Assembly (NCBI RefSeq): GCF_025345565.1 | Contig: NZ_CP054475.1 | Location: 3,451,129 to 3,515,128, forward strand | Direction of reading: 5' to 3' | Length of the DNA: 64,000 nt | Source: Thalassolituus hydrocarboniclasticus | GTDB lineage: Bacteria; Pseudomonadota; Gammaproteobacteria; Pseudomonadales; Oceanobacteraceae | Shown: piece by piece, positions 1-64,000 of the stretch | Position numbering within the stretch: the first letter of the stretch is position 1 | How the letters are laid out: each line of letters begins with the position of its first letter | Position numbers and translations under genes: made by a program | Notes under the pieces: generated by a model | The model's input: only the letters and a program-made list of their open reading frames with translations | What the model was told of the DNA's origin: nothing | Database searches by the model: none

Positions 1-82
1 TATATAGAATCCTGTCATAACAGACATGCAAAGCGCTCTGGTTTATAACAAACCTGTTAAGAACGACATTCCGGAAACAGGT

Positions 83-110
83 ATCCGGCCACTCAACGGC
101 CGGATATTTT
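83..110 (+). terminator. Hairpin with short T tract (weak terminator)
   Basis: An 8-bp inverted repeat (atccggcc / ggccggat, loop of 7) is followed on the plus strand by ATTTT. It could end a plus-strand transcript entering from outside the window. It also lies just past the stop of the minus-strand oxygenase gene, but there is no T tract in that direction. Confidence 0.35.
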
Positions 111-124
111 ACAGCGGCAAAAGG

Positions 125-1189
125 TTATTTCTGCGCTTCATCAGCCTGAACGGCAGCAAAGTTGGCGTTAATACGCTGCAGCAGATAGTCACGGGCGGAA
201 ATCGCTTCGTACTTTTTCTCCGGTCCCTGAATCATCACATCCTTATTGGCCTGACAGAAAAACGCCATACTGTAACGCGGCCCGCGGGCTTCATCCGGTT
301 TCGGCATACGCACCCGGTGCAGGGTTGATTTCAGCTTGTCATCGCTCCAGCGCATCAGCATATCGCCAATGTTGCAGGTAATGATGTCATCCTGTGGAAT
401 CACGCTGGTCCATTCCTGATTCTGCAGTGCTTCTTTGCCCGGACAAACCTGCAGGCCACCCTGCCCGGTTTTCTGAAAGACCATGGTCAGGCAATCGAAA
501 TCGGTATGGGCACCGGCACGCCAGATGCCCGCCCCGGCAACCGCCCCCTCAGCCAGCGGTAAATAATGCAGCAGCCGCAACGTGCTCTGGTATTCAGCTG
601 AATCACGGCGGTGAGCCTGAGTAAAAAAGTCCTGAGCAAATCCCAGCTTCTCGGCAAAACAGGATAAAACCTGCATACCCAGCTGCCAGGCACGCTGCTC
701 AAAATCAAGAATCACCCGCTGAAATTCAGGTACCAACGTCTGGTCCGGCCACAGATTATCCATATGTGGCAGCGTTACCTGATAAGACTCTTTCTGATCG
801 GCAGTGCCGGTCGACGGACGTACCTGCGCCATAAATTCCCAGCCGGCGTTCAGGCCTTCTTTTAACGGAAAGCGGGCTTTGTCTTCTGCACTTAACGCAA
901 AAAACTGCTCCGACAGTGCAAAAGCCTCGCGTACTTTTTCCACATCAATACCGTGATTAATCAGCTGAAAAAAACCGGTATCCGTTGCCGCCTGCCATAG
1001 TTGCTCACGAATCTCAGCACGACGCTGGTCAAAATCCGTTAAATCAATCAGCGGAATGGTGCGTTCATTATTCTCCTGCCCCATACCACCGATAGTACGT
1101 TCAAAATTCAGTTCCTGCAGACCATAACGGCTGTCAGTTGTCGTATTACCGACGGCATTACTGGTTGTATTATTGATTACGTTATTCAT
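125..1189 (-). CDS. Isopenicillin N synthase-like 2-oxoglutarate/Fe(II) oxygenase
   Basis: A 354-residue soluble oxygenase of the isopenicillin N synthase/2OG-Fe(II) family. The jelly-roll iron triad is visible as H228-T-D230 and H291, and the 2OG-binding pair is R305-Y-S307. The N-terminal DIOX_N-like region (about residues 44-150) contains the typical TGFFQLINHGI stretch. I chose the ATG at 1189 because GGAG lies 8 bases upstream; a longer frame to 1264 has no such site. The first 40 residues are an Asn/Thr-rich extension. The gene follows the NMT1-type binding protein on the same strand after 137 bp, and an 8-oxoguanine deaminase is divergent beyond that. This suggests purine or other N-heterocycle hydroxylation, but the substrate cannot be read from sequence. 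Confidence 0.85.
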   Translation of the reverse strand: MNNVINNTTSNAVGNTTTDSRYGLQELNFERTIGGMGQENNERTIPLIDLTDFDQRRAEIREQLWQAATDTGFFQLINHGIDVEKVREAFALSEQFFALSAEDKARFPLKEGLNAGWEFMAQVRPSTGTADQKESYQVTLPHMDNLWPDQTLVPEFQRVILDFEQRAWQLGMQVLSCFAEKLGFAQDFFTQAHRRDSAEYQSTLRLLHYLPLAEGAVAGAGIWRAGAHTDFDCLTMVFQKTGQGGLQVCPGKEALQNQEWTSVIPQDDIITCNIGDMLMRWSDDKLKSTLHRVRMPKPDEARGPRYSMAFFCQANKDVMIQGPEKKYEAISARDYLLQRINANFAAVQADEAQK

Positions 1190-1326
1190 ATCTGATTCTC
1201 CAGAGTCAGTTAACTGCAGCAGACGGCGGAATATTCCGCTGTCTGCGCAGAGACCATGGAGCAATGCCGGGACAGCATGAGCAAAGAGCTTACTGTCCTG
1301 CTGCTTATACTCCAGATTAAAATCGT

Positions 1327-2379
1327 TTATTCAGCACTGCTGAGGCTGGTTTCCGGGATAAAGTCCCGTTTAATTGCCTGCTCAGGATCAAAGCTGTTGA
1401 TATCCAGCCCCTGCGCTTTTGCTGTCCAGCTCCAGGTTGTCGCCAGACGTTCTGCATCAAACTGCCCAAGCCCCGCCTTCTTACTGGCAGCGTTATACAC
1501 CAGGCCATTAATTGAGCGGATGGTTGCTTCCGCTACTACGGCATCCACTTCTGGCACTGCAGCCTTAACCGCAGCCGCACTTTCTGCCGGATGTTTAAAG
1601 GTAAAATCAATGGCCTTGGCATAGGCTTTTATAAAGCGCTTAGCAACATCCGGACGCTCCTGCAGGAAACGCTCAGATGCAATCAGGGCGGTGGAATAAA
1701 ACTCCAGACCGGCGTCGTACCAGGGCAGTACATTCAGGGTTTTTCCGGCCTCTTTTGCCTGAGCCTTATAGACTTCGGCATCGGTAATCCAGGAAATCAC
1801 CACATCGGTATTACCGGTTAACAGCATTGGATTCAGTGCTCCCGGATCAGCTTTCAGTAACTTGATCGAACTTTCATCTACCTTATTAACATCCAGCAGC
1901 AGCGGCAGAAACACATTGGATGAAGTAAAAGGCGAAGTGGCTACTTTTTTACCGGCAACATCGGCGACGCTGTTAATACCGGAATCGCTGCGCACATAAA
2001 ACGCATGTGGCGCTTCGGAAAATACCGAATAAACCGCCGACACCGGCACCTCTTCCGCCGCTTTCGCCTGCAGTAAAGCCACCAGATCCGATAAACCAAT
2101 ATCCGCATTGCCGGTTGCCAGCTTGGTAATGGCATCGTGGGAGCCACGCCCCTGTGCAACCTTAACGTCCAGTCCCTGCTCCGCAAAGAAGCCCTGCTGC
2201 AGACCAACATAAACCGGTGCTTTATCACCGCCCGGCAACCAGTCCAGCTGGAAATTCACCTTGTCTGCAGCCAGGACTGTTATGCTGTTTAACGATAACA
2301 GCAAGCCCAATCCCAATGCCGGTAGCAGGCGACGCTGCGCAGACGGAGATTTAACATTTTTATGCAATTGTTTTTTCAT
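1327..2379 (-). CDS. NMT1/THI5-like ABC transporter substrate-binding protein
   Basis: A 350-residue periplasmic binding protein of the NMT1/THI5/SsuA type. A long basic N-terminus precedes a hydrophobic core, with likely signal cleavage after VLA near residue 37. The mature protein opens with the family pattern VNFQLDWLPGGDKAPVYVG. An AGGAG sits upstream of the ATG. Relatives deliver thiamine precursors, sulfonates, nitrate or purine-like compounds to an ABC permease and ATPase. No permease or ATPase gene is in this window, so it is an orphan here. It probably heads a transcript with the downstream oxygenase. Next to 8-oxoguanine deaminase, a purine ligand is plausible but inferred. Confidence 0.85.
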   Translation of the reverse strand: MKKQLHKNVKSPSAQRRLLPALGLGLLLSLNSITVLAADKVNFQLDWLPGGDKAPVYVGLQQGFFAEQGLDVKVAQGRGSHDAITKLATGNADIGLSDLVALLQAKAAEEVPVSAVYSVFSEAPHAFYVRSDSGINSVADVAGKKVATSPFTSSNVFLPLLLDVNKVDESSIKLLKADPGALNPMLLTGNTDVVISWITDAEVYKAQAKEAGKTLNVLPWYDAGLEFYSTALIASERFLQERPDVAKRFIKAYAKAIDFTFKHPAESAAAVKAAVPEVDAVVAEATIRSINGLVYNAASKKAGLGQFDAERLATTWSWTAKAQGLDINSFDPEQAIKRDFIPETSLSSAE

Positions 2380-3042
2380 CGTTCACTCCTGAGTATGAAA
2401 GCAAACAGTCTTATCTGTTTGCCGAACCGATCAGGCAGTTATCCGATAACCAGAAAAGCAGGGGCAGGAAGCGTGCGAAGAAAAGATGAGGTCAGAATGA
2501 CAATATCGAACTGAATATCTTGCGCTGAGTATCTTCAGATTTTTTGATTGTCACTGCTCTTTTCATCACTGCACCGGCTTACCCTGCGTCCGCTTTCCGG
2601 CCGCAGATAACTATCCGCCGTACAGTGAGCAATGACCCGTGGATTGAAACGATCTTCAATCCCTGACTGCTTCTACTCAAAACATGTACAGAGTATTTCT
2701 AGCAACCGCTGTGCCAGACAAAAGATACGCATCCGCCGTGCTTTCAGGCCAAAAAACAGCGTTATTTACGCACCAAATAAACGCAGAGCAACAGCGCGTG
2801 CTTTATTTCTGCGCACAAAATTCAAATATTATCCTCTGCAACCGGAAACGGTTCTGGCCCTGATGACAGGTCTGGTAAAAAACAGTTGGAAACAGAATGG
2901 CATTGCGATAATTTTAACCCCGATATAAAAGCCAATCGGTTTAAAGTTTAAAGAAAACCTCAGTAAAAGTTTCAAGAGTATAAGCGGTCAGGAAAGGCAT
3001 CAGCCTCCGGGACATTGCTCTTTGCAGTTTAAAGGAGCCGCT
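2380..3042. promoter_or_regulatory. Divergent intergenic region with leader hairpin
   Basis: This 663-bp gap separates the minus-strand binding-protein gene from the plus-strand deaminase and must hold both promoters. A perfect 8-bp hairpin lies at 2401-2422 (GCAAACAG / CTGTTTGC, loop of 6), about 20 bases upstream of the binding-protein start, so it would be in that mRNA leader. The NMT1 motif (a xanthine-responsive riboswitch class) is known ahead of NMT1-type genes, which makes this leader worth testing; I cannot confirm a match by eye. The AT-rich stretch 2640-2960 contains an open frame of 98 codons with no family resemblance. Confidence 0.4.
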
Positions 3043-4449
3043 ATGAACACCCTGATCCGCAATGCCCGCGCCATTTATTGTGCGCCCGAATCGCACACTC
3101 ACCACGAATCTCAGATTTCAGTCAATCATTCAAACCCGGCCGTACCAACGGATATCCGCATCCGTGATGGTGTTATTACTGAAATCGGTAACCAACTGCT
3201 GCCCACTGACGATGAACAGGTTATTGATGCCAGCGGCTGCGTAGTCTGGCCAGGGCTGGTGAATACCCATCATCATCTGGCGCAGTCTGTTTTAAAAGGC
3301 GTACCGGAAGGTTTAAATCAGGCGTTAGGCGATTGGCTGGGGTCAGTGCCTTATCGTTTCTGGCCGAAAATTTCACCGCAATTAATGTATCACGCCGCCC
3401 GTCTCGGTCTTTATGAATTGCTGCGCTCTGGCGCAACCACCTGTGCCGATCACCATTATCTGTACCATGCCGACTCCAGCCCTGAAGTGGAAGACGCCGT
3501 ATGGGCCGCGGCCGATGAGCTGGGAATCCGTTTGGTACTGTGCCGTGGCAGCGCCACGGTACAGGGCAGCCATAAAGGCATGCTTAAACATGGTATACAG
3601 CCGGAAAATGTTGAGCTGGTGATGCAGCGCATGGAACGCAGCTACCGGCAATATCATCAGGCCGGAGATAACGCCATGCGCCGCTTAGTCGTCGCGCCCA
3701 CCAGTCTGGTGCATTCCGCCACACCTGGCGATTTACGCACACTGGCGGCCTGGGCACGGGAGCGGCAATTAAAACTGCACTCGCATTTACTCGAGGTCAG
3801 CTTCGACGATATTCAGGCGCAGGAAAAATACGGCCAGCGTGCCATCGATTACGCCGCCAGCTGTGATTGGTTGGGCAAGGATGTATGGTTCGCCCATCTG
3901 GTCAAAAGCGACGAATATACCATCCAGCAACTGGCTGCCAGCGGTACCGGTATTGCCCATTGCCCGACCTCCAACTGCCGTCTCGGCAGCGGTATTGCTC
4001 CGGCGCTGGCGATGGAGCAGGCCGGAATGAACATCACCCTCGGCGTGGATGGCTCCGCCTCAGCCGAATCCGGCTCCATGATTCAGGAGCTGAATCTCGC
4101 CTGGCTTTTACACCGCGCTGTTAACGGTGCCGATGCGACTCATGCCGAACAGATTATCCGTTGGGGCAGCCATAACGGCGCACAATTATTAGGGCTGAAT
4201 AACTGCGGCGATATTGCCGTCGGCAAAGCTGCAGACCTGGTGCTGTACGATATCGGCTCACCGCGTTTTGCCGGGGTACACAGCGAAGTGATTGCACCGC
4301 TGTTATGTGCCGAACCGGTGAACGTAAAATATTCGCTGATTAATGGCCGCGTAGTGGTCGACAACGGTCAGGTCTGCGGTCTTGATGAAGCCGAACTGGT
4401 CGCCGAAGTGCGCGCGGGTGTGGCTGATTTACTGCGCTGTGTATCTTAA
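3043..4449 (+). CDS. 8-oxoguanine deaminase (amidohydrolase family)
   Basis: A 468-residue cytoplasmic amidohydrolase of the AtzA/TrzN/8-oxoguanine deaminase group, predicted to convert 8-oxoguanine to urate with release of ammonia. The metal-binding motif is N-T-H76-H-H78, followed by LAQSVLKGVPEGLNQALGDW, a run typical of the Pseudomonas 8-oxoguanine deaminases. Further metal or active-site signatures are KLHSHLLE, FAHLVKSDE and TLGVDGSAS. AAAGGAG lies 8 bases before the ATG at 3043; a frame opening at 3022 is less likely. The closest alternative is hydroxydechloroatrazine ethylaminohydrolase, a frequent misannotation of this family. It is divergent from the binding protein and oxygenase, supporting a purine salvage or catabolism locus. 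Confidence 0.85.
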   Translation: MNTLIRNARAIYCAPESHTHHESQISVNHSNPAVPTDIRIRDGVITEIGNQLLPTDDEQVIDASGCVVWPGLVNTHHHLAQSVLKGVPEGLNQALGDWLGSVPYRFWPKISPQLMYHAARLGLYELLRSGATTCADHHYLYHADSSPEVEDAVWAAADELGIRLVLCRGSATVQGSHKGMLKHGIQPENVELVMQRMERSYRQYHQAGDNAMRRLVVAPTSLVHSATPGDLRTLAAWARERQLKLHSHLLEVSFDDIQAQEKYGQRAIDYAASCDWLGKDVWFAHLVKSDEYTIQQLAASGTGIAHCPTSNCRLGSGIAPALAMEQAGMNITLGVDGSASAESGSMIQELNLAWLLHRAVNGADATHAEQIIRWGSHNGAQLLGLNNCGDIAVGKAADLVLYDIGSPRFAGVHSEVIAPLLCAEPVNVKYSLINGRVVVDNGQVCGLDEAELVAEVRAGVADLLRCVS

Positions 4450-4580
4450 CAGTTTTCCGGAAGCTCCGGCTTCCGGTCAATCACCTGAAAAATCAGAAAT
4501 AGCAGGGTACTGCCTTTTGCTGGCAGATGTATTTCCATCTACTTATACTGCGGCATCATAACGACAATAAGATCCGTCAC

Positions 4581-5402
4581 ATGGATGATATTAAGGATAA
4601 ACCGTTGAATACCGTAAAACTCCCTGTTGTATCTATTATAAAAGAAGCTTCACTTCTGCCATTCAGGCATTTCCCCATGCTGCTGAGAGCTGGCCTTCCC
4701 TTACTCATAGTCATGAGCGCTATAGTCCTTTCCGCTCCTTATATGCCGCAGGAAAAAAATACTGCATTATTCATGATTACGGCTTTATCGGTTGCTCTTA
4801 TAGCTCTGACCAGTTTCATCGCCGCGATTATCGCTTGTCACCGTATATTTCTGTTGGACAACGACAAGGTTATGAATACCCGCTTTTTCCCGTTAAGCGG
4901 TCAGGAACCATATTATATTGGCTGGGCGATTCTGATCGCGCTTTGCTGTGCATTGGTCAGCATGCCACTATCGCTCATTCTCACCCCGGTAATGGGAATA
5001 TTCGCAACGGCAGCGAAAGATTTCACGAATATGATGCCGTTAATTTTCATTATTTTTGCCATTATGACGCAATTGCCCCTTTATTACCTTGCCTCGCGCT
5101 GGTCACTGGCCTTACCTGCAGCAGCCGTTGGTTTACGCGGTAAAGGATTGAGTTGGGCCTGGCAATTATCGGCCGGAAATGGCTGGCGCCTGCTGTTGTT
5201 AACGGGCTTTCTGCCATTACTGATTAATCTGTCGCACACCTTGCTGCCCAGCTACGATTCTGTTGCTTATGCTCTTTTGCAATTTGCACTCTGGTTGCTG
5301 CTCGGTGCCATTCAGGTGGGGTTGTTATCACTGAGTTTTTCTTATTTGTATAAGCATCGCGAAGAGCAGGTAGCCAGCACCGGCGACACGGCCCTGAGCT
5401 GA
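4581..5402 (+). CDS. Multi-pass membrane protein of unknown function
   Basis: About 273 residues with roughly six hydrophobic segments: near residues 35-60, 65-90, 110-140, 150-175, 200-220 and 230-260 of the ATG-4581 form. The cytoplasmic N-terminus is charged. I recognise no enzymatic motif; it resembles generic bacterial integral membrane proteins with a repeated helix-pair organisation. The start is uncertain: an in-frame ATG at 4527 would add 18 residues, and neither site has a strong ribosome-binding site. The stop is three bases from the end of the convergent gene at 5405. An imperfect hairpin without T tract (4457-4476) lies between this gene and the deaminase. Confidence 0.65.
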   Translation: MDDIKDKPLNTVKLPVVSIIKEASLLPFRHFPMLLRAGLPLLIVMSAIVLSAPYMPQEKNTALFMITALSVALIALTSFIAAIIACHRIFLLDNDKVMNTRFFPLSGQEPYYIGWAILIALCCALVSMPLSLILTPVMGIFATAAKDFTNMMPLIFIIFAIMTQLPLYYLASRWSLALPAAAVGLRGKGLSWAWQLSAGNGWRLLLLTGFLPLLINLSHTLLPSYDSVAYALLQFALWLLLGAIQVGLLSLSFSYLYKHREEQVASTGDTALS

Positions 5403-5404
5403 AT

Positions 5405-5782
5405 TTACAGAATGCCAGCCTGCGCGCGGATAAACTCCAGCTCCGGGCTTAAACGCACAATGGTATTAAATTGTGCACTGGTAATACTGTCCATCGCACC
5501 GCAATCGCAGGCCCAGAACCAGGCCTGCTGATAAACCTCATCTTCCAGCAATGGCAGCAAGCCACGCTCGGCACGGGCCTGATCCAGCGGGTAAGGTCCA
5601 CTGAACTGAAAACGGTAGGCCGCACGGGCAAAGGCCAGCGGCATATAATCAGCCCAGCATTCTGCGCTCTGTGAATTTAAGCCGGTTTTCTCCAGTAATT
5701 GCAGGCAGTGATCACGATCATTTGCTTCGGCAAGAATCGCGGCCAGCTCAATCAGGGTTGGATGAGGTAAGTCAGTCATCAC
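5405..5782 (-). CDS. Hypothetical protein, 125 aa
   Basis: A small soluble, mostly helical protein that I do not recognise. It has several Trp and Cys residues (AECWADYMP, WFWACDCGAM) and no signal peptide or membrane segment. It begins 43 bases after the asparaginase stop on the same strand, so it is probably the second gene of an ansA operon. GGAGAACG precedes its start; the second Met (MTDLPHP) may be the true start. The frame is kept tight against the convergent membrane-protein gene, which supports it being real. Confidence 0.6.
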   Translation of the reverse strand: MMTDLPHPTLIELAAILAEANDRDHCLQLLEKTGLNSQSAECWADYMPLAFARAAYRFQFSGPYPLDQARAERGLLPLLEDEVYQQAWFWACDCGAMDSITSAQFNTIVRLSPELEFIRAQAGIL

Positions 5783-5825
5783 GTTCTCCGTTTACTGCTG
5801 TTTATTCAGGCTCTTTTACGGCTTT

Positions 5826-6860
5826 TTATATCGCCGCGCTGAGCTCACCACAGAGTGGCACTTCCATTAAACGCCGGGCTTCGCTGATTACATGACTGCG
5901 TTCTCCGGGAGCGCTTAATAATACGTGCAGCTTGGTCAGCGTTGCTTCCAGCGTCATATCAGCGGCCGATACAAAACCGGCTTCGCGCAGGGCGTGCCCG
6001 CCGGCATAGCTGTCCATATCCACCCGCCCACTTAAGCACTGGCTGTGATTAACCAGCACCATGCCTCGCTCGCTGGCCTGTTTAAACGCTGCCATTAAGG
6101 CTGGATTTTGCGGTGCATTACCACTGCCAAAGGTCTGCAGAATAACGCCGTCCAGTGGTTGTTCCAGCAGGCGCTGTAAAAGTGAAAAATCTATTCCCGG
6201 ATACAGGGTTACCACCGCCACCGCCGCATTTTTCAGGGCGTTGAATTGTGGCAGTGTATTATGCAGCGGGCGTAACTCCGGCAGGCCCGGTTCAATAGTA
6301 ATTCCGGCATGCAACAGCGCATCACAATTCGGTGAATCGAAGGCATCAAAGCCCTGACTGTTTATTTTGGTCGCCCGGTTACCACGCAATAATCGGTGAT
6401 GAAAAAACAGGCCCACTTCGGCACGCGGATAATGCGCAGCAATATAAAGCGCATTGAGCAGATTATCGTGGCCGTCGGAGCGTGGCTCGCACAGCGGAAT
6501 CTGTGAGCCGGTCACAATCACCGGCTTGCCCAGATCGGGCAACATAAAGGACAGGGCTGAGGCGGTATAGGCCATGGTGTCGGTGCCATGCAGCACAACA
6601 AAGCCATCGAAACGGTCGTAATGGGCAAGAATATCGGTGGCAATCTGCATCCATTGCGCCGGGGTCATATCCGACGAGTCGAGCAGCGGCTGGTATTCAT
6701 GAAGCTCAAATTCCGGCATTTCGTCACGGCTGAATTCTGCCAGACTGCGGATTTTATCTTCCAGAAACCCAGCCAGCGGCTGAAAACCGCGCTCAGTACG
6801 GGCCATGCCAATAGTGCCGCCGGTGTAGGCGATGTAAATACGTTTGCGTGCTGACGTCAT
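5826..6860 (-). CDS. ansA: Type I (cytoplasmic) L-asparaginase
   Basis: A 344-residue enzyme hydrolysing L-asparagine to aspartate and ammonia. The first nucleophile motif is T13-G-G-T16-IGM. The second catalytic block is VLHGTDTMAYTASALSFML. GSQIPL and RGNRATK followed by FDAFDSPN are typical of the AnsA subfamily. There is no signal peptide, as expected for the low-affinity cytoplasmic type rather than the periplasmic AnsB. The length fits the family. It is divergent from the nnrU gene with a 66-bp gap, and the small hypothetical gene follows it on the same strand. Confidence 0.93.
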   Translation of the reverse strand: MTSARKRIYIAYTGGTIGMARTERGFQPLAGFLEDKIRSLAEFSRDEMPEFELHEYQPLLDSSDMTPAQWMQIATDILAHYDRFDGFVVLHGTDTMAYTASALSFMLPDLGKPVIVTGSQIPLCEPRSDGHDNLLNALYIAAHYPRAEVGLFFHHRLLRGNRATKINSQGFDAFDSPNCDALLHAGITIEPGLPELRPLHNTLPQFNALKNAAVAVVTLYPGIDFSLLQRLLEQPLDGVILQTFGSGNAPQNPALMAAFKQASERGMVLVNHSQCLSGRVDMDSYAGGHALREAGFVSAADMTLEATLTKLHVLLSAPGERSHVISEARRLMEVPLCGELSAAI

Positions 6861-6926
6861 ACAGAACTTTTATCCGCGCTGATATGCCTGCATGATGGCA
6901 CAAATACTACAAACTGAGGAATGACC

Positions 6927-7505
6927 ATGACGTTATTGCTGGCCGGACTACTGCTGTTTATCGGCGGACACTGTACCAATCTGATCGCGCCGCAATGGCG
7001 TAACGCCATGGTCAGCCGTCTGGGGCTGCTGCCGTGGAAGGGTCTGTATTCTGTGGTCGCCATCGGCGGCTTTATTCTGCTGGTGATCGGTTACGGCGAA
7101 GCCCGTATGAACCCGACCTGGCTGTGGACACCACCAGTATGGACACGCCACCTGGCTGCACTGATCACCCTGCCCGCCTTTATTCTGCTGTTTGCCAGCC
7201 AGATTCCCGGCAACCGTTTGCAGGTTAAGCTCGGCCATCCGATGTATCTGGGCATCAAGCTCTGGGCCTTTGCCCATTTAATCGCCAATGGCGGTCTGCA
7301 CGATCTGGTGTTGTTCGGCACGTTCTTAATCTGGGCTATTGCCGGGTTTGCGCTATCCCGTCGCCGTGACCGTATCGCCGGAGTGCAGAAAGTGTATAAA
7401 GGAGCGGTACGCGACGTACTGACGCTGGTTGTGGGTATCGGCGCCTGGGTGGCCTTTGCCCTGTGGCTGCATGGCATGCTGATTGGCGTGAAGCCGTTCG
7501 GCTGA
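6927..7505 (+). CDS. NnrU family integral membrane protein
   Basis: About 192 residues with five to six predicted membrane helices. The N-terminal pattern, with FIGGHCTNL, and the central LGHPMYLGIKLWAFAHL block, are hallmarks of the NnrU family. Members occur in denitrifiers and also widely elsewhere, so no nitric-oxide role can be assumed; no nitrogen-oxide genes are nearby. I placed the start at 6927, because GAGG is 7 bases upstream of it but only 1 base from the ATG at 6921. A 7-bp hairpin follows the gene. Confidence 0.85.
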   Translation: MTLLLAGLLLFIGGHCTNLIAPQWRNAMVSRLGLLPWKGLYSVVAIGGFILLVIGYGEARMNPTWLWTPPVWTRHLAALITLPAFILLFASQIPGNRLQVKLGHPMYLGIKLWAFAHLIANGGLHDLVLFGTFLIWAIAGFALSRRRDRIAGVQKVYKGAVRDVLTLVVGIGAWVAFALWLHGMLIGVKPFG

Positions 7506-7564
7506 TTACCTCTGGCCAGGGCGGTTAACCCGCGGCTGGCCAGACAGTCGCTGCCGGAATATCC

Positions 7565-7584
7565 TAGGGTCTGAAAAGACCCTA
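7565..7584. terminator. Hairpin between nnrU-like gene and selO
   Basis: A perfect 7-bp stem, TAGGGTC / GACCCTA, with loop TGAAAA, sits 60 bases after the NnrU gene and 27 bases before the selO start. No T tract follows, so it may be a weak terminator or a leader structure for selO. Confidence 0.4.
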
Positions 7585-7610
7585 ACCCACCTATTTATTC
7601 CGGAAGCGCC

Positions 7611-9143
7611 GTGTCTATTTCCCTGCATATCCCCTTCAGCAATGCCTACGCCGCTCTGCCCGATCGTTTTTATGCACGGGTACTGCCAACGCCGGTAAAA
7701 AATCCGGCGTTAATCCGTTTTAACAGCGCTCTCGCGCAGGAATTAGGTATAGAGCTTAATGCCGACAGCGCCTGCTCCACCGACAACAACAGTGACAACC
7801 AACTGGCACAGATATTTTCCGGCAATGAAATTCCCGACAACGCCGCCCCTCTGGCGATGGCTTACAGTGGCCATCAGTTTGGGCAGTTAAATCCGCAATT
7901 AGGGGATGGCCGCGCTATTCTGCTCGGCGACCTGCTCGATACTCAGGGTCAGCGCCGTGATATTCAGTTAAAAGGCAGCGGCCGCACGCCATTTTCGCGC
8001 AGCGGCGATGGCCGCTCTCCGCTGGGGCCTGTGCTGCGCGAATATATTCTGTGCGAAGCCATGCACGCATTAGGTGTACCCACCACCCGCGCACTGGCTG
8101 CGGTCAGCAGTGGCGAATGGGTGATACGCGACGGCCGCGAACCCGGAGCGGTATTTACCCGCGTTGCCGCCAGCCATATCCGTGTCGGCACCTTTCAGTA
8201 TTTTGCCCTGCGCCGCGACGGCGAAGCCGTCAAACAATTAGCCGACCATGTACTGGCCCGTCATTATCCGCACATTAACAGCAGCGATGATGATGCCTAT
8301 CTGCAATTATTCGAAGCCATCTGCCGTAAGCAGGCCGAATTAATTGCCCAGTGGATGCAGCTCGGTTTTATTCACGGCGTAATGAATACCGATAATATGA
8401 CCGTCAGCGGTGAAGCTATCGATTATGGTCCCTGCGCCTTTATGGATGCTTATCACCCGGAAACGGTATTCAGCTCTATCGACCGTAATGGCCGTTACGC
8501 TTATCAGAATCAGCCAGCTATCGGCCAATGGAATTTAGCGCGACTGGCAGAAACCCTGCTGCCGTTATTTAACGACGACGAGAAAATTGCAGTCGGAAAA
8601 GCCACCGCCATTCTGCAGGATTTTGCCTTATGGCAACAACAGGCCTGGCTTGAACATATGCGCGAAAAACTGGGTTTTTCCGCACTGAAAAACAGTGATC
8701 AGGCACTGATTGAAAACCTGCTGGCACTGCTGGCCGAAGGACGTATCGACTATACGCTGTTTTTCCGCCGCTTAAGCGACTGCAGTCAGCCAGACAGTGA
8801 ACGCCAGGCGTTACTGGAACTGCTGAATCTGCCGGAATGCCGCAGCAGCACAACACTACTGCAGAATATTAATAACTGGCTGGACGACTGGCAGCAGCAG
8901 TTAATTCAGCGTGGCGACAGCGATAGCGCCGGGCAACGTATGTTAAATAAAAACCCGGCTTTTATTCCACGCAATCACCGCGTGGCCGAAGCCATTGCCG
9001 CTGCTGAAGAAGGTGATTTTTCCATCTTTGAAAAACTGCTGCAGGTACTGGCCGAGCCATACCGCAGCAAGGCAGAATATGCCGATTATGAACAACCGCC
9101 AAAGCCGGATGAAAAAGTGTTACGCACCTTCTGCGGCACCTGA
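7611..9143 (+). CDS. selO: SelO/YdiU protein adenylyltransferase
   Basis: A 510-residue pseudokinase-fold enzyme of the SelO family, which AMPylates (or UMPylates) protein Ser/Thr/Tyr in redox stress. Visible signatures are LGDGRAILLGD (residues 97-107), K121 within LKGSGRTPFSR, and the metal/active block HGVMNTDN followed by IDYGPCAFMDAYHP. The C-terminus ends TFCGT, keeping the cysteine that replaces selenocysteine in bacterial members. The start is GTG. The length matches the family. The next gene begins 11 bases after the stop, so the two are probably cotranscribed. Confidence 0.93.
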   Translation: MSISLHIPFSNAYAALPDRFYARVLPTPVKNPALIRFNSALAQELGIELNADSACSTDNNSDNQLAQIFSGNEIPDNAAPLAMAYSGHQFGQLNPQLGDGRAILLGDLLDTQGQRRDIQLKGSGRTPFSRSGDGRSPLGPVLREYILCEAMHALGVPTTRALAAVSSGEWVIRDGREPGAVFTRVAASHIRVGTFQYFALRRDGEAVKQLADHVLARHYPHINSSDDDAYLQLFEAICRKQAELIAQWMQLGFIHGVMNTDNMTVSGEAIDYGPCAFMDAYHPETVFSSIDRNGRYAYQNQPAIGQWNLARLAETLLPLFNDDEKIAVGKATAILQDFALWQQQAWLEHMREKLGFSALKNSDQALIENLLALLAEGRIDYTLFFRRLSDCSQPDSERQALLELLNLPECRSSTTLLQNINNWLDDWQQQLIQRGDSDSAGQRMLNKNPAFIPRNHRVAEAIAAAEEGDFSIFEKLLQVLAEPYRSKAEYADYEQPPKPDEKVLRTFCGT

Positions 9144-9154
9144 GGAAAACTGAC

Positions 9155-10438
9155 ATGGATTTATCGGTATTCGTTAATGGCCACGCCCAAACAGCATTTC
9201 AGTTATTTATTGCTTTATCTCTGGGTGCGTTAATCGGGCTGCAGCGTGGCTGGGTATCGCGCGAACAGGAAGCCGGCGCACGGGTTGCCGGTATCCGTAC
9301 CCATACGCTGACGGCTCTGACCGGTTGTATCAGCGTGCTGTTGTCAGAAAGTATTTCGCCTTGGTTTTTACCGGCAATGCTGCTGGTGATGGCGGCACTG
9401 GCCATCAGCGGTTACCGCACCTATGCCATTAATCATCAGAACGTCAGCATTACCGGTGTGGTGGGTTTATTACTGACCTTCTGTTTTGGTGCCATGGTGG
9501 CCGCTGGTCAAACCGTGATCGCAGCTATGGCGGCCGTGGTCACCACCATTATTCTCGATAACAAAAGCGAAATTCACAGTGCCCTGCGCAAATTACGCGA
9601 AAACGAACTGGATGCTGCGCTGCAATTATTGCTGATTTCTGTGGTGATGCTGCCACTGCTGCCGGATAAAGGCTTTGGCCCCGGTGGCGTGATCAATCCC
9701 TATGAAATCTGGTGGATGGTGGTACTGATCGCCTCGATTTCTTTTGTTGGCTATTTTTCGGTACGTATTCTTGGTGAGCGCCGTGGCCTGCTGTTTACCA
9801 GTCTATTCGCCGGTTTAAGCTCATCAACCGCACTCACACTGCATTTCTCCCGCCTTGCCCGCTCATCACCGGCCAATGCGCCGTTATTAGCGGCCGGTAT
9901 TCTGCTGGCCTGCGGCACCATGTTTCCGCGCATTTTGCTTTATTGTCTGGTGATTAACCGCGAATTAATCACCCTGCTCTGGCTGCCGGTATTACTGATG
10001 ACCCTGTCTTTATATCTGCCCGCCATTGTGATGAATCTGCGTCATACAAAAACCGACGTCAGCCATCCGGATCTGGCCAAAAATCCGCTGGAATTAAGAT
10101 CGGCGTTAATTCTGGGTGGCCTGCTGGTCATTATTTTATTACTGACCGAATGGCTGCAGCAGGAAATGGGCAGCACCGGGGTTTATCTGCTGGCGGCGAT
10201 TTCGGGCATTACCGATGTTGATGCCATCAGCCTGAGTTTATCGCGTATGTCACTCGGCGACAGCCTGACGCTGACCGTCGCAGCCACCGGTATTCTGATT
10301 GCAGTTACGGTGAATAATCTGTTTAAGGCAGGCCTTGCTATGGTTATCGGCAAACCGGCGCTGGGTATCCGCGTTGGTCTGGCGATGCTTTTATCTCTGA
10401 TTATTGGCGCTCTGAGCCTTTGGCTTATGGCACCCTGA
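9155..10438 (+). CDS. MgtC/SapB family protein with DUF4010 domain
   Basis: A 427-residue inner-membrane protein. The N-terminal MgtC-type region (about residues 15-140) has GALIGLQRGWVSRE and ARVAGIRTHTLTAL, the conserved arginine-rich loop of MgtC/SapB proteins. The C-terminal half carries several more helices matching DUF4010 architecture. About a dozen membrane segments are apparent. Function is unproven; MgtC relatives affect magnesium limitation survival and ATP synthase activity. It sits directly after selO and ends at a strong bidirectional terminator. Confidence 0.85.
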   Translation: MDLSVFVNGHAQTAFQLFIALSLGALIGLQRGWVSREQEAGARVAGIRTHTLTALTGCISVLLSESISPWFLPAMLLVMAALAISGYRTYAINHQNVSITGVVGLLLTFCFGAMVAAGQTVIAAMAAVVTTIILDNKSEIHSALRKLRENELDAALQLLLISVVMLPLLPDKGFGPGGVINPYEIWWMVVLIASISFVGYFSVRILGERRGLLFTSLFAGLSSSTALTLHFSRLARSSPANAPLLAAGILLACGTMFPRILLYCLVINRELITLLWLPVLLMTLSLYLPAIVMNLRHTKTDVSHPDLAKNPLELRSALILGGLLVIILLLTEWLQQEMGSTGVYLLAAISGITDVDAISLSLSRMSLGDSLTLTVAATGILIAVTVNNLFKAGLAMVIGKPALGIRVGLAMLLSLIIGALSLWLMAP

Positions 10439-10471
10439 ATCTGTAGCGCATGCAGAAGGAAAAACATCCAT

Positions 10472-10501
10472 AAAAAAACCGGCCTGTTGGCCGGTTTTTT
10501 T
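10472..10501. terminator. Bidirectional intrinsic terminator
   Basis: A GC-rich stem ACCGGCC / GGCCGGT with a 4-base loop (TGTT) is flanked by seven A and seven T residues. It serves the plus-strand MgtC gene and the convergent minus-strand hydrolase gene. Confidence 0.9.
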
Positions 10502-10532
10502 CATCAGAAACTAATGACAACAGCAGGCAGCC

Positions 10533-11855
10533 TCAACGCTGCAACAGATACTCCGCCAGTGCCTGATACGCCGGCAGTGAGGTGGCATCGTTGGCGGCAT
10601 TGCCGGCCACCGGATGACTGCCAAAACGGGCGATCACCATCCCGGCTTTGGGGTCGATGTACAGCGCCTGACCGTGCACGCCGCGCGCCATAAAAGCACC
10701 GTGCGCATTGTGCGTTACCCACCACATATTACGGTAACTCCAGTTTTTTAACTGCTGATAACCGGCTTTGGCAAAATCGCTCTGCTTGCCACCAGCGCGG
10801 ATATCCTGCACCGCTTTTAACGGAATAATCTGCTTACCATTGGCGCGACCATCGTTACGGATCATCTCGCCAAAGCGGGCCAGATCACGAATGCCCGTAT
10901 TCAGGCCACCACCAGCAAAGGGCGTACCGGTAGAGTCGACACTCATGTAGGCATCCTGTTCAGCGCCGAGCCGGCTCCAGATCCGCTCCGACAATAACTG
11001 CGCCACGCTTTTACCGGTTACCCGTGCCAGTACCCAACCCAGCGCGTCGGTATTGGCGGTGCGGTAATGGAAGGCTTCACCGTGTTTGCCCTCGGGTTTA
11101 ACCGTTTGCAGGAATTCGTAGTAGGAACGCGGGCCTTTATAGTCAGCAGGCTTAGGCAGCGGATTACCCGCCGCCGCATGGGCCCACACCTCGGCATTGG
11201 GGTCGGCGTAATCTTCGCTGAAGCGGATACCGGTGGTCATATCCATTAATTGCCGCACCGTGGCACTGCCAAAGGCTGACTGCTTCAGCTCCGGCACATA
11301 ATGGGAAACGGTTTTGCTGTCATTGAGCTTGCCTTCAGCCACCAGCGTGGCGGCCAGCGTGCCGACAAAGGTTTTGGTTACCGACATAACGCCATGCTGC
11401 GCCGTTGGCGACATCACGCCAAAGTAACGTTCATACACCACCTTGCCTTTATGCAGTACGACGATGGCGTCGGTGTAATTGGCCAGCAGAGAAGCTTCCC
11501 AGCTCATGGGTTTATCCGCACCGGTGGGCATAAAGGTGAGCTGATCAATGGCCGCATCTTCCGCCTGCACCAGCGGCTGCGCATTGCCCAATCCGCGCGG
11601 GATATTAACGGTCGGCATCAGCTGGCGGAAGTTTGCCACGCTCCAGCGCATGGCCGGAAAGCGGAAGTAACTGCCATCGTCAAAACGCAGTTGTTTATCG
11701 GCCGGTGGCGGCGAGCCGACCATCCAGCCCAGCTTGGCCGGGTCGCTGGCCACGGCATCCGGGTACTTACCCTGAGCCGCCATCGCCGGCTGAGCCAACA
11801 GCAATGTGGCGCCTAAAATCATCCATCCTGATTGCAATGCAAACATACGTAACAT
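10533..11855 (-). CDS. Serine hydrolase, beta-lactamase class C / NylB-type
   Basis: A 440-residue exported protein with the penicillin-binding/beta-lactamase fold. The signal peptide runs to about residue 26 (QPAMA|A). The catalytic S158-V-T-K161 motif is clear, and the second-motif Tyr is Y264 in HYRTAN. Homologues include esterase EstB, 6-aminohexanoate-dimer hydrolase and D-aminopeptidases, so a true beta-lactamase role is not implied. The downstream part has the WRNMWWVTHN-like block and a final HPVAGNA stretch in place of KTG. Either Met1 or Met4 can be the start. Confidence 0.85.
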   Translation of the reverse strand: MLRMFALQSGWMILGATLLLAQPAMAAQGKYPDAVASDPAKLGWMVGSPPPADKQLRFDDGSYFRFPAMRWSVANFRQLMPTVNIPRGLGNAQPLVQAEDAAIDQLTFMPTGADKPMSWEASLLANYTDAIVVLHKGKVVYERYFGVMSPTAQHGVMSVTKTFVGTLAATLVAEGKLNDSKTVSHYVPELKQSAFGSATVRQLMDMTTGIRFSEDYADPNAEVWAHAAAGNPLPKPADYKGPRSYYEFLQTVKPEGKHGEAFHYRTANTDALGWVLARVTGKSVAQLLSERIWSRLGAEQDAYMSVDSTGTPFAGGGLNTGIRDLARFGEMIRNDGRANGKQIIPLKAVQDIRAGGKQSDFAKAGYQQLKNWSYRNMWWVTHNAHGAFMARGVHGQALYIDPKAGMVIARFGSHPVAGNAANDATSLPAYQALAEYLLQR

Positions 11856-12237
11856 CCTTTCTGAGCGTACTGAGATAGTGAAGGGATAACATGATCAGTA
11901 CAGAGCAACAATGATATCTGTACCAACACAGTGCAAATCCCCACTGCCAAGCAATATGTGCCGCAAATTACGCCAGCATATTGTTACATCGTGTAGTGTT
12001 TGGTTACGGCAGTTTTCTGATAACTATGACCCAACGGGACAACTGATGCGTAAAATTCAGCAATCCTGCTGCCGCTGAATTTTTCTGTGGCTGACAGCAC
12101 GGGGTAGAGGAAGATTCGCGCCAGACTGTCAGACGTATCAACTGCAAAGCTATACCGAAGTACCAGTCCCTTATTTTTCAATCAGGCCGCCTTGCCCTAA
12201 CGTGTCCGGCACAATAAAAACAGCCGGAACACCTCTC
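11856..12237. promoter_or_regulatory. Divergent intergenic region
   Basis: This 382-bp region lies between the minus-strand hydrolase and the plus-strand lipase-partner gene and should hold both promoters. I see no clear operator, riboswitch or RNA gene. A 65-codon minus-strand frame at 11984-12181 has no ribosome-binding site or family similarity. Confidence 0.35.
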
Positions 12238-13341
12238 ATGAAAGTCTGGATATCTCTGGGTCTGCTGATCGCCTTTGTCCTGTTAGTGGGCCTGTTACTG
12301 GGTTCGCGCCAACAGCCTGTGGCCATTGTCAGTCAGGAATCCTTACCCATCGTTGCCGCCAGCGTCAGCAGCGAACCTGTGAAAGCCCCCGTGATTCAGG
12401 CTCCGCAACCTCTGCCAGCCGCCATGCAACAAGCCATGACGCAGGTCGCCGCCGCCTACCAGATCAGCAGCCAGTATCCGTCTTATTCCATGCCGCTGGG
12501 CAGCCAGCAAACCGAGTTGCTGCAGCCCAATGCCGGCGCTCACAGCGTACGCGACCTGAATACGGTCGGCCTGCCCGGCCAGCTGAGCATTCAGTTGTCG
12601 GCCTACCGCTACCGTCAGGAAGAACCGATAGAGGCCGACATTACCCTGTCCGGAGACGATGCACTGTTCAGCCAGCTGAGCGGCCTGAGCCTGAGCGTAC
12701 GCGATAACAACAATGCCGTGCTGCTGATGCCGCAGACCGACGTACAGAACAGCCAGGCACAGAACACCCAAGCGGGGAACAACAGCAGCGAACAACGCCT
12801 GCAAACCCGCTTCAGCAGCAGCGACAACTGGCCGACCGAACTCAATCTGGTGGCGGAGCTGCAGCTGAGCGATGGCTCAACCCTGCGCCAGAGCGCGCCG
12901 TTTCAGGTCTTTACCGCCGTCGCCGAAATTACCGGTACCGGCACGCCCTATGTCGACGACAACGAACTGGTCATTCCGGTCGAAATTGATAAGGCCGCCG
13001 CCGGTTACTACAAGCTCGCCGCCAGCCTGCACTATGCCGATAAAAAACCACTGGCCTATTTACAGGGCAAAGGGCGGATAGGTAGCAGCGGCACGCTGGA
13101 ACTGCGCGTACACGGCTCGCTGCTGTACAACTTAGACGGCATTCAGAATTTATGGATCGGCAATCTGCAACTGCGCAAGATGCCGGAAAAACCCGGCCCT
13201 GAGGTGCAGTGGGGTTTCAGCCGCGATGATTTTTACGCGGTTAAAAACGTCGATCCCTCGCGCTTTTCACCTATTCCTTTTCAGGATGAGCAGACCTTAT
13301 CACGTCTGCAATTTCTGCAATCGCTGGGCTCGCCCCAGTAA
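12238..13341 (+). CDS. Membrane-anchored protein paired with lipase (unknown family)
   Basis: About 367 residues. One N-terminal transmembrane helix (WISLGLLIAFVLLVGLLLG) anchors a periplasmic domain. A proline/alanine-rich linker to about residue 90 is followed by beta-rich segments and a Gln/Asn/Ser-rich insert near residues 170-190. The C-terminus includes FSRDDFYAVKNVDPSRFSPI. The gene ends 22 bases before a secreted lipase gene. This layout copies that of lipase-specific foldases (Lif), but the helical Lif signature is absent. A role in lipase folding or secretion is inference. I prefer the ATG at 12238, because the GTG at 12202 lacks a ribosome-binding site. Confidence 0.7.
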   Translation: MKVWISLGLLIAFVLLVGLLLGSRQQPVAIVSQESLPIVAASVSSEPVKAPVIQAPQPLPAAMQQAMTQVAAAYQISSQYPSYSMPLGSQQTELLQPNAGAHSVRDLNTVGLPGQLSIQLSAYRYRQEEPIEADITLSGDDALFSQLSGLSLSVRDNNNAVLLMPQTDVQNSQAQNTQAGNNSSEQRLQTRFSSSDNWPTELNLVAELQLSDGSTLRQSAPFQVFTAVAEITGTGTPYVDDNELVIPVEIDKAAAGYYKLAASLHYADKKPLAYLQGKGRIGSSGTLELRVHGSLLYNLDGIQNLWIGNLQLRKMPEKPGPEVQWGFSRDDFYAVKNVDPSRFSPIPFQDEQTLSRLQFLQSLGSPQ

Positions 13342-13363
13342 TTAAAACCACAGGAGAGACTGA

Positions 13364-14428
13364 ATGCTGACGATAAAAATAAAGATGGCAATCACCGCAG
13401 TTTTTTTAACCGCAGCCGCCTTGCTGAGCGTCCAGGCGCAGGCACAGATGGCTGGTAAAAATGTGATTCTGGTGCACGGCTTACAACCGGCCCAGCTGAT
13501 GCGCGACAGCGTAACCCCACAGGAAGTTAGCAGCGACGGTGCTAATTACTGGTCGGCGTTCTGGGGCCAGTATGCCGATGACCGCCTCGACTGGAGTTCG
13601 AAAAGCCGCCTTAACGCCGACACCGCACAACGTGCCTACAACAAGGTAATGCAATGGGCGCGCACCGGTTTCTGCAATAACGGTTGTGTGCTGGTCACCC
13701 ATTCCACCGGTGATCTGGTCACGCGCTATATGCTCGATCAGCAGGATGTCTGGACCGAAGCCGCTGGCCTGCAGCCGCTGAATATTCTCGCGGTATTCGA
13801 CTTTGCCGGTGCCGGTGGTGGTTCTGAACTGGCCGATCTGGCGCTGGATGTGGCCGGCAGCGAGAGCTGGCTGACCGCCCCTATCCGTGCCGCGGTTAAC
13901 GCCTGGCTGGGTTTTACCGTGACCCCGGAAAAACTCGGCGTGCTGCGTGACCTGCGTCCGGCGGTTGCCCGTCAGACCGCGATGGCGCCGAACAGCGTAC
14001 CGCGTCTGCGTTTTGTTGGCGGTGGCAGTGAATATCTGGGTGCTACCGGTGGCTTCCTGCCGGGTACCGATGATGGCGTTGTGTCCCTGCATTCTTCCTG
14101 CGGTGGTAATGCCATTAAAGCGGTCGACAGCTGTGTGGGCTACCGCGCCCTCGACGGTGAGCAGACCAGCGTCAGCGCTCCTGACTCTCTCTGGTACAAC
14201 CACTATCCGGTACTGATGGGCAGCGATACCCACCACGGCGGCACCATCGGCAATCAGAGCGGCGTACTGCTGAGCTATGTAAACAACAACCTGAATCCGG
14301 GCGTTAATGTGTCTTTTGCTACCCAGACCACCACCAGCGGTTGGTGGCTGTGGAAGAGCACCTACAACACCGTACCGGGCTCGGATAACCAGACCATGTC
14401 GAATCTGGTATTCAACTCTGTTAACTGA
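13364..14428 (+). CDS. Secreted alpha/beta-hydrolase lipase
   Basis: A 354-residue exported triacylglycerol-lipase-like enzyme. The signal peptide ends near residue 28 (QAQAQ). The oxyanion HG is at 38-39 in NVILVHGLQP. The nucleophile elbow is T112-H-S114-T-G, with Thr where most lipases have Gly. An Asp-rich loop (GTDDGVV) and a later DTHHGG supply likely Asp and His triad members. Two Cys pairs could form disulfides. The Trp-rich C-terminal tail GWWLWK is unusual. It follows the membrane-anchored partner after 22 bp with a good GGAGAG site, and ends at a strong terminator. Confidence 0.82.
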   Translation: MLTIKIKMAITAVFLTAAALLSVQAQAQMAGKNVILVHGLQPAQLMRDSVTPQEVSSDGANYWSAFWGQYADDRLDWSSKSRLNADTAQRAYNKVMQWARTGFCNNGCVLVTHSTGDLVTRYMLDQQDVWTEAAGLQPLNILAVFDFAGAGGGSELADLALDVAGSESWLTAPIRAAVNAWLGFTVTPEKLGVLRDLRPAVARQTAMAPNSVPRLRFVGGGSEYLGATGGFLPGTDDGVVSLHSSCGGNAIKAVDSCVGYRALDGEQTSVSAPDSLWYNHYPVLMGSDTHHGGTIGNQSGVLLSYVNNNLNPGVNVSFATQTTTSGWWLWKSTYNTVPGSDNQTMSNLVFNSVN

Positions 14429-14446
14429 ATAACCAGACCCTGACCG

Positions 14447-14478
14447 GCAGACAGGCTTTGCGGCCTGTCTGCTTTTTT
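14447..14478 (+). terminator. Intrinsic terminator of the lipase operon
   Basis: A perfect 10-bp stem, GCAGACAGGC / GCCTGTCTGC, with a 6-base loop is followed by six T residues, 19 bases after the lipase stop. Confidence 0.92.
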
Positions 14479-14486
14479 ACGCCTGA

Positions 14487-14584
14487 GAGTTAAGCGCTGG
14501 GAGTTAAGCGCTGGGAGTTAAGCGCTGGGAGTTAAGCGCTGGGAGTTAAGCGCTGGGAGTTAAGCGCTGGGAGTTAAGCGCTGG
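14487..14584. repeat. Seven-copy 14-bp tandem repeat at the lysE-type gene end
   Basis: Seven head-to-tail, essentially identical copies of GAGTTAAGCGCTGG fill 98 bases. The last copy contains the minus-strand stop codon (TTA) and the final Ser-Ala codons of the LysE-family gene. The array therefore looks like expansion of that gene's 3' end. Every unit includes the palindrome AGCGCT. Confidence 0.97.
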
Positions 14585-15176
14585 CGGAAAACTGCACGTA
14601 CAGCAGGAAACAGGCAGTCAGGATTAACAGACCGCCCATCAGACGATTAAACAGCCGTAAACGGGCTTCGCTGTTAAGCAGCTGCGCCGCCCGGTCGCCA
14701 AGCAATGACCAGCTGAACAGCGAGGCATAACACACCAGAAAATACAGCAGCAGAAAGCTCAGAAACGGCTGGTATCCCTCTGGCGCAGAGAATAACGACA
14801 CCCCCGACATGCAGGCCATCCAGGCTTTTGGGTTAAGCCACTGCAATAAAAAGCCCTGAATAAAGGTTGGCCGCTTATGCTTTTCGATGCTGAGCTTTGG
14901 TGCCAACGACGCAATCAGATAACCGAGATAAATAATGAAAGCCGCCCCGGCAAGTGCCAGATAGCGCAGAAAATCCGGGAACAGCTGTACGACCTCATAC
15001 AGCCCAAGACCGATACAGAGCAGCAGCAGCGTGAAGCCCAGAGTGGCACCGGAGACAAAAGGAAAGGTCTGGCGGACGCCGTAACTGGCACCGGAAGAGA
15101 GAATCACCATATTCACCGGCCCCGGTGATATCGACATCACGAACGAGAAAGATAACATCGCCAACAACAGAGACAT
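14574..15176 (-). CDS. LysE family translocator (amino-acid exporter)
   Basis: A 200-residue inner-membrane protein with about six helices. The N-terminal motif FVMSISPGPVNMVILSSGAS is the LysE/RhtB signature, and GFLLQWLNPKAW is the conserved mid-protein block. Family members export lysine, homoserine, threonine, leucine or cysteine derivatives; the substrate here is unknown. AGGA precedes the ATG at 15176; a longer frame to 15209 is less likely. The stop codon lies inside the 14-bp tandem repeat. Confidence 0.88.
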   Translation of the reverse strand: MSLLLAMLSFSFVMSISPGPVNMVILSSGASYGVRQTFPFVSGATLGFTLLLLCIGLGLYEVVQLFPDFLRYLALAGAAFIIYLGYLIASLAPKLSIEKHKRPTFIQGFLLQWLNPKAWMACMSGVSLFSAPEGYQPFLSFLLLYFLVCYASLFSWSLLGDRAAQLLNSEARLRLFNRLMGGLLILTACFLLYVQFSASA

Positions 15177-15376
15177 GGTATTCCTGAATAAACCGTGAAA
15201 GAGGCGCAATATGCCTGTGCTGATCTGCGAATATCAATAATTACTTTATCAACAGTCTGTTCGCCAGATTTCCGGGTCGCTGCGCGTCATCCATAAATGC
15301 TCACTTTGCCCGCTGCCAAGTCGCCGGGTTTAGCGCTAAACTGAGCTGACTAATCAGTCAGCTTTTCAGGTGTTAC

Positions 15377-16288
15377 ATGACCTACCCCCGCGACATGATC
15401 GGTTACGGCGCCGATATCCCCAGCGTAAAGTGGCCGCACAAGGCCCGTATCGCCGTGCAGTTTGTGATTAATTACGAGGAAGGCGGCGAGAACTGCATCC
15501 TCCATGGCGACAAAGCCTCAGAAGCCTTTTTATCTGAAATTGTCGGCGCTCAGGCACTGGAAGGCGTGCGCCATATGAATATGGAATCCATCTACGAATA
15601 CGGCTCACGCGCCGGCTTCTGGCGTCTGCACCGCATGTTTACCGAGCGTGAGCTGCCGGTAACCGTATTCGGTGTAGCCACCGCGCTAGAACGTAATCCG
15701 CAGGTGGTGGACGCCATGCTGAAAGCCGACTGGGAAATCGCCTCCCACGGTCTGAAGTGGATCGACTATCAATACGTACCGGAAGAGGTTGAACGTGCCC
15801 ATATCCGCGAAGCTCTGGAGATTCATAAACGCCTGACCGGCAGCTTCCCGGAAGGCTGGTACACCGGCCGCATGAGCCCCAATACCCGCCGCCTCGCCTG
15901 TGAAGAGGCCGACCTGTTATACGACGCCGACAGCTACGCCGACGATCTGCCCTACTGGGTGGAAGAAGGCGGCAAGCCGCATTTAATTGTGCCCTATACG
16001 CTGGATGCCAACGATATGCGCTTTGCCACTAATCAGGGCTTTAACAGCGGTAAGCAGTTTTATCAGTATTTAAAAGACAGCTTCGACGTGCTCTACGCCG
16101 AAGGCAAAGACAGCCCGAAAATGCTCAGCATTGGTCTGCATTGCCGCTTAGCCGGTCGCCCGGGACGCGCCGCCGCACTGGCGGATTTTCTCGATTATAT
16201 TCAGCGCCACGATAAGGTCTGGGTATGCCGCCGCGCGGATATTGCCCGGCACTGGAGAAAACATCATCCGTATGGCGTTGAGGAATAA
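15377..16288 (+). CDS. puuE: Allantoinase PuuE (polysaccharide-deacetylase fold)
   Basis: A 303-residue cytoplasmic enzyme of the PuuE class, hydrolysing allantoin to allantoate in urate catabolism. The sequence MIGYGADIPSVKWPHKARIA at the start, NYEEGGENCILHGDKASEAF, EIASHGLKW and the WYTGRMSPNTRRL block are characteristic of this cofactor-independent allantoinase family rather than true chitin deacetylases. The length is typical. It lies apart from the 8-oxoguanine deaminase locus, though both belong to purine breakdown. No urate oxidase or HIU hydrolase gene is in the window. Its 3' end is duplicated in degraded form just downstream. Confidence 0.9.
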   Translation: MTYPRDMIGYGADIPSVKWPHKARIAVQFVINYEEGGENCILHGDKASEAFLSEIVGAQALEGVRHMNMESIYEYGSRAGFWRLHRMFTERELPVTVFGVATALERNPQVVDAMLKADWEIASHGLKWIDYQYVPEEVERAHIREALEIHKRLTGSFPEGWYTGRMSPNTRRLACEEADLLYDADSYADDLPYWVEEGGKPHLIVPYTLDANDMRFATNQGFNSGKQFYQYLKDSFDVLYAEGKDSPKMLSIGLHCRLAGRPGRAAALADFLDYIQRHDKVWVCRRADIARHWRKHHPYGVEE

Positions 16289-16380
16289 AAAGTCAGACGT
16301 TCGGATATTGCCCCCGACATGGGCGAAAGCATCATCCGTACAGCGTCGAGGAATAAAAGTTAAGCGTCCGATATTGCTTC
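16236..16380. repeat. Degenerate tandem duplication of the puuE 3' end
   Basis: Bases 16236-16299, covering the last codons and stop of puuE, recur with changes at 16302-16366; a third partial copy begins near 16367. The period is about 66 bp. Shared words include CGGATATTGCCC, CATCATCCGTA and GAGGAATAAAA. Confidence 0.8.
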
Positions 16381-16439
16381 AATAACGGCCGTGAATATCA
16401 TGATGCTGTTCACTTAACGCTTTAAATCATTTTGAAACG

Positions 16440-16950
16440 CCCAATGCCTCCCAGGGGAACTCATCCCCTTGCCGGCGGGCCGACCCCAGCTTCGCGCTGT
16501 GCAGGCCTTTTTCCTCCATTCAGACCACCTCGGTCACGGCAACGCGGATAATGGGCCATCCATGGCCCTATCCGCTCGCTCTGCATCCCTGCAGAGACGC
16601 GCCGGCTCAGTGCTCTTCATTCCGGCGTCCTGCAGGCGCATTCATTAATCCGCTAAGTGGCTTTTCAGAACGGACATTGCTGTTCGATAAAATAGGATTG
16701 TGCGGCTGGGATAAACCGCGCCTCTGGGCCCGCCGCCATGAACGATGATTTTTACGATCTGTCTGGCATGGACGCCAGACAAGCGTATCCGGCCACGGAT
16801 GGCCGATATACGCGTGGTCAGTAAAAACCGAGTGAATAAGGATCACGGGCCAGAAAGCGCAAAGCAGGGGTTTGGGGATAAGATCTCCAAGTTGGGGCGC
16901 AGGGGCTTGCCCCGCAAAGGCTGTTCAAGTGCAGTCAGCGCTGGCTGGTT
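16440..16950. repeat. Composite hairpin-rich dispersed repeat, block 1
   Basis: Non-coding block that fills most of the 723-bp gap between puuE and the next gene. Bases about 16530-16650 (arm Q) match the reverse complement of about 36140-36265. Bases about 16721-16872 (arm P, inverted) match the reverse complement of about 44750-44900. Arms P and Q are themselves diverged relatives, each with a GGCCATCCATGGCC-type hairpin followed by a second hairpin, so the block is a long imperfect palindrome. Short open frames in it are not conserved as proteins. Confidence 0.8.
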
Positions 16951-17011
16951 ACTTAAGTGAACAGCATTACGTAAATATCAGCTTTTTAAAGCAGCAGAAT
17001 AAACGACTACC

Positions 17012-17413
17012 TCAACCCGACTGGCGCAGGGACTCCAGCTTCTGCGTCAGCGTCTGGCTGAGCGCGGCATTCAACTGCGCCAGCTCGTCCAGCAATATCT
17101 GACGAGCCTGTCGGGTGGCATCGGCTTCCTCGCCTTCGCTTGTCACAGCGTCCAGCGCCTGTAACTGGCGCTGCACTTCGGCAATACGTTCCTGTAAGTC
17201 TTTAATAATACGGTCGAGCGGATGCTCTTCACTGGCCTGGGTATCGCTCTGTTCGGCACGTAACTGATTCAGTGCAGCAGCCGATAAATGCACGGCTTCG
17301 CCCTGCGCATCGGTGCTGGTAAGCGCAGTTTTTGCGGGCTTTTCCGCCTGAATCTGCTCACTGCTCACGGGCTTATTGACCGAACCGGCAGCGGATATAC
17401 GAATATCTGACAT
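17012..17413 (-). CDS. Coiled-coil hypothetical protein, 133 aa
   Basis: A small soluble protein I do not recognise as a named family. Residues about 60-130 are strongly helical and heptad-like (LDRIIKDLQERIAEVQRQLQALD), the rest is low-complexity and charged. It resembles FlxA-type short coiled-coil proteins only in general character. The start MSDIRIS at 17413 is preferred to the ATG at 17431. It is monocistronic and divergent from the metal-efflux cluster. Confidence 0.6.
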   Translation of the reverse strand: MSDIRISAAGSVNKPVSSEQIQAEKPAKTALTSTDAQGEAVHLSAAALNQLRAEQSDTQASEEHPLDRIIKDLQERIAEVQRQLQALDAVTSEGEEADATRQARQILLDELAQLNAALSQTLTQKLESLRQSG

Positions 17414-17628
17414 AGTCACACACCTAAGCATCAGGGACTGTTAACAGGCCACTACGAACAGGTAGCAGGTAACAAACCACAACCGTGCTTTCTGTGAAGG
17501 TAATCGTTATATCGGCCATAAACGAAAAAACTGAAGGGCGGTGACATTTCCTGACGGCCACGCTGTAGACGCCGGTTAAACACCGCACTACTATGCGCAG
17601 TATCTACTGATACATCTGCTGTTTATTT

Positions 17629-17997
17629 ATGCGCAATAACCGCCTGTTAAATATCGCCTTATTACTGCTGACATTGTTTCAGTCGGTTGCGGCGTTGGCG
17701 GATGTGCATGAAACCTTCGAGCGTTCTGCGGCCGATCATCTGAGCGAACACCAGCCCGCGCACCATGACGATCTGGCCGATACCCTCGCCAATGACTCCC
17801 ATAGCCTGAACCGCGACAATCAGGCCCAGCACGACTGCAGCCACTGCTGTCATTGTCATGCTCATACACCGTTATCCTTACCGGTTAACGATGCGCTGGC
17901 GGCCGCCAACCAGACTGGCAGCCTGCACAACGATTACACCCGCACGATGATTGTACGTGCCCTCAGCCCACACCTGCGCCCTCCGATTGTTTCCTGA
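17629..17997 (+). CDS. Small secreted His/Cys-rich protein leading a metal-efflux operon
   Basis: A 122-residue protein with a signal peptide (cleavage likely after ALA, about residue 24). The mature part is rich in His and Asp, and the cluster HDCSHCCHCHAH around residues 68-79 is a probable metal-binding site. It stands 88 bases upstream of the CzcC-like gene on the same strand. A periplasmic metal buffer or sensor for the pump is a reasonable inference. CzcI/NccN-type small accessory proteins occupy comparable positions, but I see no direct homology. Confidence 0.72.
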   Translation: MRNNRLLNIALLLLTLFQSVAALADVHETFERSAADHLSEHQPAHHDDLADTLANDSHSLNRDNQAQHDCSHCCHCHAHTPLSLPVNDALAAANQTGSLHNDYTRTMIVRALSPHLRPPIVS

Positions 17998-18085
17998 ATA
18001 ACCGCGTTTAACCGCTGCCGCGAACCAACAGTGCCGATGTTTGTACTGCCGGTGGCTTATCGTATTTTTTATTCAGGAATAACCC

Positions 18086-19426
18086 ATGAATATTATCCCG
18101 GTAATGGCGTTTTTTATCGCCAGCACCCTGACCATACCCGCGTATGCGTCAGACAGCATAAATCCGCCCAAAGCGGTAAACAGCAGCAGTCCGGATAACG
18201 ATGCTGCACGTCTCTGGCTGCAAAGCCGCATCATGCAGACACCGCAGGTAAAAGCAGCTTTTGCACAAAAAAACAGCCGCGCATTATGGAGCGAAGCCGC
18301 CACTCAGCCACTGTATAACCCGGAGTTACAAACCCGGCTGGAGCAGGAAGGCAGTAACAATAATTACGCGCTGGAAATCAGCCAGAAAATAGACTGGTGG
18401 AATCAGCGTGAAGCGCGCAGCCAGCAACAGCAATTACTGCAACAACAGGCGGAGCAGCAGTATCAGCAAAGCCTGCAGCAAACCACGGCCGATGCATTAA
18501 CGGCCATTGTGCGTTACCAGAGTGCGCAGCAGCGCGATCAGTTAATGCAGCGTTTACAGCAGCAACAGCAGACGCTGACGCAGCTGATTCAGCAGCGTCG
18601 CCGCCTCGGTGATTTAAGTGCACTGGATGCCGAACTGGCGTTGTTGGCGCAAAGCTCACTGTTGGCCGATATTGCCGCCAGCCAGGCGGAATTAAGCGCC
18701 GCTGCCGCGCAATTATCTGCCCTGTTACCGGACTGGCAACAACAACCGCAACACCTCAGTGCATTAATTCAGCAGCTGGATAACAGCGCACAACAATTAC
18801 CGGCGCAGCCATTAAATAATACGCAGCTTAAGCAACTGGCGCTGTCGCATCCGCAGAGTGAAAGCGCCCGGCTGTTCTGGCTGGCCGAGCAGCAGCGCGC
18901 GCAACTGAGCCGCGACAGCCTGCGCGCCGAACCAACCCTTGGCGTCAGTGCCGGGCGTAATGGTGAGGAAGATGTATTCGGGCTGGCCCTGTCTTTACCG
19001 CTCAATATACGCAGCTCTTACCGCCAGGCCGCGGCCGCAGCCGATGGCGAAACCCTGCAGGCCGAAGCGGAGTTCTATGCCAATCTGCAACAACAGCAGC
19101 AACAGCTGCGCGCCAGCCACAGCCGGGTTCTGGCGTACCGCCGTCAGGTTGAACAATGGCATGCGCTGATGCCCGATGGCGGCCAGCGCAGTGCGCAACT
19201 GCTGCAACAGCAATGGAGCAACGGCGACCTCAGCACCAGTGCTTATATTCAGGCCTCCGCACAATGGGCCGCCAGCCTGCAGGCCGGTATTGAATTAACC
19301 GGTGATTATCGTCAGGCACAGATCCAATGGCTGAGCGACAGCCAGACTATCCGCCGTTTTTTAAGCGCTGCAAACGCCAACAGCCAGAATGCTGCTACTG
19401 GCAGCAATCATCAGATTTCAGAGTGA
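18086..19426 (+). CDS. czcC: CzcC-like outer-membrane efflux protein (TolC superfamily)
   Basis: A 446-residue outer-membrane channel subunit. A signal peptide ends near AYAS (residue 22). The rest shows two long alpha-helical, Gln-rich repeats typical of outer-membrane factors (for example about 110-210 and 310-400). There is no N-terminal lipobox. It would form the exit duct for the CzcB-like adaptor and CzcA-like pump that follow. The adaptor gene starts 8 bases after this stop. Confidence 0.85.
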   Translation: MNIIPVMAFFIASTLTIPAYASDSINPPKAVNSSSPDNDAARLWLQSRIMQTPQVKAAFAQKNSRALWSEAATQPLYNPELQTRLEQEGSNNNYALEISQKIDWWNQREARSQQQQLLQQQAEQQYQQSLQQTTADALTAIVRYQSAQQRDQLMQRLQQQQQTLTQLIQQRRRLGDLSALDAELALLAQSSLLADIAASQAELSAAAAQLSALLPDWQQQPQHLSALIQQLDNSAQQLPAQPLNNTQLKQLALSHPQSESARLFWLAEQQRAQLSRDSLRAEPTLGVSAGRNGEEDVFGLALSLPLNIRSSYRQAAAAADGETLQAEAEFYANLQQQQQQLRASHSRVLAYRRQVEQWHALMPDGGQRSAQLLQQQWSNGDLSTSAYIQASAQWAASLQAGIELTGDYRQAQIQWLSDSQTIRRFLSAANANSQNAATGSNHQISE

Positions 19427-19433
19427 GAAAATT

Positions 19434-20741
19434 ATGTTGTCACTATTTTCAGTAAAAAAATCAGCGTCCGTAAAAAAAATGTCTGCTGTTAATCATCCGG
19501 GCACTGCCCGGCGCCTGCTACTGGCTTTTATTCTCATATTTCCGCTGCAGAGCTATGCCACAGACGCAGAAGGCGAACATGATCATGCTCATGACCATGC
19601 ATCCGGCCATAACGAAGCCGTCAGCAAATCACACAACGACGATGATCCGGATCATGCACACGGCCAGGATGAACATAACGACAACGAAAACAGCGTGCAT
19701 TTAAGCGCAGAACAGATACAGCAGGCCGGCATTATCAGCCGGATAATCCCTGCTGAAAAAACCGATATTCCGCTGCGTGCACCGGCCGAAATCCGCGCCA
19801 ACGGTTACCGCAGCTTTGTCGTCTCTCCACGGGTCGATTCGGTGGTGATTACCCGCCATGTCGCACTGGGCGATCACGTACAACCCGGACAACCCTTGCT
19901 GACCTTATTCAGCGAAGGTGTTGCCAGTGCCCAGGCGGAATTACGCAGTGCCCGCTCCGAATGGCAGCGGGTAAAAAATCTCGGTAAAAATGCCGCCGGT
20001 GCCGCCCGTTATAATCAGGCCGAAAATACCCTCGCCGCAGCGCGTGCACGCTTAACGGCTTATGGCCTGAATGCCGATGCCGAATTAACCCCGGCCAGCT
20101 TCGGCGAATATCAGTTAACCGCACAGACTGCGGGGCTGGTATTAAGCGATGATTTTCAGCAGGGTCAGCGTGTAACCGCCGGCAGTGCATTAATGCAGAT
20201 CACCGACGAAACCACCCTCTGGGCCGAAGCGCGTTTACCGGCAGAATCTGAGCTGCATTTAACCCGCGATACCCGCGTTATGCTTAATGTCGCCGGACTG
20301 AATATCAGCGCACAGATAAGCCATGAATCCCATACCATCGATCCGTTAACCCGCACCCGTATCGTGCGTTTAACCGTCGAAAATCCCGATCACCGTCTGC
20401 ACCCCGGATTATTTGCCAGCGCCGATTTTTATACCCGCTCAGAAAACCCCATCACCCTAGTGCCGGAAACCGCACTGGTGCGTGGCAGCGATGGCGACTG
20501 GCAGATTTTTATTGAAAGTACACCGGGTGAATTCAGAGCACTGGAAGTGGAGCGCGGACGGACTATCCGGACGACCGGACGCAGCGCCAATAAAGCAGAA
20601 GAAGCCCTGATAGAAATCAGCAGCAAAGACCATGCGGCACTTTCTGAGCATCCGATATCTCAGTACCCCATCGTCGTCGCCGGTGCTTTCTTTATTGCTT
20701 CCGAGCAGGCGAAAGGCGGCTTTGATCCGCATAATCACTAA
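19434..20741 (+). CDS. czcB: CzcB-like periplasmic adaptor with His-rich N-terminus
   Basis: A 435-residue membrane-fusion subunit. After the export signal (about residues 1-42) comes an Asp/His-rich stretch, EHDHAHDHASGH to DPDHAHGQDEH, likely to bind metal. The remainder fits the CzcB fold: a lipoyl/barrel-sandwich part (ITRHVALGDHVQPGQPLLTL), a short helical hairpin and beta-barrel segments. The ATG at 19434 is preferred; a Met 15 codons later is possible. It lies between the channel gene and the pump gene in one operon. Confidence 0.88.
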   Translation: MLSLFSVKKSASVKKMSAVNHPGTARRLLLAFILIFPLQSYATDAEGEHDHAHDHASGHNEAVSKSHNDDDPDHAHGQDEHNDNENSVHLSAEQIQQAGIISRIIPAEKTDIPLRAPAEIRANGYRSFVVSPRVDSVVITRHVALGDHVQPGQPLLTLFSEGVASAQAELRSARSEWQRVKNLGKNAAGAARYNQAENTLAAARARLTAYGLNADAELTPASFGEYQLTAQTAGLVLSDDFQQGQRVTAGSALMQITDETTLWAEARLPAESELHLTRDTRVMLNVAGLNISAQISHESHTIDPLTRTRIVRLTVENPDHRLHPGLFASADFYTRSENPITLVPETALVRGSDGDWQIFIESTPGEFRALEVERGRTIRTTGRSANKAEEALIEISSKDHAALSEHPISQYPIVVAGAFFIASEQAKGGFDPHNH

Positions 20742-20758
20742 GGGTTGGGGATAAAACT

Positions 20759-23700
20759 ATGTTTACGTTACTGACCCGCTGGGCGGTCGCTAACCGCCTG
20801 CTGGTGCTGATTGCCATCACCAGTTTATGTATTGCTGCCGCTTTTGCTTTGCCGAAGCTGAACCTCGATGCCTTTCCCGACGTTACCAACGTGCAGGTAG
20901 CCATTAATACCGAGGCGCCGGGACTGGCCGCCGAAGAAGTGGAAAAACTCATTACCTACCCGATTGAGGCGGTCATGTACGCCCTGCCCGGCGTGGCCGA
21001 AGTGCGCTCCATTTCCAAAACCGGTTTATCCGGAATTACCGTGGTATTTAACGAAGGGACCGATATTTATTTCGCCCGTCAGCTGGTGTTCGAGCGCTTG
21101 CAGGCCGCGCGCGAATTTATTCCACAGGGTGCCGGTATTCCGGAAATGGGGCCAAATACTTCCGGTCTGGGACAGATATTCCAGTATGTACTGCAGGCCG
21201 AATCCGGTTCAGGTTACGACCTGATGCAACTGCGCAGCCTGAATGACTGGCTGGTAAAACTGCTGTTAATGCCGGTCGATGGTGTGACCGATGTATTGTC
21301 CTTTGGTGGCGACGTGCGCCAGTATCAGGTGAATTTAAATCCTGACCGTTTGCTCGCGTTTCAGTTATCGCAGCAGGATGTGATCGATGCACTGGAAGCC
21401 AATAACCGTAATGTCGGTGGCTGGTATTTAAACCGCGGTCAGGAACAACTGGTGATCCGTGGCACCGGCTGGCTCGACAGTGGTGAACAGGGTTTAAAAC
21501 AATTAGCGCAGATTCCGTTGCGGGTAATTGATGGCGTCGCCGTTACCGTGGCCGATGTTGCCGAAGTCAGTTTCGGCAGTGAAATCCGTCAGGGCGCAGT
21601 CACCTTCAGCCGCAGCTATGATCAAAATAACAGTGATCAAAATAACGGCGGCGAGGTTGTGTCCGGTATTGTGCTTAAGCGTATGGGCGCCAATACCAAA
21701 GCCACCATCGATGGTATTCAGCAACGGATTGCCCTGATTAATCGGGCATTGCCCACAGGCGTCAGCTTTGAGGTTATTTACGATCAGGCCGGATTAATCG
21801 AACAGGCCGTCAGTACGGTAGTCAATGCACTGGCGCTGGCCTTTGTATTTATTCTGATTGTACTGGCGCTGTTTATGATGAATCTGCGCGCCACGGTACT
21901 GGTATTAATCTCGATTCCAATATCGGTCGCCATTGCCTTGATGCTGATGTCCTGGTATGGCTTATCGGCCAACCTGATGTCACTCGGTGGTATTGCCGTT
22001 GCCATTGGTATGCTGGTCGATGGTTCGGTGGTGATGGTGGAAAATATGTTCCGCCATCTGCAACACAACCCCGATGCCGATAAAAGCAGCATCAGCCTGC
22101 GTATTCAGGAAGCCGCTGCCGAAGTGGCGCGCCCGGTATTTTTTGCCACCGGTATTATTCTGCTGGTGTTTTTACCGCTGTTTGGTTTTGAGGGTGTCGA
22201 AGCCAAATTATTCCAGCCGATGGCTATATCCATCATGCTCGCCATGCTGGTCGCCGTACTGGTCGCGCTGATTGTGGTTCCGGCACTGGCGACCTTTATG
22301 TTCCGCACAGCGGTAACCGCCAAACCCAGCCCCTTACTGCAGCCACTGGAAAAACTGTACCGCCACCTGCTCACTCAGGCTTTGCGTTTTCCACGGCGGG
22401 TGATGTTGCTGGCCGGAGTATTATTGCTGGCCGCCGTGATTATTGCTCCACGCCTTGGCACCGAGTTTGTTCCGGAACTGGAAGAAGGCACCATTAACCT
22501 GCGCGTTACTCTGGCACCCTCTGCCAGCTTAGAAACCGCACTGAGTGTTGCGCCGAAACTGGAAGCCTTATTACTGCAGTTTCCGGAAGTAAATTACGCC
22601 ATGAGCCGTATCGGCCGGCCGGAACTGGGCGGCGATCCGGAGCCGGTCAGTAATATCGAAATTTATATCGGCTTAAAACCCCGCAGCGAATGGCAGTCGG
22701 CCGATAACCGTCTGGCGCTGCAGCGTTTAATGGAAGAAAAACTCGAAGTGTTCCCCGGTCTGTTATTTAACTTTTCCCAGCCGATCAGCACCCGCGTCGA
22801 TGAATTACTGTCCGGTGTTCGCGCTCAGCTGGCCATTAAATTATTCGGCCCGGATCTGGACGTTCTGGCACAGCAGGGACAGCAGATCGAAACCCTGGTA
22901 AAAACCATTGCCGGTACCCGTGATGTCGCCATGGAACAGATTGCCGGTGAATCACAACTGGTAATTACGCCCAAACGCGATGCCTTATCGCGCTACGGCC
23001 TGTCGGTGGATAACGTACTGACTCTGGTACGCGATGGCCTGGGTGGCACCAGTGCCGGACAGATTATTAACGGTAACGAACGTTACGATATTTATGTTCG
23101 CCTGCAGCAGGAGTTCCGCGACAACGCCGCCGCTATTGCTGATTTACGCCTGCGTTCACCCTCCGGTGCCATCGTCCGCCTTGGTGATGTTGCTACGGTG
23201 GAATTTGCCTCCGGGCCGCCACAGGTACGGCGTGATGACGTGCAGCGGCGACTGGTGATTCAGGCCAACGTTGAAGGCCGCGATATGGGCAGTGTGGTGG
23301 CCGATATCCGTAACGCCATCGACACCCAGCTGCAATTGCCACCGGGCTACGCCGTCAGTATTGGCGGCCAGTTTGAAAATCAGCAACGCGCGCAGCAACG
23401 CTTAATGATGATTGTGCCGCTGTCATTAGGATTAATTGCCCTGCTGCTGTATTTCGCCTTTGGCTCGGTCGGCCAGGCGCTGCTGATTCTGCTGAATGTG
23501 CCGCTGGCGGTTATTGGCGGAATCTTTTCGCTGTGGTTATCCGGCCAGTATTTATCGGTGCCCGGCTCGGTGGGATTTATCACCCTGTTTGGCGTGGCGG
23601 TGTTAAATGGCGTGGTGATGGTCGAGAGTATTAACCAGCGCTTTGCCGCCGGTCATACCCTGCAGGATGCCGTATTTAACGGTGCCTTATCGCGCCTGCG

Positions 23701-23896
23701 TCCGGTATTAATGACCGCACTGACCTCAGCGCTGGGATTAATTCCGATGCTGATGTCAAACGGACTGGGAGCTGAAATTCAGAAGCCGCTGGCCAGTGTG
23801 ATTGTCGGCGGACTGGTAACGGCGACCTTCCTGACGCTGTTTGTATTGCCGCTGTTGTATCCGTTTTTCTCGCAGTGGAAACTGCGCGAACATTAA
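20759..23896 (+). CDS. czcA: CzcA/CusA-family heavy-metal RND pump
   Basis: A 1045-residue inner-membrane proton/metal antiporter with the standard 12-helix RND plan and two large periplasmic loops. The N-terminus (LDAFPDVTNVQVAINTEAPG) and ALPGVAEVRSISKTGLS are HME-RND signatures. In helix 4 (near residues 413-427) the motif reads AIGMLVDGSVVMVEN. The second Asp and the Glu of the proton-relay motif are kept, but the first Asp of the classic CzcA DFG triplet is Ala. Metal specificity is therefore uncertain. The gene ends the first operon and is followed by a 10-bp hairpin. Confidence 0.9.
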   Translation: MFTLLTRWAVANRLLVLIAITSLCIAAAFALPKLNLDAFPDVTNVQVAINTEAPGLAAEEVEKLITYPIEAVMYALPGVAEVRSISKTGLSGITVVFNEGTDIYFARQLVFERLQAAREFIPQGAGIPEMGPNTSGLGQIFQYVLQAESGSGYDLMQLRSLNDWLVKLLLMPVDGVTDVLSFGGDVRQYQVNLNPDRLLAFQLSQQDVIDALEANNRNVGGWYLNRGQEQLVIRGTGWLDSGEQGLKQLAQIPLRVIDGVAVTVADVAEVSFGSEIRQGAVTFSRSYDQNNSDQNNGGEVVSGIVLKRMGANTKATIDGIQQRIALINRALPTGVSFEVIYDQAGLIEQAVSTVVNALALAFVFILIVLALFMMNLRATVLVLISIPISVAIALMLMSWYGLSANLMSLGGIAVAIGMLVDGSVVMVENMFRHLQHNPDADKSSISLRIQEAAAEVARPVFFATGIILLVFLPLFGFEGVEAKLFQPMAISIMLAMLVAVLVALIVVPALATFMFRTAVTAKPSPLLQPLEKLYRHLLTQALRFPRRVMLLAGVLLLAAVIIAPRLGTEFVPELEEGTINLRVTLAPSASLETALSVAPKLEALLLQFPEVNYAMSRIGRPELGGDPEPVSNIEIYIGLKPRSEWQSADNRLALQRLMEEKLEVFPGLLFNFSQPISTRVDELLSGVRAQLAIKLFGPDLDVLAQQGQQIETLVKTIAGTRDVAMEQIAGESQLVITPKRDALSRYGLSVDNVLTLVRDGLGGTSAGQIINGNERYDIYVRLQQEFRDNAAAIADLRLRSPSGAIVRLGDVATVEFASGPPQVRRDDVQRRLVIQANVEGRDMGSVVADIRNAIDTQLQLPPGYAVSIGGQFENQQRAQQRLMMIVPLSLGLIALLLYFAFGSVGQALLILLNVPLAVIGGIFSLWLSGQYLSVPGSVGFITLFGVAVLNGVVMVESINQRFAAGHTLQDAVFNGALSRLRPVLMTALTSALGLIPMLMSNGLGAEIQKPLASVIVGGLVTATFLTLFVLPLLYPFFSQWKLREH

Positions 23897-23910
23897 TAAC
23901 CTCTGATCCT

Positions 23911-23932
23911 GCATCCCGGTTTACCGGGATGC
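23911..23932. terminator. Hairpin after the first RND operon
   Basis: A 10-bp perfect stem (GCATCCCGGT / ACCGGGATGC) with a 2-base gap lies 15 bases past the pump stop. The following run ATTACTTT is only moderately T-rich, so termination may be partial. Confidence 0.6.
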
Positions 23933-23955
23933 ATTACTTTATATTCTGCTTTCAT

Positions 23956-24336
23956 CTGGCTCCCACGCTCTGCGTGGTAGCCCTTGCTGGTACAGTTGCA
24001 TTCCCACGCAGAGCGTAGGAACGAGAAAATATTCTGCTTCCGCACCTACCACTCTGAAACCGCCACTCAAAACCTGCCCGGATATTCTGATCAGAATGAT
24101 TCTTATCCCGCGCAGATAATTAAAAAGAATCATCACCTGGCTCCCACGCTCTGCGTGGTAGCCCTTGCTGGCACAGTTGCATTCCTACGCAGAGCGTAGG
24201 AACGAGAAAAAAGCAGCATCGCGGTGATGGTTTTCTGCGCCTCTGAGGCCGCCGCAGAACCCGCCACTCAAAACCTGCCCGGATATTCTGATCAGAATGA
24301 TTCTTATCCCGCGCGGATAATTAAAAAGAATCATTA
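23956..24336. repeat. Duplicated unit: palindromic repeat plus Fur-box-like spacer
   Basis: Two tandem copies of a roughly 180-190 bp unit fill most of the 537-bp gap between the RND operons. Each has a palindromic dispersed element (23956-24026 and 24138-24208, containing CCCACGCTCTGCGTGG and CACGCAGAGCGT). Each then has a near-identical 75-bp segment (24060-24134 and 24261-24335) with the symmetrical core GATCAGAATGATTCTTATC. That core shares 13 of 19 positions with the Fur-box consensus by my count. The same palindromic element recurs near 35.6 and 50.1 kb. Confidence 0.85.
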
Positions 24337-24433
24337 ACAACTCTGACGCTGCTTTACACGAAAGACGGCCTTTTTCAGTTTCGTTTCAGCTTGTGCCGCT
24401 ATGTTGCCTGCGGTATTCAGCGGAGAACACTTT

Positions 24434-25627
24434 ATGGAGCAGAAGAATATTCAGCCGCAGCGCTTTCTCGCTGCCCTGCTTTTATTGCCATTAGCAATCG
24501 GGGTTCAGGCTGGCGGCAACTTTCAGCAAAGCCTCGAAGCCGCCTGGCAACAGCTGCCGGAACAACAGTACCTGCCGGCAGAAAACGATATTAACAACCG
24601 GAGCCTGCCCGGATGGCTGGCTGCAGCCCCGTCCATTGCCGTCGATTATCAGCAGGGCAATGATGCCAGCGGCAGTGCCGAAGAATGGCAAACCCGGCTG
24701 GAGCTTCCCCTCGCCCGTCCGGGCTTAATGCAAAGTCAGCGCGACTATCAGCAGGCAGCAGGCAATGAAACCCTGGCTTATCAACAATTGCTGCGCTGGC
24801 AGCTGGCAGGGAAATTACAGACCTGGTGGTGGGACTGGCAGAGCCTCAACCTGAGTCAGCAACGAATTCAGGACCGCCTGGCAGCAATGCAGCAACAATT
24901 ACAGTGGCTGGATTTATTAATCCGTCAGGGCGAACGTCCGGCTGCCGATCGCCTTACCCTGCAGGAGCAATATCAGCAGCTTAAAAATCAGCAGCTGCTG
25001 AACCAGCGCCAGCAACAGACTCTGCAGCAGCAGTGGCAACAGTGGACAGCGCTGACGGAATTACCCGGCGACTGGTCTTTCACTCTCTTGCCGGAACAAC
25101 CGCTGGATAACCATCCGTTACTGCAGTTATTGCAGATACAAAAACAACTGTCCGATGCGCAATTACGCAGCCAGCAGAAAAATACGCTCAATCCGCGTTT
25201 AAGTCTGGGCGTAAAACATCAGCAGGCGGTGAATGCTCAGCCGGCCAGCGATGCCCTGCAAGTCGGAATAAGCTTTGATTTTGGCGGCAGCAATTACAGC
25301 GAGCGCCGCAACGCAGTACGCGAACTGGGTAATCGCCACAGCGAGTGGTTACGCACCCGCCAACAGCTTGAGAACGAGCGCAATGTTCTGGCGGCAACCC
25401 TGCCGCAGCAACAACAACGTATGAACGAATTAAAAGACATGAGCCAGCAGGCCAGCGCGCAATATCAGAGCCAGTACCAGGCTTACCAGCGCGGCAGCCT
25501 GTCAGGTTTTCAGTGGTTGCAGATCCAGTCCAGCATCTGGCGCCTGCAACAACAGGCCGATGACGCGCGGATTGAGTATCTGCGCAATATCAGCCAGTGG
25601 AATCAGTTACAGGGGTATTCGCTATGA
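24434..25627 (+). CDS. TolC-type outer-membrane efflux protein, second RND system
   Basis: A 397-residue exported protein, short for this family. A signal peptide runs to about residue 28 (GVQAGG). The mature part is almost entirely helical and Gln-rich, with two coiled regions, consistent with an outer-membrane factor of CzcC type though highly divergent. GGAG lies upstream of the ATG at 24434. It heads the second operon: channel, adaptor, pump, DUF3240. Confidence 0.78.
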   Translation: MEQKNIQPQRFLAALLLLPLAIGVQAGGNFQQSLEAAWQQLPEQQYLPAENDINNRSLPGWLAAAPSIAVDYQQGNDASGSAEEWQTRLELPLARPGLMQSQRDYQQAAGNETLAYQQLLRWQLAGKLQTWWWDWQSLNLSQQRIQDRLAAMQQQLQWLDLLIRQGERPAADRLTLQEQYQQLKNQQLLNQRQQQTLQQQWQQWTALTELPGDWSFTLLPEQPLDNHPLLQLLQIQKQLSDAQLRSQQKNTLNPRLSLGVKHQQAVNAQPASDALQVGISFDFGGSNYSERRNAVRELGNRHSEWLRTRQQLENERNVLAATLPQQQQRMNELKDMSQQASAQYQSQYQAYQRGSLSGFQWLQIQSSIWRLQQQADDARIEYLRNISQWNQLQGYSL

Positions 25628-25682
25628 ACCTGTTCAGCACAAGCATTGTTAATTTATCTGCCCGGTTACAGGAGCCCCTGTT

Positions 25683-26762
25683 ATGAAATTCTGTTGTCTG
25701 TCCATAAATCCGTTACTGGCCATCGGTCTGTTACTGGCCTGCACTCAGACCAGCCTTGCTGAAAATATGCCCGTTACCACACAACTGAGCATCAGCAACG
25801 AGCAGCTGGACAATCTGGGTGTACGCTTTCAGACACTGGAAAAACAGGATCAGGTAGTGCTGGCATCCCTGCCGGCAATCAGTTCTGTCGCTCCGGGTCA
25901 GGCGGAAAATATCAGCCTGCCTTTCGAAGGCCGGCTGGAAGAATGGCAAGCTACAGCGGGTAATTTTATTGTTGAAAAAGAACCTCTGGCATTACTGCAC
26001 AGCCACGATGTACTGGATTTTTTTCAGAGCAACCAGCGTTTACAGCAGCAGGCCAGCCTGTGTAATCAGCGTCTCAGCGATATGCGGGAGCGTAATAAAA
26101 GTGGCCTGACCTCTCGTCTGGATTTACAGGAACAACAACTGCAATGCCAGCAGCTGAATGATCAGAAAAAACTTAACGCACAGATTCTGAAGCATCTGCC
26201 TGCGCAATGGCAAAACGCCAGCGATGCCGATTATGCTCTGCAGGCGCCGGAAAGTGGCTGGCTGATTACCATTAAACATCAGCCCGGCGAGCACTTTATG
26301 GCCGGTGACTCCCTGGCAGAGTTCTGGCCTGAAAGTGCGCTGCGCTTACGTCTTTGGGTGCCTCAGCATCTGTTGTATAACCTGAGTGTTGGTCAGCAAC
26401 TTAATATTTCTGCCACACAGCAACAGGCGACGATTCAGAGTATCGGCAGCGTACAGAATACAGCCGCGCAGACTGAAGTATGGCTAAAGGCAGATAATCT
26501 GATACCGGGCAGCACTCTGGTTGTTGATATTCCATCAAAGGCCTTCGGCTGGCCAACAGAAGCTGCCGCCCGGGTACGCCATAACGATAAATCCTGGGTA
26601 TTTATCCGCACAGCCGACGGCGTTCAGGCAACCGAACTGCAACAGTTTATTGCCGGTAACCGTGGATTATTACTGCAGGACACGGCGCTGGAAAACCGTG
26701 AAATTGCCATCAGTGGTACGGCGGCGCTGAAAGCTCTCTGGCAAAGTATGGGGAGCGAATAA
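25683..26762 (+). CDS. RND periplasmic adaptor, second system
   Basis: A 359-residue membrane-fusion protein with an N-terminal export signal (LLLACTQTSLAEN); the Cys at about residue 20 could act as a lipobox cysteine but the context is weak. Barrel-sandwich halves are visible around FEGRLEEWQATAGNFIVEKEPL and APESGWLITIKHQPGEHFMAGD, separated by a short helical hairpin. Unlike the first adaptor it has no His-rich tail. It directly precedes the pump gene with no intergenic gap. Confidence 0.82.
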   Translation: MKFCCLSINPLLAIGLLLACTQTSLAENMPVTTQLSISNEQLDNLGVRFQTLEKQDQVVLASLPAISSVAPGQAENISLPFEGRLEEWQATAGNFIVEKEPLALLHSHDVLDFFQSNQRLQQQASLCNQRLSDMRERNKSGLTSRLDLQEQQLQCQQLNDQKKLNAQILKHLPAQWQNASDADYALQAPESGWLITIKHQPGEHFMAGDSLAEFWPESALRLRLWVPQHLLYNLSVGQQLNISATQQQATIQSIGSVQNTAAQTEVWLKADNLIPGSTLVVDIPSKAFGWPTEAAARVRHNDKSWVFIRTADGVQATELQQFIAGNRGLLLQDTALENREIAISGTAALKALWQSMGSE

Positions 26763-29700
26763 ATGTTATCCGCATTATTACAGGGCGTATTAAAACAGCG
26801 CATTCTGATTATTGTTATCAGCGTTGCGGTTTTTCTGGCCGGGCTAAATACCTTTCAGAATCTGCGTATTGATGCCTACCCGGAGATTTCTCCGACTCAG
26901 GTAAAAATTATTATTAAAGCACCGGGCCTGGCACCGGAAGAACTTGAAACCCGCGTCACACGGAAAATCGAAGTCGAACTTCTGGGTATTCCCAACCAGA
27001 GTATTCTGCGCTCGGTGGTAAAATACGGCATCACCGATATTACCGTCGACTTTACCGGTGGCACCGATATTTATTGGGCCAGACAACAGGTTGCCGAGCG
27101 TCTGGCGGCAATATGGCCGGATTTACCTCAGGGTATCAGCGGTGGCATTGCCGCCATGAGTACGCCACTGGGCGAATTATTTATGTTTACTCTGGACGGC
27201 CCGTTATCGCTGGAAGAAAAACGCCGTATCCTCGACTGGCAAATCCGTCCTTTACTGCGCACGGTGCCGGGCGTGGCCGATATTAATGCCCTCGGCGGCC
27301 GGGTCGAAGCTTATCAGGTGGCACCGGATACACTGGCTCTGGCGCGCGCCGGAATGACATTGCAGGACCTGCACAGTTTTCTGCAAAGCAATAACCGTAA
27401 CGACGGCGCCGGACGCATCGACAGCGGTGAAGAATCCATTATCGTTTCCAGTGGTGGCCGTATTCAGAGCCTGCAGGATCTGGAAAACCGCATAATCCGC
27501 TGGCATAACGGCAGCGCTGTTCGTCTTGGTGATGTCGCCACGGTTTCGCTGTCATCCATGACCCGTTATGGCGCGGTTACCGAAGACGGAAAGGGTGAAA
27601 CAGTGCAGGCCTTAGTCGTCGCACTGAAAAACGCTGACGCCCAGAAAGTAATCAGCGGTGTCCGTGAAGCCCTCGACACACTGCGCCCCAGTCTGCCAGC
27701 AGAACTCAGCATTAATGTGTTTTACGACCGCAGCAACTTAATTGAACGCGCCGTTAATACCGTATCTGAAGCCTTATGGATTGCCGTTGCTCTGGTAATT
27801 ATTCTGCTCGGTTTATTTATTGGTAACGTGCGGGTCGCCATGGTGGTGGCGGTTAATCTGCCGATGTCTGCCCTGATGACCTTTATTATCATGGATTACT
27901 TCGGCATGAGCGCTAACCTGATGAGTCTGGGCGGCCTGGCGATTGCCATTGGTATGCTGGTCGACGGTGCTGTTGTCGTGGTTGAAAATACGGTCACGCA
28001 ATTGCAGCAGGGCTCGCGCTCGCTGCCGCGTATGCATGTTATTTTCCGCGCTATTAAAGAGGTGATGGTGCCCATTATTTCCGGCACCCTGATTATTCTT
28101 CTGGTCTTTTCGCCATTGGTGACCCTGCAGGGGCTGGAAGGTAAATTATTCGCGCCGGTAGCGATGACCATTATGTTTGCCATGGCCAGCAGTCTGCTGG
28201 TGTCGCTGACACTGATCCCGGTGTTATGCACCCTTGCCATCAACGAGAAAAAGGTCAGCACCCCAGGCTGGATCGTGCATCTGCAAAACCGTTATGAATC
28301 CAGCCTGTCGGCGGCCTTACAGAATCCCAAACCTATTATGCTGGGACTGGCGGTTGCCATTGTACTGGCCATACTGGCGTTCCTGCAGACAGGTAAAGCC
28401 TTTATGCCGGAAATGGATGAAGGCGATTTAATTGTGCAGCTGGAAAAAACACCCACCATTAACTTACAGGCATCCGCCGCCATCGACCTGAAAGCTCAGA
28501 GCGCCATGCTGGCAGCGGTCAGCGATATCGAGCGGATTATTGCCCGCAGTGGTTCCGACGATCTGGGTATGGACCCGATGGGCTTAAACGAAACCGATAT
28601 GTTCCTGCAGCTGAAACCACGTGATCAGTGGCAGGCAGAAAATAAAGACGCCATTAAAGACCAGATCCGCACCGTGATGGAACAGTTTCCCGGTGTCGAT
28701 TACGGCTTTACCCAACCCATTGATATGCGCGTATCAGAAATGATTTCCGGTTCCCGTGGTGACGTTGCCATTAAAGTATTTGGCAGCGATCTGGCCGAAC
28801 TGCAGCGTCTGGCCGACCAGATCGGTAATGAAATGAAAACGCTGACCGGCGTCAGCGAGGTGATGGTTTCACAGGCCGATGGTATGCACTATCTGCAGCT
28901 GGAAAATAATTACCCGCGCATTGCTCATTTTGGCTTTAACGTTGAAGACGTACAGCAAACCCTGCGCAGCTATCTGGAAGGTATTAACAGCGGCGACGTG
29001 GTCTTCAGCGACCGCCAGGTTCCGTTACTGCTGCGCCAGCCAACCCGGCTGCAGGTTGAGCAGTTACTGAATGAGCTGACCATGGCCAACGCCGATGGTC
29101 AGGCCGTCCCCTTATCGGCACTGGTCAGCGCACGTGAAGTTCAGGGGCCGGTATTAATTAAACGCGAGCAGGGTCAGCGATTTGCACTGGTTAACGTCAA
29201 TGTCAGCGGCGTGGCCCTGAGTGATTTTGTTGCCAGCGCACAGCAGCGGGTTGCGGAAAACATCAGGCTGCCGGCAGGTTATGTGTTGTCCTGGGGTGGC
29301 GAATTTGAGAATCAGCAACGGGCCAATGCCCGCCTCGGGTTAATGGTACCGGTCGCCATTGCGCTGGTATTACTGGTGTTATTCACTACCTTTGGCCGGC
29401 TGGATGAAGCGCTGCTGATTCTCGCCAATATTCCTTTCGCATTAATCGGCGGCATTATTGCCCTGTGGCTAAGCGGTGAATATTTATCGGTACCGGCATC
29501 GGTTGGCTTTATTGCCCTGCTGGGTGTAGCCGTGATGAATGGCGTAGTGCTGGTTGATCAGTTCCGCCATTTACTGAACCTTGGGCAACAGGGATTACAG
29601 GTAGTAAGGGATGGTGCGGTGCGCCGCCTGCGCCCGGTATTAATGACCGCAACAACAGGTGCCGTTGGTCTGCTGCCATTATTATTCGCTACCGGCCCCG

Positions 29701-29819
29701 GCAGTGAAATTCAGAAGCCGCTGGCCATTGTGGTGATCGGTGGTTTATTTACCTCAACCCTGCTGACCCTCTATGTGCTGCCGGTGTTATACCGCCGCTT
29801 TATTCTGGAGCAGAAATAA
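26763..29819 (+). CDS. CzcA/CusA-family heavy-metal RND pump, second system
   Basis: A 1018-residue RND antiporter, paralogous to the upstream pump. The N-terminal LRIDAYPEISPTQVKIIIKA and WARQQVAERL are HME-RND patterns. Its helix 4 motif (about residues 392-408) is AIGMLVDGAVVVVEN, again with Ala at the first acidic position of the DFG-type motif. Repeated RND blocks appear in the second half (FENQQRANARLGLMVP). The ATG follows the adaptor stop immediately, so translation is probably coupled. Confidence 0.9.
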   Translation: MLSALLQGVLKQRILIIVISVAVFLAGLNTFQNLRIDAYPEISPTQVKIIIKAPGLAPEELETRVTRKIEVELLGIPNQSILRSVVKYGITDITVDFTGGTDIYWARQQVAERLAAIWPDLPQGISGGIAAMSTPLGELFMFTLDGPLSLEEKRRILDWQIRPLLRTVPGVADINALGGRVEAYQVAPDTLALARAGMTLQDLHSFLQSNNRNDGAGRIDSGEESIIVSSGGRIQSLQDLENRIIRWHNGSAVRLGDVATVSLSSMTRYGAVTEDGKGETVQALVVALKNADAQKVISGVREALDTLRPSLPAELSINVFYDRSNLIERAVNTVSEALWIAVALVIILLGLFIGNVRVAMVVAVNLPMSALMTFIIMDYFGMSANLMSLGGLAIAIGMLVDGAVVVVENTVTQLQQGSRSLPRMHVIFRAIKEVMVPIISGTLIILLVFSPLVTLQGLEGKLFAPVAMTIMFAMASSLLVSLTLIPVLCTLAINEKKVSTPGWIVHLQNRYESSLSAALQNPKPIMLGLAVAIVLAILAFLQTGKAFMPEMDEGDLIVQLEKTPTINLQASAAIDLKAQSAMLAAVSDIERIIARSGSDDLGMDPMGLNETDMFLQLKPRDQWQAENKDAIKDQIRTVMEQFPGVDYGFTQPIDMRVSEMISGSRGDVAIKVFGSDLAELQRLADQIGNEMKTLTGVSEVMVSQADGMHYLQLENNYPRIAHFGFNVEDVQQTLRSYLEGINSGDVVFSDRQVPLLLRQPTRLQVEQLLNELTMANADGQAVPLSALVSAREVQGPVLIKREQGQRFALVNVNVSGVALSDFVASAQQRVAENIRLPAGYVLSWGGEFENQQRANARLGLMVPVAIALVLLVLFTTFGRLDEALLILANIPFALIGGIIALWLSGEYLSVPASVGFIALLGVAVMNGVVLVDQFRHLLNLGQQGLQVVRDGAVRRLRPVLMTATTGAVGLLPLLFATGPGSEIQKPLAIVVIGGLFTSTLLTLYVLPVLYRRFILEQK

Positions 29820-29820
29820 G

Positions 29821-30141
29821 ATGACTGATGTATTGCTGACCCTTTCTACCCGGCCACAGCAGGCAGAAGCGATTGCTGACTGGTTACTGGAACAGAACCT
29901 GCCTGGCTTTACCTCGTGGCAGGCTTTTGGTCACAGTAACCGCAACGAACAGTTAAGCCTGAGCGAACAGATACAGGGAAAACAGAAACGTACAGTAATC
30001 AGCCTGCACCTGCCGCCGCAACGGGCAGATGCTCTGCTGCAGCAGCTGGCTGCTGCTTTTCCACAGTACGATATTCATTACTGGCTGCAGCCACTGCTTG
30101 CCTGCGGTGCATTAAATCCGTATCTCAGTACGGCAGAGTAA
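29821..30141 (+). CDS. DUF3240 family protein
   Basis: A 106-residue soluble protein matching the DUF3240 family in length and context: these small proteins commonly end CusA/CzcA operons and have a PII-like ferredoxin fold. It starts one base after the pump stop. Its last 17 bases overlap the 3' end of the convergent histidine-kinase gene. A metal-sensing or pump-modulating role is inference from position only. Confidence 0.72.
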   Translation: MTDVLLTLSTRPQQAEAIADWLLEQNLPGFTSWQAFGHSNRNEQLSLSEQIQGKQKRTVISLHLPPQRADALLQQLAAAFPQYDIHYWLQPLLACGALNPYLSTAE

Positions 30142-31468
30142 CCGTTACCTGCAAACCTCCGCGGCCGTTATTTAACGGCCGGTTTTTGAGCTGCAGCCTG
30201 CCCTGATACTGCGCCACGATATCGCTGACAATGGCCAGTCCCAAACCATAGCCTTTAACCGTTTCGTCCAGTCTTTCGCCCGGATTAATCAGTCCGGGAA
30301 TTTTTTCTTCTGCAATTCCCGGCCCGTCATCACAGATACAGACCCGCAGCTGTCCCTCAGCCACACGGATATCCACGTCGACAGCTGACTGCGCCCATTT
30401 GCAGGCGTTATCCAGTAAATTACCGAAGAGTTCGATGATATCTTCACGGTCCCCGGGATAACGGATTGCGGCTGCCATATGACACTGCAACTGAATATGC
30501 GGATACAGTTTTTTCAGGGTCAGCAGCAACTGATCAAACATTTCATTCAGCTCAATTTTCGGTGCCCGGCTCATCAGTCCGGCAATACGTGCGCGCTTCA
30601 TTTCGTTATCAATCTGTTGCCCCATGCGCTCGACCAGTTCCCGCGCCTCAGTCAGATTCTGCTGCTCAGCACCGCCGTTCTGTTCCTGCATATCGCTCAG
30701 GCGGTTAGCCAGAATAGCCAGCGGGGTTTTTAACGAATGGGATAAATTGCCCGATGCCAGACGGGCCCGGTTAAGCCGTTCACGGGTGCGCTCACCCAGT
30801 GCATTAATTTCATTCACCAGTCCGGTCAGCTCCTGCATAGCCGGGCGCGGCAGTTGCTCAATATCCTGTTGTGCCAGTTGTTTAAGCTGGGAACTGATCT
30901 GACTGAAAGGCTGCAGCGTACGCATCAGCAAGCGCCGCTGCCACAGAAAAAGCCCGGTCAGTAACAATGAAAATAAACCGGCAAGCCAGAAAAACGCATG
31001 CAGAAAAGCATTAATAATGGGCTGAAAATCCTCGCCCACCTGTACATGCAGGTGGCGATCACCCTGTTTCAGGGTCTGACTCAGAACATATAAATACTGG
31101 CCCTGCTCAAACGGCTGCCAGTGCCATTGCGGCTCGCCTTCTTTCACATCGTGAATATGTTCATCGCGCAGCCTGATGCCCTGCAGCGAAACCGACAGCA
31201 GTAAATCATCGTCACTGTTGATCTGAAAATAATGACCGGAAAAGGGCTGATTAAAGACCGGAGTTAAATGCTCATGCTCGATTTCGGGTATCGGGCCGGT
31301 CCAGCTCAGTTCATTCAGCAATAAATCACGGTCATGTTCGAGGCGGCTTTTAAAGTAATCCTGTGCGGCAATATTCAGTGCAATACCGGCGGCCAGCAAC
31401 ATAAACAACAGCACCAGCATCTGACCGCTGACCATATAGCGCAACAGACGCGCCGACAGAGACCACAT
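30125..31468 (-). CDS. Two-component sensor histidine kinase
   Basis: A 447-residue membrane kinase of the PhoQ/QseC architecture. Helix 1 spans residues about 10-32 and helix 2 about 165-190, enclosing a periplasmic domain. The phosphoacceptor is the His of NLSHSLKTPLA. ATP-binding boxes follow: NLLDNACKWA (N box), CDDGPGIAEE (G1) and GYGLGLAIV (G2). Its ATG overlaps the regulator stop as TGATG, showing tight coupling. It is convergent with the second efflux operon, so a metal signal is plausible but not shown. Confidence 0.9.
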   Translation of the reverse strand: MWSLSARLLRYMVSGQMLVLLFMLLAAGIALNIAAQDYFKSRLEHDRDLLLNELSWTGPIPEIEHEHLTPVFNQPFSGHYFQINSDDDLLLSVSLQGIRLRDEHIHDVKEGEPQWHWQPFEQGQYLYVLSQTLKQGDRHLHVQVGEDFQPIINAFLHAFFWLAGLFSLLLTGLFLWQRRLLMRTLQPFSQISSQLKQLAQQDIEQLPRPAMQELTGLVNEINALGERTRERLNRARLASGNLSHSLKTPLAILANRLSDMQEQNGGAEQQNLTEARELVERMGQQIDNEMKRARIAGLMSRAPKIELNEMFDQLLLTLKKLYPHIQLQCHMAAAIRYPGDREDIIELFGNLLDNACKWAQSAVDVDIRVAEGQLRVCICDDGPGIAEEKIPGLINPGERLDETVKGYGLGLAIVSDIVAQYQGRLQLKNRPLNNGRGGLQVTVTLPY

Positions 31469-32148
31469 CAGTTATCCCCCTGCTGTAATACATAACCCTG
31501 ACCACGCAGGGTGCGGATACGCTGCTCGCCGATTTTACGCCGCAGACGGCGGATATAAACCTCCACCAGATTGTCATCTTTTTCTTCCTGCCAGCCATAG
31601 TGACTGTCGAGCAACTGCTGTTTGGAAACCGGTTTTCCGGCTTTTTGCATTAACAGGCGCAGCATACTGAACTCGGTGGCGGTCAGCTCCTGCTCCTGCC
31701 GCTGCTCGTTCAGCATAACTTTTTGCCGCTCTTCATCCAGTGTCAGCCCATAAACGGTTAAGCGTAACTGGCCATCCTGCTGCAGACGGCGGCGCATGGC
31801 TTCCAGGCGCGCCAGCAGCTCTTCTTTGCGGAAGGGTTTACCCAGATAATCATCGGCACCGGCATTCAGGCCATCGACCCGCTCCTGCCAGCTGTTGCGC
31901 GCAGTCAGAATTAATACCGGCATCAGAATGCCCTGTGCACGCCAGTGCTGCAAAACCTGCAACCCCGGCGCACCCGGCAGGCCGAGATCCAGCACGGCCA
32001 GATCAAAGCGGCCGTTATGTACATCCGGATGGCTCATCGCCCAGTCGCCACGGTCAATGGCTTCAACCTGATAACCGGCCTGGGTTAAATAAAAAGCCAC
32101 ATCGCGGCTTAATTGCGGATCATCTTCTACCAGTAAAACCTGTGTCAT
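31468..32148 (-). CDS. OmpR/PhoP-family response regulator
   Basis: A 226-residue regulator. The receiver domain spans residues 1-115 with acidic pocket E8-D9-D10, phosphoacceptor D54 (VLDLGLPG) and K in GKPF. The C-terminal winged helix includes TATEFSMLRLLMQKAGKPVS and ending YIRRLRRKIG, RTLRGQGYVL. It is transcribed ahead of, and overlaps, the kinase gene. Likely targets are the adjacent RND operons, by position. Confidence 0.92.
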   Translation of the reverse strand: MTQVLLVEDDPQLSRDVAFYLTQAGYQVEAIDRGDWAMSHPDVHNGRFDLAVLDLGLPGAPGLQVLQHWRAQGILMPVLILTARNSWQERVDGLNAGADDYLGKPFRKEELLARLEAMRRRLQQDGQLRLTVYGLTLDEERQKVMLNEQRQEQELTATEFSMLRLLMQKAGKPVSKQQLLDSHYGWQEEKDDNLVEVYIRRLRRKIGEQRIRTLRGQGYVLQQGDN

Positions 32149-32206
32149 ATGAGCGCCATCTGTTTGTAATGCAAGCCTGCCGTCATTCTTTTATCCACGG
32201 CCACGT

Positions 32207-33682
32207 TTATTTTCTGCCATAAACGTCCTGCAGCCGTTCGATATCATCTTCTGCAAGATAATCTCCGGACTGAACTTCGATCATTTCCAGAAGAATATCG
32301 CCGTTATTTTCCAGCGAGTGAATATCGCCCAGCGCAATAAATGTCGATTCGTTAGCGTGCAGAACTTCGCTTGTGCGCACACCCGCACGCTCGCGGATAA
32401 CCGTTGCTTCACCGCGCACCACTACCCAGTGCTCGGCGCGAAAACGGTGACGCTGCAGCGATAAACGCCCACCGCTTTTTACCCGCAGACGCTTGATTTT
32501 ATACCCGTCGCCCGGATGCAGAACTTCATAACTGCCCCAGGGGCGATATACCAGTCGTGGTTCTGTTTTACCCGCGTTGGCGGCAAGTGCCAGTGACCCC
32601 ACCTGTTGTGCCTGATCTTTATGCGCAATCAGCAGGGCATCGGCGGTATCCACCACTAATAAATCCTGTACACCCAATAACGCAATATCGCGCCCGCTGC
32701 TGCTGTGCAGATAATTATTGTGGCTGTGTTGAAAACGTCCGTGAGCGGCTGCGCTGTTGTGCACAATATTTCCCTGTGCATCGGCCTCCCCCAGTTCGCT
32801 GAGCGCCTGCCAGTTACCAATATCATTCCAGCCGCTGTTAACCAGTGGTGCCGCAACCACCGCCTGCGCAATCGCACTGAGCGGTTCAAGCAGGGCAATA
32901 TCCACGGGTAAATGCGGGCATTGTTGCAAAGGTCCGGTGGCCGGACGGATAAAATCAAGATCCTGCTGCGCCTGTGCCATCGCTTCCTGCGTTGCAGCAA
33001 ACAGCGCTGGCTGATATTCGCTCAGGCGCTGTAAAAAAGCCTGAACCTGCCAGAAAAAAATACCGCTGTTCCATAACCAGCCAGCCTGTTGCCGGGTATT
33101 AGCCGCCAGCCATTGTGCAGCGGTGTGCACATCGGGTTTTTCGCGGAATTCCACAACCTGCCCGCTCGCATCTTTACGTAAATAGCCAAACCCCGTTGCG
33201 GCATAGTCAGGCTCAATACCAAAAATACCGGCGGCGCCCTGGCTGACCTGTGCCTGCAACGACACAATCGCCTGTGCCAATACCGCGTTATTGCTCAGCG
33301 TCTGATCGGCGGGCATCGCCAGCATCAGCGTCTGTTCACGATGTTCCGCGGGCTTCTGTGAATTATGCGCCAGATGCTGCGCCGCCAGCGCCAGAGCCTG
33401 GGCGGTATTGCGCCCCTCGTCTTCCAGCACAATCTGCGCACGGATATTCAGCGCCCGGCATTGTTCGGCGGCGAGAAAACGCTGCGCCTCATGGCAGACA
33501 ATAACAGGCTCCACCGCTGGCTGGCCGAGCCGCTGCAACAGATCCTGCGCGCGCAGCAGGGTTTGCTGCAGCAGCGACCGTTCAGGATCGAGCAGCGGCA
33601 GAAACTGCTTGGGGCAATCACGGGTAGACAGCGGCCACAGCCGTGTACCTGTACCACCGGCAAGAATGACAGGAATGATCAT
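32207..33682 (-). CDS. manC: Mannose-1-phosphate guanylyltransferase / mannose-6-phosphate isomerase
   Basis: A 491-residue bifunctional enzyme making GDP-mannose for exopolysaccharide or O-antigen. The nucleotidyltransferase domain begins with GGTGTRLWPLSTRDCPKQF; the C-terminal cupin-type isomerase domain contains WGSYEVLHPGDGYKIK and LSLQRHRFRAEHWVV. I start at ATG 33682 (MIIPVILAGG), since the upstream 19 codons do not resemble the family. Also called AlgA/CpsB/WbpW in other systems. No other polysaccharide genes are adjacent, so its pathway is unclear. It ends 58 bases upstream of the regulator start. Confidence 0.9.
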   Translation of the reverse strand: MIIPVILAGGTGTRLWPLSTRDCPKQFLPLLDPERSLLQQTLLRAQDLLQRLGQPAVEPVIVCHEAQRFLAAEQCRALNIRAQIVLEDEGRNTAQALALAAQHLAHNSQKPAEHREQTLMLAMPADQTLSNNAVLAQAIVSLQAQVSQGAAGIFGIEPDYAATGFGYLRKDASGQVVEFREKPDVHTAAQWLAANTRQQAGWLWNSGIFFWQVQAFLQRLSEYQPALFAATQEAMAQAQQDLDFIRPATGPLQQCPHLPVDIALLEPLSAIAQAVVAAPLVNSGWNDIGNWQALSELGEADAQGNIVHNSAAAHGRFQHSHNNYLHSSSGRDIALLGVQDLLVVDTADALLIAHKDQAQQVGSLALAANAGKTEPRLVYRPWGSYEVLHPGDGYKIKRLRVKSGGRLSLQRHRFRAEHWVVVRGEATVIRERAGVRTSEVLHANESTFIALGDIHSLENNGDILLEMIEVQSGDYLAEDDIERLQDVYGRK

Positions 33683-33817
33683 AGCGGGATTGAGGTCATC
33701 GTCTTTTGCATTCTGAAGCCGGCATTGTATGCTGCGCACCCGGTCTTTACGACCCGGACAGCAGGAACGGCCTGTCGGCTCCTGCTATTCCTTTTATTAC
33801 CGGTTCCGCTTTCTGTC

Positions 33818-34486
33818 ATGCTGATTCAGCCACGCCTGCTTCGTTTAGGTAAAAACCCCAAAGGCCGCGACTTTGTTGTCGGCGACCTGCACGGTTGTGT
33901 GCCTGCGCTGCACGCCCAGCTGCAACGTATGGGTTTTGATAAAAATCACGACCGCCTGATTTGCACCGGCGATCTGGTCGACCGCGGGCCGCAATCTCCC
34001 GAAGCGCTGGCACTGCTCGATGAGCCCTGGTTTTTTGCGGTTATTGGCAACCATGAGCAACTGCTGTACGAAGCCTTCCGCGAAGATAATGCCACCTCAC
34101 GCGAGCTGATTTTACAGCACGGTGGTGACTGGATTCTGCAACACGATAAAAGCCTGTGGGACGACTGGTTCCGCCGTATAGAACAACTGCCGCTGGCGAT
34201 TGAATTAATCAACCACCACGACGAAAGCGTGGCGGTTATTCACGCCGATTTCCCCCTCGCCGACTGGCAGGATTTTGACCAGCTGGATAATCATCTGGCC
34301 GAGCGCGCCATCTGGGCACGCGAGCCGTTTAAACAGAAAACGGCTGGCAATATTGCCGGAATCGACTGGATTATTTACGGCCATAACGTAACCGAGCACG
34401 AGCTGCGTATCGGCAACCGTCTGTATATTGATTCCGGGGCGTTTTTAGCGCGCGATTTTATAATTAAAGATATTGATCAGCTCTGA
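33818..34486 (+). CDS. Metallophosphoesterase, PrpA/ApaH-like protein phosphatase
   Basis: A 222-residue phosphatase of the PPP-like bacterial group. Metal-ligand motifs appear in order: GDLHGC, GDLVDRGPQSPEAL and GNHEQLL, with later His residues in VIHADFP and YGHNVTEHE. This fits the lambda/PrpA/PrpB phosphatases rather than ApaH. The start at 33818 directly precedes the conserved domain; the frame itself extends upstream antisense to the manC gene, which I disregard. It is divergent from manC. Confidence 0.85.
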   Translation: MLIQPRLLRLGKNPKGRDFVVGDLHGCVPALHAQLQRMGFDKNHDRLICTGDLVDRGPQSPEALALLDEPWFFAVIGNHEQLLYEAFREDNATSRELILQHGGDWILQHDKSLWDDWFRRIEQLPLAIELINHHDESVAVIHADFPLADWQDFDQLDNHLAERAIWAREPFKQKTAGNIAGIDWIIYGHNVTEHELRIGNRLYIDSGAFLARDFIIKDIDQL

Positions 34487-34544
34487 TCCGCTTAAGACCA
34501 GAGCGGCTTTCAAAAAGAAGAGCGGCTTTCAAAGCAGAAGACTG

Positions 34545-35525
34545 TCAGAAAGAAGCGCCTTGCAGATAAGGCAGCCAGGCTTTGGGATAGTCTTTATCAT
34601 AAATCACCACCTCATCGCGGTGATCGCCCGTCGCAGTATTCAGCTGTAATTCAAAGGCGTGCAGTAAATGATGCTCTGCCCCCAGCTGGGCATAATCGTC
34701 TGCGCTTAAATCCTGTTGCAGGCGCTTTAAATAAAAGCGGCCATTATGGCTGTAGATTTTATCGCCGATAATCGGATAACCCAGATGTGCCAGCTGTGCG
34801 CGGATCTGATGCTTACGCCCGCTCAGCAGCTCACACTCAATCAGGCTGTAACCATTAAAGGTTTTTAATACACGGAACCGGGTGGTTGCCAGCTTCGGGC
34901 TTTTAACCGTATCGGTTTCATCCTCTGCCACCACATGCATCTGCGAACGGATAGCACTGTCGGTTTTTTCTGCCAGAAAGGTCTGACACTCATAATGCTG
35001 CCAGTCGGGAACGTCATAAACCAGCGCGTGGTAAACCTTACGCTCAATTAAGCGCTCCAGTTTTTTCTTCCACTTTTTATCGGCATGGGCATAGTTAGCC
35101 AGCAGAATAATGCCCGAGGTTTCGGCATCCAGGCGGTGCAATAAATGCGCGTCTTTATGCACTGTAGCCCGGCGGAACAGACTGATCAGGGTATTAAATA
35201 AATTACGCGTAGTACGCGATACCGGCAGCGGTGCCGGTTTATGCACGGCCGTTAACTCCTGATTTTGCCAGAGTATTTTCCAGCCCGTATCAACCGCCTC
35301 TTCCTGATGATCGGGCAACAACAGACTGATGTTATCGCCTGGCTGTAATTCAGTATCGTCGTACTCAACCACGCCATTAACACACACAGCCCCCAGCGCC
35401 TGAGCTGCCGCCACCTGATCCTCTGACCAGTGGTGATAGGCCAGCAGCACCGAGGCACGCAGGCTGATCGCCTGATGCTCGTGCCAGCACAGCTCAAAGC
35501 CTTTGTCGGGGGCGGTTTTACTCAC
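34545..35525 (-). CDS. RluA-family pseudouridine synthase
   Basis: A 326-residue RNA modification enzyme. An N-terminal S4-like region (SLRASVLLAYHHWSEDQV to ELQPGDNISLLLPD) precedes the catalytic domain. The catalytic Asp is in LLHRLDAETSGIILLA, and the C-terminal block CELLSGRKHQIRAQLAHLGYPIIGDKIY is typical. I place the start at the GTG at 35525, with GAGG 9 bases upstream. The open frame continues another 113 codons through a 55-bp tandem repeat, which is not part of the protein. Its target (rRNA or tRNA) is not evident. Confidence 0.85.
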   Translation of the reverse strand: MSKTAPDKGFELCWHEHQAISLRASVLLAYHHWSEDQVAAAQALGAVCVNGVVEYDDTELQPGDNISLLLPDHQEEAVDTGWKILWQNQELTAVHKPAPLPVSRTTRNLFNTLISLFRRATVHKDAHLLHRLDAETSGIILLANYAHADKKWKKKLERLIERKVYHALVYDVPDWQHYECQTFLAEKTDSAIRSQMHVVAEDETDTVKSPKLATTRFRVLKTFNGYSLIECELLSGRKHQIRAQLAHLGYPIIGDKIYSHNGRFYLKRLQQDLSADDYAQLGAEHHLLHAFELQLNTATGDHRDEVVIYDKDYPKAWLPYLQGASF

Positions 35526-35613
35526 CGGTGTGTCCTCGTTAATACAGGGGGTGATTAAAGCATGAAATGGTGATGGGGCGCAGTGGATGAGTAGCCGCTG
35601 CGCGGGCTGACCT

Positions 35614-35808
35614 CTCGCTCCCACGCTCTGCGTGGTAGTGCCCGCTGCTTTGCTGGCTCTGGAAACGACTCGCTCCCACGCTCTGCGTGGTAGTGCCTGC
35701 TGCTTTGCTGGTTCTGGAAACGACTCGCTCCCACGCTCTGCGTAGTAGTGCCTGCTGCTTTGCTGGTTCTGAAAACGACTCGCTCCCACGCTCTGCGTGG
35801 TAGTGTGC
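35614..35808. repeat. 55-bp tandem repeat, about 3.5 copies
   Basis: Units begin at 35614, 35669, 35724 and 35779; the last is cut short. Each starts CTCGCTCCCACGCTCTGCGT and carries a GCTGCTTTGCTGG spacer. The core CCACGCTCTGCGTGG is palindromic and is the same as the dispersed elements near 24.0 and 50.1 kb. There are no distinct spacers as in a CRISPR. Confidence 0.93.
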
Positions 35809-35829
35809 TGGAGGTGGTTGCGTTCTGAG

Positions 35830-36420
35830 TTGTAGCCAATGCGGGGCAAGCCCCTGCGCCCCATGCAAGGAGAAGTATCTCCTTCCGATCCTCTCTTGCG
35901 GCTGTCCGGTGCTGTTCAGCCAACTGCAGCGATTATGCGGCACGCAAAACAATTCGCCCCGGATCGACTATATAAAACATCTATCCAGATGCATCGCTCC
36001 GGGGCAGGGTTTTGCTCTGAAGGCCGCAGAATCACTTGGTTGACTGGCGCCGCACAAATGCCGCGTTTATTCAGACGCAACGCGGCTTTTCAAAACAAAC
36101 AAAAGCAAGAACTAAAAAGCGGCTTCGCGTCATGGTTTTTATGCGCCTGCAGGACGCCGGTGTGGATAATTCTGCGCCGGTAAGTCCCGGCATGGATGCC
36201 GGGCGAGCGAATAGGGCCATGGATGGCCCATTATTCGCGTTACCGAGACCGCAGGATTATTCAGATCGGGTAAAGTCCTGCACAGCGCGAAGCGGGCCGA
36301 TTGTGTGCTCCTGCACAATCTGCATTTCCGCCATCCATCGCGGTCAGGAGTAAGCGCCCGACCGGCGTGAGGGGCAAGCCCCCTCAAAGAGGTCATGGGG
36401 CCGGTCGGCAGCTCAAAAAG
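35830..36420. repeat. Composite hairpin-rich dispersed repeat, block 2
   Basis: Non-coding. Bases about 35840-36060 (arm R) match the reverse complement of about 45000-45235, sharing for instance GCAGGGTTTTGCTCTGAAGG. Bases about 36140-36265 (arm Q, inverted) match block 1. Nested hairpins are obvious: CCCGGCATGGATGCCGGG and GGGCCATGGATGGCCC near 36186-36232. The block ends near a further inverted repeat, CCGACCGGC with GGCCGGTCGG (about 36359-36411). Confidence 0.8.
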
Positions 36421-37075
36421 CCAGACCGCGCAGCGGCTACTCTGCAGCAAAAATAAGACCACGACAGTGAACAACTGTCGCCCTTTGCCACTTGTAACCA
36501 TTTTTATCAATTATTGAACCCATCCCCAAATTTCAGTACTCTTCAGACCAGCAGGGAAGCCGTATCCGCACGATATAACAACATCAGAACTCAGGCCGTC
36601 GGGTCTGTTTATCTGACTCAGCACCGATACCCTCCCTGCCCGAAATCCGACTGTTTTATCCACGCAATTCCTGCCCCGCGCTTATAAGGATGGGCGGCAG
36701 CGTGTCTGGATCAGCAATCAGTGGTTTTTTTGTGGGTAATGGCAAAACGTTGAATGTAAAGAAGTACTGATATACATACAGTATATTTCCGGATTTTAAC
36801 GAAATTTAGCACGCTTTAGATTCGTGCTTGCTCGTTTTGCCGGAGGCCAGTAACTTAAACGCGAAGTTAATCAATAACTTACAACGTTAGTTGACAAGTT
36901 TATGTGCGCTGGAAATTAGAGTTAACAGGCGTGCGCGTTTTTCTGGAAGGGATATTTAAGTTATGGAAGATTTTTCAGGCGGGTCAATGTGTTACGTAGG
37001 AATACTCGAAAGAGTCTCCCCGAGTTAATGCGCACGCATACTAATAATCTGTTACAAGGCATCAGATAATTCATC
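36421..37075. other. AT-rich leader region before the cassette cluster
   Basis: About 650 bases with no credible gene. Composition shifts to AT-rich after about 36720. A hairpin-like AAGTTA / TAACTT and the word CGTTAGTTGAC occur near 36860-36895. A possible degenerate recombination site spans 36922-37055. No integrase gene and no clear attI are present. Confidence 0.5.
36922..37055. other. Possible degenerate attC/attI-like site ahead of cassette 1
   Basis: Outer boxes TAACAG (36923-36928) and CTGTTA (37049-37054) are complementary. Just inside lie GCGTGCGC (36929-36936) and GCGCACGC (37030-37037). The spacing is asymmetric: 0 bases on the left and 11 on the right, which is not normal for an attC. 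It may be a decayed site. Confidence 0.3.
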
Positions 37076-37531
37076 ATGAGACGAGAAGCTGTAGTAGAAG
37101 AAATTGATTTAAATCCTCTCGGTGAGATACGCATGGGATGTGATGCTTATGGTGTGGTTATAAAAACCAATTTTGGCTGCTTTGATATTTTCAAAGACAT
37201 CCCTGTTCTAATCGGACATACCGACCATTCAAAGTGCATAACCCAATCTGAGTGTAAGCGTTATCTTTTAGTAAAAGGTAGTTTTGGCACTTACATCCTA
37301 GATATAAAAGAGCAATCTATAAGCATTTACAAAACAATCATCAGGGGAAAAAACAACGAATGGAGTGAGGAGCAAGCCATTTTTGGTAAAGATAAAACCC
37401 ATATAAAAGGCTTTTCTCAAACCTATTATTTACAGTTTCCTTTCGTAAGGCAGGCTCAGTTCAATGAAGTCTTGTATAAGTTTGAGCGCTTGCGCAAACA
37501 GCAAATTGAGGCCGCAGTAAATGCCATGTAA
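37076..37531 (+). CDS. Cassette gene 1: hypothetical protein, 151 aa
   Basis: A soluble protein of unknown function with no signal or membrane segment, rich in Lys and Ile. Its codon use is much more AT-rich than that of flanking chromosomal genes. Its stop codon (TAA at 37529) is the first part of attC site 1, the usual layout of an integron cassette. The predicted fold appears mixed alpha/beta with a basic helical C-terminus (YKFERLRKQQIEAA). Confidence 0.7.
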   Translation: MRREAVVEEIDLNPLGEIRMGCDAYGVVIKTNFGCFDIFKDIPVLIGHTDHSKCITQSECKRYLLVKGSFGTYILDIKEQSISIYKTIIRGKNNEWSEEQAIFGKDKTHIKGFSQTYYLQFPFVRQAQFNEVLYKFERLRKQQIEAAVNAM

Positions 37532-37602
37532 CAAGTCAATCAACTACGCGCCTTGCAGGCGCCGGACGCAGCAAAGCTGCGCCGGTTATTGAAGCGTTAA
37601 CA
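37526..37602. other. attC recombination site 1 (integron cassette)
   Basis: Outer boxes TAAC (37529-37532) and GCGTTAAC (37594-37601) are complementary. Reading inward, TCAATCAAC on the left pairs with the complement of GTTATTGA on the right, leaving one extra C, the extrahelical base typical of attC. The middle holds GCGCC/GGCGC and CGCAGC/CTGCG hairpins. It starts in the stop codon of cassette gene 1. Confidence 0.85.
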
Positions 37603-37618
37603 CTCAAAAGGAAGCTAT

Positions 37619-37933
37619 ATGAAGTATGTGAAGATTGAGCTTACACAAGGAAATATCAATAACGACCACCTTTACTTGTCATCCGTTATTGAGTTCTTTC
37701 CAAAAAGCTCTATCGGTGGCTCTAACATAGAATCTCAAGCAGAGACCCTTCTCGAAGTACATAGTGGTATTGAGAAGCCTGTTCTCACTGACATTGCCGG
37801 TGATAAAAAGATATTCCGCAAGCGGTCATGGGTTGGCGAGTTCTTTAAGGTACACGAGCTCAAAGCAGGTGATTACGTGGTAATCGAGCATACAGATAGT
37901 AATCGATATCATGTTTATCCAGCTCGAACATAA
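37619..37933 (+). CDS. Cassette gene 2: small conserved protein, DNA-binding-barrel-like
   Basis: A 104-residue protein with AAGGAAG ahead of the ATG. The C-terminal pattern RKRSWVGEFFKVHELKAGD followed by VVIEHTDSNRYHVYP recalls the B3/EcoRII-N DNA-binding pseudobarrel found in restriction-linked and stand-alone small proteins. The N-terminus (YVKIELTQGNINNDHLYL) is conserved in similar short proteins I have seen. Function is unknown; nucleic-acid binding is inference. It lies between attC sites 1 and 2. Confidence 0.7.
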   Translation: MKYVKIELTQGNINNDHLYLSSVIEFFPKSSIGGSNIESQAETLLEVHSGIEKPVLTDIAGDKKIFRKRSWVGEFFKVHELKAGDYVVIEHTDSNRYHVYPART

Positions 37934-37937
37934 TTCA

Positions 37938-37986
37938 GTGTTAACAAGCAAAGGCAGCATCACAAGCCGCTGATTGCGGCGTTACT
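37938..37986. other. attC recombination site 2 (short)
   Basis: TTAACAAGCAA on the left and the complement of GCGGCGTTAC on the right give matched TAAC/GTTA boxes, with a GCAA-type inner box on both sides and a small GCCGC/GCGGC hairpin. The site is only about 50 bases long and sits between the stop of cassette gene 2 and the start of gene 3. Confidence 0.6.
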
Positions 37987-37999
37987 TGCATCAAATAGC

Positions 38000-38419
38000 A
38001 TGATTTACATTGAAGACAGCAGTTTCGATAACCAGCTTAAATTACTGGCTTACCTCTCCAGTAATACAGAACTCTATCTAGTCGCTTGGTTGTATCCGGA
38101 ATCGAATTTGAAGAAGCTTCTCCACTTAGACTTGATTCGCTCCGATTTGAAACCGGTGACTACTTACGGAGATGGATTTCAGCCTAGGCATTCAGTGCCA
38201 ATGCATTGCACTACTGAAATGGTGGCGAGACTATCCTCTCTGCGTGATGTCATCGAAAAGAATTGTGATAGTTTGGCTCTTTATCGACAGAATGAATCTA
38301 GCTGGGATTTTTGTACGATAGGACACGAAGGGATGTCATTGATCGCCGATGATATGTTACTGGATGATGTAAGAAAAGCTGGCTTTCAAGCTTCATTACA
38401 GGCACCGTCGTGGTGGTAG
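38000..38419 (+). CDS. Cassette gene 3: hypothetical protein, 139 aa
   Basis: A soluble protein of unknown family with no signal peptide. It has several Trp residues and an acidic C-terminal part (GHEGMSLIADDMLLDDVRKA), and ends PSWW. No good ribosome-binding site is present, which is common for cassette genes. Lower GC than the chromosomal flank. attC site 3 follows within four bases of the stop. Confidence 0.65.
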   Translation: MIYIEDSSFDNQLKLLAYLSSNTELYLVAWLYPESNLKKLLHLDLIRSDLKPVTTYGDGFQPRHSVPMHCTTEMVARLSSLRDVIEKNCDSLALYRQNESSWDFCTIGHEGMSLIADDMLLDDVRKAGFQASLQAPSWW

Positions 38420-38422
38420 CAG

Positions 38423-38500
38423 GTAACAAGCGGCCGTTGAGGCCACTGAAAAGCGTGGCGGGAAGCGCAAAAAACGCGCGTCCAAAGGCCGAGCGTTAAT
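38423..38500. other. attC recombination site 3
   Basis: GTAACAAGCGGCC at the left and GGCCGAGCGTTAAT at the right form the paired outer and inner boxes (TAAC/GTTA and CGGCC/GGCCG) with a 3-base mismatched spacer (AAG opposite GCT when reversed). Internal stems are GGCC-rich and GCGC-rich. Length 78 bases. Confidence 0.82.
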
Positions 38501-38517
38501 TGGCTCCAGGTACAAAA

Positions 38518-38976
38518 ATGTCAGATCACTATATTTGCTTTATTCCTGCTGAACCCGACTTTATTCCAGGCGAGGAGTCTCAGGCAGCCGCTGCTGCACT
38601 GATTCAAAAAGCATGGAATCTGAAAAAATCTGAGATCACGCCCGAAACCGATACCCACATTGTATTCAGGGACTGTGGCGAAAACTTTGAGTCTGTCCAT
38701 TGTCCGCACTGCAGTGCTGAAATGGAGATCGGGAATTGGCAGGCCCTTATGGATCAAAACTACTCAGATGAAAATGGGTTCACGATCAGCACAATACAAA
38801 CTCCCTGCTGCGGAAAGTCCACCACGCTGAACGATCTTTGTTATAAGTGGCCTATGGGTTTTAGTCGGTTCGTTCTGCGTACTGTCGACCCCGGATGTGA
38901 GATTTCCGATCACCTGCTTATCGAGCTGGAATCCGCTATAGGCTCCAAATTGCGCGTTATTCATCAGATGTACTGA
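38518..38976 (+). CDS. Hypothetical protein with zinc-ribbon-like cysteines (cassette gene 4 or flank)
   Basis: A 152-residue protein. The motif C-P-H-C followed later by TPCCGKST suggests a four-cysteine zinc site in the middle of the protein. The rest is mixed and shows no known family to me. The ATG at 38518 is better than the TTG at 38500 within attC site 3. No attC could be seen after its stop, so this may be the last cassette, with its site decayed, or flanking DNA. Confidence 0.65.
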   Translation: MSDHYICFIPAEPDFIPGEESQAAAAALIQKAWNLKKSEITPETDTHIVFRDCGENFESVHCPHCSAEMEIGNWQALMDQNYSDENGFTISTIQTPCCGKSTTLNDLCYKWPMGFSRFVLRTVDPGCEISDHLLIELESAIGSKLRVIHQMY

Positions 38977-39036
38977 GTGAATACGAGAGCATCTTCAGAA
39001 TCATGGGCAAGTTAGTTTCCATATGGCATTAAGACA

Positions 39037-39600
39037 ATGAAAAAAACACTTATAAAATTATACATCGTGATCTTTTTATCTTTATTGGCGACGATAACTA
39101 TAGCAGCTGAAAGCTGGCGGGATAATTTACCCATCCGGATGATGTTTGTTCCTCAGAAGGGCATGCATCCAACAATAGAACAATCCAGCCTGATCTTTGT
39201 AAAATCTGGCTTCCTTTTCTCAGCGGAAGATATAAGCCGGGGTAACATTGTGTCATTCCGGAAAAGCGAAAATGATAAAGAATATATCTTTATCTGGCGG
39301 GTTATCGGCTTACCGGGAGACAGGGTTGTTACAGATAAGAATGACGTGATTCTGAACGGAAAATATTTATACCGGGAACCCGATGAGTCTGATTCGTCAG
39401 GTACTGTTTTCAGAGAATTTATCGGAGATATTAACTACAGAATCTCACTGGCTGGCAACGCGGAAAAGCACCCATATCAAGAGATTACAGTTCCCAACGG
39501 TTATCTCTTTGTGCTGGGCGACAACCGCAACGCGGCAAAAGATAGTCGCTATATCGGGCTGATTCCTATTGAATCGGTTATTGGCATTAAGATCTTTTAG
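39037..39600 (+). CDS. Signal peptidase I-like protein lacking catalytic Ser and Lys
   Basis: A 187-residue protein of the S26 family with an N-terminal signal/anchor (residues 4-23). The Box B region reads PQKGMHPTIEQ where active enzymes have a Ser before Met-x-Pro: Gly occupies the nucleophile position. The Box D region reads FIWRVIGLPGDRV where the general-base Lys is expected just before Arg: here it is Trp. Box E (LGDNRNAAKDSRYIGLIP) is intact. The fold is therefore kept but peptidase chemistry should be lost. It may bind signal peptides or act as an inhibitor; that is inference. Confidence 0.8.
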   Translation: MKKTLIKLYIVIFLSLLATITIAAESWRDNLPIRMMFVPQKGMHPTIEQSSLIFVKSGFLFSAEDISRGNIVSFRKSENDKEYIFIWRVIGLPGDRVVTDKNDVILNGKYLYREPDESDSSGTVFREFIGDINYRISLAGNAEKHPYQEITVPNGYLFVLGDNRNAAKDSRYIGLIPIESVIGIKIF

Positions 39601-39632
39601 TAGCAATATCGTCCGGCCATAACCAGCCCCTC

Positions 39633-40100
39633 TCACCCCACCATATAATCAAACCCCGCTACTATTACGGCGTAGCGGGCGGCCTTGCCGATGGCGACCA
39701 GCAGTAAAAATAATGGGAAATTAGCGCGTAATACGCCTGCAACCAGCGTCAGTAAATCACCCACTACTGGCAACCAGGCCAGCAGCATACTCCAGATACC
39801 GTAGCGGCCAAACCAGCGTTCGGCCTGTTGCCAGCGGCTGATATTCGACTGCGATTGTTGCCTGGCTATAACCCGGTCGGCTGCATAGTAGCCAATGGCA
39901 TAGTTCAGCACGCTGCCGAGGGTATTGCCGGCACTGGCGACCAGCCACAATGCCAGCGGGTTCAGTTGCTGGCTGAGCAATACCAGCAGCAACCACTCAG
40001 AGCCAAGCGGTAACAGACTGGCAGCCAGTAAGGCGAGAATAAATAAACCACCGTAGCTGTACAGCCAGGGCCATTCACTGAGTATCATCCAATCGGGCAT
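39633..40100 (-). CDS. YqaA/DedA-like membrane protein
   Basis: About 155 residues with four or five helices. The pattern LLPLGSEWLLLVLL, GNTLGSVLNYAIGYYA and LLAWLPVVGDLLTLVAGVLR is typical of YqaA-type SNARE-associated/DedA proteins. Members are implicated in lipid scrambling and membrane homeostasis. The ATG at 40100 lacks a strong ribosome-binding site; a Met 4 codons later (40088) is possible. It is convergent with the signal-peptidase-like gene. Confidence 0.82.
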   Translation of the reverse strand: MPDWMILSEWPWLYSYGGLFILALLAASLLPLGSEWLLLVLLSQQLNPLALWLVASAGNTLGSVLNYAIGYYAADRVIARQQSQSNISRWQQAERWFGRYGIWSMLLAWLPVVGDLLTLVAGVLRANFPLFLLLVAIGKAARYAVIVAGFDYMVG

Positions 40101-40355
40101 AGGGACTTTTGAGGGTTTAATAAAAACCGGATTAAAGCACGAACGGCCGGGGCTATACATGGCCATTCAGCACTGAACAAACCAGCACGAACAGAAATAT
40201 ACCAGGAGGGAGCGCTTAAGAGTCCGGTCTGCATCCCTGACACAACAGACATTACAATATACGATGCGGTACTATCTGCAGGACAGATTGCTCTGAGAAT
40301 GACCACATTTCCCGGACCTGGTTAGGGCCAGCTATACGTTAATAAGGAACATGAC

Positions 40356-40961
40356 ATGGAACAACAATGGGAAAAGATGACCGCTATTTTTAATGCACGC
40401 GGTGGTTTTAATCTGCTTGAGTTAAACAACGGCGCAACCGCCGAAGAGATCGCCCAGCTTGAACAGCATACCGGGCTTGAATTGCCGCAGGCGTACAGAG
40501 ACTTTCTGTCTGTGCATAATGGCCAGGAGCCTGGGGATGGCCGTGGTTTCTTCTTCGGCATCCGCTTGTTGTCGGTCAAAGAAATTATGCGCCAGTGGGA
40601 TACCTGGGTCGCGCTTGAGAATGACGGCCTGAATGAAGATCTGGCCGATTCTATGGAGTCTTCTCCGGAGGGGGTTATCAAACCCCTCTACCTGAACAGA
40701 AAATGGCTGCCGATTACCCATGACCATGGTGGTAATCATATAGGTATCGATTTTGATCCTGATGTTAAAGGCAAGATGCATCAGATTATTTCATTCGGGC
40801 GTGATGAAGATACCAAGAAACTGAAGGCCGATTCGTTTGAAGAATTTATCGCTAAATTTATCGGCTATCTCGAAAGCGTTAACTGGGAATTAAACGCCGA
40901 ACGCTGGGATATTAAAGACAAAGAATACGACATGCATTTCCATGACTGGAATGCGTTCTGA
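40356..40961 (+). CDS. SMI1/KNR4 (SUKH) family protein
   Basis: A 201-residue SUKH-superfamily protein. The signature GATAEEIAQLEQHTGLELPQ followed by YRDFLSVHNGQE, LLSVKEIMRQW and WLPITHDHGGNHIGIDF is characteristic. In bacteria SUKH proteins frequently act as immunity proteins against nuclease or deaminase toxins, or are orphan immunity genes. No partner toxin is adjacent. It is followed by two small exported proteins and a DUF5071 protein, another family seen in immunity arrays. Confidence 0.88.
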   Translation: MEQQWEKMTAIFNARGGFNLLELNNGATAEEIAQLEQHTGLELPQAYRDFLSVHNGQEPGDGRGFFFGIRLLSVKEIMRQWDTWVALENDGLNEDLADSMESSPEGVIKPLYLNRKWLPITHDHGGNHIGIDFDPDVKGKMHQIISFGRDEDTKKLKADSFEEFIAKFIGYLESVNWELNAERWDIKDKEYDMHFHDWNAF

Positions 40962-41016
40962 TATGAGTGCCTGGCTGCCAGTAACCGAGTGTCAGTTACC
41001 TGATAATAGTAAGCAG

Positions 41017-41475
41017 ATGACTATGAAAAATTATCTGAGCTGTTTCGTGCTGTTATTGGCCAGCAGCAATGCCTGCGCCGACAGGTCGTTAAACCAGGCA
41101 CAAATTGAAGCCATAAGCCCCTATTTACTCAGTGCTGTTGCAGAAACACCCTACTCAGCTGTTATCAGGCACACAGATGCAAAGGTAATAGAGGGCACGG
41201 ATGGCAGCCAGCATATTTATTATGCCGAGGTTGTCGATACCATTCGTGGGGTGCACAGAAACCGTATTCATTATTCGATGTCGGCAGAACCTGACGAGGC
41301 GCTCAGCCTGGACGATGCTGAGGTTCTGATAACGCTTTGCATAAATAACGACGGCTATTACTGGCCGGGAACAGGTGCACAGTTCCCGGCCGATAAGCAG
41401 CTGATTCAACGGGCGAAAAACCACGCGTTGCGTGCCAGCACCAATCAATCACATTTTTCTCAGTGTGACGATTGA
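41017..41475 (+). CDS. Small exported protein, unknown family
   Basis: About 152 residues (or 150 from ATG 41023). A signal peptide with a hydrophobic core LSCFVLLLASSNACA should be cut near ACA|DRS. The mature part is acidic and mixed alpha/beta; I recognise no domain. The long frame opening at 40942 overlaps the SUKH gene and is unlikely. It may be cotranscribed with the SUKH gene upstream. Confidence 0.6.
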   Translation: MTMKNYLSCFVLLLASSNACADRSLNQAQIEAISPYLLSAVAETPYSAVIRHTDAKVIEGTDGSQHIYYAEVVDTIRGVHRNRIHYSMSAEPDEALSLDDAEVLITLCINNDGYYWPGTGAQFPADKQLIQRAKNHALRASTNQSHFSQCDD

Positions 41476-41517
41476 GTTGGCCACCGGTGTCTGGTTGAAA
41501 CCACATGATGGCAGAAT

Positions 41518-41853
41518 ATGAAAGCCTTGCGGAATATAGCCTCAATGGTTGTTATCGTCAGCCAATTAACCGGCTGTGTAGGTCTGGATATCGTTCATAG
41601 CCAGAAAACTTACTCGGGTGATCCGGCAAAGACAGAGGGTGCAACAAAGACCACCTATTATCGCAGTGATTATAAGTGGATTGGCCTATACCTGTCCTTT
41701 ATCATTCCCATACCCCTGATTATTCCATACGGTAAAGAATCACAAACCCTGTGGATTAAAAATCAGGAGCTGATTTATCAGGAAGATATAAAAACAACCA
41801 CAACAGGTTATGGCTGTTCCATCTGGATGGAGTGCGGCGAATTAATAACCTGA
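41518..41853 (+). CDS. Small lipoprotein
   Basis: A 111-residue predicted lipoprotein. The lipobox L-T-G-C19 closes a short hydrophobic signal peptide. A second hydrophobic stretch (GLYLSFIIPIPLIIPYG) sits near residues 56-72. No known family is recognised. It begins 42 bases after the exported-protein stop and may be in the same small operon. Confidence 0.62.
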   Translation: MKALRNIASMVVIVSQLTGCVGLDIVHSQKTYSGDPAKTEGATKTTYYRSDYKWIGLYLSFIIPIPLIIPYGKESQTLWIKNQELIYQEDIKTTTTGYGCSIWMECGELIT

Positions 41854-41932
41854 GGGAGTGTTTTGCTGGAGCCCGAGTCTTACCATTAACTTGTCGCCTT
41901 TTTTGAGTATTCACCAAAGGCTCTTACTCTGA

Positions 41933-42355
41933 ATGTCAGACAATAAATACCAGAGCATGAATGCCAGAATGATCAGACTTGTACCCAAAGATAAATTTGA
42001 CGATGAAGCCTGTGCCAATCTGCAGGCCGCCTCCGACGAAGATTTGCTACCTTATATTGCGGATCTGCTGGAATGTCTGCAGGACCTTAACTGGCCTATC
42101 GCCGGGCCGGTTGCTGAGCGCTTATCGTTACTTGGCAACGAGCTGGTACAGCCGGTATCAGATATTCTGAACAGCGACGACGAGATGTGGAAATACTGGA
42201 TCATCTCCCATTTTCTGTATCTGGTAAGTGATGAGGTATTTCAGGCACTGCGTTTTAAACTGAACAGTATCCGCCTGCATCCAACCGCCAGCGAAACCGC
42301 AGAAGAAGTACAGAGTGCTGCCTGTGAACTTTTAATTTCTCGGCGTAACGCCTGA
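41933..42355 (+). CDS. DUF5071 domain protein (immunity-type)
   Basis: A 140-residue soluble all-helical protein. The segments DLLPYIADLLECLQDLNWPI and GPVAERLSLLGNELVQPV, then ILNSDDEMWKYWIISHFL, match DUF5071, a HEAT-like short domain found in bacterial polymorphic-toxin immunity loci. AAAGG lies upstream. Together with the SUKH gene it makes a small cluster of immunity-type genes without visible toxins. The function in this strain is inferred. Confidence 0.8.
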   Translation: MSDNKYQSMNARMIRLVPKDKFDDEACANLQAASDEDLLPYIADLLECLQDLNWPIAGPVAERLSLLGNELVQPVSDILNSDDEMWKYWIISHFLYLVSDEVFQALRFKLNSIRLHPTASETAEEVQSAACELLISRRNA

Positions 42356-42466
42356 CGAAATTTAATTCCTGCGGTAAAGCCATACTCCGTAGGGCCTGTT
42401 AACACGAATTAAGCAGGCCCCAGAAACCTGCGCCGGATAGTGCACTGATTCGCCGGGCGTACCCTT

Positions 42467-43201
42467 TTACAGTAAATAACCGCCATCAACTTCCAGTACC
42501 GCACTGCGCATCGCCAGTGACTGATCAGAGAGCAGAAACTCGATTGCACCAATCTGATCCTGCGCCGTCATCACCCGCCCCAGCACTGTATCCTTCATCG
42601 ATTCAAACAGAGCATCCTGTTGCTCCGCATTCATCCCCGCCTTGCCCTGAATGGCCGTTGCAGTTACACCGGGGCGAACCGAATTAATACGGATACCTAA
42701 GCCTGAAAATTCCAGATTCGCCACCCGCACAATGGCTTCAAAAGCCGCTTTGCTGGCAGCATATACCGCCGCTTGCGGGAAGGCTTTGGTCACCACAATG
42801 CTGGATACAAACACCACACTGGAAGGGTTTTTCAGCAGCGGTTGTAACTGCTGCAGAGTAATAAAAGGGCCTTTGGTATTAATGGCGATGGCCTGGTCAA
42901 AGTCTTCTTCGCTGCTGGTTGCAATAGCCTGCGGATAAAACACACCGGCATTCAGCACTAAACCATCCAGTTGAATATTGTCTTTTTGCAGGGCTGCGGC
43001 CAGTTGTTTCAGCGCCCCGCCGTCAGCACTGTCAGCAACAAAGCCGCTGCAGCCGATCGCAGCACTTACCTGATTTACTTTCTGCTGATCACGCCCGGTA
43101 ATAATCACATGATTGCCGTCGGCCGCCAGTTTCTCTGCCAGCGCCATGCCGATGCCTGCGGTGCCACCCGTAATCAGAATTGTTTTGCCATTCATATCCA
43201 T
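42467..43201 (-). CDS. Short-chain dehydrogenase/reductase
   Basis: A 244-residue NAD(P)-dependent oxidoreductase of the classical SDR family. The cofactor motif TGGTAGIG is at residues 10-17, NAG is near residue 84, and the catalytic Ser and Y-x-x-x-K appear as SSIVVTKAFPQAAVYAASK. The start can be Met1 or Met3. It is divergent from a LysR gene 140 bp away, a layout that usually means LysR control. The substrate is unknown. Confidence 0.9.
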   Translation of the reverse strand: MDMNGKTILITGGTAGIGMALAEKLAADGNHVIITGRDQQKVNQVSAAIGCSGFVADSADGGALKQLAAALQKDNIQLDGLVLNAGVFYPQAIATSSEEDFDQAIAINTKGPFITLQQLQPLLKNPSSVVFVSSIVVTKAFPQAAVYAASKAAFEAIVRVANLEFSGLGIRINSVRPGVTATAIQGKAGMNAEQQDALFESMKDTVLGRVMTAQDQIGAIEFLLSDQSLAMRSAVLEVDGGYLL

Positions 43202-43341
43202 TCTCCTCGTTGTTTGTTGTACGGCAGATTAGCAACTTGTCAGGTCGCCCATAAGGCATCAATATACGCACTTACTGGTTCTCATCTGGCAACAAAGTAC
43301 TTTCTGCCGGCCCTCTCCGGCCATTGTTCATCAGAGGTTTT

Positions 43342-44235
43342 ATGTCCTATCTCAATCTGCCGCTGCTGCATGTTTTTCATCTGGTTGCGGAACGTGGCAG
43401 CTTTCAGGCGGCGGCCAGCGAGCTGAACCTGCCGCGTTCGTCGGTCAGTAAGAAGATTCGTCAGCTTGAGGAGTTTGTCGGCCAGCCGTTATTACAACGC
43501 TCAACCCGGCAGCTGCAGTTAACCGATGTCGGCCGTAATTTATTACTGGGAACCGGTGAGCTGAACAAGGTACTGAGCAATCTTAGTGGCCTGCTGGATG
43601 ATATGCAGACCTCTCCGAAAGGCCGGGTAAAAATCAGTGCCAGTATATTGATGGGTCAGGCCCGGCTGGTGCCGGTACTGAAGAAACTGCGCGGACAATT
43701 TCCCGATATTGAACTGGAATTAAATCTCGATGACCGTAATGTGGATTTGCTGGCAGAAAACGTGGACATTGCCATCCGTATTGGCCAGCTGCCCGATTCC
43801 TCTTTAATTGCGCGCAAAATTGGCGAAAAACACTGGGGCTGGTTTGCCTCGCCACAGTATCTGGCCGAACGCGGTCAGCCGGACACTCCTGCCGATCTCG
43901 CCCGGCACGATTGTCTGGTGTTCGGCGCCCTGAACTTCTGGCCTTTCCGCAACCGCGCGGGCCAGACGGAGAATATCGAAGTCAGCCCCGCCATAAAAAC
44001 CAATAACAGCCGCGCTCTGGTGGATATGGCCAGCGCCGGGCTGGGCATTATTATGCTCGATCCGGAATTTATCCGTCCGGAAAGAGAAAGCGGCCGTTTA
44101 GTACCGGTACTCAGCGGCTGGCAGCACCCGGAAAACAGCCCGATTAATCTGGTGTGCGTCGGCGAACGAACCAAAGCCGCTCAGGCGGTATGGCAGTTTT
44201 TGCTGGATGAATTTCAGCAATCAGACCATCTGTAG
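43342..44235 (+). CDS. LysR family transcriptional regulator
   Basis: A 297-residue regulator. The N-terminal winged helix has LHVFHLVAERGSFQAAASEL and SVSKKIRQLEEFVGQPLLQR; the C-terminal part is a LysR-substrate domain (ISASILMGQARLVPVLKK). AGAGG sits 5-6 bases before the ATG at 43342. It probably regulates the divergent SDR gene and itself; no inducer can be deduced. Confidence 0.92.
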   Translation: MSYLNLPLLHVFHLVAERGSFQAAASELNLPRSSVSKKIRQLEEFVGQPLLQRSTRQLQLTDVGRNLLLGTGELNKVLSNLSGLLDDMQTSPKGRVKISASILMGQARLVPVLKKLRGQFPDIELELNLDDRNVDLLAENVDIAIRIGQLPDSSLIARKIGEKHWGWFASPQYLAERGQPDTPADLARHDCLVFGALNFWPFRNRAGQTENIEVSPAIKTNNSRALVDMASAGLGIIMLDPEFIRPERESGRLVPVLSGWQHPENSPINLVCVGERTKAAQAVWQFLLDEFQQSDHL

Positions 44236-44307
44236 CGGCAATTTCATAAAAAATCGCTTCAATTTTTAATATCCGCAGACCCGCGGCTCACAAGGCTGGT
44301 ATTGACC

Positions 44308-44610
44308 ATGAATGATGACATCAGAAAAGAAATCCGGGGTTGTATAAAAATATGCGACAACCCTTTTGTACGCAGTGATCCGTCATCCACCGATCTGACC
44401 CTGAGCGCAGTGGATGCACTGTGCGAAAAATATGCAGTGGATGATATTTTAGCGATTCTGCAGGCAGAGTTTGAACGGCTGGAAATCGTTATTAAGGGGC
44501 GGGTCGGCAGCGGCACTGCCTATGAATTTATGCTGCTGAATCAGGATGCGCATTACAACTGCAAGGCAGCTATTGCTCATTTGCGTCAGCGGCAAGCGGC
44601 GGATTTATAA
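44308..44610 (+). CDS. Hypothetical protein, 100 aa
   Basis: A small helical cytoplasmic protein of unknown family, with acidic and Cys-containing N-terminus (GCIKICDNPF) and basic C-terminal tail (AIAHLRQRQAADL). It starts at ATG 44308; a TTG two codons earlier is also open. The composite repeat block begins 12 bases after its stop. Confidence 0.55.
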   Translation: MNDDIRKEIRGCIKICDNPFVRSDPSSTDLTLSAVDALCEKYAVDDILAILQAEFERLEIVIKGRVGSGTAYEFMLLNQDAHYNCKAAIAHLRQRQAADL

Positions 44611-44621
44611 ACGCCGCCCAC

Positions 44622-45338
44622 AAAAAAAGCCTCCGCAGAGCACTATTGTCCCGTAGTTTTTAATCAGCACCGTAGCTGACAAAAGCAGCATTTTTTAGCA
44701 TCCAGGCCCAGTGCCTCGCAGGGGAACTTATCCCCTTGCCGGCGGGCCGACCCCAGCTTTGCGCTTTCTGGGCCGAGATCCTTATTCACTCGGTTTTTAC
44801 TGACCACGCGTATATCGGCCATCCATGGCCACATACGCTTGTCTGGCATCCATGCCAGACAGATCGTAAAAATCATCATTCATTGCGGCGGCCCCAGAGG
44901 CGCGGAAAACTCTCACCGCAATGCCGCTTTTCAGATGAAACGTGTTCTTTTAAATATCATGTCTCATACTTGAAATACGGCTGAGCGGATTACTTAAACC
45001 GGCGATCGTGCGGCGCCAGACAACCAGATGATTCTGCGGCCTTCAGAGCAAAACCCTGCCCCGTAACGCTACAAATGTTTGGTGTTTTAAAGCGTCGTTC
45101 CGGGGCGAATTGTTTTGCGTGCCGCATAATCACAGTTGGCTGCCCTCTTTTTTCTAAGTCAGGCCGGACGCGCCGAAAAGAGAGGATCGTAAGGAGATAC
45201 CTCTCCTTGCAGGGGGCCAGGGGCTTGCCCCGGAAAGGCGTTTCAGATTGAAAAACAGTAGTTGATGAATGCTGCAGTTTGGAGTGACACAATGTCACTC
45301 CAAACTGTGGGACAGCAGTGCTCCGCAGAGGCTTTTTT
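44622..45338. repeat. Composite hairpin-rich dispersed repeat, block 3, with terminal inverted repeats
   Basis: Non-coding element of about 717 bp filling the gap between two genes. Imperfect 30-bp terminal inverted repeats (44623-44652 and 45309-45338; 26 of 30 match by my count) end in A7 on the left and T6 on the right, so each end reads as an outward terminator. Inside are arm P (about 44700-44930) and arm R in inverse orientation (about 45000-45240). P recurs in block 1 and R in block 2, both inverted. Hairpins include TCTGGCATCCATGCCAGA. Confidence 0.82.
45275..45307. repeat. Perfect 33-bp inverted repeat
   Basis: A 15-bp perfect stem (CAGTTTGGAGTGACA and its complement) with a 3-base loop CAA lies just inside the right end of block 3. 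No T tract follows directly, but the outward terminator half is 25 bases further on. Confidence 0.9.
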
Positions 45339-45350
45339 ACTTTCCGGAAA

Positions 45351-45821
45351 TCACTGTGAGTCAGCGTTTTCCAGTGGCTTAACCCACAGCACACCCACAT
45401 CCACTTTAATCACTTCGACCATAGTGCCTTTAGCAATGGGTTCGAAGCTTTTCAGTTTCCAGCGAATACCGGAATAGGCGTACTCGGTTTTACCGGCACC
45501 ATCGACGTCTTCCTCCAGCATAAATGGCTGGCGGGCAAAGTCGCTTCTGATGCTGTCTTTCTGTACTTTGTTCTGCATCCGTTGCAAGGGTTTCCACAGC
45601 GCCAGAGCCAGTACCGCTGTCAGAACAGTATTACTCCACAGCGCTGCGGTTGCGGTTGCAGGCAACAGATCCAGACTCATTGCAAAACCGGTAATCAGCA
45701 GCGATGCGCCGAAAAACAGCAGAATAAAGGTCGCAAAACCCAGTACCGCCACTTCAATAATCAGTGCGGCAATACCGGCGACCATCAGTGTCTGGGGAAG
45801 ATTCTGTTGCAGCAATTCCAT
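45351..45821 (-). CDS. NfeD family membrane protein
   Basis: A 156-residue protein with two hydrophobic regions near residues 12-55 and 60-80, then a C-terminal OB-fold-like domain (GIRWKLKSFEPIAKGTMVEVIKVDVGVLWV), the short NfeD1b form. It follows the SPFH gene by three bases; NfeD proteins and SPFH/stomatin proteins are partner families. Confidence 0.88.
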   Translation of the reverse strand: MELLQQNLPQTLMVAGIAALIIEVAVLGFATFILLFFGASLLITGFAMSLDLLPATATAALWSNTVLTAVLALALWKPLQRMQNKVQKDSIRSDFARQPFMLEEDVDGAGKTEYAYSGIRWKLKSFEPIAKGTMVEVIKVDVGVLWVKPLENADSQ

Positions 45822-45824
45822 AAT

Positions 45825-46766
45825 TTATTCCTTTTTATTATTCAGAGAATTGATGATTGCCATCGACTGAGCCACCAGCGAGCTGGCATCGGTACCTGCA
45901 TCCGGCAGCAGCACAACCGAGGATTCTTTGGCGATAGCCGCTTTGGCTTCAATCGCTTTGGTTGCCAGATCCAGCTGAATGGCTTTCTGACCTTCGGCGG
46001 TATTAGCCGCTTCACCGATCTTACGCAGCGCTTCGGCTTTTGCTTCAGCAACGGCCAGAATCGCCTGGGCTTCACCTTCGGCGTTTAATACCTGTTCGGC
46101 TTTATCGGCCTCTGCCGCCAGAACCTGAGCCTGTTTACGGCCTTCGGCAACGTTAATCGCTGCCTGACGGTCACCTTCAGATTCAAGAATCTGAGCACGC
46201 TTAACCCGTTCGGCTTTCATCTGCGCTTCCATCGATTCCATTACCGATTTAGGCGGCACAATATCTTTGATTTCGTAACGCAGTACCTGAATACCCCATG
46301 GCTCGGAGGCTTCGTTAATTGACGATACGATATTGGTGTTCAGCACGCTGCGTTCTTCGAAGGTGCGGTCGAGTTCCATTTTACCCAGTTCAGAACGCAT
46401 GGTGGTCTGTGCCAGCTGGGTAACCGCAAATACGTAATCATCCACACCGTAGGTGGCTTTATACGGATCGAGCACACGGAAATAGAGCACACCGTCTACC
46501 GACAGGGTGATGTTGTCTTTGGTGATGGCTGACTGGCTTGGTACATCGACGGCCTGTTCCTTCAGGCTGCGGTCGGAAGCTACACGGTCAACAAAAGGAA
46601 TGACAAAGTTCAGACCGGCTTCTTTGGTGCCCTGGTATTTACCAAAACGTTCAACCAGCCAGGCACGGTTCTGCGGTACGAAGATGATGCTTTTTTTCAG
46701 CACCACCAGAATAAAAATCAGCGCAAAGGCTTCGACCGAAAAGAGCTTACTCAGCAAATATTCCAT
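45825..46766 (-). CDS. qmcA: SPFH/band 7 membrane protein (QmcA/stomatin-like)
   Basis: A 313-residue membrane scaffold protein. A single N-terminal helix (VEAFALIFILVVL) precedes the band 7 domain (PQNRAWLVERFGKYQGTKEAGLNFVIPFVDRV). A long alanine/glutamate-rich coiled region follows (about 190-290). It is the first gene of the SPFH-NfeD pair. Relatives organise membrane microdomains and protect membrane proteases. Confidence 0.92.
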   Translation of the reverse strand: MEYLLSKLFSVEAFALIFILVVLKKSIIFVPQNRAWLVERFGKYQGTKEAGLNFVIPFVDRVASDRSLKEQAVDVPSQSAITKDNITLSVDGVLYFRVLDPYKATYGVDDYVFAVTQLAQTTMRSELGKMELDRTFEERSVLNTNIVSSINEASEPWGIQVLRYEIKDIVPPKSVMESMEAQMKAERVKRAQILESEGDRQAAINVAEGRKQAQVLAAEADKAEQVLNAEGEAQAILAVAEAKAEALRKIGEAANTAEGQKAIQLDLATKAIEAKAAIAKESSVVLLPDAGTDASSLVAQSMAIINSLNNKKE

Positions 46767-47064
46767 GAATAGTGTTTCCTTGTTGAATTAAAGGCCAGTT
46801 TAACACCAGCCCCTGACACGGCGCAGCAGCCATTGGCCTGATTTTACAATTCCATGCATAGGCTGCGACAGGGTTCGCAAAAGTGCTCAGGCATCTTGCT
46901 GATAAAGAACATTCTTTGAACATATCGGCACATGCAGTCAGATTACGGCACCTCAGCACCCGTTTGCGCCTGAATTCTGGCGTAATGTTCCCTTACCAAG
47001 GCGCACATCAGCCCGCACAATGGCCGCCAACCTGTCCCTTGTACCCATTACTCAGGAATACCCC

Positions 47065-47985
47065 ATGCTGATGAATTTCTGGCAGACCATGCAGAACGGT
47101 TTTAAAAGTGAAGTTGGCGCGGTTTCGCTGGAGGAAATGCTGGCACGCCACACCACAGCCGAATCTCAGTTTATTGAGCTGCAGGGGATGAACGTACATT
47201 ACCGTGATGTCTGTCGCTGTGCCGAACCGGAAAAAGCACCGGTGCTGATTCTGCTGCACGGTATTTTTTCGTCACTGCATACCTGGAATGACTGGACCGA
47301 TATTCTCAGCAAAGATTTCCGCGTTATCAGTATCGACAGCCCGAACTTTGGCCTCACCGGCGCACATCCGCGCGGCATGTTTAAACATATCTACAGCGAT
47401 TTTCTCAACGAATTTACCGACGCATTAGGCATTAAGCAGTGCTCATTGGCCGGTAATTCTCTGGGCGGCTGGATGAGCTGGGAGTTTGCCGGCCGTTATC
47501 CACACAAGGTTGATAAGGTTATTCTGCTCGACAGTGCCGGTTTCTTTTTTGTACCACCACCGGTATTGCTGAGTATGGGGCTGCCGTTAAGTGGCTGGAT
47601 GGCGTCGATGATGCCGGTGCCGCGCAAAGCCATGTATGCCACCATCCGCACCACTTACAGCAGGAAAGAACGCCTGAGCAAGCCGGTGATGGAACGCTAC
47701 TACGATCTGTTTATGCGCGCCGGTAACCGTGCAGCCGGGGCGGCGGTATTACGCTTTATCCGTAATCGCGCCGGTTTTGATACTGCGCCCCTGAAGAAGG
47801 TAACTCAGCCGGTATTGATTATGTGGGGCCGCAACGATGCCTGGATTCCGCTTGCTCACGCCGAGAAATTCGCCAAAGCCCTGCCTCAGGCGCGCACCAT
47901 TATTTATGATGATTGCGGTCATATGCCGATGGAAGAATTGCCGGCCGAAAGTGCCGCCGATGCGCTGGCTTTTTTAAAGCAATAA
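47065..47985 (+). CDS. Alpha/beta-fold hydrolase
   Basis: A 306-residue hydrolase. The oxyanion region is LILLHGIFSSLHTW, the nucleophile elbow is G-N-S-L-G-G, and Asp and His are in IMWGRNDAWIPL and DDCGHMPMEELP. Likely an esterase, lipase or C-C hydrolase; the substrate is undetermined. AGGA precedes the ATG at 47065; an upstream in-frame ATG at 47020 adds 15 residues without support. The 298-bp region before it shows no other gene. Confidence 0.85.
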   Translation: MLMNFWQTMQNGFKSEVGAVSLEEMLARHTTAESQFIELQGMNVHYRDVCRCAEPEKAPVLILLHGIFSSLHTWNDWTDILSKDFRVISIDSPNFGLTGAHPRGMFKHIYSDFLNEFTDALGIKQCSLAGNSLGGWMSWEFAGRYPHKVDKVILLDSAGFFFVPPPVLLSMGLPLSGWMASMMPVPRKAMYATIRTTYSRKERLSKPVMERYYDLFMRAGNRAAGAAVLRFIRNRAGFDTAPLKKVTQPVLIMWGRNDAWIPLAHAEKFAKALPQARTIIYDDCGHMPMEELPAESAADALAFLKQ

Positions 47986-47990
47986 AAATG

Positions 47991-48042
47991 ACCCGGGGCA
48001 CCTCTGAATTATGCATCTGAGTCATTCAGAGGTACACCGGGT
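47991..48042. terminator. Long hairpin between convergent genes
   Basis: ACCCGG and CACCTCTGAAT pair with ATTCAGAGGT and CCGGGT across a 14-base loop. It lies between the ends of the hydrolase and the convergent SnoaL-like gene. No strong T tract is seen. Confidence 0.6.
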
Positions 48043-48058
48043 AACGGGAGCAACGCGT

Positions 48059-48535
48059 TCAGCGCCCGTTACCTTTCATAAATAAGCGCAAATTTTTCAT
48101 CGCCATCGTCTGTACTTTATTCTTAAGCAGCGGCGTCCAGCCCAGTAATAAGCCCGGCAGTCCCAGCGCCTGACGGCTCCAGCTCCAGAAGTTAAAGCGA
48201 TCGTCGTGGCGGATTATTTTGCCGTCGCGAAATTCAAAGCTGGCATCGATTTTATTGTGCACCCGCCGGCCGGTCTGGCTGAAGGTGTACAGCGCCTCCC
48301 AGTGTGCCCTTATCCGGCCATTGTCTTCACTTACAGAAAAACTCAGCTGCATATCTTTGCCGCGCTCGCACAGCATCTGCCACATGGCGCCGATTTCTTC
48401 TGCGCCATTCAGCCTGAAAGCTTCATCGCGGAAGGTCGCCTGCGGGTGATAGCACTGCGCCATGGTCTGATAATCCTTTTGCTGAAAGGCGCGATAGAAG
48501 CGTTCGATCAATGCTTTGTTGCCGGATTCAGTCAT
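48059..48535 (-). CDS. SnoaL-like/NTF2-fold protein
   Basis: A 158-residue protein with the NTF2-like polyketide-cyclase fold: ALIERFYRAFQQKDYQTMAQCYHPQATFRDEAF at the N-terminus and KIDASFEFRDGKIIRHDDRFNFWSWSRQALG later. A fused C-terminal part (GLLLGWTPLLKNKVQTMAMKNLR) is typical of this subgroup. Function (isomerase, hydrolase or binding) is unknown. It is divergent from the GlxA-type regulator. Confidence 0.85.
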   Translation of the reverse strand: MTESGNKALIERFYRAFQQKDYQTMAQCYHPQATFRDEAFRLNGAEEIGAMWQMLCERGKDMQLSFSVSEDNGRIRAHWEALYTFSQTGRRVHNKIDASFEFRDGKIIRHDDRFNFWSWSRQALGLPGLLLGWTPLLKNKVQTMAMKNLRLFMKGNGR

Positions 48536-48606
48536 GTCCTGCTCCTGTTCTGATAATCAGCCTGATCATTCTGGCGCAATATCCGGTACGTCAGAAGGTG
48601 GCACAT

Positions 48607-49617
48607 ATGACCAACATGGTAGACAATCAGGTCATAACATCCGGAGATGCACCCATGCCGCGCTGCGTTATTCTCGCCCTTGATCACAGCCCCCTGTCAT
48701 CCGTTTCCGGGCCGCTGGAAATTCTGCTGCTGGGCGCGCGTCTGGCTGCCGCCCACGACTGGCAGATTGAGGTCGCGGCAGAAAACACAACGCAGATCCG
48801 TGGTCAGGGTGGTATCTGCCTGAGTGCCCATACCCGTCTGGCCGATGTCAGTCAGGCCGATTTACTGATCGTCGCCGCCATCGGTGATCCGCGTCTGCGC
48901 AGCGACGCCCTGCAGGCCAATACCCTGCAACAGATACACACTCTTCATCAGCGTGGCACCCGTATGGTGAGTATCTGCACCGGAGCTTTTGTGCTGGCAG
49001 CGGCGGGCATACTGGAAGGCAGACAGGCCACCAGCCACTGGGCGGTTAGCGACTGGCTGCAGCAGCAATTTCCCGCTGTGTTATGGCAGAGAAACTCCAT
49101 GCTGACCCACGACGGCAATATCAGCTGCTCCGGTGGAGCCAGCGCCTATCAGGATATGAGTCTGCAACTGGTGCGCGATTATTTTGGTGAAAGTGTCGCC
49201 CTGCAGGTGGCGCGTACGGTGCTGATTGATTCCGACCGCCACAGCCAGTTGCAGTACATCGGTTTTATGCCTGAGCGTCAGCATCAGGATGAACGTATTC
49301 TGGAAATTCAGGACTGGCTTGATCTGCATGGCTGTGAGCCTTTTAACCTCGCCGATCTGGCCGCGCAGATTCACCTCAGCGAGCGCCAGTTCAAACGCCG
49401 TTTTACCCAGGCCGTGCGGCAATCGCCGCTGGCCTATATTCAGGCTTTGCGTATGGAAAAAGCCCGCCAGGCGCTGAGCGGCAGCCGCCGTCAGGTTGAG
49501 CAGATTGCGCGCGAATGCGGTTACGACGATGTGCGTTTTTTCCGCGAACTGTTCCGCCGCAGCACAGGTCTGACACCACAGGCTTACCGGCAGAAATTTG
49601 CCCGTTGGCAGCCGTAA
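48607..49617 (+). CDS. GlxA-family transcriptional regulator (DJ-1/PfpI + AraC HTH)
   Basis: A 337-residue regulator. The N-terminal half is a DJ-1/PfpI amidase-like domain with the nucleophile-like Cys in MVSICTGAFVLAAAGILEG. The C-terminal AraC helix-turn-helix contains AAQIHLSERQFKRRFTQAV and ARECGYDDVRFFRELFRRSTGLTP. AAGGTGG precedes the ATG at 48607. Possible targets are the divergent SnoaL-like gene and itself. Confidence 0.9.
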   Translation: MTNMVDNQVITSGDAPMPRCVILALDHSPLSSVSGPLEILLLGARLAAAHDWQIEVAAENTTQIRGQGGICLSAHTRLADVSQADLLIVAAIGDPRLRSDALQANTLQQIHTLHQRGTRMVSICTGAFVLAAAGILEGRQATSHWAVSDWLQQQFPAVLWQRNSMLTHDGNISCSGGASAYQDMSLQLVRDYFGESVALQVARTVLIDSDRHSQLQYIGFMPERQHQDERILEIQDWLDLHGCEPFNLADLAAQIHLSERQFKRRFTQAVRQSPLAYIQALRMEKARQALSGSRRQVEQIARECGYDDVRFFRELFRRSTGLTPQAYRQKFARWQP

Positions 49618-49661
49618 TAACACCGGTCAGAATAGAAACAATCTACACGCGAAGGATCACC

Positions 49662-50006
49662 ATGAATAACACCACCACAGCCACAACCCTGCGCCAGCAA
49701 TTTATAGAGGAAGCCAAACAACGGTTGCTGACGATGTTTAACAACAGCAAACAGCGCATTAAAGCCAGCGATGCTGAGCGCTTCCGTTTGCAGGGATTTA
49801 TGCAGGCCGGTGTGTTTCTCGGATTAAGCAACAACAACGAGTTGCAGCAGTTAATGGAGGAGATGCACAAGCAGGTGTTTTCTATGAGTATCCGTGAGCG
49901 TCGTCTGCAGCAGGAAGCTGGCCGGATCAGCAATACCGTTGATTACAGCTTTTATGATGCTCCGGCGTTTAACCGGCAGACATCGGGTCTGCCCGATCCG
50001 GAGTAA
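49662..50006 (+). CDS. Small hypothetical protein, 114 aa
   Basis: A helical protein I cannot assign to a family. GAAGGA lies 6 bases before the ATG at 49662. It is rich in Asn, Gln and Glu, with a charged middle helix (QQLMEEMHKQVFSMSIRERRLQQ). It begins 45 bases after the regulator stop, so it may be in the same transcript. Confidence 0.55.
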   Translation: MNNTTTATTLRQQFIEEAKQRLLTMFNNSKQRIKASDAERFRLQGFMQAGVFLGLSNNNELQQLMEEMHKQVFSMSIRERRLQQEAGRISNTVDYSFYDAPAFNRQTSGLPDPE

Positions 50007-50041
50007 CAACCATAGCGAACGGGCAAAAACGAGCGCTGAAT

Positions 50042-50211
50042 TCTCATTCCCAAGCTCCGCGTGGGAATGCAGCTCCGTCAGCAAAGGCTACCACGCAGAG
50101 CGTGGGAGCCAGGTGTTCAGGAATATTCACTGATCTTATTCTCGTTCCCAAGCTCCGCGTGGGAATGCAGCTGCGCCAGCAAGGACTACCACGCAGAGCG
50201 TGGGAGCCAGA
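50042..50211. repeat. Two copies of the palindromic dispersed repeat
   Basis: Copies at 50042-50112 and 50141-50211 each hold two palindromes: CATTCCCAAGCTCCGCGTGG side and CCACGCAGAGCGTGG side. These are inverted relative to the copies at 23.96-24.21 kb. They recall REP/BIME-type elements; no RAYT transposase is in the window. Confidence 0.9.
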
Positions 50212-50234
50212 TGCAATGCCATAAAACACAGCAT

Positions 50235-50265
50235 AAAAAAACGGGAGCCGCAGCTCCCGTTTTTA
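50235..50265. terminator. Bidirectional intrinsic terminator
   Basis: An 8-bp stem (ACGGGAGC / GCTCCCGT, loop CGCA) is flanked by six A on the left and five T on the right. It terminates the minus-strand peptidase-like gene and any transcript from the left. Confidence 0.88.
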
Positions 50266-50278
50266 TAGCAGAGTTAAA

Positions 50279-53200
50279 TCACTGACCGTTGGCCGTCGCA
50301 TGCCAGCGCTGATTCGCACCGCCATGTACGCCATACATAATCAGCGTTGAGGTATTACCACCGGAAACGTCCAGCACCTGGTTGCTGTCGATGCGTGAGC
50401 GCAACAGTTTGCCGGCATAATTAAACTGCTGAGCCGGGTTATTGGCATCACAGTCGGCCAGCTGCAGTAAGGTATGGTCGTAGATCAGACCCTCCGGCAC
50501 TTCCAGACACTTGGCTCCGGCCACGCCGCTGACCATCAGACCGGTAGCCGTATCAAAACGCCACAGCTGATTGGCACTGGTGTTACAGGCTTCCATCGCC
50601 ACCAGCGCACCGGTATGACTGCCACCGGTGGCGCTGATGCACTGGCCGGTGGATTCGCTGCGGTATTGTGCATAACGGTTTTCCGCCGACATTAAGCGCA
50701 GTTCCCACTGCTGGTTGGCACCACCGTGATAACTCCACTGGCCAACGTTAGCGTCATTACCTGTACCGAAAGCATCGGCCACGATATTGCTGTTGTGCTT
50801 GCTGGCCAGCTTGTTACCGCTGTAGGTCCAGCGCAGGTTGTCGGAATCCACACAATCCCAGATCACCACACCGCCGTCGTTATAGGCCTGACCGCGGTTA
50901 TCCAGACACTTATCCGGATTCGCCTTGTTGCGGAACATCTGATTGGCGGCATCATAACGCCACTTCTGATCCTGCGAGGTCAGCTTACAATCCCACAGCT
51001 GCACATTGCTGCCGTTGCTGAGCTGGTCATCATTGCCGGGAATATCCATACAGCGGCCGCTGGCGCGGTTAACGATGGAGAACCAGTTTTCATCGGAGCT
51101 GGAATACTTCGGTGAATCATTGGCAATCGCCCGCTCCCACATCTGCAGATAGGCTTCCGCCGAGTTCATCACCGACTCATAAATGCGTGAGTTGGAATGG
51201 GTGCGGATATCCTGAATATGGTCAGCCACCAGACCATAATGGGCCAGGCCTTCGTTATTCAGGTCAAAGATGCGGTTACCGGTTTTCTGTTTATCGATCA
51301 CCACACCGGCTTCGGTTTCAAACGGATAAATCAGCGGATCGGTATCGGTGTTATCACGCGGATAAGCCTGTGAGCCAATGCCACCCATATCGGTAGCGAA
51401 CGGCACGCCGACCAGATAGCCGGTTGGCTCAATCAGGTCGATAAATTCGCCGATGCTCCAGTTCAGGCTGTTGGCGCTGCTGTTATACGGCGACATCATA
51501 CCGCCGGCACGGGCGATGCGTTCGTGTACTTCGTGAGCCGCCCCATCCGGTTTGCGGTGCATATGGCTGTGGCCGGAAATCACGCCGGAATAATTACGCG
51601 ACTCGACAATATCCATAATGGCGCGCGCGCTCTTAACCGAGGTGTGATCAATTTCGATGATCATGCCTTTATCGATCATACGCTGCACCAGGTACTCACC
51701 ATTGGCGCTCAGTCCATGCTGGTTGCAGTGACGACGGCTTTCATCGTATTGCGGATTGAGGCCGACACCGGCAAGAATATCCTTGATCACCGGCACGGTG
51801 CCCAGCAGCGGGAAACCACTGGTCATGCGCGAGCCATCGGTTCCGGCATCACAGACTTCGGTTTCAAAGAAACGGCCAGCCGACAGCCACTGACCGACGT
51901 TGATAAAGCCATCTTCCATACGTGTACCACCGAGCTGGTTGTCAAAACGGTGGACCGGGAACAGCGCGCGCACGCCGGCGTCGTACACTTCCTGCAGCTG
52001 ACGTTCGATGCTTTCTTTGCTGCAGCCGTCTTTCAGACCGCAGTTAAACAATTCAGACGCTTCAATGCCCATCAGCACCGCCAGCTTGCCATCGGCAATG
52101 ACTTTGCGGGCTTCCTGCGGGGTTTTTACCAGACGGAAGAAACCTTTGCCCGGCCCGCCCTGCTGCGCATCGATATAATCCTGCATCTGCTGCAGACGAC
52201 GGATCTGCAGATGGATACTGGCCATGGTGTTGCAGTTATTGGGGTTGATCCAGCTGCCCGGGTTAACGGTTTTCTGCACATTACACAGAACCTCGTTTTC
52301 CACCAGATGGCTGACCATCATCTGCAGACCACCTTTGTGCGCCCGCTCGATCCACTTGTAGTAGTACTGCATATGCGACACCTGCTTACGGTTCGGCCAG
52401 AACGGGAAATCCGGCCAGCCGCGGGTATCGTAGCGGTGGTTTACATCGTCATAACCCATCAGGTTGCCGATGATATCGAGGGAACCAGAAGGACCATGAA
52501 TTTCGGCGCTGTCACGCAGTGCGGTTTCAATCCCCCAGCGATGGAAAGGCTCACCGTGCAGGAACTTGCCGCCCATGAACTCATAGGACGAGATATGGGT
52601 ATGCGGGTCGATAGCACCACGGACAGGCTCACTCACATCGCCTTTCGGTACTTCACCCACAGTGTTCAGCTCAGCTTCCGGGAATGGCTTACAGTCGCTT
52701 TTCGGCACCAGATTAAATTCGGTTTCCGAACCGGCGTTGGTCGGATTGAGAATATCAATCACGTACAGACCGCCATCGGCATAATGACCGGTGCTGCCGT
52801 AGTTATGGCGCAGTATTTTGGCCAGCTTAGGGCCATAAAAACTGAAGCGGTAGCCGCCGTTATCCTGGCTATGAGCGGTGATTTTGAACTCGGCAAATTC
52901 ACCGGCATAACGTCCGGCCGAAATTTCATTCGGCAGATGGGTTGCCAGATAACGGCCGTCTTTATCCGTCAGCATATAGTGGAAAAACGATGTCGGTTTA
53001 AAGTAGAAGCTGGCCGCTGAATCCAGATCGGTCGCTTTTAATTGCCAGCCGAGGCCATTATCAATAGCACCGCCTTTGGTATAGCGGTTCATATACTTGC
53101 CGTTGGCCGGTGACTGAATGGCATAACAACCCTGGGCCAGTTCATGTACCGCCATTTCGGCGTTCTGACGTTCCTCCACCGGGGCCGGTGCAGGAGGTGG

Positions 53201-53311
53201 TTGCGAGAAAGCAGCAGCCTGCTGTGCATAAAACAGCGTACTGCCAAATAATGCTGCACCACCGACCACTGAGGTCAGCAGCCAGCGCTGCGTATGTGCT
53301 GAGTTTTTCAT
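50279..53311 (-). CDS. Secreted M19-like dipeptidase/amidohydrolase with ricin-type lectin repeats
   Basis: A 1010-residue exported protein with signal peptide to about residue 34. An N-terminal beta-rich domain (about 45-200) precedes a metallohydrolase domain. Motifs there include AIDPHTHIS, LMGIEASELFNCG, GMIIEIDHTSVKSARAIM and VISGHSHMHR, which recall the renal-dipeptidase (M19)/amidohydrolase ligands. The C-terminal ~300 residues contain repeated Q-x-W-like motifs (QDQKWRY, NLRWTY, NQQWEL, NQLWRFD, NQRWHA), giving about two ricin-type beta-trefoils. It is probably a cell-surface or secreted enzyme acting on a glycosylated substrate. The AraC-like regulatory context is absent. Substrate unknown. 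Confidence 0.78.
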   Translation of the reverse strand: MKNSAHTQRWLLTSVVGGAALFGSTLFYAQQAAAFSQPPPAPAPVEERQNAEMAVHELAQGCYAIQSPANGKYMNRYTKGGAIDNGLGWQLKATDLDSAASFYFKPTSFFHYMLTDKDGRYLATHLPNEISAGRYAGEFAEFKITAHSQDNGGYRFSFYGPKLAKILRHNYGSTGHYADGGLYVIDILNPTNAGSETEFNLVPKSDCKPFPEAELNTVGEVPKGDVSEPVRGAIDPHTHISSYEFMGGKFLHGEPFHRWGIETALRDSAEIHGPSGSLDIIGNLMGYDDVNHRYDTRGWPDFPFWPNRKQVSHMQYYYKWIERAHKGGLQMMVSHLVENEVLCNVQKTVNPGSWINPNNCNTMASIHLQIRRLQQMQDYIDAQQGGPGKGFFRLVKTPQEARKVIADGKLAVLMGIEASELFNCGLKDGCSKESIERQLQEVYDAGVRALFPVHRFDNQLGGTRMEDGFINVGQWLSAGRFFETEVCDAGTDGSRMTSGFPLLGTVPVIKDILAGVGLNPQYDESRRHCNQHGLSANGEYLVQRMIDKGMIIEIDHTSVKSARAIMDIVESRNYSGVISGHSHMHRKPDGAAHEVHERIARAGGMMSPYNSSANSLNWSIGEFIDLIEPTGYLVGVPFATDMGGIGSQAYPRDNTDTDPLIYPFETEAGVVIDKQKTGNRIFDLNNEGLAHYGLVADHIQDIRTHSNSRIYESVMNSAEAYLQMWERAIANDSPKYSSSDENWFSIVNRASGRCMDIPGNDDQLSNGSNVQLWDCKLTSQDQKWRYDAANQMFRNKANPDKCLDNRGQAYNDGGVVIWDCVDSDNLRWTYSGNKLASKHNSNIVADAFGTGNDANVGQWSYHGGANQQWELRLMSAENRYAQYRSESTGQCISATGGSHTGALVAMEACNTSANQLWRFDTATGLMVSGVAGAKCLEVPEGLIYDHTLLQLADCDANNPAQQFNYAGKLLRSRIDSNQVLDVSGGNTSTLIMYGVHGGANQRWHATANGQ

Positions 53312-53610
53312 TATTATGTGTCCATGCGAACCGGCAGCAGCAAAATCCTGCTGCCGAATAAAGTTCCGCTACGGCTGGCGACTGACTCCTCTCCCTGCCT
53401 GCCATAAACGGGCCGTTTGCAGCATGGTTGCGGAGTTCAGATTCAACCTATGGCAATACGCGCCGCACACTGTGCAAAACCTCGATTGCAGGAAACGATA
53501 AGACGAATTACGACGGGGATGATCACCGTTCGGGACGGCCTGGACACTAATAAGTACTTTATTATTTAAACCACCAGCGCCTGACTTATGACGCCAGACA
53601 GCCGGCGGTT
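53312..53610. other. Intergenic region between phoD and the M19-like gene
   Basis: A 299-bp region. A 9-bp hairpin (CGGCAGCAG / CTGCTGCCG, 53332-53356) lies in the leader of the M19-like gene. The phoD stop overlaps a 9-bp hairpin at 53602-53621 (CCGGCGGTT / AACCGCCGG) without a T tract. No gene is seen. Confidence 0.5.
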
Positions 53611-55347
53611 TTAACCGCCGGGTAAAACGCTGCCAACGTTATCCTGTGCGGCCAACATACCATCCAGCAGGTTGTCGGCCCGGTCACGGCGCCAGTGACG
53701 CAACCAGGCAAAACCCGGTGCAAAATCCGGCGCCGGTGCGGCAGCCAGCTTACTGGCTGAAAGCGCAGGCGCCGGGCGCAGAACAGACTCACCAGACGGC
53801 ACCACCAGCGCCCGTAAGCACTCACTGACATAACGGTGGGAATCGATATTATCCACCACCCACCACTCCGCCTGCAGGCGTTCGTGGGTGATATCCAGCA
53901 GCACATAGCCGCGGTAATAAAAATCGACAAAGTTAAGATGTGGCAGCAAGGCCTGCAGCGAACGGCTGGCCAGTTGCGCCTGGGTGTAGTTATCGATACC
54001 GGGCGAGGTGACTGCCGGAGTCACCAGTTCAATGCCCAGAGCCTTACCCGGCTCAGCGGCAAACGGATCGTCGTGCAACTCCATCGCCCAGCTGGAGTGT
54101 ATATCGCCGGTCAGCACCACCCAGTTATCCACACCGGCTTTGCGCACCGTATCAAACAGACGCTGACGCGCCGCCGGATAACCATCCCACTGATCATAAT
54201 TAAACGGCGTATCGTTGGTGCCGAGCTGGCCAACCATCACCTGCTGGCCCAGCAGTTTCCAGCGGATGTTTTCCTGCTGTGCACTGGTGAGTTTTTCACT
54301 CAGCCAGCTTTCCTGTTCATAACCGAGCAGCGTGCGCTCTTCACGGTTGCGGTCGGCATTGTCGGCAGCCTGCGCATCGCGTCCGGCCAGACGGGTATCG
54401 AGCAGGCTCAGGTCGAGCAGATCACCAAAACGGAAGTTGCGGTAAATGCCCTGCTGGCCGGCCTGCACTTCGCGGATCGGCATCCATTCCATATACGCCT
54501 GCACGGCACCGTTCAGGCGATCCTGCCAGCGTCCTTCTTCGCCTTCGGTATGGTTATCCGCGCCGCCGGGCCAGGCGTTATTCGCCACTTCATGATCGTC
54601 CCAGATCACCATAAAGGGATGCTGGCGGTGCACCTGCTGTAAATCGGCATCGGTCTTATAGCAGGCGTGGCGCTGACGATAATCTTCCAGCGTGATGATT
54701 TCACGTGGCGGCTGATTGATACGACCACTGCTCAGGCTGACATCAAGATTGGCGTATTCATAAATGTAATCGCCCAGATGCAGCACCACATCCAGATCGC
54801 TGCGCTGGGCCAGCTCTTTATACACATTGAAACAGCCTCGGGCGTAATCCGAGCAGGAGGTAAAAGCGATGCGCAGATGCTCTACCCGTCCCTGCGGCAA
54901 AGTGCGTGTACGGCCGATATCCGACATCTGCCCCAGCGCTTCAAATACATAGTAATAACTCTGCCCGGCCTGCAGGCCACCGGCATCAACCTTAACGGTA
55001 AAATCACGGCCGGCATCGGTATAACCAAAGCCTTCGTTAACCAGCTCACGCAATTGCGGATCACGGGCGATGCGCCAGCGGTAGGGAATACTGTAGGTTT
55101 CGGCCAGCGCCGGAGGGGTTATGCGGGTCCAGAGAATCACCCGGTCGGAGAGTGGATCACCACTGGCAACCCCGTGCTGAAACGGAAAAGCACTGGAGCG
55201 GGGCACCGCCATCAGGTCATCCTGTTGCGGCAAAAATGAGTCAGCCAGACCCGTGCCTGCCAGCGCCGGGCCAGCCGCTGCAGCCATTCCCAGAGAGGCC
55301 GCAGAGCGGGACGAATTAAGCAAAAAATTACGGCGCGTCAGGGTCAT
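53611..55347 (-). CDS. phoD: Alkaline phosphatase D (PhoD), Tat-exported
   Basis: A 578-residue phosphodiesterase/phosphatase of the PhoD family. The Tat motif T-R-R-N-F-L precedes a hydrophobic, Ala-rich core. Metal-site motifs: FTSCSDYARGCFNVYKEL, VVLHLGDYIYEYANL, MVIWDDHEVANNAWPGG and VVLTGDIHSSWAMEL. It releases phosphate from phosphodiesters and monoesters in the periplasm. The C-terminal 60 residues are a divergent tail. Its upstream region ends at the duplicated AraC fragment. Confidence 0.92.
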   Translation of the reverse strand: MTLTRRNFLLNSSRSAASLGMAAAAGPALAGTGLADSFLPQQDDLMAVPRSSAFPFQHGVASGDPLSDRVILWTRITPPALAETYSIPYRWRIARDPQLRELVNEGFGYTDAGRDFTVKVDAGGLQAGQSYYYVFEALGQMSDIGRTRTLPQGRVEHLRIAFTSCSDYARGCFNVYKELAQRSDLDVVLHLGDYIYEYANLDVSLSSGRINQPPREIITLEDYRQRHACYKTDADLQQVHRQHPFMVIWDDHEVANNAWPGGADNHTEGEEGRWQDRLNGAVQAYMEWMPIREVQAGQQGIYRNFRFGDLLDLSLLDTRLAGRDAQAADNADRNREERTLLGYEQESWLSEKLTSAQQENIRWKLLGQQVMVGQLGTNDTPFNYDQWDGYPAARQRLFDTVRKAGVDNWVVLTGDIHSSWAMELHDDPFAAEPGKALGIELVTPAVTSPGIDNYTQAQLASRSLQALLPHLNFVDFYYRGYVLLDITHERLQAEWWVVDNIDSHRYVSECLRALVVPSGESVLRPAPALSASKLAAAPAPDFAPGFAWLRHWRRDRADNLLDGMLAAQDNVGSVLPGG

Positions 55348-55478
55348 GGTGCTTTCCGCAGCAAAGACTGAACGCGGTCTATTTAATGAGCAGTGGATGA
55401 CAGCGCGGTTGCGCTTTGCTGACCATCTGATTGCAGAAAGGTGACAGATTAGTGACCACCACAGTGGCTGGCCAATAT

Positions 55479-55593
55479 TCAGCTATGCGCCAGACGCCGC
55501 ATAAATTTGTAACACGAGCTGCTGTCGCAGAAACCGAGTAAATAGGCCAGCTCAGCAGCATTCATACCCTGAGCCTGCGGACTGCGTGCCAGC
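55479..55593 (-). pseudogene. Duplicated C-terminal fragment of the AraC-family gene
   Basis: Reading minus, this encodes LARSPQAQGMNAAELAYLLG to FCDSSSCYKFMRRLAHS followed by a stop. Bases 55494-55593 are identical to 57860-57959 of the intact AraC gene (100 of 100). Here the last residues are AHS; in the intact gene they are RSFPAGS. Upstream of the identical part the sequences differ, so this is a truncated remnant with its own 3' tail. Confidence 0.92.
55494..55593. repeat. Perfect 100-bp direct repeat, left copy
   Basis: Identical to 57860-57959 in the same orientation. The two copies enclose the AT-rich acyltransferase segment (55594-57859, 2,266 bp). Confidence 0.97.
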
Positions 55594-55887
55594 AAATAGT
55601 GATAGCTCAAACCAGAGACATACCTTAAGGGTTCATCACTTCATGATGGCCGTCCGGTAATGATCCAATCAAATATATCCATGACTGCAGAGACGTTTGG
55701 GAAGCTTTAACCATTCACATGGACAGATACACCAGCCCCTAGACAGAATCAAACATTGACTTTTACATCAACAACATCTCTATGAGACAATACATGTACA
55801 TACAATAATCGTCGACTAAGCGTAAATGAATACTCCACCCGGGGTAGGTTCCGCTGATTGTCAGCTTATAGTTTTAAGGATTGTCTT
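55594..55887. promoter_or_regulatory. AT-rich leader of the acyltransferase gene
   Basis: About 290 bp inside the direct repeats with lower GC than its flanks. A candidate promoter region is near 55745-55810 (TTGACTTTTACATC and a downstream ACATGTACATACAATAA stretch). No other gene is seen. Confidence 0.45.
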
Positions 55888-57816
55888 TTGAAATACCGCG
55901 CCGAAATTGATGGATTGAGAGCGTTTGCTGTCATTCCTGTTATTCTATTTCATGCTGGCTTTGAATCATTCACCGGCGGATTTGTTGGGGTTGATATATT
56001 CTTTGTAATCAGCGGCTATCTGATTACCAGCCTTTTAATAAAAGATATAAATGAGAATCAATTCAGCTACGCAGATTTTTATGAGAGACGGGCTCGGCGA
56101 ATACTACCTGCGCTTTTTATCGTCACAGCCGTTACAATCCCATTGGCATGGGGCATTCTGATACCAAGAGATCTTAAAGATTTCTTCCAGAGCGTTATCG
56201 CAGTAGGAACATTTTCTTCGAATATTCTTTTCTGGCAGGAAGCCGGTTATTTTGGCACCAGCAGTGAACTGAAACCTTTACTGCATACTTGGAGCCTTGC
56301 AGTAGAAGAACAATTTTATTTGTTATTTCCCGTATTCCTTACCTTTGCCTGGCGATATGGTAAAAGTAAAGTATTCTGGAGCATCTGTGCTATTGCAGTG
56401 ATCAGCTTTCTGATCAGCGAAAACTGGTCGCGACATAATTCAACTGCCAACTTCTACCTGATTATAAGCAGAGCCTGGGAATTGTTAGCTGGTTCTATAG
56501 CAGCTTTTATTGTGCTAAAGCATGGTGTAAGAAAGAACGACCTTCTTGCTTTTTCAGGCCTTGGTTTAATCATATTTTCAATATTCTATTACGATGAGAG
56601 CACTCCATTTCCTGGAATCTACGCGCTATTGCCGGTTATTGGCTCAGTTCTGCTAATACTGTATGCACAGCAAGATACCTATATTGCCAAGTTACTGAGT
56701 ATAAAAGTACTTGTCGGCATCGGACTTATCAGCTACAGCGCTTATCTATGGCACCAGCCAATCATTGCTTTGACAAAATATAAACTGGGAACAGAATTAT
56801 CTTTGGATGTGAAAATATACACTCTCATTGCAACATTCATACTTACACTGATTACATACTATCTCGTTGAAAAACCAACAAGGAAGAAAGATTTTTTATC
56901 CCGCAAGAAATTTCTCTGCATCAGCGCTACCGCATTGACTACACTCGCTGCTTTTGGTGTTTTGTCTGCCAGCAATCATAAAGATGCTCTGGTTTTATTT
57001 AAACAGGATATTTATGCTGGTGAATTTGAACGGTCACTGCTAAAGAGCGAAGATCAATTTAAAATACAGAATGGTAACAATATATACATATGGGGCGACA
57101 GTTATGCCGATGCATTAACACACCCCCTTGCTGAAACATTATCTGAAATCAATATTGGTTTAATCGGATATATCAAACATGCGTGTCCGTCAATACTTGG
57201 AGTCATTCGTAACGAACCCAAAAGAGTGGGGGTCAGATTCTCAGAGAAATGTAGAAAACTTGTTGATTCGACTTTTGCAAAATTATCAAGTAACCATGAC
57301 GCTACAGACTCAGGGAAGAAGATCATAGTTCTAACCTCTGCGTACCTATGGTATAGCAGCAGCTATAATATTGACGGTGAACCAATCCTTATTAATGACA
57401 ACTCTGACGATAATGTATTTCTGAATATTCATTCTGCTCTGGAAAGAACTGTTCGGGATCTGAAAAGCCTAGGCTTCCATCCTATAGTTGTACTAAGCCA
57501 CCCGCATTTCGATGATGTTGAGAACAAAATCCGGCTAGGCGAGCACGCATCCATCGCCGCATCTGTTGAAAACGCTGAAAAACTAAACGCAGCCATCAGC
57601 GAAAATTTGCAAGGCCTGGGTGTTAGCCTGATCGATCCAATTGACATCATATGTGAAAGAGACCAGCCGCAGTGCCATGCTTTCGATCCGGACAAAGAAT
57701 TAATGAAAGTCTGGTATGACGGCACCCACCTGTCGAAACAGTCCGGATATTTGATTTCGTTGCGGATTAAAGAAATTGTTACGGAATTAAACAATCTGCA
57801 TGCACAGGCTTTATAG
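55888..57816 (+). CDS. Acyltransferase 3 / SGNH-domain O-acyltransferase (OafA-like)
   Basis: A 643-residue membrane enzyme. The N-terminal acyltransferase-3 domain (about residues 1-340, around 10 helices) opens with YRAEIDGLRAFAVIPVILFH and FVGVDIFFVISGYLIT. The C-terminal SGNH domain carries GDSYADALTHPL near residue 405 and DGTHLSKQSGY near 620. Such proteins acetylate O-antigen or other polysaccharides. The start is TTG 55888 with AAGGA seven bases upstream; a TTG at 55858 is a weaker choice. Base composition is clearly AT-rich compared with neighbours, and the gene sits between 100-bp direct repeats, so it is probably acquired. Confidence 0.88.
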   Translation: MKYRAEIDGLRAFAVIPVILFHAGFESFTGGFVGVDIFFVISGYLITSLLIKDINENQFSYADFYERRARRILPALFIVTAVTIPLAWGILIPRDLKDFFQSVIAVGTFSSNILFWQEAGYFGTSSELKPLLHTWSLAVEEQFYLLFPVFLTFAWRYGKSKVFWSICAIAVISFLISENWSRHNSTANFYLIISRAWELLAGSIAAFIVLKHGVRKNDLLAFSGLGLIIFSIFYYDESTPFPGIYALLPVIGSVLLILYAQQDTYIAKLLSIKVLVGIGLISYSAYLWHQPIIALTKYKLGTELSLDVKIYTLIATFILTLITYYLVEKPTRKKDFLSRKKFLCISATALTTLAAFGVLSASNHKDALVLFKQDIYAGEFERSLLKSEDQFKIQNGNNIYIWGDSYADALTHPLAETLSEINIGLIGYIKHACPSILGVIRNEPKRVGVRFSEKCRKLVDSTFAKLSSNHDATDSGKKIIVLTSAYLWYSSSYNIDGEPILINDNSDDNVFLNIHSALERTVRDLKSLGFHPIVVLSHPHFDDVENKIRLGEHASIAASVENAEKLNAAISENLQGLGVSLIDPIDIICERDQPQCHAFDPDKELMKVWYDGTHLSKQSGYLISLRIKEIVTELNNLHAQAL

Positions 57817-57832
57817 CAAGACTCGTCTGAAG

Positions 57833-58909
57833 CTAGCTACCAGCCGGGAATGAGCGCAAACGCCGCATAAATTTGTAACACGAGCTGCTGTCGCAGAAAC
57901 CGAGTAAATAGGCCAGCTCAGCAGCATTCATACCCTGAGCCTGCGGACTGCGTGCCAGCCGCAAACGCTGCTGGTTCAGAAGTTCGGTAAAGCTGGTGTG
58001 TTCGGATTTCAGGCGACGGAACAGTGTTGAACGGCTTAGGTGCACGGCGGTGCACACCGCCTGAATCTGACTGAATTTATGGATATCCTGCTCCAGCAAT
58101 GCCAGCACCCGCAGACTGAGCGGCGCCTTGGCTGCCGTCTGTCCGGCGCTGTTTGCCTGCGCTGCTGACGACATGCCAGCCGACATCCCAAATACAGGCA
58201 ACTGCTGCGCCCGCGCAGCCAGTAAATCGCGCAGATAGACATCCGCCGCCGGCAATGGATGCTGCAGCAGCGCGGCATCCAGCCACAAACGGTTAACGCC
58301 ACCAGGCGCCCCGGTAAAACATATTCCGGGACCGAATGTCTGATAAAACAACGGGCTGTCGGCCGGCTCGGTACGGGCAAGTTCGGTTTTGCGCACCGGT
58401 AACAAACGGCGGTCATCTGCAACGTCAAACCCGGCCAGCACCGCGCCCCAGGCGAGCATCGCTGCCATGCTGCGCTCAACCGCAATCTGTGGATATGGCA
58501 GCAGAAATTCAAAGCGGATTTCCACGTCATCGCCGGCCGGCAACAACTGCCAGCGTTCGGCCGGGTTCAGCAGCTGGATATGATCAATAAAGGTGGTGAG
58601 TGCCTCGCCCAATGTAGCGCAATGCGCAATCCAGCGCGCCAGTAAGCCGCGGGCAGCAGGATTAACCTGCAGGCCAATCTTCAGCCCCAAAGCGTCATCG
58701 GTGCTGTTGTTGCGGGCTTCCGTCCACAGTGCACGCAGCGCACTTTCGGCCTGACGCTGCTCGTTAATTTCAACGCCTGCCACGGCCGCTTCTGCCGCGC
58801 TATCAGCTGACACCTGAGCGGACGCCAGCACGCCACGGCGCTGCAGCGCTTGCGCCAGATCTTTTACAGCCACCGCCGAAACGGTCAGTTCATTGCGGGG
58901 CATAGCCAC
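57833..58909 (-). CDS. AraC-family regulator with arabinose-binding-type N-terminal domain
   Basis: A 358-residue regulator of the OruR/ArgR-like AraC subgroup (Arabinose_bd N-domain plus HTH_18). The N-domain includes LGLKIGLQVNPAARGLLARW and HPLPAADVYLRDLLAARA. The helix-turn-helix part contains AVHLSRSTLFRRLKSEHTSF and AAELAYLLGFCDSSSCYKF. The last 100 bases before the tail (57860-57959) are a perfect duplicate of 55494-55593. The C-terminal RSFPAGS is therefore supplied by, or shared with, the inserted segment. It is divergent from the flavoprotein gene. Confidence 0.9.
   Translation of the reverse strand: MAMPRNELTVSAVAVKDLAQALQRRGVLASAQVSADSAAEAAVAGVEINEQRQAESALRALWTEARNNSTDDALGLKIGLQVNPAARGLLARWIAHCATLGEALTTFIDHIQLLNPAERWQLLPAGDDVEIRFEFLLPYPQIAVERSMAAMLAWGAVLAGFDVADDRRLLPVRKTELARTEPADSPLFYQTFGPGICFTGAPGGVNRLWLDAALLQHPLPAADVYLRDLLAARAQQLPVFGMSAGMSSAAQANSAGQTAAKAPLSLRVLALLEQDIHKFSQIQAVCTAVHLSRSTLFRRLKSEHTSFTELLNQQRLRLARSPQAQGMNAAELAYLLGFCDSSSCYKFMRRLRSFPAGS
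57860..57959. repeat. Perfect 100-bp direct repeat, right copy
   Basis: Identical to 55494-55593; forms the 3' part of the intact AraC-family gene. Confidence 0.97.
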
Positions 58910-59098
58910 TCAACACCAACAAGTTAACACCATTCAATCAATGCAGTTCAGACAGCCAAGAATGCCCGAAAGCCAGGCAAAAGTACCCTGTCTGCAACCA
59001 GATTCCATAACTCTGCAACCAGCTGCCTGAGCTGCCGCTCGCAAGCGGATTAGGATAAAGAGACCTACGAATAACCCAGAGCCCTGCAGGAGAAGCTT

Positions 59099-60133
59099 AT
59101 GCAGCACCGCATTCAGAACGAGCAGCAACTGCGGCAATTAATCTCTGCGCCACCAGCGCTGTTGGAAAAGCGCGTACAGGCACAGCTGGATGCCTATTGC
59201 TTTGAGGTCATTAACCACGCCCGGGTGATGATCGTCGCCAGCGAAAGCGGCACTCCGGCATTACAGCCAGTGAGCCTGGCCCACTGCCAGCTGGAGGTTA
59301 CTGCTAACAACGTACGCTTCTGCCTGCCCGAAACGGACGAACTGCCAGACCTGCAAACGGACAAGCAAGCAAATCATGGCCACAGCGGTCAGAACGCCAG
59401 TCTGTATTTTCTGATACCGGGTGTCGGCCATGCCCTGCGGGTCAACGGACGCCTGAGCCGGCCGTTACCCCGGGGACACTGGCAACTGCAGGTTAAAAGC
59501 GCCTATCTGCACTGCGCGCGTGCTGCTGTGCGCTCCGGTCTGTGGGACAGCGAGACAGAACACAGCGCTGCGATACCAGCCGACAGCACCGTGCTGAGCG
59601 ACCGAAAAGAGTACCTGCAGCAGGCGATGTATCTGTTGCTGAAAACCTGCGACGCTCAGGGCATCACCTCCGTTTCACCACGCGGTGACGAAACCGGTGT
59701 TATCCGTATGCTGCCCGATGGCCGTTTATTTATGGCCGAACGACCGGGCAATAAAGTGGCGCTCAGCCTGCGCAACCTGCTGCAGAACCCGGCGCTGGAA
59801 TTGCTGTTGCTGATTCCCGGCCAGCCACAGCTGCTGCATATCTGCGGCAGTGCGCAGCTGACAACCGAACCGCAGTTACTCACCGCCTGTGCCATTGGCG
59901 ATAAAGTGCCAAAGCTGGGATTGCTGATTGAGCCGCAGACCATCCGCTTTACCAGCGCCAGCGCCCTGACCGACGCCGGATTATTTGATGCAGAGCATCA
60001 GGTAGAGGCCAAACAGCTGACACCTTTTGCCAAAGCACTGTCGGCGCATATGAGCGGCGAGGGATTAATGGGTAAGGCCACCCATCTGGTGGTCGATCAG
60101 GTGGTAAAACACGATCTGAAAAATCTGTATTAA
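59099..60133 (+). CDS. PPOX-type FMN-binding split-barrel flavoprotein
   Basis: A 344-residue protein resembling pyridoxamine 5'-phosphate oxidase family members with two split-barrel halves. The N-half has AYCFEVINHARVMIVASES and the C-half KTCDAQGITSVSPRGDETG, MLPDGRLFMAERPGNKVAL and LLLLIPGQPQLLHICGSAQL. A clear AGGAG lies six to seven bases before the ATG. A general FMN-dependent oxidoreductase or flavin-binding role is likely; the substrate is unknown. It is divergent from the AraC gene, which probably regulates it. Confidence 0.8.
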   Translation: MQHRIQNEQQLRQLISAPPALLEKRVQAQLDAYCFEVINHARVMIVASESGTPALQPVSLAHCQLEVTANNVRFCLPETDELPDLQTDKQANHGHSGQNASLYFLIPGVGHALRVNGRLSRPLPRGHWQLQVKSAYLHCARAAVRSGLWDSETEHSAAIPADSTVLSDRKEYLQQAMYLLLKTCDAQGITSVSPRGDETGVIRMLPDGRLFMAERPGNKVALSLRNLLQNPALELLLLIPGQPQLLHICGSAQLTTEPQLLTACAIGDKVPKLGLLIEPQTIRFTSASALTDAGLFDAEHQVEAKQLTPFAKALSAHMSGEGLMGKATHLVVDQVVKHDLKNLY

Positions 60134-60547
60134 CCCTGCGCTCATTCCCTGCGACAACCTGTCACAGCGACAAAATAACCGTCAGGGCATATTCTGAAAA
60201 CCTGTGTTCGGCAGTGCGCTATGAGGGTGGCAAGCTGTCGTCCGCCGGGTTTACCGGAGTGTTTGTGGTGCTGTCGTCTGATCAGAGCGGCGGCTGTCAG
60301 TCAGTAACTCCCGGCACAACTTAACGTTTCCACTCTTTGACAGGCGCAGCGTTTCCGGTCTGTACACCCCGTCCGCTGCGCCTGTTTTTTCTTATTCCCT
60401 TTTTCTTATCTTTTCCTTTTCCCTGTTTTCTCTCTGTACCCCCACTGCTTTGTCTTCCCACCACCCTGCCCCGCGGTTAGCATGACAGACTCTGAAAAAG
60501 CAGACCTGAAAAAGCCCCGTGCAGAATAGCGGGCTAATGGATACCGA
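60134..60547. other. Intergenic region with terminator
   Basis: A 414-bp gap. An intrinsic terminator (60341-60390) is the clear element, followed by a pyrimidine-rich stretch (60385-60440). No gene or RNA is recognised. Confidence 0.5.
60341..60390 (+). terminator. Intrinsic terminator
   Basis: A perfect 11-bp stem, CAGGCGCAGCG / CGCTGCGCCTG, with a 22-base loop, followed by six T residues. Confidence 0.75.
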
Positions 60548-61147
60548 ATGAGCGAACAAGAAAAGAAAAACACCGGTCACAGTGCCAGCGAATGGCGTCA
60601 CCTGTACTTTACCGGCATCAGCCGCGTCCCCCCGCAGGACATCAGCCTAAGCAACGAACAGATGCAGGCATTGCTGAGTATGGTGAATGCACCGGCAGCG
60701 ATTTCCTGCCCGCGTGCCATTGACCCACAGTATTTAATTAATGAAAAAGGCACCACACCCTGGCTGGCACTCTATGCCCTGCTCGCCACCCGTGATCCGC
60801 AGGCGTTAACCGCCGTTGCCGAAGGCCAGAGCGCTATTCAGGTGCCGGCCGAATTTCTTGCCGGTACTTTCCACAGCCATGTGAACTGGCCTGCGGAAAT
60901 GCTGGCACGCTACGATCTGAATCTGGATGGTTTTTATCTGTTTGCCATTCCTTTCCTGCTGCATCGTGATGCACCGGCGGTAACCGATCTGAGTCAGTCG
61001 GCCAAATCACCGGACGGCCAGCTGGAGATTTTTAATATTCAGGAATTCCGCGACGAATTTCCGGAACAGTGCCTGCTGGAATTCGGCATGCTGGTGAAGT
61101 TTATTCAGAGCAAGCGTCCGGATATTGTTGCTGCCCAGCCTTCCTGA
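60548..61147 (+). CDS. Hypothetical protein, 199 aa
   Basis: A soluble protein of unknown family. The centre (AEFLAGTFHSHVNWPAEMLA) and the C-terminal part (EQCLLEFGMLVKFIQSKRPD) are well-formed amphipathic segments, and codon use matches the chromosome. No signal peptide, membrane helix or catalytic motif. It is followed by hairpins near 61160-61222. Confidence 0.6.
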   Translation: MSEQEKKNTGHSASEWRHLYFTGISRVPPQDISLSNEQMQALLSMVNAPAAISCPRAIDPQYLINEKGTTPWLALYALLATRDPQALTAVAEGQSAIQVPAEFLAGTFHSHVNWPAEMLARYDLNLDGFYLFAIPFLLHRDAPAVTDLSQSAKSPDGQLEIFNIQEFRDEFPEQCLLEFGMLVKFIQSKRPDIVAAQPS

Positions 61148-61159
61148 ACGGCACAGCTA

Positions 61160-61222
61160 CCGTACAGGTTCTGGCTTTGGCCTGTACGGAACGGCCATAT
61201 CCGCCCGGATTGCGGCCGTTTT
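61160..61222 (+). terminator. Tandem hairpins after the hypothetical gene
   Basis: A 9-bp stem (CCGTACAGG / CCTGTACGG) is followed by AACGGCC / GGCCGTT (61190-61220) with a four-T run. The second is a reasonable terminator for the 60548 gene. Confidence 0.6.
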
Positions 61223-61294
61223 CTCCCTCCCACAGACTGTCACAAAACGGTAAACTGGTACTCTGATAACAAAAACAATAAGCCGTACAGAACC

Positions 61295-62245
61295 ATGACA
61301 TCCCCTGTATTGAATCTGCGCCGCTGGGCTGGTGCCTGGCAGCAATGGTCGCTGGATAAACAACTGACCCTGCTGTTCCCCGCCGGCATCCTGCTGTTTG
61401 CCCTGCTGTTTGGTGATATCCGCCAATGGCAGCCGGCTGACAATAAAGCCGCATTAACCGGCACGGGTATTTTCTTTTTATTAATTGCCCTTACCCGCCT
61501 GGCACTGGCGCGCAATGCATTAAGTACGCGTTATGAATGGCTGCTGCGCGAACTGTGGCCTGTACCGGCGATGCTGCTGGGTTATCTGCTGATGCGTTTG
61601 CTGCGCCTCGAACTGGCGATTGATGCTCTGGGCATTGAGCTGATGGACCCGCAGATGATTGCCTTTGATACCGCGCTGTTCGGCCAGCCACTGCCGCTGC
61701 TGATTCAGCATTGGGTCAGCCCGGCCATGACCCTGCTGATGGAAAGCGCCTACCTGCACTTTTATTACGCCGTACCCATCGGCTCGCTACTGTGGCTGTT
61801 TTATTACCGGGCAGAGCAGCCGGCGGCATTTATTCTTGTGCGTCAGGGGATTATCTACACACTGGTCGCAGGCTGGCTGCTGTATCTGCTGGTGCCGGTT
61901 ATCGGCCCGGGTCAGTGGCTGGAAACAGCCTTTACCGTCAGCCTCGGCACCCAGGATGGTCTGGTCTACGACGCGGTCAACAGCTTCCGCTATGCCTACG
62001 ACTGCTTTCCCAGTCTGCATACCGCCGTGCCCTGGGTAACGCTGCTGTTGTGCTGGCGCTGGTACTCCTGGCCATTGCGCGTTCTGGTGTTGCTGATGAC
62101 CCTGAGCATTACCCTTTCCACCCTCTATCTGCGCTATCACTACGCAGCCGATGTTATTGCCGGTGTAGTGCTGGCCGTTATCGTGGCGCAGCTCCTCAGC
62201 CGTCAACAGGCAGGAACATTGCGCCCACTGATCAGCGCGGCATAA
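61295..62245 (+). CDS. PAP2-superfamily membrane phosphatase
   Basis: A 316-residue membrane protein with about six to eight helices. Conserved PAP2 motifs are YDCFPSLHTAVPWV and LRYHYAADVIAGVVLA, the SLHTA/HxxAD pattern of the inositolphosphotransferase-like PAP2_3 group. It probably dephosphorylates or transfers a lipid phosphate at the periplasmic face. No adjacent lipid gene indicates the pathway. The region after it contains the DnaA-box cluster. Confidence 0.82.
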   Translation: MTSPVLNLRRWAGAWQQWSLDKQLTLLFPAGILLFALLFGDIRQWQPADNKAALTGTGIFFLLIALTRLALARNALSTRYEWLLRELWPVPAMLLGYLLMRLLRLELAIDALGIELMDPQMIAFDTALFGQPLPLLIQHWVSPAMTLLMESAYLHFYYAVPIGSLLWLFYYRAEQPAAFILVRQGIIYTLVAGWLLYLLVPVIGPGQWLETAFTVSLGTQDGLVYDAVNSFRYAYDCFPSLHTAVPWVTLLLCWRWYSWPLRVLVLLMTLSITLSTLYLRYHYAADVIAGVVLAVIVAQLLSRQQAGTLRPLISAA

Positions 62246-62680
62246 ACACAGAGCGAAAAAGGCCGTCAAGCCTTCTTTCGCCGATTGTGCATAAGTTCTT
62301 TCTGTCAACCCTGAAGTTTTACACAGAAGCTGTGGATATTTCTGTGCATAGTCTTTTGAGAACTGCCCTGAGTGCAGTAAATACGCCAGCCGGTAAAAAA
62401 CGTGTGTTTTTTACACAGCCAGAAAAAAGTGAAAATTTCTTTATTTTTCAAGGCACGGCAAGGGTTGCCGCTGGATCATAAAAAAATCCCCGGAGCAAGC
62501 ACAGAAGCATCAGGCATTTTCCGCCAGCGGGATAAGACCGCGGGCGACATGGGGACAAAGCTGACATTGAATCCACAGAATCTGTGGATAACTAACTGGA
62601 TAAGTTGGCGATAAGCGGGCCGGAGCCATAGCCTGTGGGGGTTGCTGAAAAGCGTTGGTTTTTTAGACGATCCGGCGCAG
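62246..62680. other. Intergenic region with a cluster of DnaA-box sequences
   Basis: This 435-bp gap has four sequences matching TTWTNCACA: 62286-62294 (minus, TTATGCACA), 62317-62325 (plus, TTTTACACA), 62409-62417 (plus, TTTTACACA) and 62583-62591 (minus, TTATCCACA). Two near matches occur at 62331-62339 and 62343-62351. A perfect 9-bp palindrome, GTAAAAAAC / GTTTTTTAC (62393-62414), overlaps one box, and an AT-rich stretch lies near 62425-62450. No gene is seen. Confidence 0.7.
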
Positions 62681-63571
62681 TTATTGCTCAGCCGCCAGCT
62701 GCAACCGTTCCCAGCTCTGAATCACCTGTTTGCGCAGCGGCCCCCAGCGATAACCGCCCAGCGCCCCGCTCTGCTGAATCACCCGGTGGCAGGGAATAAT
62801 AAAAGCCACAGGGTTAGCACCAACGGCGTTACCGATGGCCCGTGCCGCCGTTGGCTGACCCAGCTGTGTGGCCAGCTGGCCATAGCTGAGCGCATGGCCG
62901 GCAGGAATGGTTAATAACGCGCGCCAGACCGCCAGCTGAAAATTGGTGCCGCGCACATGCAGCGACAACGGCGCGCCAGCATCACTGCGCTTGCCGGTGA
63001 ACAGCGTGGCGACCAGCTGTTGTGCGGCGGCGTTGTCTTCACACAGCTCAGCCTGCGGCCACTCAGCCTGTAGCGCGGCCAGCTCTTCGGCGGCATTGAG
63101 TTCCTGATGTTGCTGATGATGTTGCTGCTGTGAATCTGGTTCATCTTCTCCTGTTGCAATAAAAGCAGCACGGCATAAGCCACGCGGTGTTTGTGCAATA
63201 AACATCGGGCCAAAGGGCGTGTCTGCCACGCCGTAACGGATGGTCAGCCCGGCGCCGGCGCGCTGATATTCACCCGGCGTTACCGCTTCCAGCTGAACAA
63301 AATGATCGTGCAGCCGGCTGCTGCCGCTTAAGCCCAGCTCATCGGCCGCTTCCAGTAAGGGCAGCTGCTGGCGCAGCAGGAATTTACCGCGCTCCAGTGT
63401 TAATACCTGCAGAAAACGCTTGGGGCTGGTGCCCGCCCACTGGCTGAACAAACGCTGAAAATGAAAAGGGCTGAGATTAACCGCCGCGGCGATATCCTCC
63501 AGCGACGGCTGCTCGCGGGCATGTTGCGTAATAAAACGGATAGCCGTTGCGATCCGTTGATAGTCAGACAT
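62681..63571 (-). CDS. Ada-like bifunctional AraC regulator / methylated-DNA-cysteine methyltransferase
   Basis: A 296-residue protein. The N-terminal AraC helix-turn-helix (DYQRIATAIRFITQHAREQP, AAVNLSPFHFQRLFSQWAG) is joined to an O6-methylguanine-DNA methyltransferase domain. The active cysteine is in IIPCHRVIQQSGALGGYRWG. The zinc/Cys domain of full Ada, which accepts methyl phosphotriester groups, is missing. GGAG lies 6 bases before ATG 63571; upstream codons to 63682 are not supported. Confidence 0.9.
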   Translation of the reverse strand: MSDYQRIATAIRFITQHAREQPSLEDIAAAVNLSPFHFQRLFSQWAGTSPKRFLQVLTLERGKFLLRQQLPLLEAADELGLSGSSRLHDHFVQLEAVTPGEYQRAGAGLTIRYGVADTPFGPMFIAQTPRGLCRAAFIATGEDEPDSQQQHHQQHQELNAAEELAALQAEWPQAELCEDNAAAQQLVATLFTGKRSDAGAPLSLHVRGTNFQLAVWRALLTIPAGHALSYGQLATQLGQPTAARAIGNAVGANPVAFIIPCHRVIQQSGALGGYRWGPLRKQVIQSWERLQLAAEQ

Positions 63572-63647
63572 AAGCAGCTCCGCGCCGGTTGAATTGATTC
63601 TCTTCATCATAAAAATCCGGGCCACGAACACAACCCGGATCTTGCGC

Positions 63648-64000
63648 TTAGCGGATACCGGCGCGACGGATTTTTCTGACATTGATATTCATCAGATGAC
63701 GCAGCAGATAACGGTACAGAATGCGTTTCAGCCCACGCAGGTTAGTACCCATCGCCGCGTAAAATTCATCCGGCGTGCTATAAACGCCGTAGTCGTCGGC
63801 AATGCCTTCTTTCTGAATATAGGTATTACCGCCCTGCCAGTCGTTCTGTGGTTTTTGCAGACAAGGCGTGGCAATGCCATAACCACTGAAAGCTTCACAC
63901 TCGCTGGCAAAGGCTTTCTGCACCTGCTGCAAATACGGCTGGTCGATAATATAACCCTCTATTTCCAGCCAGCGGCCATCGTAATAGATTTCGACCCAGC
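63648..64000 (-). CDS. Transglutaminase-like protein, C-terminal part (cut by window edge)
   Basis: The minus frame is open to the window end; only the C-terminal about 116 residues are visible. WVEIYYDGRWLEIEGYII, preceded at the window edge by the missing His-type motif, resembles the transglutaminase-like cysteine-peptidase fold. The later part has WQGGNTYIQKEGIADDYGVY and TPDEFYAAMGTNLRGLKRIL, with a basic C-terminus. The start and active-site Cys lie outside the window. It precedes the Ada-like gene on the same strand by 76 bases. Confidence 0.65.
   Translation of the reverse strand, partial: WVEIYYDGRWLEIEGYIIDQPYLQQVQKAFASECEAFSGYGIATPCLQKPQNDWQGGNTYIQKEGIADDYGVYSTPDEFYAAMGTNLRGLKRILYRYLLRHLMNINVRKIRRAGIR

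Follow-up and report, generated by a model that had tools for sequence, protein, structure and literature searches.

A solo integron platform with its own attI in Thalassolituus hydrocarboniclasticus, probably loaded in trans by a distant integrase

The window analysed here, a 64,000-nucleotide stretch (3451129-3515128) of the closed, 4,067,951-base genome of Thalassolituus hydrocarboniclasticus, contains at 36920-38500 a short cassette array which is most probably a solo integron platform, one of about 15 in the chromosome, loaded in trans by a single distant integron integrase (IntI), a reading to which a probability of roughly 0.84 can be given. Integron integrases act on an attC through its folded bottom strand, which they recombine with a double-stranded attI. 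In the mechanism proposed here, a distributed integron, the intI locus, under the control of a LexA-type box, would be the source of IntI; the enzyme would act in trans, joining the folded attC bottom strand of a circular cassette to any platform through its double-stranded attI, and cassettes would be gained, replaced and lost at many chromosomal positions. Comparative genomics points to this loading in trans, from the observed attI and attC anatomy, copy numbers, solo loci devoid of intI and a cassette turnover at solo platforms bounded by the two crossover motifs.

A covariance model of attC (R1) was built from the complete integron of the same genome, whose 11 attC sites served as the training set with the window sites left out. 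It recovered three sites on the forward strand of the array: attC1 at 37527-37601 (30.8 bits), attC2 at 37940-37986 (18.1 bits) and attC3, the last attC, at 38422-38500 (17.3 bits); the best R1 score elsewhere in the 64-kb window was 13.4 bits. The stem of the training sites has 95.5% of its cells paired, its covariation score was reached by none of 500 shuffles, and the pairing vanishes after a slide of one column. The initial annotation, made on the letters of the window alone, had described three attC-like sites bounded by TAAC and GTTA boxes. This description stands, since the model trained elsewhere in the genome found all three sites, with matches in the intervals 37526-37602 and 38423-38500 as well as at the middle site, and since the strict pattern TAACAAG-N40..70-GCGTTA has two matches in 64 kb (37529-37599 and 38424-38498) as compared to 0.04 expected from shuffles. 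The extra unpaired base described in the first site is also present, in L'' of attC1 (TCAAT[C]AAC versus GTTATTGA). When the bottom strands were folded as DNA, the fold expected of attC sites was significant for attC1 (z -3.4), moderate for attC3 (z -2.0) and not significant for attC2 (z -0.3). The short attC2, which is positioned between a stop codon and the following start, is consequently graded as a probable rather than a certain attC. The attC1 site is 87% identical over 76 nt to one attC of the complete integron and is closely similar to attC sites in the intI-linked array and at solo platform 1682k. The Rfam scan of the array region gave no match to an attC family.

The three cassette genes, all on the forward strand, are orf1 (37076-37531, 151 aa), orf2 (37619-37933, 104 aa) and orf3 (38000-38419, 139 aa). 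Their stop codons had been said to run into the attC sites, as does that of orf1, whose TAA (37529-37531) lies inside R''; the stops of orf2 and orf3 are found 6 and 2 bases ahead of the sites. The description of the cassette proteins as unknown is borne out: comparison of the orf1-orf4 proteins with Pfam, PHROGs, PADLOC and NCBIfam returned no confident family, orf1 and orf3 being without family match and orf2 matching DNA-binding folds below threshold only. Downstream of attC3, orf4 (38518-38976, forward strand, 152 aa) is 95-96% identical at the orthologous platform G001_C34b and could be either an old terminal cassette or a flanking gene. A signal peptidase I-like gene (39037-39600; TIGR02227, 101 bits) lies between orf4 and a VTT-domain gene, and this interval differs at G001_C34b.

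The array begins at an attI of its own. Over 302 nt, the segment 36754-37054 shares 89% identity with the leader that separates intI from its array in the complete integron. It consists of a remnant of the intI promoter and leader (36754-36919, forward strand, 89% identity to the intI-linked leader), from which the intI coding sequence is absent, followed by a type A attI (36920-37054, forward strand) homologous to the intI-linked attI and about 93% (93.5%) identical to it over the last 92 bases. All attI copies diverge beyond the crossover motif CTGTTA (37049-37054 in the window), after which each copy has its own sequence. As the homology ends at this crossover motif, 36920-37054 is therefore identified as an attI, and the array as an attI platform without intI. 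In comparison with a complete integron, the window locus has cassettes with folded attC sites, attC2 being weak, preceded by an attI, and lacks intI in cis.

Within the leader, a LexA-like box (36767-36781) has the form CTG-N9-CAG, with one spacer base fewer than its CTG-N10-CAG counterpart on the intI side. The shorter form was also seen, by eye, in several other solo attI copies, which suggests one origin for that subset of solo sites. A scan for the cassette promoter Pc (promoters and terminators) found no consensus sigma-70 match in 36650-37100. The attI also holds a short leader ORF (36963-37028, forward strand, 21 aa, MEDFSGGSMCYVGILERVSPS) alike in position to ORF-11 of attI1. No coding constraint was found in it (variation by codon position 0.583, 0.491 and 0.576), and its interpretation as a conserved peptide was rejected, the variation not being concentrated at third codon positions.

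The sole integron integrase gene of the genome, intI, is located at 1618473-1619411, 1.87 Mb from the window array. Its product passes the TIGR02249 integron-integrase cut-off (381 bits versus 265), this model being used in place of NF011946, which matched the same protein below its own cut-off, and is 93% identical to the T. marinus IMCC1826 counterpart. An attI and 11 well-formed attC sites adjoin the gene. The window had been reported to be free of integrase, and so it is, the sole strong TIGR02249 match of the genome-wide search (C1:1618473-1619411) falling outside 3451129-3515128. The qualifier "integrase-less" fits the locus, where no remnant of the gene was found, but not the genome. 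The classification of the array as a CALIN holds operationally, with at least two clustered attC sites at the three scores given above, no integron integrase nearby and cassettes of unknown function; the label of integrase-less cassette cluster overlooked, however, the attI at which the array begins. Unlike a CALIN, it possesses this attI together with the intI-leader remnant, and it belongs to a multi-copy set served by one genomic integrase gene, the contents of which turn over between species.

The 327-nt intI leader has eight further matches in the same genome. With a 135-nt model of type A attI (R2) and a model of the divergent type B attI found beside intI in sister species (R3), about 15 attI were counted in this chromosome, nine of type A and six of type B, for one intI. 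In nine genomes of the genus, at thresholds above 44 bits (R2) and 42 bits (R3), the counts were 15, 15, 5, 11, 13, 5, 2, 10 and 6, hence about 82 attI versus 9 intI; all these genome-wide counts come from model searches whose first step scored a limited number of candidates and stand for at least these numbers, and they are approximate, most of the genomes being drafts and only this one and G002 single contigs. Both attI types are multi-copy in the genus. Type B attI accompanied by their own intI were seen at G003:C101, G001:C1 and G002:C1, and the present genome carries its six type B sites with no type B intI. We infer a pairing of IntI type with attI type. In G001, G004 and G007 only the other-type IntI, about 71-73% identical, is present, and type A sites in these genomes would for this reason require cross-recognition or an integrase since lost. 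Among other genera of the family, R2 matches reach 11 per genome with mostly 0-2 intI, and of 245 genomes sampled evenly across the order, only 7 match, 6 of them in the same family, which speaks for the specificity of the model. Two family genomes, G011 (closed) and G039, have 7 and 8 attI-like sites respectively with intI absent at E <= 1e-40, apparently platforms without any integrase.

Common flanks, 85-96% identical across species, define eleven groups of orthologous platforms. Solo attI occupy identical chromosomal positions in different species and are followed, up to the last attC, by unrelated cassettes. In the nine groups with a comparable downstream region, no cassette is common, at the DNA level, to the arrays lying between attI and the 3' flank, the one exception to their dissimilarity being a 106-nt stretch near the flank in group P7. 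Group P1 comprises four species in which 2.9 kb of upstream sequence, about 94-96% identical, lead into the same intI-less attI. Its cassettes are entirely different in all four species, and for three of them the point at which the downstream flank (about 90-95%) restarts is the GCGTTA of the last attC. In P2, homology restarts at degenerate GCGTTA-like motifs in three of four species, and at neither P1 nor P2 was intI seen in any sampled genome. As the intI-less state of P1 is common to its species and the cassettes are not, exchange therefore occurred there without intI in cis.

The window locus and G001_C34b form group P3. The upstream gene region is common to both, the cassettes between attI and the end of attC3 differ, and homology restarts a few nucleotides past the GTTA of attC3, after which both share orf4. 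Because the two species retain different amounts of sequence upstream of attI, P3 does not date the intI-less state; cassette turnover subsequent to the intI-less state is accordingly found at P1 (four species, four arrays) and undecided at P3. With an interval from attI to the last attC that varies among species at orthologous sites, a degraded leftover is not the best reading of the window array.

Other explanations of this turnover were considered. Whole arrays, some of them with intI, could have been exchanged between strains by homologous recombination in the flanks, which are identical enough across species for such recombination; the occurrence of intI at P10 in G005 and not in G008, and at P11 in G003 and not in G001, would agree with it. 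The restarts of homology, however, are not placed at random but coincide with attC R' boxes or lie near them, and the absence of intI from P1 and P2 in all sampled genomes also speaks against such a swap, which is thus considered improbable. CALINs are usually read as degraded integrons, and each locus might accordingly be the relic of a complete integron which exchanged its cassettes in cis and lost intI afterwards. The same distribution of intI at P10 and P11 is in favour of a relic, as are the intI-promoter remnant of the window with its 26-nt match to sequence 3' of the intI stop and the seven attI-like sites of the closed G011 genome, intI-less at E <= 1e-40. On the other hand, the single intI-less left side of P1 with wholly different cassettes in four species indicates that exchange outlasted intI, searches by blastn and by tblastn at E up to 10 found all 34 solo type A loci of the genus devoid of intI remnants, and loss of the whole gene everywhere beside a conserved attI core is not a likely outcome of simple decay, leaving the relic explanation with little probability. 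An ordinary CALIN arising from off-target cassette insertion at an attG-type site can practically be dismissed, for although insertion outside attI has been described (cited in passages of PMC12444791 and PMC12901181), the insertion point here, unlike a minimal attG, comprises an attI core of 135 nt plus about 165 nt of intI leader.

Some observations count against loading of the platforms in trans by the distant IntI. No cassette common to two platforms of one genome, which would have demonstrated transfer directly, was found; a search for shared cassettes yielded just two matches, orf4 with its counterpart in the orthologous platform and a pair, 32% identical, from two different arrays. In addition, the model detected no attC at the solo copies 3883k and 1270k.

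Concerning the origin of the solo platforms, 26-28 nt around 36692-36719 resemble the sequence that directly follows the intI stop codon of the complete integron (26-nt match of 88%, E = 0.003; 93% at platform 531k), a resemblance that a clean deletion of intI would explain. The same 26-nt motif lies in a dispersed repeat block, present at 36476-36710 on the forward strand ahead of the window attI, whose kin precede several solo attI of both types and occur also without attI; the motif might just as well form the left portion of a mobile unit. Over the 92-base region, identity to the intI-linked attI is 93.5% for the window and 92.4% for 531k, compared to 77 and 79% to their positional orthologues, which hints at attI exchange between platforms inside one genome. 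The tree of 37 attI cores is poorly resolved, with the P3 and P4 orthologues not clustering together, and is too weak to prove such exchange. It is tentatively conceivable that solo attI constitute a propagating unit, made of a repeat leader and an attI without intI, which would have been copied to many positions and kept similar to the resident integrase's own attI by intragenomic recombination, so that the whole chromosome would act as a single distributed integron, with about 15 docks at most.

The Thalassolituus platforms are similar to the sedentary chromosomal integrons of Vibrio and Xanthomonas in their chromosomal location, in their attI and cassettes with related attC sites and in the SOS-type box at intI, but differ from them by the many dispersed attI per integrase gene in place of one intI-side array. 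CALINs are nearly as frequent as complete integrons in genome surveys. If many of them were trans-loaded attI platforms, the integron would be a genome-wide system rather than one intI-side array, and different docks could set new genes in different chromosomal surroundings.

The standard tool has a blind spot in this respect, attI outside class 1 being unsearched: IntegronFinder, according to PMC9024848, detects attI only for class 1. The Xanthomonas CALINs, according to passages of PMC12444791, likewise reside at conserved chromosomal loci, seven in number, and are interpreted as ancestral integron activity, CALINs being described there as mobilisable in trans when a functional IntI is present; the same passages mention no attI at these loci, in which the Xanthomonas CALINs differ. 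Both attG and delta-attI sites, as presented in passages of PMC12901181, are like solo attI recombination sites apart from the intI-side attI; attG sites differ in not being attI, and delta-attI in being attI fragments inside cassettes of class 1 and class 2 mobile integrons rather than chromosomal platforms. A literature search, covering few subscription papers, found no mention of Thalassolituus with integrons and nothing relevant on multiple or orphan attI sites, and dispersed attI platforms with one integrase are provisionally regarded as new.

Several further elements were noted around the array. Directly upstream of the platform, a TwoAYGGAY RNA motif (36150-36276; RF01731, 50.1 bits, gathering 43) is situated in a patchwork of intergenic repeats present at about 30 places in the genome. 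At 35614-35805, 82-nt repeats with 55-nt spacing (CTCGCTCCCACGCTCTGCGTGGTAGTGCC...) are located near the start of a pseudouridine synthase gene on the minus strand, and the regions 23944-24211 and 50041-50213 have repeats in common with a cluster near 1.637 Mb (75-99% identity). A gene for an SMI1/KNR4 (SUKH-1) protein, a family whose members are often immunity proteins, lies near the array at 40356-40961.
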